Notes under the pieces: model-generated
What the model saw: only the letters and a program-made list of their open reading frames with translations
Told to the model about the DNA's origin: nothing
The model's database searches: none
Origin: Acidobacteriaceae bacterium
GTDB lineage: Bacteria > Acidobacteriota > Terriglobia > Terriglobales > Acidobacteriaceae
Reading direction: 5' to 3'
Assembly: GCA_030037705.1 (NCBI GenBank)
Contig: JASHQE010000304.1
Span: 1 to 38,316 of the forward strand
DNA length: 38,316 bases
Shown here: positions 1 through 38,316 of the stretch, piece after piece
Numbering within the stretch: the stretch's first letter is position 1
How the letters are laid out: each line of letters begins with the position of its first letter
Translations under genes and position numbers: made by a program

Positions 1-272
1 GGCATCTCGGTGCCGGGCATTCCGCCGGAAATCCATTTGCGCAGCGTAGCATCGTCGACGAGCGCCTGATATTCGGGGTTGGCGAGATCGATCGCCGGGC
101 CGTTCCGGCCGTTCGCACCGTGGCACGCGGCGCAGTTCTCGCTATAGAGCTTGTCGAAATCCGCAACCTCGCTGGGGCGCCCGATCGGATTCCCCGGATA
201 GCCGGGCCCGCGTTCACAGCCCGCAATGAGCGCGGCAAGGCACGCCAGCAGTGCCTGAGCCAGACGGCGCAT
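1..272 (-). CDS. Monohaem lipoprotein cytochrome c (3' end beyond window)
   Basis: The reading frame starts at ATG 272-270 and runs off the left edge, giving about 90 residues. A short hydrophobic leader ends in a lipobox (LIAGC, Cys about residue 19), so the protein is probably a lipid-anchored periplasmic electron carrier. A CAACH c-type haem motif follows at about residues 47-51. The upstream gene's TGA overlaps this ATG (TGATG), which indicates translational coupling at the end of the cytochrome oxidase operon. Its likely role is electron delivery to, or assembly with, the aa3-type oxidase. The distal axial methionine may be one of those in the GGMPGTEMP stretch at the window edge. The product is clear; partner specificity is inferred from position. 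Confidence 0.85.
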   Translation of the reverse strand, partial: MRRLAQALLACLAALIAGCERGPGYPGNPIGRPSEVADFDKLYSENCAACHGANGRNGPAIDLANPEYQALVDDATLRKWISGGMPGTEM

Positions 273-1147
273 CAGTGTCTCTCCTTATCTTGTGCCGGAT
301 CGGCGCCGGGCCGCGAATCGATCAAGCCGGCTGCCTCAATGCCCAGGCGCTCCACGAACGGCATGGACTGAGCGGTCGGAATGCGTTCCTGGCGCGCAAC
401 GACGAAGCCGGCGGTCAAACCGTAGGTGACCTGCGAGACGAGGAACCAGCCCCACTGAATCCGCTGATCGAGCGCGGGGTTGATGATGCCCATGAATGAA
501 TGCAGAATGCCCGTCCACAACACGGGCGCAAGAATGCCGCCGAGCAGAACGGGCCGGCGCGGAAGCATGGGGAGCATCGCACCGTAGAGCAAGCCGACGA
601 GCACGCACGTGAGCGAGTGGATGACGATGGCGACGAGCAGGCCCTGCCAGTGAAACGCCGCAATGTCAGCCGTGCTGGGATTGCGCCAATTCGCTACGCC
701 CGCGCCGCCCAGCAGATTGATCGGATACCAGATGCTGTGTTGCGCGACCAGACCGTAGATCAGTGCGGGAACGATCATGGCGAATCCGCCGGCAATACCG
801 CCCTTGATGCCGCTGATGACGGGATAGGTTTCGATGGGCAGGTGCGCGCGATGCTCGGGGCTGAGACGAATGTGTTCGACGAGGGCGCGCGAGGTAGCGA
901 TGGGTACCGGCCGATGGACTATCGGGACCTCTTCGTGCCGCTCCTTCGGCAGGACCTGGCGAAACCAACCGACGCAGCCAGCGAGCATGAACACACCGCC
1001 GAGCAGGCCAATGCCCGCGTCCGTGACGAGGCTGGCAGCCGCGAGCGTGCACCCGAAGGCCAGAATCATCGGCCATGCCGTGGGCGCGGGCAGTTGAATA
1101 GCTGCGGCGTTGGCGAATATCTGCTCGTGCTGGAGGTGATCGGCCAT
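272..1147 (-). CDS. Polytopic membrane protein of the cytochrome oxidase operon
   Basis: This 291-residue integral membrane protein has no family I can name. The start at 1147 (MADHLQ) is preferred because it lies 5 nt after the coxC stop; the frame is open further upstream but only inside coxC. Two hydrophobic helices near residues 24-63 are followed by a charged loop of about 50 residues, then four to five further membrane segments and a polar tail. The N-terminal two-helix unit resembles a small subunit IV-like module of caa3 oxidases; the C-terminal half is a separate glycine-rich membrane domain. It lies between coxC and the cytochrome c gene and overlaps the latter by one base. An accessory or assembly subunit of the oxidase is the likely job, inferred only from context. 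Confidence 0.75.
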   Translation of the reverse strand: MADHLQHEQIFANAAAIQLPAPTAWPMILAFGCTLAAASLVTDAGIGLLGGVFMLAGCVGWFRQVLPKERHEEVPIVHRPVPIATSRALVEHIRLSPEHRAHLPIETYPVISGIKGGIAGGFAMIVPALIYGLVAQHSIWYPINLLGGAGVANWRNPSTADIAAFHWQGLLVAIVIHSLTCVLVGLLYGAMLPMLPRRPVLLGGILAPVLWTGILHSFMGIINPALDQRIQWGWFLVSQVTYGLTAGFVVARQERIPTAQSMPFVERLGIEAAGLIDSRPGADPAQDKERH

Positions 1148-1152
1148 GTCTT

Positions 1153-1737
1153 TCACTTGCCCATCATGTAGACGACAGTGAATACGACGACCCACACCGC
1201 GTCGACGAAGTGCCAGTAGAGCGAGAGTACCTGGATGCGCTGTGTATGGCGCTGCTCCACGCGGCCGAGCAAGGTGAAGATCATGACGAGCGAGAGCATG
1301 AGCAGCCCAACGACTACGTGCGTGGCGTGCAGGCCGACAAGCGAGTAGAAGGTTGTTCCAAAGAGGTTGGTGCGGATGGTAAGGCCGTTCGTGTAGATCA
1401 GCCGCTTCCATTCGATAGCCGTGCCGGCGAGAAAGACGATGCCCAGCAACATCGTGAGCGCCCACCATGCTGCGAAAGCTCGAATGCGTCCGTGCTCAAT
1501 CGCGCGTTCGGCGAACACGATGGCGATGCTGCTCGAGAGCAGGCAGACGGTGTTGAACCACGGAACATCGAGAATCTGCGGCGTCGGCCCGGTCACGCTG
1601 CGCCCGATGTAGTAGATGTAGGCGACCACAAAAATCGTAAAGATCGCTGATTCGCCAATGATCAGCGAGAACATGGCCACACGGCCGCGCGAGGGCAAAC
1701 GCCAGCTTTCGTCCGCGAAGATTGGAATTGTGCTCAT
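1153..1737 (-). CDS. coxC: Cytochrome c oxidase subunit III
   Basis: This 194-residue protein has five predicted membrane helices and is the short form of subunit III found in caa3-type oxidases. The family hallmark is seen at the C-terminus, where a WHFVDAVWVVVF helix ends the protein; a TFYSLVGLHATHVVVG helix lies about 50 residues upstream of it. Its start ATG overlaps the coxA stop by four bases (ATGA). Subunit III carries no redox centre and stabilises the catalytic core in the cytoplasmic membrane. Identification is firm from motifs and operon order. Confidence 0.93.
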   Translation of the reverse strand: MSTIPIFADESWRLPSRGRVAMFSLIIGESAIFTIFVVAYIYYIGRSVTGPTPQILDVPWFNTVCLLSSSIAIVFAERAIEHGRIRAFAAWWALTMLLGIVFLAGTAIEWKRLIYTNGLTIRTNLFGTTFYSLVGLHATHVVVGLLMLSLVMIFTLLGRVEQRHTQRIQVLSLYWHFVDAVWVVVFTVVYMMGK

Positions 1738-3422
1738 CGCTCGTACTTCCAGTCAGGATCGTTAGGATGCTTGATATCCCAAAGCGGGCGCCGGCTGCGC
1801 ACCACCGGCTCTGTCTCGAAGTTGTAAGGCGGCGGGGGCGAGGGCGTTGACCACTCCAGAGTCCATGCATCCCAGGGATCGTTCCCGGCCAGTGGGCCAT
1901 GCAGGAAAGAGTCGATGATGTTCCACACCAAAATCAGTACGGCGACGGCCTGGATGAGTCCACCCGCCGAGATGATCATGTTGAGCGTGGTCCAGCCTCG
2001 ATCCGGTTCGTAGGTGTAGCTGGAGCGCGGCATGCCGAGAAAGCCGACAAAGTGCATGGTGTCGAAAGTCATGTGAAAGCCGATGAAGAAGAGCCAGAAG
2101 TGCCATTTGCCGAGCGTCTCGCTCAACATGCGGCCGGTGATTTTCGGATACCAGTAATAGATCGCGGCAAAGAAGCAGAAGACGAACGAGCCGGTCAGCG
2201 TGTAGTGAAAATGCGCGATCACAAAGTAGGAGTTGTGCAGTTGCCAGTCCCACGGCGCAACCGCGAGCATGATGCCGGTGAGGCCGGCGCACAGAAATTG
2301 AAACAGGAATGCGGTGCAGAACAGCATGGGCGTGGCAAAGCGGATTTTGCCACCCCACATGGTCGCAACCCAGTTGAATATTTTGATGCCGGTGGGAATG
2401 CCGACCATCATCGTGGAGAGCGCAAAGAAGGCGTTGCTCACCGAGGTCATGCCGATGGTGAACATGTGGTGCGCCCACACGCTCAGGCTCACGAACGCGA
2501 TTCCGACCGAGGCCGCAACCATCGCCGGATAGCCGAAGATAGCTTTGCGCGAAAACACCGGGATCACTTCACTGGCAATGCCGAATGCGGGCAGGATCAA
2601 AACGTACACTTCCGGATGGCCGAAGATCCAGAAGAAGTGCATCCACACTGTTGCCGAACCGCCCGCCTGCGTATCGAAGAAGTGTCCGCCGAGGTAGCGA
2701 TCGATGATCAGCATGACTTGCGCGGCGGTGAGCGGTGTAATCACGATCAGCGTGTCGGCGCTGGCCACGACCATCAGCCACACGAAGAGAGGCATGCGCA
2801 GCAGCGTCATGCCGCGGCACCGCATTGAAAACGCAGTCGCCAGAGTATTAATGGCTGCGCCCAGCGTACCGAATCCCATCACAATAAGAGCGAGTGCCCA
2901 GTAATCAGTGTTATGACCGGGCGAGAACGCTTTGGCCGTGAGCGGCGCGTAAGCCCACCAGCTCACGTCGGGCGCAGAGCCCATGCCGTACAGACCGAAG
3001 CCACCGATGAAACTGAAGTAGAGAAGCAGCCCGCCGAACGCACTCATCCAGAAACTGAATGCGTTCAGTCGCGGGAATGCCATATCACGCGCGCCGATCA
3101 TCAGCGGGACAAAATAGTTGCCGAAACCGAAGATCAGCGTCATGCCGACCAGGAAAACCATCGTGGTGCCGTGCATCGTGAAGAATTCGTTGTAGAGTTC
3201 GGCCGAAAGAAAGTGATTGTGAGGTATGGCGAGCTGAATGCGGATTGCCATAGCCTCGACGCCGGCGACGAGCAGGAAAACAAGCGCATACGCGATGTAG
3301 AGAATGCCGAGCTTTTTGTGGTCGACCGTGACGACCCAGCTATGCACCCATTCGAGCAGCGCCGCGCCGCGTGACGGTGTTGTATCCAGAGTGCCGGGAA
3401 TCGGATAGGTCTGATCGGCCAT
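1734..3422 (-). CDS. coxA: Cytochrome c oxidase subunit I, aa3-type
   Basis: This 562-residue haem-copper oxidase core reduces O2 to water and pumps protons across the cytoplasmic membrane. The low-spin haem ligand is in the TMHGTTMVF helix (H84), with the second in HFHYT (H406; H404 binds the high-spin haem). The CuB/Tyr motif GHPEVY gives H269, E271 and Y273, and the CuB pair is H318-H319. The glutamate in HPEVY and the lysine in PTGIKIFNW (K347) indicate an A-type enzyme with D- and K-channels. It sits 10 nt after coxB and overlaps coxC by four bases. The full length matches the family. Confidence 0.97.
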   Translation of the reverse strand: MADQTYPIPGTLDTTPSRGAALLEWVHSWVVTVDHKKLGILYIAYALVFLLVAGVEAMAIRIQLAIPHNHFLSAELYNEFFTMHGTTMVFLVGMTLIFGFGNYFVPLMIGARDMAFPRLNAFSFWMSAFGGLLLYFSFIGGFGLYGMGSAPDVSWWAYAPLTAKAFSPGHNTDYWALALIVMGFGTLGAAINTLATAFSMRCRGMTLLRMPLFVWLMVVASADTLIVITPLTAAQVMLIIDRYLGGHFFDTQAGGSATVWMHFFWIFGHPEVYVLILPAFGIASEVIPVFSRKAIFGYPAMVAASVGIAFVSLSVWAHHMFTIGMTSVSNAFFALSTMMVGIPTGIKIFNWVATMWGGKIRFATPMLFCTAFLFQFLCAGLTGIMLAVAPWDWQLHNSYFVIAHFHYTLTGSFVFCFFAAIYYWYPKITGRMLSETLGKWHFWLFFIGFHMTFDTMHFVGFLGMPRSSYTYEPDRGWTTLNMIISAGGLIQAVAVLILVWNIIDSFLHGPLAGNDPWDAWTLEWSTPSPPPPYNFETEPVVRSRRPLWDIKHPNDPDWKYER

Positions 3423-3432
3423 GGTTCGTCTC

Positions 3433-4491
3433 TCAATGCAGGGTAGTTAGATAGGCCACGACTTCGTCCGTTTCCTGATCGCTGAGCTGCATGGCAGGCA
3501 TCAGCGCGCCAGGCTTCACCGTGTTCGGATCTTGAATCCACGCGCGCAGATTGTCAGACGTGTTCGCCGCTGCACCCGCTGCAATCGTCGCGCGGCTCAT
3601 CAGGTGCGTGAGGTCAGGACCGAAGGTTCCCTTGGCGGCCGTGCCGGAGATGGTGTGACAATTCGCGCACGCTTGAGTCTCGAAGACGTGGCGTCCGGCG
3701 ACCGCATCCGCATTGTGCGCGTCAGGTTGCATGGCAGGCCGCTGCTCCGCTTTGACCCACGCGGCAAATTGATCGGGCGTATCAGCATAGACACGTAGCA
3801 ACATCTTGGCGTGCTCGACTCCGCAAAACTGGGCACATTGGCCCAGATACAAGCCGGTGCTCTGCGGATCGATCCACATCGCGTTCGGGTGGTTAGGAAT
3901 GAGATCGGTTTTTCCGCCCAGTTGCGGAACCCAGAAGCTGTGATCTACGTCGGCCGAGAGTAGTTGCAGAAATGTGGGTCTTGGCATTGTGGAGGTGCTG
4001 ACGGGAACATGCAGCTCGTTCGCGGTGACAATGCCCAACTTGGGATAGCGGAACTCCCACCAGAACTGATGGCCAACCACGATGACGTCAAGCGCGGACT
4101 GAGGCTTGGGGGCATCCTGAATGGCAAAGATGACGCGCGCGGTCGTGAGAAACAAGACGACCACGATGAGAACGGGAATTACTGTCCACGCGAGTTCCAC
4201 TTGCGTGCTGCCGTAGATTTGCGCCGGCTCGTGCTCCGCGTCGGTCTTGCGCGCATGGAACCTGATGATGACGAAAGCGAGCAAGCCCCCGACGACGAGA
4301 AAAATGGCGCCCGTAATCACTAGGACGAATTGCGAAAGCGCGTAAATCTCATGCGCCGGCGTGGATGCCGGCGCCAGAATGGAGGGCGTGGTTAGCGCGC
4401 CCTGCGCGCCGGAGGGCATTGCGCCCATGCCGGCCAGGGCCAGGGAAAAAACCTGTGCGCGAGTTAGGAGAAGACTGTGCCGTCGCTGCAT
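3433..4491 (-). CDS. coxB: Cytochrome c oxidase subunit II with fused cytochrome c domain
   Basis: This 352-residue caa3-type subunit II begins with a signal-like hydrophobic leader (about 1-30). Two membrane helices follow (about 50-78 and 98-120), then the periplasmic CuA domain with H184, C219, C223, H227 and M230 visible. After a short linker comes a monohaem cytochrome c domain: CANCH at 275-279, with a distal methionine probably M331 or M334. It accepts electrons from cytochrome c and passes them via CuA to subunit I. It is the first gene of the leftward oxidase operon. A palindromic site lies 66-99 nt upstream of the start codon, so control by the adjacent FixJ-type regulator is plausible but inferred. 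Confidence 0.95.
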   Translation of the reverse strand: MQRRHSLLLTRAQVFSLALAGMGAMPSGAQGALTTPSILAPASTPAHEIYALSQFVLVITGAIFLVVGGLLAFVIIRFHARKTDAEHEPAQIYGSTQVELAWTVIPVLIVVVLFLTTARVIFAIQDAPKPQSALDVIVVGHQFWWEFRYPKLGIVTANELHVPVSTSTMPRPTFLQLLSADVDHSFWVPQLGGKTDLIPNHPNAMWIDPQSTGLYLGQCAQFCGVEHAKMLLRVYADTPDQFAAWVKAEQRPAMQPDAHNADAVAGRHVFETQACANCHTISGTAAKGTFGPDLTHLMSRATIAAGAAANTSDNLRAWIQDPNTVKPGALMPAMQLSDQETDEVVAYLTTLH

Positions 4492-4556
4492 ACTCCTCGA
4501 CCTTCCGCGGGCGATGGATTGCGAGTCCCATTACGCCAGAACAGCGAAGACGAGTC

Positions 4557-4594
4557 TATTGAACGAAGGTATCGACCGATGCTTTGGTATCACG
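4557..4594. promoter_or_regulatory. Palindromic operator-like site A (coxB promoter region)
   Basis: The left half-site TATTGAACGAAGGTATCGA (4557-4575) meets an imperfect inverted half at 4576-4594; about 10 of 19 positions pair. The left half closely matches half-sites of two better palindromes at 5485-5522 and 5631-5668. It lies 66 nt upstream of the coxB start, a usual place for an activator. Binding by the FixJ-type regulator encoded at 4710-5366 is an inference. Confidence 0.55.
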
Positions 4595-4709
4595 CGCCAT
4601 GATTGAGAACTCATGAACATCTATCCCGCGCGGCGCTATTCGGAACGGTGATTACTGATCAGCCGCAAGTCTCATCCGGAGTGCGGCGCAAGGCGCTTAT
4701 TCAGGGTCT

Positions 4710-5366
4710 TCAGAATCGTGGACCGCTACGCATGATGCTTTGTGCCGGAACGAGATGAGACGCGAGCTTTCCCGCCATCTTAATCAGATCGGCAATGGAG
4801 TGGGCCTTCATCTTTTGCATGACCCTTCCACGGTGTGCCTTCACGGTAACCGCAGTGATACCGAGTTCATCGCCTACCTGCCTATTCAACAAGCCAGATA
4901 CGACCAACGACATCACTTGCCGTTCACGGTGGGTAAGTGACGCGTAACGGTCCCTAAGCCTCCCCATCTCCACCTCACGTGAAAGAGCAACCTGGCTAGA
5001 TTCAAGAGCTGCCCGGATGGCGGTCAACAGCACGTCATTATTGAAGGGCTTGGTCAGAAACTCCTGAGCTCCCGCTTTCATCGCCCGCACCGTCATTGAC
5101 ACATCTCCATAGCCCGTGATGAAGATGATGGGCATATCGTGCCGTTCGAGCGCTACGCGCTCCTGCAGATCCAGACCGTTCAGGCCGGGAAGCGACACAT
5201 CGAGTACGAGGCAATTTGGAACAAAGACACGAGGATGTGCCAGAAATTCCTGCGCCGATCCAAACATCACCGGCTGCCAACCCTCAAAGCGAATCAGGCA
5301 TTCCAGCGATTCGCGCACAGAGAAGTCATCGTCGACAACGAATACGATTGGTGTGGTTGGCGACAT
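4710..5366 (-). CDS. FixJ/NarL-type response regulator, copy 1
   Basis: This 218-residue two-domain regulator has a receiver domain at about 5-120 with acidic pocket D12-D14, phospho-acceptor D56, switch T84 and lysine K106 (LTKPF). A LuxR/NarL-type helix-turn-helix follows at about 140-205, including the family signature LTHRERQVMSLVVSGLLNRQ. It is typical of FixJ-like activators that answer a histidine kinase. No kinase gene is present in the window, so it is an orphan here. It is transcribed leftward, 218 nt from the coxB start and in the same direction. A 219-residue paralogue lies at 6831-7490. A purine-rich stretch with AGG about 8 nt before the ATG supports the start. Confidence 0.93.
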   Translation of the reverse strand: MSPTTPIVFVVDDDFSVRESLECLIRFEGWQPVMFGSAQEFLAHPRVFVPNCLVLDVSLPGLNGLDLQERVALERHDMPIIFITGYGDVSMTVRAMKAGAQEFLTKPFNNDVLLTAIRAALESSQVALSREVEMGRLRDRYASLTHRERQVMSLVVSGLLNRQVGDELGITAVTVKAHRGRVMQKMKAHSIADLIKMAGKLASHLVPAQSIMRSGPRF

Positions 5367-5484
5367 GACTATAACCTCACTCCACTGCTACTCCCAGTGG
5401 AATCGCTCGCCCATTCGGAGTTTTCCGTCATCCGACTTCGTCCCGGATGACGACACCATTAGGCCGCAGGGACGAAAACGAATC

Positions 5485-5522
5485 TATTGGACGAAAGTAT
5501 TGATCAATACGTCCGTTCAATA
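5485..5522. promoter_or_regulatory. Near-perfect 38-bp palindromic operator-like site B
   Basis: The left half TATTGGACGAAAGTATTGA (5485-5503) and the reverse complement of the right half, TATTGAACGGACGTATTGA (5504-5522), agree at 16 of 19 positions, with centre TTGATCAA. The site lies 119 nt upstream of the response-regulator start at 5366. Size and symmetry suggest a dimeric, perhaps tetrameric, DNA-binding protein. Autoregulation by the neighbouring FixJ-type protein is inferred. Confidence 0.65.
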
Positions 5523-5630
5523 CATGCACCATTTATTTTCTCGGCTGATCCGGATAGACCGATGGCAACGACGCGGCCAGCCCGGTGCCTGCCGGTAACG
5601 GATAGTCAGTCACAACGCCCGCGAAAGTTC

Positions 5631-5668
5631 TATTAGACCAAGGCATTGGTCGATACCTTCGTCCAATT
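5631..5668. promoter_or_regulatory. Palindromic operator-like site C
   Basis: The left half TATTAGACCAAGGCATTGG (5631-5649) and the reverse complement of the right half, AATTGGACGAAGGTATCGA (5650-5668), agree at 13 of 19 positions. The right half is nearly identical to the left half of site A. The site falls almost exactly midway between the divergent response-regulator and carbonic-anhydrase start codons (about 283 nt from each). Confidence 0.55.
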
Positions 5669-5931
5669 GTCGCAATTCTGTTCGTCTGGCTTAATCACGA
5701 CATCAGCCTCGCGACCAAGGTTGCGTGAGCCGCTGGGACCAATCCTCGTTGGAGCCAAGCCGATGATCCCCCGATCTCTAGGCGTCGGAAGCGGAAGAAT
5801 CGTGAATTTGACCGGGGAAAAAAGAGACTGCGGAGCCCATACGAGAGGCTTGGATCCACGCAGACAACATCAAACCACGCGTTGTGGCGAACCGAATCCC
5901 GCACTTGCAATGTGACTAAGGAGAATCCCAA
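5669..5931. other. Intergenic leader of the carbonic anhydrase gene
   Basis: No coding region, RNA gene or convincing sigma-70 hexamer pair was found in this stretch between site C and the carbonic anhydrase. A good Shine-Dalgarno (AAGGAGA) lies just before the start at 5932. Confidence 0.4.
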
Positions 5932-6444
5932 ATGAGCTTGATTGAACGCGCGATTACCGCGAACCGCAAGAATGCAGAGCACCATGATCCTTCGCTGGCA
6001 AACAAGCCAGCGCCGAAGATTGCGATCCTTACGTGTATGGACCCCCGCCTGAACCAACTACTCCAATGGTTAGACATCAAACCGGCCGATGCGGACGTGA
6101 TTCGGAACGTCGGGACGGCAGCAACGGAAGATGTTGTGCGGTCTCTCATGTTCTCAATTCACGTTCTGGGTGTGCGAGAGATCATGATCGTTGGGCACAC
6201 CGGCTGCGGGATGGAAATGTTTTCCGAAGAGGATTTCGAGAAGCACGTTCACACACAATGCGGTGTGTGGGCGGTAGCTCCGGACAAATTCCACTGCTAT
6301 TCCGACGTGAATGGGCAGACACAAAAGCAGGTACTGAAGCTCAGGTCGCACCCGTGGATTCCCGCGAAGGTCGTTATTCGTGGATTTGTTTTTGATTTGG
6401 CAACAGGCAAACTAAGAGAAGTAACGCCTAAAGACGACAAATAG
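5932..6444 (+). CDS. Beta-class carbonic anhydrase
   Basis: This 170-residue cytosolic enzyme interconverts CO2 and bicarbonate. The zinc ligands are visible as C35 (in CMDPR), H89 and C92 (in HTGCGM), with the D37/R39 dyad and the RNVG motif at 58-61. This is the short beta-class form. A clear Shine-Dalgarno (AAGGAGA) fixes the start. It is divergent from the first FixJ-like regulator, with palindromes B and C in the shared gap, so co-regulation with respiration is possible. A short weak hairpin (GGCCC/GGGCC, about 6457-6474) follows the stop but lacks a T-run. Confidence 0.92.
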   Translation: MSLIERAITANRKNAEHHDPSLANKPAPKIAILTCMDPRLNQLLQWLDIKPADADVIRNVGTAATEDVVRSLMFSIHVLGVREIMIVGHTGCGMEMFSEEDFEKHVHTQCGVWAVAPDKFHCYSDVNGQTQKQVLKLRSHPWIPAKVVIRGFVFDLATGKLREVTPKDDK

Positions 6445-6571
6445 TTTTTCTGCGGCGGCCCGAGTTGCTGGGCCCAATCGACAAACCGGATGACTGGAGA
6501 CCGCGCCAGAAACGGCGATGGAAAGCGGGTAAGATTTATCACAAGATGGAGTGCTGACTGTTTCCCCATGA
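6445..6571. other. Non-coding gap before the receiver-domain remnant
   Basis: Apart from the weak GGCCC/GGGCC hairpin just after the carbonic anhydrase, nothing recognisable was found on either strand. Confidence 0.3.
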
Positions 6572-6748
6572 TCAATCTGCAAAACGAATAGAAGAATCAC
6601 CGGCGAGATCCCGACAGTTTTCATCACTGCTCAAAGAAAGGAATCGGGTCGCCGGATGCTTCGGTAGGGCGCGGTGGAGTGCCTGCTCAAGACCTTCGGT
6701 AATACGACGCTTCTTCAGGCGCTCGACACGCCGCTTCAAGGCAACTGA
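6572..6748 (+). pseudogene. Decayed response-regulator receiver domain (C-terminal half)
   Basis: One frame reads through the end of a CheY-like receiver domain. [10 protein letters not shown] (beta-4 with the switch threonine, from about 6605) is followed, after an in-frame TAG at 6665-6667, by [19 protein letters not shown] and a natural-looking TGA at 6746-6748. In intact relatives the second segment reads LLKPF; here the cis-proline after the conserved lysine has become threonine. The upstream half with the acidic pocket and phospho-Asp is missing or unrecognisable, and the frame is closed upstream by a TGA at 6569-6571. It belongs to the FixJ or stand-alone receiver group and lies directly before an intact regulator. 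It is probably the relic of a third response regulator in this cluster. Confidence 0.7.
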
Positions 6749-6830
6749 ACAAATTCAAGCTTTCTTTAGGCTGCGGGAAATATACTTAAGCCCTGCGAGC
6801 GCACGTGATCATGAAGCGAGGTCATCACCC

Positions 6831-7490
6831 ATGCCACAAGACAGTTCAATTGTGTTCGTCGTTGACGACGACGTGTCTGTGCGCGAGTCTCTGGAACTAT
6901 TGATTCGCTGCGAAGGCTGGCAGCCCGAGATGTATGCGTCGGCGCAGGATTTTCTTGCGCGCCCGCGCGTTCTTGAGCCGAGTTGCCTGATACTTGACGT
7001 TGCCCTTCCCGGACTGAACGGTCTGGACCTGCAAAGGCGTCTAGCCGCCGAACGGGCCGAGATGCCGATCATCTTCATCACTGGACACGGCGACGTGCCG
7101 ATGACCGTCCGGGCCATGAAGGCCGGGGCCGTCGAGTTTCTGACCAAACCCTTCAGCGACGATGTGCTGCTGGCTGCCGTAAGGCAAGCGCTGGAGCGTA
7201 GCCGCGTTGCCCTGGAACGCGCACGCGAGAGGCACGCACTCCGGGAGTGTTATGCGTCTCTTACCGAGCGTGAGCGGCAGGTGATGGCTCTGGTCGTCTC
7301 CGGGATGCTGAATAAGCAGGTCGGAGACGAACTTGGTATCAGTGAGATCACGGTGAAAGCGCACCGAGGCAAAGTGGTGCAGAAGATGAAGGCCGACTCT
7401 CTCGCTGATCTGGTGAGAATGGCCGCAAAGCTTCGGGTCACATTCGATCCCGGCTCAACTCGGGTTGACGAGCACTCCATCGATCGATAA
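6831..7490 (+). CDS. FixJ/NarL-type response regulator, copy 2
   Basis: This 219-residue regulator has a receiver domain at about 5-120 with D12-D14, phospho-acceptor D56, T84 and K106. A LuxR-type helix-turn-helix occupies about 145-205 ([20 protein letters not shown]). It is clearly paralogous to the protein at 4710-5366 across its whole length and points the opposite way. GAGG about 9 nt before the ATG serves as ribosome binding site. No partner kinase is present here, and no copy of the 38-bp palindrome was seen upstream. The recognition helices differ at several positions ([13 protein letters not shown] against ITAVTVKAHRGRV), so overlapping but not identical targets are possible. Confidence 0.92.
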
Positions 7491-7584
7491 GAGCCGAGTG
7501 AAAATCAGGATGGTGATTCATGGCAGAGCGGTCGATCATGCCGACGAGAGGTTACGGACGCAGAAACACAAGTGACCCGGCGGG

Positions 7585-8085
7585 ATGAGCCAAAAGGATG
7601 AACGGTCGAAGATGGGCCATAGGATGATGCGCAACGACCAAGTCGCCGTTTTGCTTCCAATGATAGTTGGCTCAATCGCGGCTCTCTGCACAATTGTGAT
7701 TCATTCCCTGGCATTGGGGGTGACGGTGCGTTTTTTTCGCCACGAAAGAAGGCTGGGACATGTAGGATCGGTAGTTCGAATGAATCTCGGAATCTTTGTG
7801 CTGGCGATATCATTCGCCTTTCTGGCGCACCTGATTGAGATTGCGTTATGGGCTGCCTTGTTCGTCCTATGCGGAGAATTCAAATCCCCGGAGCTCGCAT
7901 ACTACCACTCAGCGGTCAACTACACGACTTTGGGTTATGGCGATTTGATCATGACGCCGTCGTGGAAGCTTCTGGGGCCTCTCGAAGCGGCTGATGGAGC
8001 ACTGATGTTTGGTGTCTCCACCGCTATGATCTTCGCGATCGCCCAACGCTTGATGCGCGCCAAGTTTGGCAGCTCACCTTTGTGA
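7585..8085 (+). CDS. Two-TM-type ion channel protein with K+ selectivity filter
   Basis: This 166-residue membrane protein has hydrophobic segments at about 21-48, 67-96 and 131-153. A pore loop between the last two carries the filter TLGYGD at 115-120, the signature of the Ion_trans_2 potassium-channel family. No cytosolic RCK/TrkA domain is attached. The start is uncertain: ATGs at 7612 and 7624 are in frame and the ribosome site is weak for all three. A small potassium or cation channel in the cytoplasmic membrane is the best reading; selectivity beyond the filter motif cannot be judged. Confidence 0.8.
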   Translation: MSQKDERSKMGHRMMRNDQVAVLLPMIVGSIAALCTIVIHSLALGVTVRFFRHERRLGHVGSVVRMNLGIFVLAISFAFLAHLIEIALWAALFVLCGEFKSPELAYYHSAVNYTTLGYGDLIMTPSWKLLGPLEAADGALMFGVSTAMIFAIAQRLMRAKFGSSPL

Positions 8086-8100
8086 CAGGAGTAGATCGTG

Positions 8101-8889
8101 ATGGGAATACAGTCCACTCCCGTAGTTCCCCAACTCGGTGAATTGCTGCGCTACTGGAGGCAGGAGCGCGGCAAAAGCCAACTTGCTCTCTCGCTCGATA
8201 CAGGAATTTCGCAGCGTCATCTGAGTTTCGTGGAGAGTGGGCGAAGCGCTCCCAGCCGGGATTTTCTTTTCACTGTGTCCGATGCTTTGAACATTCCTCT
8301 CCGTGAGCGCAATGTACTGCTGCTTGCTTCCGGATACGCTCCCCTCTACGGCGAGCGGAGCATGGATGCCGGGCAGATGGCGATCGTGACCCGGGCGGTC
8401 GACCGGATGCTCGCGCAGCATGAGCCGCATCCCGCGCTGGTGCTGGACCGGCAATGGAATGTGGTGCGAACCAATAAGGCCGCGCCGCGATTCTTTGGCG
8501 CATTCGTCGATTTGGAATCGAGACCTAAGCCGCGCAATCTTCTCGACCTGATGTTCGATCCGGCGGGGATGCGGCCTTTTGTCGAGGAGTGGGAAAAGGT
8601 TGCTGCCGGCCTGCTGCAAAGGGTCCGGCGGGAAGCGGTGGGGCAGGTCGTCGATGCAGAACTTCGAGAGCTGCTGGAACGATTGCGCAAGTATCCGGAT
8701 GTTGCGCAGCTAAAGTCGCCCATGGCGCCTCAGAGTCCGGTGCTGCCCATCACCTTCCGGCGCGGAGACGAGCGCTTCTCGTACTTCTCGCTGATTACAA
8801 CTGTCGGTACGCCACAGTGCATCACCGCGCAAGAACTGCGCGTGGAATGCATGTTTCCGATGGATGCCAAGGAGAATGAACCTGCATGA
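8101..8889 (+). CDS. XRE-family transcriptional regulator with MmyB-like ligand domain
   Basis: This protein of about 262 residues has an N-terminal helix-turn-helix (about 10-65; SQLALSLDTGISQRHLSFVE). A MmyB-like, PAS-related effector domain follows from about 100 to the end (HPALVLDRQWNVVRTNKAA; later FSYFSLITTVGTP). AGGAG at 8087-8091 gives 9-nt spacing to ATG 8101; an adjacent GTG at 8098 is the alternative start. The gene overlaps the next by four bases (ATGA), so the regulator probably senses a substrate or product of that DJ-1/PfpI protein. Such regulators often control a neighbouring oxidoreductase or hydrolase; the ligand is unknown. Confidence 0.88.
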   Translation: MGIQSTPVVPQLGELLRYWRQERGKSQLALSLDTGISQRHLSFVESGRSAPSRDFLFTVSDALNIPLRERNVLLLASGYAPLYGERSMDAGQMAIVTRAVDRMLAQHEPHPALVLDRQWNVVRTNKAAPRFFGAFVDLESRPKPRNLLDLMFDPAGMRPFVEEWEKVAAGLLQRVRREAVGQVVDAELRELLERLRKYPDVAQLKSPMAPQSPVLPITFRRGDERFSYFSLITTVGTPQCITAQELRVECMFPMDAKENEPA

Positions 8890-9632
8890 GCACCTCTTTA
8901 GTGATGAGCGAGAGACCCGGGCCGCAGGTCACGACGCGGCCTGTTTCTGTGGGTTGCCTCATTTTCCCAGAGATAGATCAGATCGACTTCACGGGCCCTT
9001 TTGAAGTTCTTTCACGCATGCCGCACACCACGATTCAGATCCTGGGGAAAGAGCGCGCGCCGGTTCGCGACGTGCAGGGGCTTCGGCTCATGCCGGATGT
9101 GAGCATCAAGGAAGCTGGATCCTTGGATGTTCTCGTTGTGCCCGGCGGTTATGGACAGCAGGCGCTGATGCACGATCAAGAAGTGCTGGCGCTCATCCGC
9201 AAACAGGCAGAAGCCGAAAGACTGTTGTTTTCCGTCTGCACCGGAGCTCTGCTGTGTGGCGCGGCTGGCGTTCTCGTCGGGAGACAGGTGACGACGCACT
9301 GGTCCGCGCGGCACCTGATGTCTTACTACGGCGCGATTCTCGCCGATGCGCGGGTAGTCGTAGACGGCAACATCATCAGCGCCGCCGGTGTCACGGCGGG
9401 GCTCGATGCGGCGCTTGTGCTGGTGTCTCTCCTGAGAGGCGCCGCAGCAGCTCAAGAGATCCAGCTCGCTATTGAGTATGCGCCGAATCCTGTTTTTCAT
9501 AGCGGGACCCCAGACACCGCACCGGCTGACGTTCTGCGGAGCTTTCAGAGAAAGTATGAGCCCATTGAGGCTGCGAGAGAGGCTGAGGCCTTACGTCACG
9601 CGACAAGCAATGCACGAGAGCAGGTTGGGTAA
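8886..9632 (+). CDS. DJ-1/PfpI family protein, isonitrile-hydratase-like
   Basis: This 248-residue class I glutamine-amidotransferase-fold protein has a probable nucleophile elbow at C118 (FSVCTGALLCGAAGVL). The upstream acidic motif QIDFTGPFEV contains D34. Together these match the InhA/cyclohexyl-isocyanide hydratase branch and not the chaperone or protease branches. The PGGYG motif (86-90) and VTTHWS after the elbow also fit. The N-terminus is about 20 residues longer than usual. It is translationally coupled to the XRE/MmyB regulator upstream. Hydration of an isonitrile or a related small molecule in the cytosol is the likely role; the true substrate is not evident. Confidence 0.82.
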   Translation: MSTSLVMSERPGPQVTTRPVSVGCLIFPEIDQIDFTGPFEVLSRMPHTTIQILGKERAPVRDVQGLRLMPDVSIKEAGSLDVLVVPGGYGQQALMHDQEVLALIRKQAEAERLLFSVCTGALLCGAAGVLVGRQVTTHWSARHLMSYYGAILADARVVVDGNIISAAGVTAGLDAALVLVSLLRGAAAAQEIQLAIEYAPNPVFHSGTPDTAPADVLRSFQRKYEPIEAAREAEALRHATSNAREQVG

Positions 9633-9816
9633 CCCCGCCGAGCTCGAATTCATTCGTCTCGACGGAAGCGTGCTCTTTCAGCAGCATCTCCAGTCAACGC
9701 GGAGACGATTTTCTGCATCTGTGACGGATCAGGAAGGCCCTATTCCGGTATGTCCCGATCCATCAACTTCTGTAACAAATTAAAGCGGTCCGATCCTCCG
9801 AGGTCCCAATGCCTAA
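9633..9816. other. Non-coding gap after the PfpI gene
   Basis: No gene, terminator-like hairpin or recognisable repeat was found here. Confidence 0.3.
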
Positions 9817-9829
9817 ACTATAAGGGCAG
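9815..9829. repeat. Third copy of the fucosidase-promoter repeat
   Basis: AAACTATAAGGGCAG matches 14 of 15 bases of the repeat unit at 11993-12007, in the same orientation. The copies flank the fucosidase gene and are 2.18 kb apart. Confidence 0.5.
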
Positions 9830-9981
9830 GTGAACTTTATCGATACCACCACCGGCCAAACGCTCGGGAGTACTTTCCTGCCATGTTCGTGGGCGCCGAC
9901 GGCATTGATCCCGAATGGGGCGTAAGTTGCTATAGTTCCGACGAGGCCGAACTGAATGCCGCCCAAGTGGCTTTTTCTTAA
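9817..9981 (+). pseudogene. C-terminal fragment of a DeoR-family sugar regulator
   Basis: One frame reads GELYRYHHRPNAREYFPAM and continues FVGADGIDPEWGVS, then DEAELNAAQVAFS and a TAA at 9979-9981. The GADGIDPEWG element followed by an EAELN segment resembles the effector-binding domain of DeoR-type regulators of sugar metabolism, where the motif precedes an EAExN region. The usual 25-30 residues between GGxL and the FxGADGID strand appear shortened, the frame is closed upstream by TAA 9814-9816, and no helix-turn-helix is present. It lies beside the fucosidase gene, so it may be what is left of that gene's old regulator. The family match is by eye only. Confidence 0.5.
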
Positions 9982-10058
9982 GGAAAACGCCGCGGAGCCA
10001 TATCAATTTCCCTCACAGTAACTAGGCCGTCGGCCCATCCTCCAGAATTGCTTCCCAT

Positions 10059-11843
10059 TCAGCTCAGTGCGATCTTTACCGCCACTCCGTAGTCATTCAC
10101 CGCCCAGGACTGCCGAGGCAACTCTAAACGCAGAGCGTCGGCACCCTGGGTCCACTTGATCTTCGCGTCCGAGCCGAACACCGTCACATTCAGAATCTTC
10201 CCGGGATTGGTCTTGCTCGCCGAACCCAACGATGCAATCTGCGTCTCTCCCTCGGGCCATCCCAGGAAGATTGCATAAATCGCCGTGTTCGCTTTGTTGC
10301 GCGTGAAGCGGATGTCTTTGCTTCCCAGAGCGCCGATGCTTGCGCCTTTGAACGATCCGCTCTCTACCTTGTTCGGTCCCTCGCCGTACACCGTCCACGG
10401 CCTCGTCTCGAAGATTGCCTCACCGTGGATCTTCAGCCATGCCGCAATTTCATCGAGCACAGCAATTTCTTTGCTGTCGATTGTTCCATCCGGCATTCCT
10501 GGCAAATTCAGGATAAAGGTGCCATTCTTGCTTACCGTGTCGACGAGCCAATGGATCACAGTACGCGGCGGCAGATAGCCTCCATATTCACCCGGTTCTT
10601 CATAGAGTCTGCGTTGGTAGTGCCATTCTCCGATGCATGTCTCTGACTGCCATGCATACGGCATAATCCCGCTCGTCAGACCGCGCTCGTAATCCGCAAC
10701 TAACGCCTTAGCCAGCCTGTCCGGTACTTGTTTGCCGTTGAGTACTGCCTCCATCTTTCCGCGTGTCTGCAGATTGTGATTATAAAAATACGCGCCAATA
10801 TTCATGCCGGCCCAACCCAGCGGGAGCAGGGAATTATCAAAATAAAGCAGGTCGGGATCGTGTTGATCGATCAGGTCGCGCGTCCGGTCATAGAAATGCC
10901 TTACATAGGAGGCATCCGGCAGAGCATTCTTCGGATGCTTCACGCTGTAGAGCATCTGCGGATCGAGTCCTTCCCACCACTGGTCTTTCCCCTCAGCCTT
11001 GGTCATCCGTCCGTCGTACGGCACACTCGGATGCAAACCATTTTTGTCAGCTCCGTGCGAAGTCTGGAACCACCACCAGTTGCGTGCCTGGTGTACGGTC
11101 ACACCAAAACGCAATCCTTGGCGCCGCGCCGCCGCGGCCCACTCGCCCACCACATCGCGATGGGGTCCATGATTCATGGCATTCCAGGGCTGATGCTTTG
11201 AACCCCATGTATCAAAACCGTCATGATGATTCGCTAAGGCGATAAACAGGCGCGCTCCGGCGCTCTTGTATCGCTGGATGAGAGCTTCCGGTTCCCAATT
11301 GAGCAGCGTCCATTGCGCGCACAGATCCTTGTAGCCAAACTGTGAGGGATGCCCATAATGTTGCATCTGGAACTTGTAATCGGGAGAGCCTTCTGTATAC
11401 ATCTGGCGTGCGTACCAGTCACCATGTTCCGGAACACACTGCGGGCTCCAGTGTGCCCAGATACCGAACTTCGCGTCACGATACCACTCGGGCACGTCAT
11501 ATTGCAGCAGCGAATCCCAGGCTGGCTGATAGGGCCCCTCGCCGTTAAGCCCGCCTAGTGGAGCCTGCATGGGCACGCCGTCCCAAGAACCGCCTGGCAA
11601 CTCAGGTGGATCACCCCACTCCGCCGGGGACCAGGTCGCGTCGTCCAGTTTGGTTGCAGTGATCTTGCCGTCCACAAGTGTGTAGAAGACCCGCTTGTCC
11701 TCCGGTGTGGCGCAGAATTCTTCATACGTCTGATGAAGCACATTGAACTCGGCAGGTGCGTTCGTCTCTGACAGCCCCTTTACAGGGATCGCTCGGGCTG
11801 CTGCAGCCGTTGCGATCAGCTTGCAGAAGTCTCTTCTTCGCAT
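10059..11843 (-). CDS. Tat-exported alpha-L-fucosidase, GH29
   Basis: This 594-residue glycoside hydrolase probably releases L-fucose from glycans in the periplasm. ATG 11843 is chosen because AAAGGAG (reverse complement of 11852-11858) lies 8 nt upstream; a GTG at 11852 would overlap that site. The N-terminus RRRDFCKLIATAAAARA is a twin-arginine signal. GH29 features are the NHHDGF motif (H206, H207, D208) and the likely nucleophile D336 in LLYFDNS, where most members have WFDG. A C-terminal beta-sandwich follows from about residue 480. An N-terminal insert of about 90 residues precedes the barrel. The gene has its own promoter and operator-like sites. It lies next to, and in the same direction as, a TonB-dependent receptor. 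Confidence 0.88.
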   Translation of the reverse strand: MRRRDFCKLIATAAAARAIPVKGLSETNAPAEFNVLHQTYEEFCATPEDKRVFYTLVDGKITATKLDDATWSPAEWGDPPELPGGSWDGVPMQAPLGGLNGEGPYQPAWDSLLQYDVPEWYRDAKFGIWAHWSPQCVPEHGDWYARQMYTEGSPDYKFQMQHYGHPSQFGYKDLCAQWTLLNWEPEALIQRYKSAGARLFIALANHHDGFDTWGSKHQPWNAMNHGPHRDVVGEWAAAARRQGLRFGVTVHQARNWWWFQTSHGADKNGLHPSVPYDGRMTKAEGKDQWWEGLDPQMLYSVKHPKNALPDASYVRHFYDRTRDLIDQHDPDLLYFDNSLLPLGWAGMNIGAYFYNHNLQTRGKMEAVLNGKQVPDRLAKALVADYERGLTSGIMPYAWQSETCIGEWHYQRRLYEEPGEYGGYLPPRTVIHWLVDTVSKNGTFILNLPGMPDGTIDSKEIAVLDEIAAWLKIHGEAIFETRPWTVYGEGPNKVESGSFKGASIGALGSKDIRFTRNKANTAIYAIFLGWPEGETQIASLGSASKTNPGKILNVTVFGSDAKIKWTQGADALRLELPRQSWAVNDYGVAVKIALS

Positions 11844-11898
11844 TTTTGTCACTCCTTTGGGGCACTGCGGGCCGACCTATGGACCTCAGGTATTTTCC

Positions 11899-11920
11899 AT
11901 CAGGTGTCTACCAACCTGAT
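11899..11920. promoter_or_regulatory. Inverted repeat in the fucosidase leader
   Basis: ATCAGGT (11899-11905) pairs with ACCTGAT (11914-11920) across 8 nt. It lies between the predicted transcription start and the Shine-Dalgarno of the fucosidase gene. Position and size fit a repressor operator; a leader hairpin is the alternative. Confidence 0.5.
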
Positions 11921-11937
11921 CTAAATCGATAACTGAA

Positions 11938-11951
11938 ACGATAAAAATCGT
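11938..11951. promoter_or_regulatory. Palindrome overlapping the fucosidase -10 hexamer
   Basis: ACGATAAAAATCGT is a perfect 5-bp inverted repeat around AAAA that covers most of the predicted -10 element. A protein bound here would block the promoter. Confidence 0.45.
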
Positions 11952-11975
11952 ATTGGATGCGATCGAGAGTGTCAA
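11947..11975 (-). promoter_or_regulatory. Sigma-70-like promoter of the fucosidase gene
   Basis: On the minus strand TTGACA (11975-11970) and TACGAT (11952-11947) are separated by 17 nt. The -35 is a consensus match and the -10 matches at 4 of 6. Transcription would begin about 100 nt before the start codon. Confidence 0.6.
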
Positions 11976-11976
11976 T

Positions 11977-12010
11977 AAACTATACGGGCGGGAAACTATA
12001 CGGGCAGGGG
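11977..12010. repeat. Tandem 16-bp direct repeat upstream of the fucosidase -35
   Basis: AAACTATACGGGCGGG (11977-11992) is followed directly by AAACTATACGGGCAGG (11993-12008). The pair abuts the -35 hexamer on its upstream side, a usual place for tandem activator sites. Another copy is at 9815-9829. Confidence 0.6.
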
Positions 12011-12073
12011 CAGATCCTAGACGGAATCCGAGCAACAGTGCCCACTGGGCATAGGGCTTTGCGAGATATGCGA

Positions 12074-12097
12074 GGCCGGAACAGAGGTGTTCCGGCC
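12074..12097 (-). terminator. Strong hairpin downstream of the TonB-dependent receptor gene
   Basis: GGCCGGAACA (12074-12083) and TGTTCCGGCC (12088-12097) form a perfect 10-bp stem with a GAGG loop, 17 nt past the receptor stop. No T-run follows, so it may be a transcript-end stabiliser rather than a classic intrinsic terminator. Confidence 0.55.
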
Positions 12098-12114
12098 CGC
12101 GAACGATGAGAGGA

Positions 12115-15100
12115 TTAGAAATAGTATTTTAGGGCCAATTGGAAGAAACGCGGGTCGGGAGAATAGTTCCCGATAAAGCGAGTCGAAGTGATCTGGCCGC
12201 TGGTAACTCCGCCTATACCGGTATCCGACGGCGCTCCCCACGCTGGTGTGTTGAACAGATTGAATACGTCAGCGCGGAACTGCAGATATTGTTGTTCTAC
12301 GGTGGGGAAGTTCTTGAAGACCGACATATTGATGCGCTCGTATCCCGGTTCAGTGATCTGCTCGCGTCGGCCGCCGGTATAGGCCAGAGCGGCTGTCCCG
12401 GTGATATATCCGGAGGTGCCGAAGCTCGATGGATAGGGTGGGTTAGAGAAGGCGCAAGGGTTATACCAGTTTGTGATGGTTCTCGCCTTCGGCGCGCAAG
12501 GAATTCCGGGGTTGCCCGCAGGCGCCGACCCTCCGCTTTGCCATGGATCGCCCGTCTGGATTGCGAAAGTGCTGGCGCCGGAGATCCCGCCAACCACCTG
12601 GCCGGTTGCCGGGCTAATGGCGCCCCGGTCAGAGACGGTAAACGGTTCTCCGGTTTGCGCATTGAAGATCATGGACGACGACCATCCGCCAGCCAGGAGG
12701 TTGAATACCCCAGGCCTGGTCATGTATTTCCTTCCCATGCCGAAGGGAAGGTCGTAATTGCCAACAAACGTAAATCGCTGGCGCACATCAAAGGGCGAAT
12801 CTGCGTAGTCCACTCCCAGCCCGAACATGTTGTAGTTCTTATCCCCTCCTTCGCCGTTGCTGGGCAGCGGCTCGCGGGAGTCATCGAGAGAGTGCGACCA
12901 GGTGTACGTCGTGAGGTAACCCAGGCCATTTGTGAAGTGACGCTGAAGGGTCGCCTGCAAGCTGTTGTAATCAGAGATCGCCACCGCACTGATGTTATGG
13001 AAACTGCCGAAGTCCGGAAACGGCTGCAGCGACATCGTATTGGTCCCCGATGGCGCAATGGCCGCTGAACTGTTCGGCCATACCACAACCTGAAGGTGCC
13101 GCGCCACGCTGCCCACATAGGCCAGCGTCAGCGAGGTGCTGTTGGCGAAGGCGTATTCGGCGCTGAGGTTATATTCGACAGTGTATGGGCTTTGCCAGTT
13201 TGCATCGAAACCGGCCAAACCAAGGCCAAACGGGTTAAAGCCGCCGGATGTGGGTGGACCGTTCTTGAGGGTCGCGCCGTTGGTTGCGCACGATGCCGCG
13301 CCAGCATTACAGGAAGGCGCTCCCCAGAAAAGTTCGAGATCGTAAGGGTAATTTGCGCCAAGATTGGGATAGTTGCCCAGGTTTTCGATGCCGCCATAAA
13401 AGATGCCTGCCCCCAGACGCGCCACCAGGCGATCGGTAGCCTGGTACGAGAACCCGATCCGCGGCGCGAAGTTGGTCTTTTGCGAGTTCACGAGAGAGCG
13501 GTTGCCGGTATAAACAATTGTGATGTTGTCCTTCGCTGCTTGTGCGAGGAAGGCGGCATTCAACGCAACGTTCTTTTGCGATGCCGGAAGCAGATATTCC
13601 GCCTTGCCAGCGTCCGGAACATTGATGGGGCCGATGGGAATGATGTTTCCTTGCTGGTCGCTGCGCTCAACAGGCGGCTGGAAGAAGTCGTAGCGCACGC
13701 CGAGATTCACGGTCATCTTACGCGAAAGCTTCCAGTCATCCTGCGCATAACCGGCGCGATACCAGCGCCCCAGGTTGTGCTGGATGAAACTGGAACTATA
13801 GTCTGTGTTCATGTAATCGGCTAGAAAGTCGGCAACGCCTGAGCCGGTATACGCCACTCCGGGGCTGCCGGTGAAATGGCCGTCGTATCCCGGCGCCGTG
13901 TGCGCGAACGTGGGCTGCAGCACCGCGTAGCGGATATTCTGGAAATCCACGCCGAACTTCAGTGCGTGGTTCCCGCGTATCCAGGTCAGGTCGTTAATGA
14001 TCTGATAGACATTTTGGTGTTCGGGTGAGGGCTGGAACAGTGGAGTCCCCATGCCGTTGATCCCGTTGACGGTGATATTGGGCAGACCGCCATTGCCGGC
14101 TTGATAGGGAATGCCGCCCAGCCCGTATTGCGCAGCGAGGTTTACGTTGGCGCTGGGCTGCTGCCAGTTGAAATATCCCCAGTTGTAGCTGAAACGCGCC
14201 TGGTTTACCAAGGATGGCGAGAAGACGTGATTCTCGCTATACATGACGTTGTCGCCATCATTGATGAATGTGCCGTCGTTAAAGAGCGGACCTCCATCCA
14301 GGATCGGGCCGAGGGCGGTTTGAGCGGTCTTGTTTTCGTGCGACCGGGTCACGCGCCCGAACATCTGATCTTTTGCGCTGAGGTTGTAGTCCACGCGGGT
14401 GTCGAACTGGTTGGTGTTATCCGTATACGCGAGCGAGGTCGAGTAGTTGTTGTAAGTCTTCCCGTTATTTGCATTGGGCTTTGGATAAAGATTCAAGAGC
14501 GCTGAGGCAATAGAACTGATCTCGCTCGCACACATAATATTTTGGGCGTTGCCGCACGCCGAGCCGAGCGGCGCCGTGCCGGCTGATCCAGGCTCGTAGA
14601 GCAAAGTGGGCTGAGCAGCTCCCGTAAGAGCGGTGTTGAGCAACTCGGTGAAATTGCCGCTGCGCTCCAGCATTGTGGGTATGGTAATGATGCTGGGAGA
14701 GTCTTCGACGATCCGAAGCCCCTCGTAATCGCCGAAGAAGAAGAGCTTGTTCTTCACAACCGGCCCACCCAATGTGAAGCCGAACTGGTTTTGGTGATAA
14801 GGCAGGACGCTTGTGGGTGTGGTGACGCCAGAGGCCCATTCTGTGGGTGAAGCTTCCCCGAGATCGTTGTTACGCATGTACTCCCAAGCATCGCCGTGAA
14901 CCTGGTTGGTTCCGGACTTGATGCTGGCATTGACGACTGCCCCCGCGGAGTGGCCAAACTCTGCCGAGAACGATCCTGTCTGCACCTTGAACTCTTGCAA
15001 TGCATCCGGGGGTGGCTTGACGACATAGCTGGCGCCATTCAAAAAGTCGATGGCGTTTGAGTTGTTGTCTACGCCATCGAGGATGAAGTTGTTTTGCGTA

Positions 15101-15687
15101 GCTCTCATGCCGTTGGCCGTGAAATCGCCATTTCCTTGTCCCCGGGAGCCGTTGGAAGGCGGAATACCCGCCGCTTCCTGGGCAATGAACACGTAATTCC
15201 TCCCGCTCAGCGGCACGTCATTAATCGTTTTGGTGCTCATGACCTGGCCTGTGGAGGCATCTTCGGTCTGCAGGAGTGGGACGGATGTGGCGTTCACCTG
15301 CAGGGTTTCCGTTACGTTGCCTACCTTGAGCTGAATGTTGGCCTCAAGCCTGCCCGCCACGTGCAGTTCCAATCCGCTTTCGGTAGCATTTTCAAAGTTG
15401 GGCGCACTCACGGTGATGGAGTAGGTTCCGACCTTGACGGGTTGGAACGTGTAAAGACCGCTTGAGTCGGTTTGCGAGCTTAGCACCAGTCCGGTGCCGG
15501 TATCCGTCAGCCTGACGCTGGCGTTTGGCACCGCATCCCCCTTGGGATCGGTTACCGTGCCGGTTATCGCACCCTGGTCAAGCTGACCGAGGGCCAGATG
15601 GGGCATGAGGATGAAGGCGGCGACAGACAGCGGAATGCACCAACGTCTGCACCAGTTGTGTCTTGTGTTTTGAAGCATTGCGTACAT
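12115..15687 (-). CDS. Oar-like TonB-dependent outer-membrane receptor
   Basis: This protein of about 1190 residues takes up ligands across the outer membrane. The start at 15687 (MYAML) is preferred because GGAGGT lies just upstream; a longer frame begins at 15738. A signal peptide ends near LALGQ (about 36). It is followed by a carboxypeptidase-regulatory-like domain (about 37-125; GAITGTVTDPKGDAVPNASV), a plug domain (about 130-270; ILDGVDNNSNAIDFLNG), and a long beta-barrel ending in LALKYYF with a terminal aromatic residue. This architecture is expanded in Acidobacteria. No clear TonB box was picked out. It lies downstream of a divergent membrane regulator and upstream of the fucosidase, suggesting glycan or peptide uptake; the ligand is unknown. 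Confidence 0.92.
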   Translation of the reverse strand: MYAMLQNTRHNWCRRWCIPLSVAAFILMPHLALGQLDQGAITGTVTDPKGDAVPNASVRLTDTGTGLVLSSQTDSSGLYTFQPVKVGTYSITVSAPNFENATESGLELHVAGRLEANIQLKVGNVTETLQVNATSVPLLQTEDASTGQVMSTKTINDVPLSGRNYVFIAQEAAGIPPSNGSRGQGNGDFTANGMRATQNNFILDGVDNNSNAIDFLNGASYVVKPPPDALQEFKVQTGSFSAEFGHSAGAVVNASIKSGTNQVHGDAWEYMRNNDLGEASPTEWASGVTTPTSVLPYHQNQFGFTLGGPVVKNKLFFFGDYEGLRIVEDSPSIITIPTMLERSGNFTELLNTALTGAAQPTLLYEPGSAGTAPLGSACGNAQNIMCASEISSIASALLNLYPKPNANNGKTYNNYSTSLAYTDNTNQFDTRVDYNLSAKDQMFGRVTRSHENKTAQTALGPILDGGPLFNDGTFINDGDNVMYSENHVFSPSLVNQARFSYNWGYFNWQQPSANVNLAAQYGLGGIPYQAGNGGLPNITVNGINGMGTPLFQPSPEHQNVYQIINDLTWIRGNHALKFGVDFQNIRYAVLQPTFAHTAPGYDGHFTGSPGVAYTGSGVADFLADYMNTDYSSSFIQHNLGRWYRAGYAQDDWKLSRKMTVNLGVRYDFFQPPVERSDQQGNIIPIGPINVPDAGKAEYLLPASQKNVALNAAFLAQAAKDNITIVYTGNRSLVNSQKTNFAPRIGFSYQATDRLVARLGAGIFYGGIENLGNYPNLGANYPYDLELFWGAPSCNAGAASCATNGATLKNGPPTSGGFNPFGLGLAGFDANWQSPYTVEYNLSAEYAFANSTSLTLAYVGSVARHLQVVVWPNSSAAIAPSGTNTMSLQPFPDFGSFHNISAVAISDYNSLQATLQRHFTNGLGYLTTYTWSHSLDDSREPLPSNGEGGDKNYNMFGLGVDYADSPFDVRQRFTFVGNYDLPFGMGRKYMTRPGVFNLLAGGWSSSMIFNAQTGEPFTVSDRGAISPATGQVVGGISGASTFAIQTGDPWQSGGSAPAGNPGIPCAPKARTITNWYNPCAFSNPPYPSSFGTSGYITGTAALAYTGGRREQITEPGYERINMSVFKNFPTVEQQYLQFRADVFNLFNTPAWGAPSDTGIGGVTSGQITSTRFIGNYSPDPRFFQLALKYYF

Positions 15688-15835
15688 GTCACCTCCAGAT
15701 ATTGCCTTATTGAAACCTTGCTGAAAATCTGTGGGCACGGTGGCGATTGGTGGATGGCTACGCCATGTATGCCGGCTGGGTCCATTCCTGCTGGGCTTTG
15801 AGTAAGCGTTTTCTCCAGCCCGCCAACCTATCCCT

Positions 15836-15868
15836 TCCCGAGGAAAACAGCCATCCTATTCCTCGGGA
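15836..15868. repeat. 10-bp perfect inverted repeat
   Basis: TCCCGAGGAA (15836-15845) pairs with TTCCTCGGGA (15859-15868) across 13 nt. It lies about 150 nt upstream of the receptor gene. It could be a repressor or activator site, or a hairpin in a leader transcript. Confidence 0.5.
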
Positions 15869-15920
15869 GTTGAACACGCCGACGAACGCTATGCTGTTAA
15901 GAGCAAGCCTGCAAGTGAAA

Positions 15921-15937
15921 AACAGTTGATAACTGTT
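15921..15937. promoter_or_regulatory. Operator-like palindrome AACAGTT-GAT-AACTGTT
   Basis: A perfect 7-bp inverted repeat with a 3-bp centre lies in the divergent gap. Its size fits a helix-turn-helix dimer. No protein can be assigned, though the divergent membrane regulator is a natural candidate. Confidence 0.45.
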
Positions 15938-16236
15938 AAGGCGCCTCTGGAAGACGGGCGTAAAATCTAAATCATTCATTATGTGTCGTTTGCTCCACTC
16001 ATGAGAGAAACGGACGGAGCCTGTTAGAAATGGTTATGCCGCAGGGCTCGTATAAATTCGAGGAGGCAAACTCGTTCCCGCTCCCTCTTCTGACGAGCTG
16101 AAGCCGTCGAGTGGTGAGACAATCGGAGACGAGCCAGATGGGGAAACGCGCTAAGGAATTTCGGAACGGCGCTATGAACAGGATCATGCCTGAGGAGAAC
16201 CTTCCGAATTGATTCGTCTCCGGCCGGGTGAGCGTC

Positions 16237-17613
16237 ATGAGCAGTGAACTCAAACAATCGGACCACACAACCGATTCCTTGCCGAGTGGAACCAAGGGCC
16301 ACCCCGAACCGTCCCGATCTTCGCACTCGGAGCCTGATCATGCCGCGGTAAACCACGAATTAGAACTGATCGTCGCTAGCCCCTTCTTTCATGCCAGCAA
16401 GCGCAGCCAGCAATTCTTGAAGTACGTCGTGCAATATCGGCTGGGTGGGAATGAAGAGCCGCTGAAGGAACGCACGATAGGCACCATGCTCTACAACCGG
16501 CCTGCCGACTATGCGACCGGCGACGACTCGGTGGTGCGTGTTCAGGCTAGCGAGGTCCGGCGGAGACTTGAACAGTATTATCAGGAGCCACCCACGGATT
16601 CACTTGTTCGTATTGAGCTTCCTCTCGGATCCTATGCGCCGGAATTTCGTTGGGTTTTGCCCCACCGCCTGCTCGAGGACCAGAGTACCCTTCGGCGCGC
16701 TCATGCGATCAAAACCGGTGCTATTCTCGAACAGAATTCTTCTTTTGTCCCGCTCAATCGCAAGCGTAGCGCTTGGGTCATAGGTCTGGGCTGTGCCCTG
16801 CTGGTGGCTGGGATTCTCACGGGCTCCTGGATCTACCAAAAAAGAGCATCGAAATTGATACTCACCCAATTCTGGTCTCCTATCTTTACTTCCTCGAAAC
16901 CGCTCCTCATCTGTCTGCCCAAGACGGTCCTTTACAGACCCTCGATCGCGCTGTACGAGCGAAGCGCAAAGACGACGGGAGAGTTCGACAACGAAGTAGA
17001 TCGAATGAATGGACGGCCTCACTTGAATCCTGATGACATGGTGCATTGGGGCGACATGATCGAATACCACGACTTTGGCTTGGGCAAAGGCGACGTGGAA
17101 GCCGCATTCCGTCTCTCGGGTCTGCTCGCCAAACTGGGAAAAGACACGGAACTGAGGATTGGCAGCGATTATGGCTGGGACGACTTGCGCAACGCCCCGG
17201 CAGTAGTCATAGGCGCCTTCAGTAATCCATGGACCATGAAGATCACGTCAGGACTGCACTTTACCTTTGCTGAACACCAGCCCGGACTATTTCGGATTCA
17301 GGAGCAGGGCCCGGCGGGACGAGCGTGGTTCCCGCAGTTTGACCCGCGGACTGCCATTCTCACGAGCGACTATGGTCTTGTTACCAGGCTGGTAAACTCC
17401 AGCACCGGTCAATTCGTGGTGTGCGTCGCGGGCATTACTGCGCCTGGTTCCGAGGCTGCTGCAGAGGTGGCCGCAAAGCAGGAATATTTGCAGGAAGCGC
17501 TTCGCAATGCTCCGTCCGACTGGCCCAGGAAAAATGTACAGATTGTTGTGAAGGCCACTGTAATTGATGCTGTTGCCGGCCCTCCCGAAATCGTCGCAGT
17601 CTATGTTTGGTAG
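16237..17613 (+). CDS. Single-pass membrane protein with acidobacterial regulator-like N-terminal domain
   Basis: This 458-residue protein (ATG 16237; a GTG at 16228 is in frame) has three parts. Cytosolic residues of about 35-140 carry a pattern seen in many acidobacterial proteins (FLKYVVQYRLGG, LKERTIG, VVRVQASEVRRRLEQYY), ending in VRIELPLGSYAPEF. That ending resembles the wing of OmpR/ToxR-type winged helices. One membrane helix lies at about 185-207 (WVIGLGCALLVAGILTGSWIY). A periplasmic domain of about 250 residues follows, with no family I can name. A ToxR-like membrane-bound transcription regulator is the most likely reading. It is divergent from the TonB-dependent receptor, which it may control. 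Function is inferred; no DNA-binding data exist. Confidence 0.7.
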   Translation: MSSELKQSDHTTDSLPSGTKGHPEPSRSSHSEPDHAAVNHELELIVASPFFHASKRSQQFLKYVVQYRLGGNEEPLKERTIGTMLYNRPADYATGDDSVVRVQASEVRRRLEQYYQEPPTDSLVRIELPLGSYAPEFRWVLPHRLLEDQSTLRRAHAIKTGAILEQNSSFVPLNRKRSAWVIGLGCALLVAGILTGSWIYQKRASKLILTQFWSPIFTSSKPLLICLPKTVLYRPSIALYERSAKTTGEFDNEVDRMNGRPHLNPDDMVHWGDMIEYHDFGLGKGDVEAAFRLSGLLAKLGKDTELRIGSDYGWDDLRNAPAVVIGAFSNPWTMKITSGLHFTFAEHQPGLFRIQEQGPAGRAWFPQFDPRTAILTSDYGLVTRLVNSSTGQFVVCVAGITAPGSEAAAEVAAKQEYLQEALRNAPSDWPRKNVQIVVKATVIDAVAGPPEIVAVYVW

Positions 17614-17648
17614 CTGGGTTGGGTAGCTGGCCCGCTTGCAAATGGCGC

Positions 17649-17678
17649 TTGACAGTGAAATTTTGAACTTCCTATATT
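17649..17678 (+). promoter_or_regulatory. Sigma-70-like promoter of the AP-fold/partner unit
   Basis: TTGACA (17649-17654) and TATATT (17673-17678) are separated by 18 nt, matching 6/6 and 5/6 of consensus. The start codon of the next gene is at 17809, giving a 5' leader of about 120 nt. Confidence 0.65.
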
Positions 17679-17808
17679 GATCTCTTGGCGCCCAACCGAT
17701 GGAATGGCGGTTCCCAATTTTCTTTGACGCCGCCCGTCGGCTACAGCTTTTGAGAGCGGATTTTTCCCAGGTAAGTCCGCACTCTTTGCTGATCGCCGTG
17801 GAGAGTTC

Positions 17809-18951
17809 ATGAATGAACATCAGAGATTGAGCTTGAGCCGGCGCGATTTCCTCCTGAGCACGATCGGCGCCACGACTTCCCTATACTGTTCCCATCCGCT
17901 CCGCGCCTTTGCCTCGACCAACAGCACAAGACAAAAAGCAATTATCATCACGTTCGGCGGCGGAGCACGAGACGACGAAACCTTTTCAGTCGATGGACAG
18001 CAGTACATTCCCAACCTGCTGAATACGCTTGCCCCTCAATCCTGCTTCTTCACTCAGGTCATCAATCGTGGAATCCTTGGGCACTATGTGGCCACGGCCA
18101 GCATCGCCACAGGAGCTTACGAAACCTTCGATAATTTTGTGGCTCAGCCGCCTGCGCATCCTACGATCTTCGAATATTTCCGCAAAGACCTTCGCCGGCC
18201 ACGCGAGGATGCATGGCTGATCGCTCCGGGGAACCTGTTTGCGCAAATGGGTGCAAGCCACAATCGCCGCTACGGTCCAGACGCCGGCGCCGAAGTCATC
18301 CTTCCCAAACAATTGCTCGCTGCTGCGCTCGGCCCTCAAGCTCCGCAGCTCGATGCCTATCCTGACCTGCTGCGCGACAATTACGAGAGACCGGATATGA
18401 CAGCCGGCCAGAATCAGGATCAGGACGAGATGGAGCGTATCGTTCACCGCCTCAATCTTGATCCGGCCGATCTGCGCACACAGGCCGCCACGCTGCACAG
18501 CCCGGATGAGCTCTCTGTCTATATGACAAAGCATGTGATGCGGACCTTTGCTCCATCGCTGCTGTTTCTCACTTTGCACGATATTGATGTCGCCCATTCG
18601 GGCGCTTACTCGCTTTATCTTGAGGGCATCCGCCGTACGGATCGGCTCTGCGCGGACATGTGGGCGGAGATCCAGAGCAACCCGGAATACAAGGACAAAA
18701 CGACACTGTTCATCATGCCCGACTTTGGCCGCGACGGAGACAACGACCCTGGAGGGAACGGATTTCAGCACCATCGCACCGGCAGCGCATCGGCGCGAAC
18801 CACGTGGATGATGGCGCTTGGCCCCGCGGTTCGCCAAAAAACAGTCATCGAACGCCCGATCGAGTCCATCGATCTCGCGGCCGCCGTCTCCGGCGTGCTG
18901 GGCTTCGATGCGGGGCTGGTGCAAGGGAAACGCATACCGGAGCTGGCCTGA
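17809..18951 (+). CDS. Tat-exported alkaline-phosphatase-superfamily protein
   Basis: This 380-residue protein starts with a twin-arginine signal (SRRDFLLSTIGA at 10-21) and is probably periplasmic. The body looks like the alkaline-phosphatase/sulfatase fold. An early metal-binding strand reads IIITFGGGARDDE (about 45-57), GHYVATASIATG at 91-102 resembles the nucleophile region, and late ligands sit in LHDIDVAHSG (D258, D260, H263), MPDFGRDGD (D305, D309, D311) and FQHHRTG (H321, H322). It is shorter than classical sulfatases and lacks the C-x-P-x-R sulfatase motif, so phosphoester hydrolysis is more likely than sulfate-ester hydrolysis. It is coupled by a TGATG overlap to the next gene. Substrate unknown. 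Confidence 0.72.
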   Translation: MNEHQRLSLSRRDFLLSTIGATTSLYCSHPLRAFASTNSTRQKAIIITFGGGARDDETFSVDGQQYIPNLLNTLAPQSCFFTQVINRGILGHYVATASIATGAYETFDNFVAQPPAHPTIFEYFRKDLRRPREDAWLIAPGNLFAQMGASHNRRYGPDAGAEVILPKQLLAAALGPQAPQLDAYPDLLRDNYERPDMTAGQNQDQDEMERIVHRLNLDPADLRTQAATLHSPDELSVYMTKHVMRTFAPSLLFLTLHDIDVAHSGAYSLYLEGIRRTDRLCADMWAEIQSNPEYKDKTTLFIMPDFGRDGDNDPGGNGFQHHRTGSASARTTWMMALGPAVRQKTVIERPIESIDLAAAVSGVLGFDAGLVQGKRIPELA

Positions 18952-20165
18952 TGAGCACGTGGTTGACCGCCGGAAATTTCTCTGCCTACCCTCCGCAGGG
19001 CAGGGATCTGGCTACTTCGCATATTGCGGCGTTGCGTCAGATCCCCGCGGCTCTCCTCCCGGTCTTCCTTGTCGACCTGAAAGTTTATGACTGGAAGTTT
19101 CCCATTGAGCAACAGGAAATTGCTAAGCGCATCGAGTTTGCGGGAGCTAATCCATCTTCTCTCGCAGGATTTCGTAACATCGTGGTGCCTCCGGCCTTAG
19201 ACAGCCCGGAGAAGGTCGCTGATCCACAGCAGTTTCTCGCAGAGATGACGGCTTACCTTTGGTCCTCTTTGCAAATGGATGCATACCGCTCGGCCGCAAA
19301 CCAATTTGTGGCTCTTTTTGCGGCAACTGAACAATCCACGCATCTGGCCCTGCATCCGGCGCTGCCGCGTCTGGTAATGATCTGCGTGGGGAAGGATGCA
19401 AAACCACCCGCTTATCCGCTGTTTCAGAAGCTTCGCCGCTTCGGGCAGATGCGCACCAATGTCCGCCCGGATGGCGCGGCGGAAGCCCTCATCGCCGCAC
19501 TGCGTCAGCGCGCTGAAAGCCATCCTGCGCCTTACGCCCACTGGTACGTGGATGGCGGGAATCCATTGCCTGGATTTGCTGCCGCGGGAGTGACACAGAT
19601 CTTTTATCCTGCACTTGCGCCCTTGAACGAGCAGATTCTTGCACGCATGGAGTCTTGCATCGAGGCCGGCACAGGACCTGAGGTGATGCACAGTCAATTG
19701 GCGGAGCTAAGCGAGCATACTCCTTTGGAGAATGCGTCTCTCGCAGATCCTTGCCTGCAACATTTTGCGGTTTCCCTGCTCACGGAAGGTTCAGGAACGC
19801 AGATTTTTAGCACCAGTTTCGTGCAATGGGCCACACGCGAGATTCTTCGCCGTGCTCAGCCGGCGACTCTGCTGGTGCGGTTTGCTCCACGTCAGCGGCA
19901 GAAATCATTCAATGCCATGGTAGCGGCGGCCGCGAGTGCGACCGATCTTGATCCTGATGGATCCCTGATCGACGCGGACATGAGTGCGTATTATGCCTAC
20001 CTCGAATTGATGCGCTTGCCCGCATCGGAAAATTCAGCCTTCCTTGTCTGGTTCGAGAACCATTCACAGGTTTTTGTCGCAGGCCGCAGCATTCCGGCGG
20101 GGACCACGAGCGATTCGCCGACGACCATCGTCGATTTGACTATGGAGTTGCTGAATCACGCTTAA
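18951..20165 (+). CDS. Conserved hypothetical protein, partner of the AP-fold enzyme
   Basis: I do not recognise this 404-residue protein. It starts at ATG 18951, overlapping the previous stop by one base (TGATG). The frame is open further upstream but only inside the preceding gene. It has no signal peptide or membrane helix, so it should stay in the cytoplasm. The C-terminal third (FLVWFENHSQVFVAGRSIP, then DLTMELLNHA) and a central YAHWYVDGGNPLPGF stretch look like conserved blocks. The coupling implies it acts with, or balances, the exported hydrolase. There is no catalytic motif I can name. Confidence 0.6.
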   Translation: MSTWLTAGNFSAYPPQGRDLATSHIAALRQIPAALLPVFLVDLKVYDWKFPIEQQEIAKRIEFAGANPSSLAGFRNIVVPPALDSPEKVADPQQFLAEMTAYLWSSLQMDAYRSAANQFVALFAATEQSTHLALHPALPRLVMICVGKDAKPPAYPLFQKLRRFGQMRTNVRPDGAAEALIAALRQRAESHPAPYAHWYVDGGNPLPGFAAAGVTQIFYPALAPLNEQILARMESCIEAGTGPEVMHSQLAELSEHTPLENASLADPCLQHFAVSLLTEGSGTQIFSTSFVQWATREILRRAQPATLLVRFAPRQRQKSFNAMVAAAASATDLDPDGSLIDADMSAYYAYLELMRLPASENSAFLVWFENHSQVFVAGRSIPAGTTSDSPTTIVDLTMELLNHA

Positions 20166-20352
20166 CTGCCGGGCCGCATTCATTGTCATAAACCTTCAGG
20201 CTGCAGCCGTCTCCATGGTGAGACCATACGAGCAGTGTGTGCAGAAATGTTTTCGACCGTTAATTCTTCAACAAGATACGGGAGTTTTTAGCCGTTCCGG
20301 TATAACCTTCGCGCGGCTGGTGCATCTTAGAGTGAGGGGCTCAAACGGGTTA

Positions 20353-20382
20353 TTGACAAGGATTTCCCGGCGGGCCTATCGT
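20353..20382 (+). promoter_or_regulatory. Possible promoter of the 20414 gene
   Basis: TTGACA (20353-20358) is followed after 18 nt by TATCGT (20377-20382), a 4/6 match to the -10. It argues for translation starting at 20414 and not at the GTG at 20381. Confidence 0.4.
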
Positions 20383-20413
20383 GTCTAAGTTTTTGGGAAA
20401 GGAAGGAAGCAAG

Positions 20414-20971
20414 ATGGTCGCCTATTTTCAGCTCCAGCCCGCGGAAGCGGAACTTCAGGAGCTGGCGGAGCAATACTGGCAGAAAGCAGGACGAAAAGAA
20501 CAAGAACTTGAAAAAGCAGCTTTTGAGGCTGGCGAATCGATCCGGAATGGCGATTTTACGCTGGCGAATCTAGAAGCAATCGTGCGCTGGAAGTCCGAAC
20601 GCGCAGTCCAATATCTAATTGGCAACAGCAGTGAGAAGATTCGGCGGGTCCTGGCGGTTGCTACGAAGCCCGAGGCGTCGACGGAAACCGCAATGAACGC
20701 CCTCCTGGAACTTCACGGAGTAGATATTCCGGTGGCTTCGGCGATCCTGGCAGCTATCTACCCTGAGCGGTACACGGTGCTGGATTTTCGCGCGCTGGAA
20801 GCGCTGGGGCACGCACGCCATGATATTCACTTTTATGAGGAATACGTGGCTTTTTGCAAGCGCCTTGCAGAAAGTAACATCGTGAAGCCGCAGAGCAATC
20901 TGCCGGCGCCCACGCCCCTGCGCACGCTGGACCGGGCGCTTTGGGAGTGGACGAGGAGCCAGACGGGCTGA
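20414..20971 (+). CDS. Conserved hypothetical protein with helix-hairpin-helix-like core
   Basis: This is a soluble protein of about 185 residues. ATG 20414 is chosen because GGAAGGAAG lies just upstream and a promoter-like pair covers the alternative GTG at 20381. A glutamate-rich helical N-terminus precedes a block reading LLELHGVDIPVASAILAAIY and then YTVLDFRALEALG. That block resembles the helix-hairpin-helix segment of DNA-glycosylase-like folds. No catalytic Lys/Asp pair can be claimed. It lies 37 nt before kdsA in the same direction. Function unknown; nucleic-acid binding is a guess from the fold-like pattern. Confidence 0.6.
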   Translation: MVAYFQLQPAEAELQELAEQYWQKAGRKEQELEKAAFEAGESIRNGDFTLANLEAIVRWKSERAVQYLIGNSSEKIRRVLAVATKPEASTETAMNALLELHGVDIPVASAILAAIYPERYTVLDFRALEALGHARHDIHFYEEYVAFCKRLAESNIVKPQSNLPAPTPLRTLDRALWEWTRSQTG

Positions 20972-21008
20972 CAAGTGGAGGAACGCCGGCCAGAGTAGAA
21001 TCGCCTCT

Positions 21009-21836
21009 GTGAGCAACTCCTTTGAAATAGGGCCGGTTCAGGTAGGTTCGGGCCGGCTTTTTCTCGTCGCCGGCCCGTGTGTGATTGAGAGCGAAGCACA
21101 TGCGGTAAAGATGGCCGACGCGATGCAGCGCACCGCTTCCGATCTGGGTATTCCGTTTGTCTTCAAAGCCAGCTACGACAAAGCGAATCGCACCAGCGTA
21201 AAGAGCTTCCGCGGGCCTGGCCTGAAGGAGGGTGTGCGCATCCTCGGCAAAATAGCCAGGGACACGGGCCTGCCGGTTCTCACCGACGTGCATGAGCCGG
21301 GCCACTGCGAAGTCGCCGCTGAAGCTGTCGATGTTCTCCAGATTCCCGCCTTTCTCTGCCGGCAAACGGACCTGCTCGTCGCCGCAGGCAAAACCGGCCG
21401 GGCCGTAAACATCAAGAAAGGCCAGTTCGTGGCCCCATGGGACATGAGCCATCCAGTCGAAAAGGTGCGCTCGACAGGGAACGAACGAGTCTTTCTGACG
21501 GAGCGCGGTTCGAGTTTTGGCTACAACACGCTGGTCGTGGATTTCCGGTCTCTCTCCATCATGCGCGATCTCGCGCCGGTGGTCTTTGACGGTACCCATT
21601 CTGTGCAGCAGCCTTCGGCAGCGAATGGCGTCAGCGGCGGCCAGCCGGAGTTTATTCCACTGCTGGCGCGGGCAGCCGTGGCTGCTGGTGTGGATGGAAT
21701 CTTTCTTGAAGTCCACGATGACCCTGCGAACGCCAAATCGGATGGCGCAAATGCCCTGGATTTGAAGCTGCTCAGGCCGCTTCTGGAGACACTGCTGGCG
21801 ATTCAGGAGGCAACTCATCGTGCAACCCTAGCCTAG
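21009..21836 (+). CDS. kdsA: 3-deoxy-8-phosphooctulonate synthase (metal-dependent type)
   Basis: This 275-residue cytosolic enzyme condenses phosphoenolpyruvate with arabinose 5-phosphate to make KDO 8-phosphate for lipopolysaccharide core synthesis. The start is GTG 21009. Metal ligands are visible as C24 (AGPCVIESE), H197 (DGTHSVQ), E234 (FLEVHDDP) and D245. The cysteine, where E. coli-type enzymes have Asn, marks the metal-dependent class. KANRTSVKSFRGPG (58-71) is the substrate loop. The stop TAG lies inside the left terminal inverted repeat of the element at 21831-21991. Its presence shows an LPS-making diderm. Confidence 0.96.
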   Translation: MSNSFEIGPVQVGSGRLFLVAGPCVIESEAHAVKMADAMQRTASDLGIPFVFKASYDKANRTSVKSFRGPGLKEGVRILGKIARDTGLPVLTDVHEPGHCEVAAEAVDVLQIPAFLCRQTDLLVAAGKTGRAVNIKKGQFVAPWDMSHPVEKVRSTGNERVFLTERGSSFGYNTLVVDFRSLSIMRDLAPVVFDGTHSVQQPSAANGVSGGQPEFIPLLARAAVAAGVDGIFLEVHDDPANAKSDGANALDLKLLRPLLETLLAIQEATHRATLA

Positions 21837-21991
21837 GCAGTGTCTGATGAATTACGGAGCGAGAGGTTTTGTAACAGGGCATGGCTTCAGCCATGCCGAA
21901 AAAGCTCAAAATTCGAAGGGGTTTTAACCCTTGAGGGATGTTCTTTGCCCGGCAAACAGGTGTCCTCCGATTCGTCAGACACTGTCTAAGG
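21831..21991. repeat. 161-bp terminal-inverted-repeat element between convergent genes
   Basis: The left end (21831-21852, containing CAGTGTCTGATGAAT) and the reverse complement of the right end (21970-21991, containing CAGTGTCTGACGAAT) agree at 18 of 22 positions. Inside are two hairpins: GGCATGGC-TTCA-GCCATGCC at 21878-21897 and AAGGG/CCCTT at 21916-21932. The element has no coding capacity. Both flanking stop codons, kdsA TAG at 21834-21836 and comEC TAG at 21988-21986, fall inside the terminal repeats. It looks like a MITE or REP-type element that may serve as a bidirectional transcript end. Confidence 0.7.
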
Positions 21992-24718
21992 CATTGTCCA
22001 GTCGCATTCAAAATCGGGCGCGACCGTTTTTCCGTCAAGGACAAAGCACGAAAGGCCGTTGATATCCGTGCGCAGCGTGCGGACGCGCGCGGCTTGCAAC
22101 TCGGCGAGCACCTCCTGCCGGGGATGGCCGTACCGGTTATGCAAACCGCAGGAGATGACGGCCCACTGCGGGGCAACGCGAGCCAGAAACTCGGGCTGCG
22201 TGGATGTGATGCTGCCGTGATGGCCAACTTTGAGCAGAGTGCTCGATAAATCGGGTTCTGCGAGCATGGCTTGCTCGATGGGCGCTTCGGCGTCACCTTC
22301 AAGCAATACCGAGCTGGCGCCGTAGACCACATGCAGCACGAGCGAATCGTTGTTCGAGACGTCAAGACCGGGGCGATAATCGCGGAACGGCGCCAGAACC
22401 TGGATCTGCGTCCCGCCAAACGGAAACGCATCGGCAGCACGCAACGATCGAACCGTCACGCGTAAGTTGGACGCCTCCGCGAGCAGCGCATTGTAAGCCG
22501 GCGTTGAAGGATTGTTGCCCACCCACAATGCGTCCGGATGGAAGTTACGCAGAATTGCCGGCATTCCGCCCATGTGATCGGAGTGAGCGTGCGTGAGAGC
22601 CACTGCATCAAGATGGCGAATGCCACGCGCCCACAGCGCCGGGGAAACAACTTCTTCACCAATATCGAACTCCTGCGGCGCCTGCCGCGGCCCTCCACCC
22701 AAGCCGCCGGCGTCGACGAGGAGGGTTTTGCCGTCGGGCGTGATCAGCAGGAGCGAGTCGCCTTGGCCGACATCGATGGCTTCTACGAGCAATGCGCCGC
22801 GCGGGCGCTCTACCGGGCGCGGAACAACTGCGGCTATCCCGGCCAGCAGCAGAGCGAGTGGGGCGAGGCGGCACGGCCATCTTCGGCTGGTCGTAAGGTT
22901 GAGTCGCGCCAGTGCGATGCTCACTGCCAGCAGCGCGCAAAAAGCCGCTATCTGCCAAAGAAGCGGGGTCGGAATGCGCCAGTCTCCGAGGGAGAATGAG
23001 CCGAAGAGGCGCACGAGTCCGACGCCGAGATGCAGCATGAGTGCGGTGACGGCTGCCGGCCATACGGCGGCAGCGGGCCAAACAATAAGGGCGAGCAGAG
23101 CCAGCAGCGCAGCCGGCAAGAGAATGGCAAGCAGAGGCAGAATCAGCAGATTGACCGGCAATGCGAAAAGCGTGATGCGATGGAAATAGACCGCCATCGG
23201 CAGGGTCATGGCGAGCTCTATGATGCAGGAGACGAAGACGACTTCAACGAATCGCAGGATGGCGCGGACGGTCCAGGGAAAAAGACGCCAGCCGATTGTC
23301 TTGTTTGCGGCGGCTTGCAGGCGCAGTGCGAGCATCCGCAGAGCTACGCGGAAATGCGCGGATTCGGGCGCAAGCTTCACGTCGATTGCCACAAGCCGGA
23401 GATCGTGCGTGGCTCTGATATACGGATGGATAGTCGCCGCCAGCAGCGGAGTAGTGATGCCGGCAATGGCGATAACCGCAAGCAACGTCATTTGCAGGCT
23501 CGCGTCGAAGAGGCTGCGTGGGCTCACGGCCAGCAGGCACAGCGCGGCAAAACCAACCATGTTGAGCGGCCTGCGCTCGCGATAGACGAGCCGGCCCAAC
23601 AGATACAAAGTGACCATCCATAAAGAACGCTGCACCGGAGTGGCGAAGCCGGTGAAGAGCGCGTAAGCAAAAGAGACTGCGATGGTGAGAAATGTGGCGG
23701 GCGCACGCGGAAGACGCAAACGGCGCGCGATCCAGAAGATGCAGCCGGCGACAACGGCCAGATGAAAACCGGAGACCACGAGCATGTGAAATGAGCCGGT
23801 GCGCTCAAAGCCGACGCGGAGATGCGCAGTGAGGTAATTGCGATCGCCGGCGATCATGGCGGCCAACATGGCGGCGTCGTCCGGAGTGAGGCGCAGTGGA
23901 GAGGGGAAACTGCGCATAGCTTCCGGAAGCGCCAGCAAGCGTGTGGTAGAGGCATGCTGCCATCTGCTGATCCGGCAGCTAAGGAATCCTCCCGGCGCTA
24001 TACCGAGCCGCTGCACTCGATCGATAGTTACAGCGGCCGTCGAGGTGATGCCTTGATCAAGCAGATAATCGGCGCGGCTCCAGACGCCGGGATCGCGATA
24101 TGTTTCCGGTGGCAGCAGGCGCACCACGGCGCGGATGCGCTCGCCGCAGCGAAACGGCTGGAGGGAATCCTCTGCGCTCGGCCAGCGAACGGTCAAGCGA
24201 ACACCACCTGTTGTGGAGATCTGCGCGTCAGAAGCGTCGTCAATCTGCTCGATACTCGAAATGCGCAAGTCGACGCGCTGCGAGAGCGATTGGATGCCGG
24301 GCTCATCGACACTTTGTTCCGGTTCGGCGCGGATGGTTCCCGTATCGATAACAGTGCCTTCGATGGTGCGCAGCAGATTGTCTGAGAGCGCGGCTAATTC
24401 TGGAGCAGGTGCGGGCTGTGGCTGTAGCCACGCGCACCACGCGCCAAGCAGCAGCCATAGCGCAGCCAGCGGAGCCCAAGCGATGCGCTGGGCACGGAGC
24501 GCAGCAAGACAGCAGAGTGCGCCGATAGGAAAAAGCGCGATCAGAACCAGGCTGGGGCATAGCCAAAGCCAATGCGCCGCTGCGATGCCGGCCGCAAAGA
24601 GCCATGCAGCGTGGAAGAGCGGCACAGTGCAAACATTGCCTGTGGGCCGTCCGTTGATGACGGAATCCAATTGCATGCTGAAATGAGGGAGAGTTGTTGA
24701 CAGTAAGCCTATCAGCAA
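21986..24718 (-). CDS. comEC: ComEC/Rec2-type DNA uptake channel
   Basis: This 910-residue membrane protein carries transforming single-stranded DNA across the cytoplasmic membrane. The order is N-terminal helices, a DUF4131/OB-like domain (about 100-260), the polytopic competence domain (about 280-610; SFHMLVVSGFHLAVVAGCIFW), then a metallo-beta-lactamase-like domain (about 640-900) with ALTHAHSDHMGGM. The retained HxHxDH motif suggests an active nuclease-type domain. An ATG at 24676 is an alternative start. The stop codon lies within a terminal inverted repeat shared with kdsA. No other competence genes are in the window. Confidence 0.93.
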   Translation of the reverse strand: MLIGLLSTTLPHFSMQLDSVINGRPTGNVCTVPLFHAAWLFAAGIAAAHWLWLCPSLVLIALFPIGALCCLAALRAQRIAWAPLAALWLLLGAWCAWLQPQPAPAPELAALSDNLLRTIEGTVIDTGTIRAEPEQSVDEPGIQSLSQRVDLRISSIEQIDDASDAQISTTGGVRLTVRWPSAEDSLQPFRCGERIRAVVRLLPPETYRDPGVWSRADYLLDQGITSTAAVTIDRVQRLGIAPGGFLSCRISRWQHASTTRLLALPEAMRSFPSPLRLTPDDAAMLAAMIAGDRNYLTAHLRVGFERTGSFHMLVVSGFHLAVVAGCIFWIARRLRLPRAPATFLTIAVSFAYALFTGFATPVQRSLWMVTLYLLGRLVYRERRPLNMVGFAALCLLAVSPRSLFDASLQMTLLAVIAIAGITTPLLAATIHPYIRATHDLRLVAIDVKLAPESAHFRVALRMLALRLQAAANKTIGWRLFPWTVRAILRFVEVVFVSCIIELAMTLPMAVYFHRITLFALPVNLLILPLLAILLPAALLALLALIVWPAAAVWPAAVTALMLHLGVGLVRLFGSFSLGDWRIPTPLLWQIAAFCALLAVSIALARLNLTTSRRWPCRLAPLALLLAGIAAVVPRPVERPRGALLVEAIDVGQGDSLLLITPDGKTLLVDAGGLGGGPRQAPQEFDIGEEVVSPALWARGIRHLDAVALTHAHSDHMGGMPAILRNFHPDALWVGNNPSTPAYNALLAEASNLRVTVRSLRAADAFPFGGTQIQVLAPFRDYRPGLDVSNNDSLVLHVVYGASSVLLEGDAEAPIEQAMLAEPDLSSTLLKVGHHGSITSTQPEFLARVAPQWAVISCGLHNRYGHPRQEVLAELQAARVRTLRTDINGLSCFVLDGKTVAPDFECDWTMP

Positions 24719-24729
24719 TCCGGTCTATA

Positions 24730-24838
24730 GCAAAACCAGGGTAGATGCATCCCGAAGCGACAGTGCTCAAGTCGACGCGACCAACAGAGAGCAGCGACCC
24801 AGAATAAATTCAACAGGACACAGTAACCCTGGTTTTGC
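24730..24838. repeat. Long-range inverted repeat between rlmD-type gene and comEC
   Basis: GCAAAACCAGGGT (24730-24742) and ACCCTGGTTTTGC (24826-24838) are exact 13-bp complements, 83 nt apart. The right arm codes for the last residues of the methyltransferase. They could fold into a hairpin at the operon junction. Confidence 0.5.
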
Positions 24839-26150
24839 CGTAATGGCGCAAGTGAATGATGGTTTCGATGTGGAAGGTCTGCGGAAAGAGGTCGGCAAGG
24901 ACGGTCTCCTGAATCCCATAACCGGAGCCGATAAGGGCGCGCAGGTCGCGGGCCAGCGTCGCGGGATCGCACGAGACATAGACAAGTGTCGGCGCCGCAA
25001 CCTGGCTAAGCAGGGCAGTGGTTTCCGCGCCTAGTCCGGTGCGGGGAGGGTCCGCAACGATCAGTTCGGGCTTCTGGCCGCGCGGCGCGCGGCGCAGAAA
25101 ATCGAGCGTAGCAGATCTTACGGCGGTTGCGCTGGTGCCGCGCAAATTGTGTACGAGAGCGGTAGTTGCCGGGGGTGCCGACTCGACGGCGACGACGCGC
25201 GCAAAGTTCTCTGCAAGACGGCGCGCGAAGAGGCCGACGCCCGCGAAGAGGTCCCAGCCAAGCGTGCCGTGGTGGCCTGCAATCACCCGCTCCACGAATG
25301 CATCGATGAGCCAACGGTTTGCCTGAAAGAATGCGCCGTGATCCACGCGATACATGAAACCCGCAGCGCGATAATCGAGCGAATGCGCGCCCCATTGCGC
25401 TACTGTGCGCGATGGCCGGCCGGAGCGGTCTTCCACCGTAGAGTCCAATGCCTTGAGTTCAGGAATTCGTTCAAGAAACGCGCCGCAAAATTTTTGGAAT
25501 GGAAGCTTTGCAACGTTGGCGCCGTACAAGCTGATCAGAAGATTGGTTTCCTCAGCGTTGCAGAAGAGCATGATCTCAGAGGGGCGCTGGACCGGCGGAT
25601 ATTTGCGTACAATCTCCGCAGCGACAAGCGCTGCGCGCACCAGCAATGGCGCGGCAATGGGGCATTCGACGATGGAAATGATTGCATGGGAGCGGCCCGC
25701 GCGATAACCGGGATTTCCGTCCGCATCGAAGGCGAGACGGATACGATTGCGATAGGCCCATGGCGCAGCGGCGAGAACGGAGATCTCTTCGGGAGGCCGC
25801 ACGCCAGCCCGCTCCAGCGTTTCGCGAAGGACAGCCTGCTTGAGGCGAAGCTGCGCCTCGTAGCTCGCGTGTTGATAATGACACCCGCCGCAAGCGCCGA
25901 AGTGGCGGCATCCGGGAACGACACGCTCCGGGGCCGGCGCAAGAATCTCCGTTGCTTCAGCCGATGCGTAGCCGCGCTTATCATCGACGACGCGCACACG
26001 GGCCTGTTCGCCAGGCAGCGTCAGCGGAACAAATACGGCTTTGCCTTCATCGCGCGCCAGAAACGCCCCGCCGTAGATCGGTTTTTCGATCTGCACGAGA
26101 CGCGATCCGGATGAGGGTCCAGACATGGGATGAGGTGTGCGCGGCTTCAT
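24810..26150 (-). CDS. 23S rRNA (uracil-5-)-methyltransferase family protein (RlmD/TrmA-type)
   Basis: This 446-residue SAM-dependent RNA methyltransferase has a TRAM RNA-binding domain at about 15-72. Iron-sulfur-cluster cysteines are C81, C87, C90 (GCRHFGACGGC) and C163 (VECPI). The Rossmann-like catalytic domain includes LGWDLFAGVGLFARRL (about 297-311), DPPRTGLG (367-374), catalytic cysteine C394 (YVSCDPATLARD) and the base E429 (FHIETI). The cluster favours RlmD/RlmCD-type enzymes over TrmA, but the exact uridine cannot be told. It overlaps the preceding hypothetical gene by four bases. Confidence 0.9.
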   Translation of the reverse strand: MKPRTPHPMSGPSSGSRLVQIEKPIYGGAFLARDEGKAVFVPLTLPGEQARVRVVDDKRGYASAEATEILAPAPERVVPGCRHFGACGGCHYQHASYEAQLRLKQAVLRETLERAGVRPPEEISVLAAAPWAYRNRIRLAFDADGNPGYRAGRSHAIISIVECPIAAPLLVRAALVAAEIVRKYPPVQRPSEIMLFCNAEETNLLISLYGANVAKLPFQKFCGAFLERIPELKALDSTVEDRSGRPSRTVAQWGAHSLDYRAAGFMYRVDHGAFFQANRWLIDAFVERVIAGHHGTLGWDLFAGVGLFARRLAENFARVVAVESAPPATTALVHNLRGTSATAVRSATLDFLRRAPRGQKPELIVADPPRTGLGAETTALLSQVAAPTLVYVSCDPATLARDLRALIGSGYGIQETVLADLFPQTFHIETIIHLRHYGKTRVTVSC

Positions 26151-26884
26151 TGCTGGCTCATGTAAAAGAGGCTGAGACGCGGCAGATTATAGTGAACGAG
26201 CAATTGCTTCTGCACAAACTGGCGCTCCACCTGGCGGAGTTGCACAGTGCCCATACGGCTGCGATAAGGAGCCAATTCGCGGGCCGCGTGCTCTTTGAGG
26301 CTAACGAGAAGATCTTCCGGTGCGGCGGCTGTGACCGCGGCGAATAGTTTTTCTTCAAGCACCGTAAGTAAATGCTCCAGCGCCTCAAGATTGGCGGTTT
26401 CAAGATGGGCCGGGACCGGTTTCGCGGAGTTTTGTTCTTCCGGCACGCGCAATGCGCCGGCCAGCTCGCGCAGACGCATCGCGGTAGCGGCACAGGCCTC
26501 AGGAGCGACTTCTGCGGTTTCGAGAGTGACCGCAGCTGACTCAAGATGCGCAGCCACGCGTTTCTGCTCGAAGCCCGATTCCTGTGCAACACTGTCTGGA
26601 CGCGCCGTGCCCGCAGTGGCCTCGCTCAACTCGGCTGCAGCCTCCATGACCGCCTGCGCACACCAGGCCAGGCCGTTGATGCGGCGCATACGTCCGCGCT
26701 TCTGGCGCGCTTCGTACTTATCGAAGGCGACATCAATACCGCGCAACACAGCATCCAGAGGGATGCTGGCCTCGTGCCAGGTCTCGATCAGAGCCCAATC
26801 GAGCGTAGAGAGCAGCAGAATCGATCCGCGGCGCTGCTGGAAACGCTCTTCAATCTCTGTGAAATAGTTGAAGTAGTTGCGCAC
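26147..26884 (-). CDS. Conserved hypothetical protein in the coaX-rlmD operon
   Basis: I do not recognise this 245-residue soluble protein. It opens with NYFNYFTEIEERFQQRRGS, followed by a hydrophobic helix and a basic KYEARQKRGRMRRIN stretch near residue 60. The middle is alanine- and glutamate-rich and probably helical or coiled. No signal peptide, membrane helix or enzyme motif is visible. It lies 50 nt after coaX and overlaps the methyltransferase gene by ATGA, so it is co-translated with an RNA-modifying enzyme. A nucleic-acid-associated role is possible but unsupported. Confidence 0.65.
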   Translation of the reverse strand: MRNYFNYFTEIEERFQQRRGSILLLSTLDWALIETWHEASIPLDAVLRGIDVAFDKYEARQKRGRMRRINGLAWCAQAVMEAAAELSEATAGTARPDSVAQESGFEQKRVAAHLESAAVTLETAEVAPEACAATAMRLRELAGALRVPEEQNSAKPVPAHLETANLEALEHLLTVLEEKLFAAVTAAAPEDLLVSLKEHAARELAPYRSRMGTVQLRQVERQFVQKQLLVHYNLPRLSLFYMSQQ

Positions 26885-26934
26885 GGGAGCGCCTCAACGC
26901 GAAAAGCGGAACGCGCAGCAACGATAGGGATGGT

Positions 26935-27822
26935 TCATAGCTTACGCGCTCCGGAGACCGGACCGGCCGGAGCGCCTTGAACTCTGGAGGCATCCACTCC
27001 GGAGCGATAGTCTCCTCCGCGTCCTCTGGGCCGCGCTGTGCGGTTACGCTCGAAGAGAATCCGCAGGCCGTCGAGGGTGAGCATCTCGTCAATCTCCTGG
27101 ATATACCGCGAGTCGGCCGCGATCATGCGCGCCAATCCGCCGGTTGCAATGATGCGCGGCTGCTGCGGCAATTGGCCGAGCTCGTTGAGGATACGCTCAA
27201 TGATGCCGTCGACGAGGCCGATGTAGCCGAAGAAGATTCCGCTCTGGAGATGGCCGATGGTGTTGGTGCCGATGACTTTTGCCGGGCGTTTGATGTCGAC
27301 GCGCGTCAGGCGCGCCGCATGGGAAAAGAGCGCATCGGCGCTCAAGCCCAGGCCCGGAGCGATGGCTCCGCCGAGATATTCGCCGCGGGGCGAGATGACC
27401 TCAAACTTCGTTGCGGTGCCAAAATCGACCACAATGCAAGGGCCGCCGTAACGCGCGATGGCGGCAACCGAGTCGGCGAGCCGGTCGGCGCCGAGTTCGG
27501 TAGGATTGTCGATCAGCATAGGCATGCCGGTCTTGATGCCGGGCTCTACGAACATCGGATCGACACGGAAGTACTTTTCGCAGACGCGTCGCAGCGTAGA
27601 GTCTACCGGCGGCACAACCGAAGCGATGATGGTATGCGTCACTTGGCCGGCCGCAAAGCCGCTCATCTCAAAGAGATGCACAAACAGGACGCCGTATTCA
27701 TCTACGGTTCGCGCGCGATGCGTGGTGACGCGCCAATGCGCAGCCAATTCGGGTGTGGTGCCATCGATATGGTAGAGGCCCAGCACGGTATTGGTATTGC
27801 CGACGTCGAGAGCAAGCAGCAT
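26935..27822 (-). CDS. coaX: Type III pantothenate kinase
   Basis: This 295-residue enzyme phosphorylates pantothenate, the first step of coenzyme A synthesis. It belongs to the ASKHA fold. Visible motifs are DVGNTN (6-11) for ATP phosphate binding, GADR (111-114, with D113 the likely base) and DFGTAT (133-138). The last 25 residues are a basic, proline-glycine-rich extension beyond the usual 255-270-residue form. It lies 4 nt after birA. Unlike CoaA, type III kinases are not inhibited by CoA. Confidence 0.95.
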   Translation of the reverse strand: MLLALDVGNTNTVLGLYHIDGTTPELAAHWRVTTHRARTVDEYGVLFVHLFEMSGFAAGQVTHTIIASVVPPVDSTLRRVCEKYFRVDPMFVEPGIKTGMPMLIDNPTELGADRLADSVAAIARYGGPCIVVDFGTATKFEVISPRGEYLGGAIAPGLGLSADALFSHAARLTRVDIKRPAKVIGTNTIGHLQSGIFFGYIGLVDGIIERILNELGQLPQQPRIIATGGLARMIAADSRYIQEIDEMLTLDGLRILFERNRTARPRGRGGDYRSGVDASRVQGAPAGPVSGARKL

Positions 27823-27826
27823 ACTT

Positions 27827-28612
27827 TCAGTCTATCTCGGGCTCCCGAATGCCGCCGGTCTGCACCGTTACCAGCCCCGCATCCGTTTCGACGCAGAGAA
27901 ATCCATGCTCATCCAGCCCCACGGTGATACCGGTACACGCCTGAGGGCCATGGACTTCAACCCTGCGCCCGCGAACCCACGTGGACGCCGCCTCTACCCG
28001 GGACGGAATTTTCATTGCAGTGCCCTGGGCGAGCAGCGCATGGGCCTCGCGCTCCAGCGATTGTAGCAGGGCAACGAGCAACGGCTGCCGGCTCACGGTG
28101 CGCCCCACGGCCAGGTCGAGCGAGGTGGCCGGCGTGGCCAGGCCGGAGGCGAACTCGCGTTGGCGCACGTTGATGCCGATGCCCACAACAGCATACGACC
28201 CGGCATCTGACTCCGAGTGCGCCTCGACGAGAATGCCCCCGGCCTTGTAGGACCCAACCAGAAGGTCGTTCGGCCAGCGCAGATCGATACTCAAGCCGGT
28301 GATGACGCGGATCGCATCCGCAGCGGCGAGCCCCGCGGCCAGAGGAAGCAGCAGCAGCCGATCTGCGGGGATCTTGAGACGCAACAGCACGCTTACATAG
28401 ATCCCCTCGCCCGCAGTCGAATGCCAGGCGTGGCCGCCGCGCCCGCGGCCGGCCGATTGCGCGTCGGCAAGCCAGACGGAGCCATGCGGCGCGCCGGTAT
28501 GCGCAGCGGAGAGCGCATCACTATTGGTGGAACCGGTGACCGGAGCAAAGTGAAGCTTGCCGGCGAAGATCGAATTGGCCAGCGCGGCTTCGAGCGCCGC
28601 AAGATCGTACAT
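27827..28612 (-). CDS. birA: Biotin--[acetyl-CoA-carboxylase] ligase
   Basis: This 261-residue enzyme activates biotin to biotinyl-AMP and transfers it to the biotin carrier lysine of acetyl-CoA carboxylase. The GRGRGGHAWHS motif forms the biotin/AMP loop, and DLRWPNDLLVGSYKAGGILVE supplies the catalytic KxGGILVE segment. A C-terminal SH3-like domain follows. The N-terminal DNA-binding domain of E. coli BirA is absent, so this form does not repress transcription. Its stop is 4 nt before coaX; its start is 3 nt after nadC. Confidence 0.94.
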   Translation of the reverse strand: MYDLAALEAALANSIFAGKLHFAPVTGSTNSDALSAAHTGAPHGSVWLADAQSAGRGRGGHAWHSTAGEGIYVSVLLRLKIPADRLLLLPLAAGLAAADAIRVITGLSIDLRWPNDLLVGSYKAGGILVEAHSESDAGSYAVVGIGINVRQREFASGLATPATSLDLAVGRTVSRQPLLVALLQSLEREAHALLAQGTAMKIPSRVEAASTWVRGRRVEVHGPQACTGITVGLDEHGFLCVETDAGLVTVQTGGIREPEID

Positions 28613-28615
28613 CGG

Positions 28616-29506
28616 CTAGTGGGACTCCGCCGTGATCGTGATCGAGATATCGGCGGCTTTGGCGGAATGCGTAAGCGCGCCCACGCTGATGAAATCTACG
28701 CCGGTTTCGGCGTAGGCGCGAATGTTTTCGAGCAGGATGCCGCCTGAGGCCTCAGTTGGAATCCAGCGGCCTTCTTTTTTGATCCGGTCCACCGCCTGCT
28801 TCACCTGCGCGGGTGTCATATTGTCGAGCAGCAGGGCCTCGGCGGCGCCGGCGAGCGCATCTTCAAGTTCCTGCATCGTCCGCACTTCGATCTGCACGCG
28901 CTGGCCTGGCTTGCGCGACTCCATCGCCCGCGCCAGCACTTTTTTGAGGCCGCCGCCCAGCGCGATGTGATTATTCTTGATCAGAATGCCGGAAGCGAGA
29001 TCGATGCGGTGGTTGGTGCCGCCGCCGCAGAGAACCGCATATTTCTCGAGCGCGCGCAGGCCGGGGACGGTCTTGCGCGTGTCGAGCACCCGCGCGTGGG
29101 TACCCTGAATCGCGTCAGCGTATTGGCGGGTCAAGGTAGCGATTCCGCTCAGATGCTGCAAGAGGTTCAGGATGACACGCTCCGTGCTCAGCAGCACGCG
29201 CGCATTGTGGCGGACAATAGCCAGCACCTGGCCCGCGTGGGCTCGGACGCCATCGAATATCTCGGGATGGCTCACCACCTCAAACCGTGTGTGCGCCTGC
29301 GGCCGCGGGTCGAGGCGCGCAAAGATTTCGAGGAAGCGCGGCACCGCGCCCAGCCCCGCTACGACCAGTTCCTCGCGCGCCAGAATCGAGGCCGTCGCGC
29401 GGAGATCGGGATCGATGGTGAGATGGGTGGTTGCATCACTGGCGGCCTTGTCTTCCACCAGGGCCTGCTCCAGCAATGCGTCGATGCGATGGCTCTTCCA
29501 ATCCAT
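28616..29506 (-). CDS. nadC: Nicotinate-nucleotide diphosphorylase (carboxylating)
   Basis: This 296-residue enzyme converts quinolinate and PRPP to nicotinate mononucleotide in de novo NAD synthesis. Signature stretches are STERVILNLLQHLSGIATLT (about 107-126), LDTRKTVPGLR (about 141-151) and GGGTNHRIDLASGILIKNNH. The length is normal for the family. It lies in a run of cofactor genes (nadC-birA-coaX) with gaps of 3-4 nt. nadA and nadB are not in the window. Confidence 0.95.
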   Translation of the reverse strand: MDWKSHRIDALLEQALVEDKAASDATTHLTIDPDLRATASILAREELVVAGLGAVPRFLEIFARLDPRPQAHTRFEVVSHPEIFDGVRAHAGQVLAIVRHNARVLLSTERVILNLLQHLSGIATLTRQYADAIQGTHARVLDTRKTVPGLRALEKYAVLCGGGTNHRIDLASGILIKNNHIALGGGLKKVLARAMESRKPGQRVQIEVRTMQELEDALAGAAEALLLDNMTPAQVKQAVDRIKKEGRWIPTEASGGILLENIRAYAETGVDFISVGALTHSAKAADISITITAESH

Positions 29507-29521
29507 AACTCTTCCGATACT

Positions 29522-30259
29522 TTAAGGATGCGCGTGCGGCCTCTTTTGTTGAAGAAAGTTATAAATAACTTTCTTTACTCTGTCATCTGTCTCATTCCCA
29601 ATCGAATAAAATGGGCTTCCGTTGCGCCGGTGGATCTGAAGCGTATATTTCTGCTCAGTGCCGGAGAGCTTCTCGATCATCCTTTCCCACCAGCCGAGCT
29701 TGCCATTCTTGCGCCGGTCGATGAGCCGGACTTCCCCAAGATCCTCGTACCAGAGAAGCAATACCATGTGGAGCGCGTCGCGCACAAAGATTCCCTGCGT
29801 GGTGAAAAGAATGTACTGGGATAGATCGCCCGCCGGTGATCCGTGTCCGGAGAGATCGATGATAGCGAGAGCCGAATCCAGATCTCGAACATGGTTTGCA
29901 ATGATCCGCTGCGCATGGCGCGGGAAATCCGGCGCGGCAAAGCACCCGGGCGCGTCCCCGAAGAAGATAGGCAGTGCGTCCGTGTTTCCTGTGGACGCAA
30001 AGGTCTCTCCGAATGCATCTTCGACGAGCCATTCGACCGGATTCTCGTGGTGCTCGGATAACTCGCGGTATGCACTTTGGATTTCCTTGAACCGCTCTTC
30101 GGCTTCGCGGCGTTTCTCTACATCGTTCTCGAACCGGTCGGGATGCCAGCGCTTGGCCGCGGCCTTGAAGGCCTTGCGGATCGCAGCCCGCGACGTTGGT
30201 CTCTGCGCCAGGCCGAGGGTTCTGGCGTGCTCAAGGCATCGTGCGCAAGTGCAGGGCAT
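29522..30259 (-). CDS. J-domain protein with unassigned C-terminal domain
   Basis: This 245-residue cytosolic protein starts with MPCTCARCLEH, a cysteine cluster that could bind a metal. A J domain follows at about 12-72 (RAAIRKAFKAAAKRWHPDRF, HPD present), the part that stimulates the ATPase of DnaK-type chaperones. The remaining 170 residues carry no DnaJ zinc-finger or substrate domain. They include GTEQKYTLQIHRRNGSPFYS near the end, resembling a small beta-rich PH-like module. The gene lies between valS and nadC with gaps of 6 and 15 nt. Its client is unknown. Confidence 0.8.
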   Translation of the reverse strand: MPCTCARCLEHARTLGLAQRPTSRAAIRKAFKAAAKRWHPDRFENDVEKRREAEERFKEIQSAYRELSEHHENPVEWLVEDAFGETFASTGNTDALPIFFGDAPGCFAAPDFPRHAQRIIANHVRDLDSALAIIDLSGHGSPAGDLSQYILFTTQGIFVRDALHMVLLLWYEDLGEVRLIDRRKNGKLGWWERMIEKLSGTEQKYTLQIHRRNGSPFYSIGNETDDRVKKVIYNFLQQKRPHAHP

Positions 30260-30265
30260 GGGTCA

Positions 30266-33103
30266 TTATCCGGAAAGCGAATCCAGATCATCACGAAGCT
30301 TGTCCAGAAGCCGTTGCGCTTCGTCACGCTGTTTCTTCAGGCCCGCGACGATATGCGGCGGAGCCTTAGCCAGGAAAGCAGAATTGCTTAACTGGCGATC
30401 GGCATTCGCAATCAATTGCTCCTGCTTTGCAATCTCTTTTGTCTTCTTCTCACGCTCGGCTTCGACATCGATCTTGCGCTCATAGAGCACGGCGACGTCG
30501 AAGGCCGGCGTGGAGTGCTTCGAGAGACCCACGGTAATCTGGTCAGTAAACAGCACTTCGCTAACGCGAGCCAGGCGTTCGATGATGTCGCGATTCTTCT
30601 CCGCGATTTTGCGCGAAGTTGCGTCGGTGCGGACTTCGATGGGAACGGTGGCTTTCTCTTCCACGCCGATCTCCTTGCGTAGGGCGCGGACTCCGGTAAT
30701 TAACTCCTGCACAACCTCCATCGCGCCCACAGCATTTGCGTCGATCATCGATTCGTCTTCGAAGGGGTACTTGGCGAGCGCTATTGACTTGGCGGGCGGC
30801 TTGCCGTCATACACCGCGTGCCAGAGTTCCTCTGTGAGGAAAGGCATAAACGGCGAAAGCAGGCGCAGTGAAGCTTCAAAAACCTGCACCAGAACCGTCA
30901 GATCGCGAGTGGCTGCCGCCTTATTGGTTTCTTCGCCGAATTCCAGACGCAACTTCGTAATCTCGAGATACCAGTCGCAGAAACTGCCCCAGATGAACTG
31001 GTAAATTGCGTTAGCCGCATCGTCGAAGCGATATTGCTCTAGCGACTGATTCACCCTGGCGGCAGTTGCCCAAAGTTCGCTTACGATCCACTGCGCTTCG
31101 AGCGGTGCGTCCTCGTCGGTCGCTGGCATACCTCTGAGAAGCTCGCGATGAGGGAAGATCCCTGCTTCTGCCGCCTTGTCCACGTTCATGAAGATGAACC
31201 GCGCCGCGTTCCAGATCTTGTTGGCGAAGGCGCGGTAGCCCTCCGTGCGGGCAACATTGAACGCAATATCCGTGCCGGGTGAGGCCATCGAGGCCAGCGT
31301 GAAGCGCACCGCATCTGTGCCGTACTGCTTCACGATCTCGATCGGGTCGATCACGTTGCCCTTGGTCTTCGACATCTTTTCGCGGTTGGCATCGCGCACC
31401 AGCGCGTGAATATAGACCTCTCGAAACGGAACCGAATCCGCAAGCGAGCGCGGGCTGCCGTCGGGCATTGGCACATCCGAGGCAAACCAGCAACCCAGCA
31501 TGATCATGCGGGCGACCCAGAAGAAGAGAATGTCGAAGCCGGTAACGAGCAGACTGGTCGGATAAAAGGCGTCGAAGTCGGCTCGGTCTGCTTTGCTGTC
31601 CCAGATCTCCCGCCGCGGCGGGAGACCTGGGGCACCCGAGAGATTCGGCCAGTTGAAGACAGAGACAGGCAGCAGGCCCGAGGAGAACCACGTATCGAGC
31701 ACGTCGGTTTCCTGCGTGATCTGCTCCGAATTGCAGTGCGCGCAGTGCGTAGGATCCACGCGAGCCACGGTGATCTTGCGGCAGACGGCGCAGTGCCACG
31801 CCGGAATCCGGTGGCCCCACCAGAGCTGCCGCGAGATGCACCAGTCGTAGATATTCTCCATCCAGTTGAGATAGGTCTTCTTGTACATCTCCGGCGTGAA
31901 CCGGATTTTCTCTTCTTTCACTGCTGCAATTGCTTTGGCCGCAATCGACGGGCCGCCGCCCTCGGGCTCTTTGTTGACAGCCAAAAACCACTGCGCCGAG
32001 AGCCTTGGCTCCACGACAGTCTTGCAACGGTCGCAGTGGCCCACGTTATGCACGTGATCCTTGATGCCTGCGAGGAGCCCCTGCTCTTCGAGATCGGCGA
32101 CGATTTTTTTACGCGCTACGAAGCGATCGAGGCCCGCATATGGTCCGCCCTCCGCGTTGATGTGCGCCGTCTCGTCCATCACGTTGATGGAGGACAGATG
32201 ATGCCGCTGGCCGAGCGCGAAGTCGTTAGGATCATGCGCGGGCGTTACTTTCACAGCGCCGGTGCCGAACTCGCGGCTCACCCATTCATCCAAAATGATG
32301 GGAATCTCACGGTTCATTAACGGCAGGCGCAGCTTTTTGCCGTGCAGGTGCTTGTAGCGCTCGTCTTCCGGATGAATCGCCACGGCCGTGTCGCCGAGCA
32401 TCGTTTCGGGGCGCGTAGTTGCTACCGTGATGAACTGGTCCGAAGAGCTGCCGCCCGCCGGGCTGATCACCGGATACCGGATCTCCCACAGATGGCCCTT
32501 GTGCTCGTCGTGGACTACTTCGAGGTCGCTGATGGCGGTCTGGCAGCGCGGGCACCAGTTGACAATGTAGGCCCCGCGATAGATGAGCCCCTGCTCGTAG
32601 AGCCGGACGAAGGCTTCGCGGACGGCAACGGATAGGTGCTCATCCATGGTGAAGTACTCGCGGCTCCAGTCGACAGAGACGCCGAGGCGCTTCATCTGGT
32701 CGAGGATCGCACCGCCATAGTGGCGCTTCCACGCCCACACGCGCTCTTCGAAGGCTTTACGGCCGAGCTGCTGGCGCGACGTGCCTTCTTCGGCAAGCTG
32801 GCGCTCGACCATCATCTGCGTGGCGATGCCCGCGTGATCAGTACCCGGAACCCACAACGCGCGGCGGCCGGACATGCGCCGCCAGCGGGTCAGGATGTCC
32901 ATCTCCGTCTGATTGAGCATGTGACCCATATGCAGACGGCCAGTGACGTTCGGCGGCGGCAGCAGAATCGTGAAGGGCTCGCCCCGATGCGGATCATCGG
33001 CCTTGGGCGTTGGCTGGGCGAATAAGTTCTCGCGCACCCAGTACTCGGCCCAGTGATCTTCAATGGCCGTTGGGTCGTAGGCTTTGGGCAGGTCGTGGGG
33101 CAT
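30266..33103 (-). CDS. valS: Valine--tRNA ligase
   Basis: This class I aminoacyl-tRNA synthetase of about 945 residues charges tRNA-Val. The start MPHDLPKAYDP at 33103 is preferred over a GTG at 33181 because family members begin there. The HIGH-type signature is HMGH at 58-61 (PPPNVTGRLHMGH) and the KMSKS loop is KMSKTKGNVIDP. An editing domain lies between them, and zinc-like cysteine pairs occur (WCPRCQ; HCAVCRK and HCAHC). The C-terminal 70 residues form the family coiled coil (EREKKTKEIAKQEQLIANAD). It starts the leftward valS-rlmD gene run. Confidence 0.97.
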   Translation of the reverse strand: MPHDLPKAYDPTAIEDHWAEYWVRENLFAQPTPKADDPHRGEPFTILLPPPNVTGRLHMGHMLNQTEMDILTRWRRMSGRRALWVPGTDHAGIATQMMVERQLAEEGTSRQQLGRKAFEERVWAWKRHYGGAILDQMKRLGVSVDWSREYFTMDEHLSVAVREAFVRLYEQGLIYRGAYIVNWCPRCQTAISDLEVVHDEHKGHLWEIRYPVISPAGGSSSDQFITVATTRPETMLGDTAVAIHPEDERYKHLHGKKLRLPLMNREIPIILDEWVSREFGTGAVKVTPAHDPNDFALGQRHHLSSINVMDETAHINAEGGPYAGLDRFVARKKIVADLEEQGLLAGIKDHVHNVGHCDRCKTVVEPRLSAQWFLAVNKEPEGGGPSIAAKAIAAVKEEKIRFTPEMYKKTYLNWMENIYDWCISRQLWWGHRIPAWHCAVCRKITVARVDPTHCAHCNSEQITQETDVLDTWFSSGLLPVSVFNWPNLSGAPGLPPRREIWDSKADRADFDAFYPTSLLVTGFDILFFWVARMIMLGCWFASDVPMPDGSPRSLADSVPFREVYIHALVRDANREKMSKTKGNVIDPIEIVKQYGTDAVRFTLASMASPGTDIAFNVARTEGYRAFANKIWNAARFIFMNVDKAAEAGIFPHRELLRGMPATDEDAPLEAQWIVSELWATAARVNQSLEQYRFDDAANAIYQFIWGSFCDWYLEITKLRLEFGEETNKAAATRDLTVLVQVFEASLRLLSPFMPFLTEELWHAVYDGKPPAKSIALAKYPFEDESMIDANAVGAMEVVQELITGVRALRKEIGVEEKATVPIEVRTDATSRKIAEKNRDIIERLARVSEVLFTDQITVGLSKHSTPAFDVAVLYERKIDVEAEREKKTKEIAKQEQLIANADRQLSNSAFLAKAPPHIVAGLKKQRDEAQRLLDKLRDDLDSLSG

Positions 33104-33245
33104 GGGAATGAAGGCGAGTCCCCAGCGCTGGAACCAATGCTGGCTCCGAAAGGCATTCCTGACGCGGGGTCCACCTCTCACTTTAGCAGATGGGGAAGAA
33201 CCGTTTTACGATGCCGAATGTAAGCCGCAGAAACGAAAATAGGTA

Positions 33246-33271
33246 GACCGCACCCGAGTGGGAGTGCGGTC
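33246..33271 (-). terminator. Hairpin between bamD and valS
   Basis: GACCGCAC (33246-33253) pairs with GTGCGGTC (33264-33271) around a 10-nt loop, just downstream of bamD. On the minus strand a moderately T-rich run (CTATTTTCGTTT) follows. It probably separates the pmbA-bamD set from the valS set. Confidence 0.6.
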
Positions 33272-33298
33272 CTTGTCGTTACTGGAAGCCAAATCCGG

Positions 33299-34798
33299 CT
33301 AGAACGGGTTGAGCTTGGCCAGCCCCTTCTTCTTTTTCTTCTTGCTCGACGATTCGTCGCTCAGGTCGGCCTTGGGCGCTTTCTTCTTCTTGTTGCCGGC
33401 CGCATTGTCGACGGGCTGCGTGGCGGGAACTTCGCCAGGCTTTATGTCGTTCACCTGGGCGGGCGCTTCGGCCGGTTTCTCTGCGGCGGGCAGCGCAGTG
33501 TTCACGGGACCGACGGGCTTGACCAGAGCATTCGGATCAGCCGCGGCCGTACTGTTCGGAGCGGTCAAGATCTGCGCACCTACGCCCGTACCGTCGGAGG
33601 GCGCCGACATCTGCAGCGGCGCGTCGGAGGGCCGGTCGCTGCGCGGCGGCTCATTCGCGCCGGTGGGTGTAATGGCCTCAACGGGCGCCGGCCTTCCCCC
33701 ATTGATGGACTCTTTATACAGCTCCACGTTCTCCTTGGTCACGTCCGGTGCGAGTGTGCGCTGCGGATCGGTCAAAGTGGGTTCGCCGACATGGACCGCC
33801 TCGACCACCGTCGGGCCGCGCTTGATGATGTCGAGAGTCTTGTCCGTGAAGTGCAGCGGCTGGCGGCTGCGCTCTTCCGCATCGCTCTCCGCAATGGCCG
33901 CTTCGGTCGGCTCCGGAACAGGACGGTTCATGGCTACCAGGCGGTCGCGCGCATCTTCGACGTGCGGCGCCATCGGATAGCGAGTGATGACCTTGTCATA
34001 GGCCGCTGCGGCCTTATCGAGATAGATCGAGCGCAGCCGCTCGCGCACGGCGCCGGGCAGCCCAGGAGCGATCTGAATATTGTGCGCCTCGCCGGCGTAG
34101 GCGTCTCCAATGCCGATCAGGACCTGATCGCTCTTCGAATAAAGTGGATAGGTATCGGCGACCGTCTCCAGGCGCGCGATGGCCGCGTTATAGTTTTCGC
34201 GGCTATTGTAGTAAAGGCCGATCTGCGCCTCCCGTTCAGCCAGAACCTCTTGCACATCGCGCAGCCGCTGCTTGGCGCGGGGAATCAGACTGGAATCGGG
34301 ATACATGTTGATCATATCCCGGTATTCCGTTTCTGCCTCCTGCGCGTTCGTAAAGTCGCGGTCGGGCTTTTCCATCTGCTGGTAGTAGATGTCGGCCACC
34401 TTCATCTGTGCTTCGGCGGCCTCCGGCGCGTTGGGGAAGAAGGTTTCAAAGTCTTTGTATTCAGCCTCGGCCTGCATGAGAGCTGCGGAACCCCCCTCCT
34501 TGTACCATGTGTCGCCCACAGAGAGCTTGGCGCGCATCCGGTATTCTGACTCGGGATAGGTGTTCAACAGGGTTTGCAAGTCGAGCCGGGCTACGTCATA
34601 GCGGCCCTTTTTCAGGGCGACCATTGCCTTGTCGTAGAGTTCCTTGTCCGGCTGCTTCGACTGCACGTTGCCCAGCGGATTAGCGCTCAGGTCGTAGGCC
34701 TTCTTCTGCTTCTTTTGTTTCTTGGCATCCGCCGCAACGCAGGTGAGGAAGAGAACAACAAGCGCCGCCGCGGCCAATTTGTGTGAGAACCGGTTCAT
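33299..34798 (-). CDS. bamD: BamD-like outer-membrane assembly protein with long disordered tail
   Basis: This 499-residue protein (ATG 34798; a GTG at 34870 is in frame) has an export signal ending near VAADA-KK. TPR-like repeats follow at about 50-265 (YDKAMVALKKGRYDVARLDL; YPESEYRMRAKLSVGDTWYK), matching the BamD component that helps fold outer-membrane proteins. Typical BamD has about 245 residues. Here about 230 extra residues rich in Pro, Ala and Thr follow, ending in lysine runs (SSSKKKKKKGLAKLNPF). No good lipobox is seen: the only leader cysteine follows FLT. Membrane attachment may therefore differ from standard BamD. It follows rpe by 68 nt. Confidence 0.82.
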   Translation of the reverse strand: MNRFSHKLAAAALVVLFLTCVAADAKKQKKQKKAYDLSANPLGNVQSKQPDKELYDKAMVALKKGRYDVARLDLQTLLNTYPESEYRMRAKLSVGDTWYKEGGSAALMQAEAEYKDFETFFPNAPEAAEAQMKVADIYYQQMEKPDRDFTNAQEAETEYRDMINMYPDSSLIPRAKQRLRDVQEVLAEREAQIGLYYNSRENYNAAIARLETVADTYPLYSKSDQVLIGIGDAYAGEAHNIQIAPGLPGAVRERLRSIYLDKAAAAYDKVITRYPMAPHVEDARDRLVAMNRPVPEPTEAAIAESDAEERSRQPLHFTDKTLDIIKRGPTVVEAVHVGEPTLTDPQRTLAPDVTKENVELYKESINGGRPAPVEAITPTGANEPPRSDRPSDAPLQMSAPSDGTGVGAQILTAPNSTAAADPNALVKPVGPVNTALPAAEKPAEAPAQVNDIKPGEVPATQPVDNAAGNKKKKAPKADLSDESSSKKKKKKGLAKLNPF

Positions 34799-34866
34799 AC
34801 CACCTCGTTGCGCGGGCAGTGCCTCCTGATACGTCGAAGAGGCCGTCCGCCGAATCCTTGCTCGTT

Positions 34867-35598
34867 TCACTGAATCTTACGCCGCTTCCCGGACTTTGGG
34901 GTTGTCTTCCGGCCTGAACTTCCGGCCGGTTTTTCTCCGGCTGCGGTTCTTGCCGCCGCAAGCAGCGCCCGCGCATCCCGCTCCGGCTTGCCCGCGCCGA
35001 AGACAGCGTTTCCAGCTACCAGCAGCTCCGCTCCAGCTTGGACGACCTGGGCTATCGTGTCGTGAGCTACGCCGCCGTCAACTTCGATTTTAAATGCCAG
35101 CCCCAGCTCCTGGCGGATTTGCTTGAGCCGCTGCAGCTTGTCCAGGGAAAAAGGGATAAACTCCTGCCCGCCGAATCCTGGATTGACGCTCATGATCAGC
35201 ACATGGTGCACCATGGGCAGGATCTCCGTGATCAGATCGACGCGCGTGGCCGGGTTGAGGACCACGCCTGGTTTCATGCCGTGGTGCAAGATCAACTCCA
35301 AGGTCCGGTGCAGGTGCGGACAGGTCTCGTAGTGCACGCTCACCCAGTCGGCGCCCGAATCGGCAAAGGCCGGGATGTAGTCGTTCGGGTTGTCGATCAT
35401 CAGGTGGCAATCGAGCGGCAGCTTCGTCACCTTGCGCAGGCTCTTTACCACGGGCGGCCCGAGCGTTATGTTCGGGACGAAATGGCCGTCCATCACATCC
35501 ACATGGACGACCGTTCCACCGCCGCGCTCGGCCGCGGCAACCTCATCGGCCAGATGGGCGAAATCGGCAGAGAGGATCGACGGCAACAGCTCAACCAT
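34867..35598 (-). CDS. rpe: Ribulose-phosphate 3-epimerase
   Basis: This 243-residue TIM-barrel enzyme interconverts ribulose 5-phosphate and xylulose 5-phosphate in the pentose phosphate pathway. Signatures are SILSADFAHL (7-16), VHVDVMDGHFVPNITLGP (catalytic Asp), PLDCHLMI (metal His), MSVNPGFGGQ and KIEVDGGV. After the barrel a basic tail (about 220-243, KPAGSSGRKTTPKSGKRRK) is added, which is unusual. It lies 34 nt after the uvrC-like gene. Confidence 0.95.
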   Translation of the reverse strand: MVELLPSILSADFAHLADEVAAAERGGGTVVHVDVMDGHFVPNITLGPPVVKSLRKVTKLPLDCHLMIDNPNDYIPAFADSGADWVSVHYETCPHLHRTLELILHHGMKPGVVLNPATRVDLITEILPMVHHVLIMSVNPGFGGQEFIPFSLDKLQRLKQIRQELGLAFKIEVDGGVAHDTIAQVVQAGAELLVAGNAVFGAGKPERDARALLAAARTAAGEKPAGSSGRKTTPKSGKRRKIQ

Positions 35599-35632
35599 GG
35601 CTCGGAACGCGGCTCCTTGCAGGGCCAGTGTA

Positions 35633-36907
35633 TCAGTGTGAAGGTACGTGAGTCTGCGATTGCGGCGCGAGCTTGAGCATTCCGGCTGCGACGCGACCGA
35701 TACCGCGCAGAATGGCTTTGATAGGCCAGTGGCCCTCCGCGTCGGGAACGAAGATTTCGCCTGTGCGCCGCGCTTCGGGCCGGTAGTACCAGCGCTTAAG
35801 TAGCGCGAGATGGCCCTGCCTCTCCGTGGCTGACGGTGTGTTCTGTGACTCAGTCAAAGGCACAAGTACGTCTTTCATCCGCGCTTCCAATACTCCACGT
35901 CCGACGACCTGATCCTTGGCACCTGACCCCTGATCTCTGATCTCTGGCTGCTCCGGCACCGGCTCGATCATCATGGGCTGGGCAAAGAGGGAACTGGAGC
36001 CCGACTGCTCGTTCTGGATTCTCATGCCGAGCGTCGAGAATGCAGCGGACCCGCGCAGGCTGCCATCTTGGTAGAGAAACACAGCAACCTCATCGGGCTG
36101 CGCGGAGGCTTGAAGGATGACCGCGCGGAGCTGGCTCATGGGCTGGACGAGCTCCGAGGTGAGCGCGCGGACCGATTCGACCCGCTGCACCTGTGTGTGC
36201 AGCGCCGCGGCAGACTCAAATTCGAGATGGGCCGAGGCTTCATCGCGTTGCGTTCTCAGCGTGACCAGACGGCTCTCACCACGGGTTGAGAGAAAACTCT
36301 CCACGGCCGCTGCCTCTTCGGCGTAGCGCTCGTCTGTGCAGCCCTGGTAGCAAGGCGCAAGGCACATCTTCATCTCGGAGTAGACGCAGCCGGGATGGCT
36401 CGGATCGGGGTTGAGATCGTCTGTGCAGCGGCGCAGCAGAAAGAGCTTAAGCGCCTCTTCGGCGTAGCGCTCCGCGGCTGCACGCGAAGGGAACGGTCCG
36501 TAGGCCCAGTTCGCCTCGCGCTGGCTGGGCCGATTGGTGACCACAATGCGCGGGTAGGGATTGCCGCCGAGATAACGTACAAAGTATGGCATCCGCAGAT
36601 GCATTCTCTCCAGGCACTTCGCGCCATGCACCTCCTGAAGAAGTTCAAACTGGAGCAGAAGCGACTCGAACTCCGATCCCGCGAGCCGCCACGCGATGCG
36701 CCGCACACGGCTCGCCAACTGCAACCGCCGCGGATGCTTAGGCGATGGTTGCAGCAGCCGCTCCAGGCGCCCGCGCAGATTGGGCGTGTGGCCGATGTAG
36801 GGCTCCGCGTGGACCTCCGCGCCATAGAGAGCGAAGATTGCCGCCCTCTGTGGCAGCCGGCTCAGTGCAGCCTTGGGATCAGCGGGATCGAATCCAATCT
36901 GTTCCAT
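35633..36907 (-). CDS. UvrC-like protein lacking the C-terminal nuclease half
   Basis: This 424-residue protein resembles only the N-terminal half of excinuclease subunit C. A degenerate GIY-YIG-like domain (about 22-105; YIGHTPNLRGRLERLL) comes first. The UvrC cysteine cluster follows (C169, then CVYSEMKMCLAPCYQGC), then a UVR-like helical segment (DEASAHLEFESAAALHTQVQ). The RNase H-like and HhH domains of UvrC are absent. The GIY tyrosines are largely lost, so nuclease activity is doubtful. A low-complexity insert (IRDQGSGAKDQ) lies near residue 325. Cho-type single-incision nucleases are a distant comparison. Role in repair is inferred. Confidence 0.72.
   Translation of the reverse strand: MEQIGFDPADPKAALSRLPQRAAIFALYGAEVHAEPYIGHTPNLRGRLERLLQPSPKHPRRLQLASRVRRIAWRLAGSEFESLLLQFELLQEVHGAKCLERMHLRMPYFVRYLGGNPYPRIVVTNRPSQREANWAYGPFPSRAAAERYAEEALKLFLLRRCTDDLNPDPSHPGCVYSEMKMCLAPCYQGCTDERYAEEAAAVESFLSTRGESRLVTLRTQRDEASAHLEFESAAALHTQVQRVESVRALTSELVQPMSQLRAVILQASAQPDEVAVFLYQDGSLRGSAAFSTLGMRIQNEQSGSSSLFAQPMMIEPVPEQPEIRDQGSGAKDQVVGRGVLEARMKDVLVPLTESQNTPSATERQGHLALLKRWYYRPEARRTGEIFVPDAEGHWPIKAILRGIGRVAAGMLKLAPQSQTHVPSH
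35908..35946. repeat. Short CTGATC-type repeat inside the uvrC-like coding region
   Basis: Repeated CCTGATC, CCTGACC, CCTGATC and CTGATCT units run in series and encode the low-complexity stretch IRDQGSGAKDQ. It looks like an intergenic-type repeat absorbed into the frame. Confidence 0.5.
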
Positions 36908-36933
36908 TCATGCCTTCGATTTCCACCAATTCC

Positions 36934-36957
36934 GCTAACTTGCTAACTCGCTAACTT
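36934..36957. repeat. Tandem octamer repeat between pmbA and the uvrC-like gene
   Basis: GCTAACTT, GCTAACTC and GCTAACTT follow one another exactly, and a partial unit (GTTAACTG) comes soon after. The array fills most of the 59-nt gap between the two genes. Confidence 0.7.
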
Positions 36958-36966
36958 GCCGATCTG

Positions 36967-38316
36967 TTAACTGCCTGCCACCGTCATCCCGTCGATCCGC
37001 AGCGTGGGCGAGGCAACCGAGCCGCGGAAGACCAGGTCGTTGCCGATGGCCGTGATATGCAGCAGCATCTCACGCAGATTTCCGGCGATCGTCACCTCTT
37101 CGACTGCATGGGTGAGCTGGCCGTTCTCGATCAACAGGCCGGTGGCGCCGCGTGAGTAATCGCCGGTGACGACATTCACGCCGAAGCCCATCAGGCCAGT
37201 CACATAGAAACCGGTTGAGACATCGGCGATGATCTGCTCGGGAGTAAGCGCGCCGGGCTGCACGTAGAGGTTGCCGGCTCCAATGCCGGGAGTGCCGGCG
37301 AGGCCTCGCGAGGCATTGTGGGTGGATTTCATCCCCAGCTTGCGTGCGGCATAGGTGTTGAGCAGATAGCTGCGCAGCACGCCGTTCTCGATGACGACCG
37401 TGCGCCGCGAGGGCAGGCCTTCGCCGTCGAAGGGCGAGGTGCCGAAGCCACCCGCTCCGGTGGGCAGCAGCATGGTATTGTCGTCCACGAGGGTGAGGGA
37501 TGGAATGGCGATGGTCTCGCCCAGCTTTCCTGCGAGAAAAGACGCGCTGCGCCAGATGGCATCACCCGAAGCAGCCTCGAAGATTGAGCTGACCAGAGTG
37601 CGCGCGACCTCCGGGGCGAAGACGATAGGCACGCGCTGGGTGGGCACGCGCCGCGCGCCCAATCTGCGTAGCGTGCGGCGCGCCGCTTCAGCCCCGACCG
37701 CCTCAGGAGATTCGAGATGCGCGAAGCACCGCGCGCTCGACCACCAGCCGTCGCGCTGCATCTTGCCATCGGCGTCCATGGCCAGCGGCGCGGCGGAAAT
37801 GCCCGCGTAACTGGTGCGGTAACTGCCCACGAATCCCCGGGAGTTGGCCAGCACCTTGCGGCCTGTGGCGGCGTCAAAGCTGCCGCCATCGGAGTTGGTG
37901 ATGCGCGGATCGGCGGCGAGCGCCGCGGCCTCGACGCGGCGGGCCCACTCGATGCGCTCGGCGCCCAGGAGCGAATAGACGTCGTCATAGTGGAGGTGCA
38001 GATCGCCCCCGCTGATCCGGGTCTCGATCGAACCGAACTCATCGGTTTCGGGCAAGCCGGTAAACGGGTCCTCTTCGGTAACTTTGGCCAGCGCCATCGC
38101 GCCCTCAACCAGTTGACGAATTCCGTCCGGCGTGAGGTCGCTGGTGGAGGCCGAAGCCGACCGCTTGCCCAGGAAGACGCGCAGCCCCAATCCGCGTGAG
38201 CCGGACTCTTTCAGCGTCTCGACCTCGCCCATGCGCACGCTGACCGAAAACTCATCGCCTTCGCGGACAACGGCCTCGGCATCGGTTGCGCCAGCCTTCA
38301 TGGCCTGGGCGACGAC
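36967..38316 (-). CDS. pmbA: TldD/PmbA-family metalloprotease (N-terminus beyond window)
   Basis: At least 449 residues are visible. The frame is open to the right edge (VVAQAMKAG), so the true start lies outside. PmbA/TldE-type features are VSVRMGEVETLKESGSRGLGLRVF near the N-terminus, the later PSLTLVDD and GGFGTSPFDGEGLPSRRTVV stretch, and the GLMGFGVNVVTGDYSRGATG C-terminal block. The TldD zinc motif HExxxH is not visible, which fits the PmbA/TldE partner of a TldD/TldE heterodimer that degrades unfolded or leader peptides. A tldD gene would be expected upstream, outside the window. Identification is good; partner is inference. Confidence 0.9.
   Translation of the reverse strand, partial: VVAQAMKAGATDAEAVVREGDEFSVSVRMGEVETLKESGSRGLGLRVFLGKRSASASTSDLTPDGIRQLVEGAMALAKVTEEDPFTGLPETDEFGSIETRISGGDLHLHYDDVYSLLGAERIEWARRVEAAALAADPRITNSDGGSFDAATGRKVLANSRGFVGSYRTSYAGISAAPLAMDADGKMQRDGWWSSARCFAHLESPEAVGAEAARRTLRRLGARRVPTQRVPIVFAPEVARTLVSSIFEAASGDAIWRSASFLAGKLGETIAIPSLTLVDDNTMLLPTGAGGFGTSPFDGEGLPSRRTVVIENGVLRSYLLNTYAARKLGMKSTHNASRGLAGTPGIGAGNLYVQPGALTPEQIIADVSTGFYVTGLMGFGVNVVTGDYSRGATGLLIENGQLTHAVEEVTIAGNLREMLLHITAIGNDLVFRGSVASPTLRIDGMTVAGS

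Follow-up and report, generated by a model that had tools for sequence, protein, structure and literature searches.

What do three similar 38-bp sites do around the gene of a FixJ-type response regulator, and which protein reads them? The sites lie in a stretch of 38,316 nucleotides from an Acidobacteriaceae bacterium (GCA_030037705.1, contig JASHQE010000304.1), which we call the window. The original prediction, made from the letters of the window, saw in them three palindromes that link an orphan, NarL-type regulator to a cytochrome oxidase operon and a carbonic anhydrase gene, and took this layout as the mark of a small regulon. The positions and letters of all three sites are correct as given there, and our results support the regulon, with the window's FixJ-type protein or a close paralogue as the likely regulator.

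Taken as palindromes, the sites are uneven: 10 of 19 positions pair in the first and 13 of 19 in the third, while the 16 of 19 predicted for the middle site is confirmed. The half-site pattern that they were said to share, TATTRGACGAAGGTATYGA, fits five of the six half-sites with at most three mismatches, against a mean of 0.01 and a maximum of 1 in 100 shuffles of the window; the sixth (4576-4594) does not fit and, as an ATAC-N4-GYAT dyad, represents a different type of arm. Each site consists of two adjacent 6-4-6 dyads and has an orientation, in that the arm ending in YCAATA or YCAATT points to the gene served, namely coxB, the regulator gene and the carbonic anhydrase gene, respectively (Table 1). 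In an alignment of the sites of this genome with relatives' contigs selected for their half-sites, the gene-proximal arm reads TCRATACCTTSGTCCAATA in gene sense and is followed by GATTC-like bases and then by TTCTGGCYTAATC, usually 16 nt past CCAAT. This last element, which resembles an extended -10, stands at a fixed distance from the gene-proximal arm. The other arm is often a different and more symmetrical dyad, ATAC-N4-GTAT. The first site lies 65 nt from the start codon of coxB (4491), where 66 had been reported.

Table 1. Sites, promoter-like elements and genes of the window
Feature	Position	Strand	Sequence and remarks
Arm A, gene-proximal, coxB promoter	4557..4575	-	TCGATACCTTCGTTCAATA in gene sense; composite score 78.9
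Arm B, upstream, coxB promoter	4576..4594	-	CGTGATACCAAAGCATCGG in gene sense; dyad ATAC-N4-GCAT
Extended -10-like element, coxB	4530..4541	-	TTCTGGCGTAAT; in register in 4 genomes; putative -10
coxB, 352 aa, first gene of auxiliary cox operon	3433..4491	-
coxA, 562 aa, downstream of coxB	1734..3422	-	named from sequence
Arm A, gene-proximal, regulator promoter	5485..5503	-	TCAATACTTTCGTCCAATA; composite score 62.9
Upstream arm, regulator promoter	5504..5522	-	TATTGAACGGACGTATTGA in gene sense
-10-like element, regulator	5458..5469	-	CTGCGGCCTAAT; putative promoter element
FixJ-type response regulator, 218 aa, receiver + GerE	4710..5366	-	recognition helix TVKAHRG
Upstream arm, carbonic anhydrase promoter	5631..5649	+	TATTAGACCAAGGCATTGG
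Arm A, gene-proximal, carbonic anhydrase promoter	5650..5668	+	TCGATACCTTCGTCCAATT; composite score 80.0
-10-like element, carbonic anhydrase	5684..5695	+	GTCTGGCTTAAT; putative promoter element
Beta-carbonic anhydrase (PF00484), 170 aa, predicted target	5932..6444	+
Second FixJ-type paralogue, 72% identical	6831..7490	+	helix TVKAHRG

At loci picked by the half-site only, a -10-like element (at least 9 of 13 letters) stands beside 26 of 34 half-sites, 25 of the 26 at one offset, compared with 2 in shuffled flanks. A second dyad (at least 6 of 8 letters) lies 17 or 18 bp upstream of 25 of the same 34 half-sites, against 3 after shuffling, with other distances or no dyad otherwise. Because the second dyad recurs at this distance, the 38-bp palindrome appears to be two adjacent dimer-sized sites. 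We discarded the idea that the binding unit is one 38-bp palindrome, since many sites have one TATTGGAC-type arm while the other arm is the ATAC-N4-GTAT dyad; the unit first proposed is replaced by an oriented operator-plus-promoter with two tandem dyads. If transcription is assumed to start 7 nt past the -10-like hexamer, the dyad centres are predicted near -43 and near -61. G042 (L052, L051) and other genera commonly have a different arm, with GATGGTATYGG (CCATCGTCCAAT in gene sense), which may represent a sub-class of sites or the preference of another paralogue.

The -10-like element has no A at -11, so its critical second base is not that of the sigma-70 -10. By itself it is not in excess (8 matches in the genome, while the reversed control gives 12), and a role as a general promoter motif of this genome thus finds no support. 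Because of this deviation and the lack of excess, another sigma factor may read the element. Specifically, the regulon's own ECF sigma factor could recognise TTCTGGCYTAATC in place of the housekeeping sigma, with activator and sigma factor acting together; the predicted target set includes genes for such factors, and the deviant base and the absence of any excess outside the operator would suit such a factor. The distance to a possible -35 is not one typical of ECF promoters, however, and the sigma genes differ between genomes. We consider recognition by an ECF sigma factor unlikely.

The genome from which the window comes is represented by 5.13 Mb in 332 contigs and is 85% complete. With at most three mismatches, the 19-mer matches it at 10 places, compared with 2 for the reversed pattern, and all 10 lie on C56 (the window) or C163. 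The composite of operator and -10-like element, at the same tolerance, occurs at 8 places on two of the 332 contigs (reversed control, 0): before coxB, the regulator gene and the carbonic anhydrase gene on C56, and at five further places on C163. A random frequency across the genome had been named as the result that would speak against a regulon; the motif is far above chance.

We searched 298 genomes, this one included, with a pattern joining the end of the arm to the -10-like core (GTYYAATNG, a gap and TGGCNTAAT). It gave 41 matches in 16 genomes, 36 of them with the same 17-nt gap, and the reversed control had none among the matches listed. The upstream ATAC, which lies outside the search pattern, is present in 33, 33, 32 and 35 of the 35 fetched gap-17 sites, column by column. 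A 65-column matrix built from these 35 sites, with a reported score of at least 14, found 79 distinct sites in 573 kb, a number that is not a genome-wide rate because the loci were chosen for having sites; 35 of the 79 are the training sites, and 22 others score at least 40. One shuffle of the same 573 kb gave no site, with a top score of -1.4. The window shuffles, the matrix shuffle and the reversed genome control together rule out a chance origin of the sites.

Nor is the motif a common acidobacterial sequence. Half-sites with at most two mismatches were found in 60 of 119 genomes, many of them single, as chance predicts, with clusters in a few, and the composite was present in 3 of 30 loci of such half-sites. 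A species-wide scan with the arm and the central bases, covering 84,980 species by one genome each, returned 21 stretches, 19 of them from Acidobacteriota. The composite is present in 18 of the 21; those without it are the stretches from a planctomycete and from Reichenbachiella and one from Acidobacteriaceae (L074).

Several copies of an imperfect inverted repeat might also be a mobile or structural family, REP or MITE-like, rather than operators. The flanks of these copies differ, however, and the copies stand before start codons in a fixed orientation and at a set distance from the -10-like element; orthologous genes retain single copies upstream, and no Rfam match was found in the window. 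On these grounds we reject a mobile repeat or RNA element, and give such a family next to no weight.

The window regulator joins a receiver to a GerE/LuxR-type HTH domain (PF00072 and PF00196). Asp56, Thr84 and Lys106, read from the sequence of the 218-aa protein, are all present in the receiver, which makes control by phosphorylation likely. Scoring the best 10 first-look candidates per genome, we found orthologues of at least 59% identity in 22 of the 298 genomes. Regulator and site occur together in 13 genomes, the regulator without the site in 9, the site without the regulator in 3, and neither in 273 (Fisher p 1.4e-14, or 1.6e-13 without the window's own genome); the corresponding counts within the genus are 6, 3, 0 and 71 (p 2.8e-7), and all these p-values are only a guide, because the 59% cut-off was chosen after seeing the list and the genomes are related. 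A composite without an orthologue above the cut-off was found in G185, G231 (where the match may be chance) and G292, and among the half-site loci in G024 (score 60) and G038 (score 24); for three of these five, the assembly or the search is incomplete.

As a follow-up, we fetched the regulator-gene regions of 11 genomes that had no exact match in the 298-genome search. Composite sites lie near regulators with VKAHRG or VKTHRG in 7 of 8 genomes (G005, G048, G061, G158, G173, G196 and G216), of which the blind part is 4 of 5, since the half-sites of G005, G048 and G061 had been seen before. G155 has the regulator with no composite site nearby, and the genomes with other helices (G215, G092, G007) gave composite sites in 0 of 3. 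No site was found near the second regulators on G050 C126, G020 C129 and G140 C92 or in the G159 stretch 36000-55000.

The recognition helix follows the site. VKAHRG is present in 16 of 16 regulators (at least 59.6% identity) from site-bearing genomes and in 0 of 7 homologues from site-free genomes of the same set. In a tree of 50 homologues, from which a length filter left out the window paralogue at 6831-7490, 31 proteins with VK[A/T]HRG and one with VKFHRG form a clade of 32 with support of 100/100, which includes proteins from gp6 and Blastocatellia acidobacteria and from the cultured Silvibacterium bohemicum. Each of S. bohemicum, one gp6 genome and one Blastocatellia genome has a VKAHRG regulator (61-69% identity) and a composite near the regulator or a paralogue. 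In the planctomycete, whose arm match is by chance, regulator (E 1e-35) and site are both missing; Reichenbachiella lacks the regulator, too, and its one match has three mismatches.

A real operator might still be read by another protein, such as a different response regulator, the MmyB-like protein or an unrelated activator, with the FixJ-type gene merely a target. The site stands directly before the regulator gene in three cases (this genome, G020 and G042), the exception rather than the rule, which is equally consistent with a target, and no composite was found directly before the paralogue at 6831-7490. Several regulators also share the neighbourhood: at least four of KAHRG type or close to it are encoded on this genome's two contigs, and C163 carries one with KVQRS as well. 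Against another reader stand the co-occurrence of the site with the KAHRG clade across the phylum, the association of helix and site, and an AC-N4-GT geometry like that of StyR as far as the excerpts of the StyR papers describe it. This association evidence was gathered for the KAHRG clade; the window's MmyB-like protein and the C163 KVQRS regulator are other candidates in the neighbourhood. We think a reader other than the FixJ-type protein and its paralogues quite improbable.

The window's MmyB-like HTH regulator gene (8098-8889) overlaps a DJ-1/PfpI gene (8886-9632), and no composite site was found at this pair; DJ-1/PfpI genes with the operator occur in G042 (L052) and G041 (L058). The window also encodes a small ion-channel protein (PF07885; 7585-8085), a relative of which, falling in the same cluster, lies near the regulon contig of G050 (L054 5186-5668), and an alpha-L-fucosidase beside a large protein that resembles a TonB-dependent receptor (10059-11852 and 12115-15738, the latter named from sequence).

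To define the targets, we began with coxB, for which a search at E 1e-60 or better gave 22 loci in 16 of 26 genomes. The site is present before the coxB genes of this genome (C56), G042, G050 and G020 (81-83% identity), and the operator and -10-like element of these four loci align without gaps. It is absent at G040 (77%), although that genome has the regulator, and at 17 other coxB loci, a few of them short of upstream sequence. Conservation before orthologous coxB genes, proposed as a check, therefore holds for four of the five with at least 77% identity (this genome's own included) and fails for the G040 orthologue and for coxB paralogues. This genome has three coxB genes (window 3433-4491, G000 C89:9019-10032 and G000 C236:62215-63174), and only the one in the window has the operator. 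The site therefore marks one auxiliary cox operon, and one of the three coxB genes gains a predicted condition-dependent role.

The carbonic anhydrase gene has the site in five genomes, namely this one, G020, G042, G050 and S. bohemicum, whose protein is 86% identical to that of the window; in G014, the carbonic anhydrase gene comes after a site-bearing sigma gene. The predicted targets go beyond the oxidase and the carbonic anhydrase. On C163, a divergent pair of sites lies between TolC and HlyD/FUSC efflux genes, one site precedes a second TolC-HlyD-MFS set, and a weaker arm precedes an ECF sigma / SDR / RidA set; two ORFs after C163 sites have no Pfam match. Elsewhere, the first genes after sites encode oxidoreductases (NDH2-like, lipoamide-dehydrogenase-like, zinc alcohol dehydrogenase and aldehyde dehydrogenase), alpha/beta hydrolases, epoxide hydrolase, glyoxalases, enoyl-CoA hydratase, DJ-1/PfpI, a thioredoxin-like protein, cytochrome P460, class II aldolase and ECF sigma factors, and the predicted targets in several genomes also include efflux pumps. 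The sites of the gp6 genome lie upstream of genes for an SDR and an epoxide hydrolase. The same site is kept before orthologous genes and co-occurs with the regulator, as is the case in a regulon.

The regulator had been called an orphan. We found no kinase in the window, but on C163 histidine kinases, a MEDS-domain protein and receiver-only proteins adjoin a paralogue with the same recognition helix. The candidate kinases there are encoded at 7856-10729 (three PAS domains) and 12109-14367 (PAS and GAF), the latter adjoining the MEDS gene. Genes for a regulator, a MEDS protein, a kinase and a receiver stand in a row on one strand in G133. The site-bearing contig of the gp6 genome (L221) encodes a kinase, a receiver and a MEDS protein of 71% identity. 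A MEDS-domain protein beside a PAS/GAF kinase was seen in two genomes (L009 12109-15021 and L117 13492-16393). The MEDS-domain protein is a possible sensor partner.

We put at roughly 80% the probability that a StyR/TodT-like response regulator of the FixJ subfamily uses the sites as its operators and activates a clustered regulon of respiration and detoxification. The regulator would most likely be the 218-aa protein at 4710-5366, or close paralogues with the TVKAHRG helix. A kinase encoded elsewhere, for which there are candidates on C163, would phosphorylate it and so lead to a dimer. One dimer would occupy arm A, the degenerate [T/C]RATAC-N4-GTCCAAT dyad with its centre near -43; another would sit on arm B, whose ATAC-N4-GTAT core lies 17-18 bp upstream of that, near -61. 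In the manner of class II activation, the dimer on arm A may then contact RNA polymerase, at a promoter that has an extended -10-like element but lacks a good -35. Predicted to be switched on are the regulator's own gene, the beta-carbonic anhydrase gene and the auxiliary cytochrome oxidase operon, together with efflux genes and probably the ECF sigma factor / SDR / RidA set of C163. Judging from this list of targets, we would guess that the signal is a membrane-, redox- or xenobiotic-type stress.

The same arrangement could serve repression, with the regulator on its two dyads blocking the promoter: the sites overlap the -35 region. A fixed register with a weak promoter that has no -35 is what class II activation usually looks like, however, and it argues for activation here. 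What passages of PMC2442086 say of StyR bears on both sides, since StyR represses once several of its sites are filled, while StyR-P activates from STY2, a site at about -40. Repression seems to us an improbable reading of the sites.

More tentatively, as a possibility rather than an expectation, the activated regulon may be part of a stress system found across the phylum, in at least three groups of Acidobacteriota, in which paralogous KAHRG regulators read one shared tandem-dyad operator. Several KAHRG paralogues would receive their input from PAS/GAF kinases, stand-alone receivers and a MEDS-domain partner; the outputs would tie the auxiliary oxidase and carbonic anhydrase to efflux, to detoxification of aldehydes, epoxides and glyoxals, and to ECF sigma factors; and the genes would travel as clustered, patchily distributed islands.

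On the sequence evidence, the sites are real, non-random and conserved, and probably belong to a new StyR-like regulon with an operator of its own and a predicted mechanism of a known kind. We found no description of the operator, the tandem-dyad layout or the target set in open-licence PMC papers, and searches for the motif strings gave, by title, no match on bacterial regulation. Acidobacteriota are dominant and poorly tractable soil bacteria whose regulatory sites have hardly been described; the outcome here is a precise predicted model of operator and promoter and a one-line marker for the regulator, VK[A/T]HRG. The cultured strain S. bohemicum S15, which is harmless and was isolated from soil, permits direct testing, because it has the regulator (two VKAHRG genes) together with the carbonic anhydrase site and sites at sigma-factor genes.

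Among solved chains, the window regulator best matches 1yio (182 bits, 7e-53), which we take to be StyR, and then FixJ 5xso (140 bits, 6e-40); the NarL and DevR chains score near 52 bits. This corrects the NarL-type label: StyR is closest by sequence, FixJ next and NarL far below. DosR/DevR of mycobacteria is similar in having a two-component regulon with a conserved palindrome, and the DosR box is also of AC-N4-GT type, but the structure of DevR (3c3w, 8e-13) matches much more weakly, and operator letters and phylum differ. With FixL-FixJ the regulator shares a common domain plan, and 5xso is its second closest solved chain. FixJ systems control oxidases too, although FixJ sites differ from the window operator, no FixK or fixNOQP was found among the targets seen, and the oxidase here is of coxBA type. 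FixLJ systems also control fixK or nifA and have a haem-binding PAS domain in FixL, and among the targets scanned here neither nifA nor a gene for such a domain stood out.

The closest likeness is to StyR, TodT and TmoT (StyS-StyR, TodS-TodT), which also combine a receiver with a FixJ-type HTH, in about 210 aa. According to passages of PMC5874301, StyR-like regulators read ATAAACN4GTTTAT, a 6-4-6 dyad with the AC-N4-GT core found here, and StyR contacts it through the named residues Lys175, Val176 and His179. Passages of PMC2442086 add that StyR-P forms tetramers over two sites and activates from a site at about -40; here we predict two cooperating dimers and, from the position of the -10-like element, a site at about -43. 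The outer operator bases are CGAT/CCAAT in the window, in contrast to the ATAA of the StyR excerpt, and by alignment and the numbering of PMC5874301 the window protein keeps the Lys while Val is replaced by Ala and His by Gly. A kept Lys with Ala and Gly elsewhere fits the kept AC-N4-GT core and the changed outer bases. The dyads abut here (17-18 bp), whereas those of StyR are about 60 bp apart in the same excerpts, and many scattered promoters are served rather than one catabolic operon, in another phylum and with other targets. StyR- and TodT-like regulators have a cognate sensor kinase with PAS domains encoded next to them; here, PAS/GAF kinases are found near the C163 paralogue and in G133, and none in the window. 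Because the Val and His residues and the outer bases differ from those in the excerpts, we place the regulator with StyR in geometry and fold, and outside the TodT operator class.
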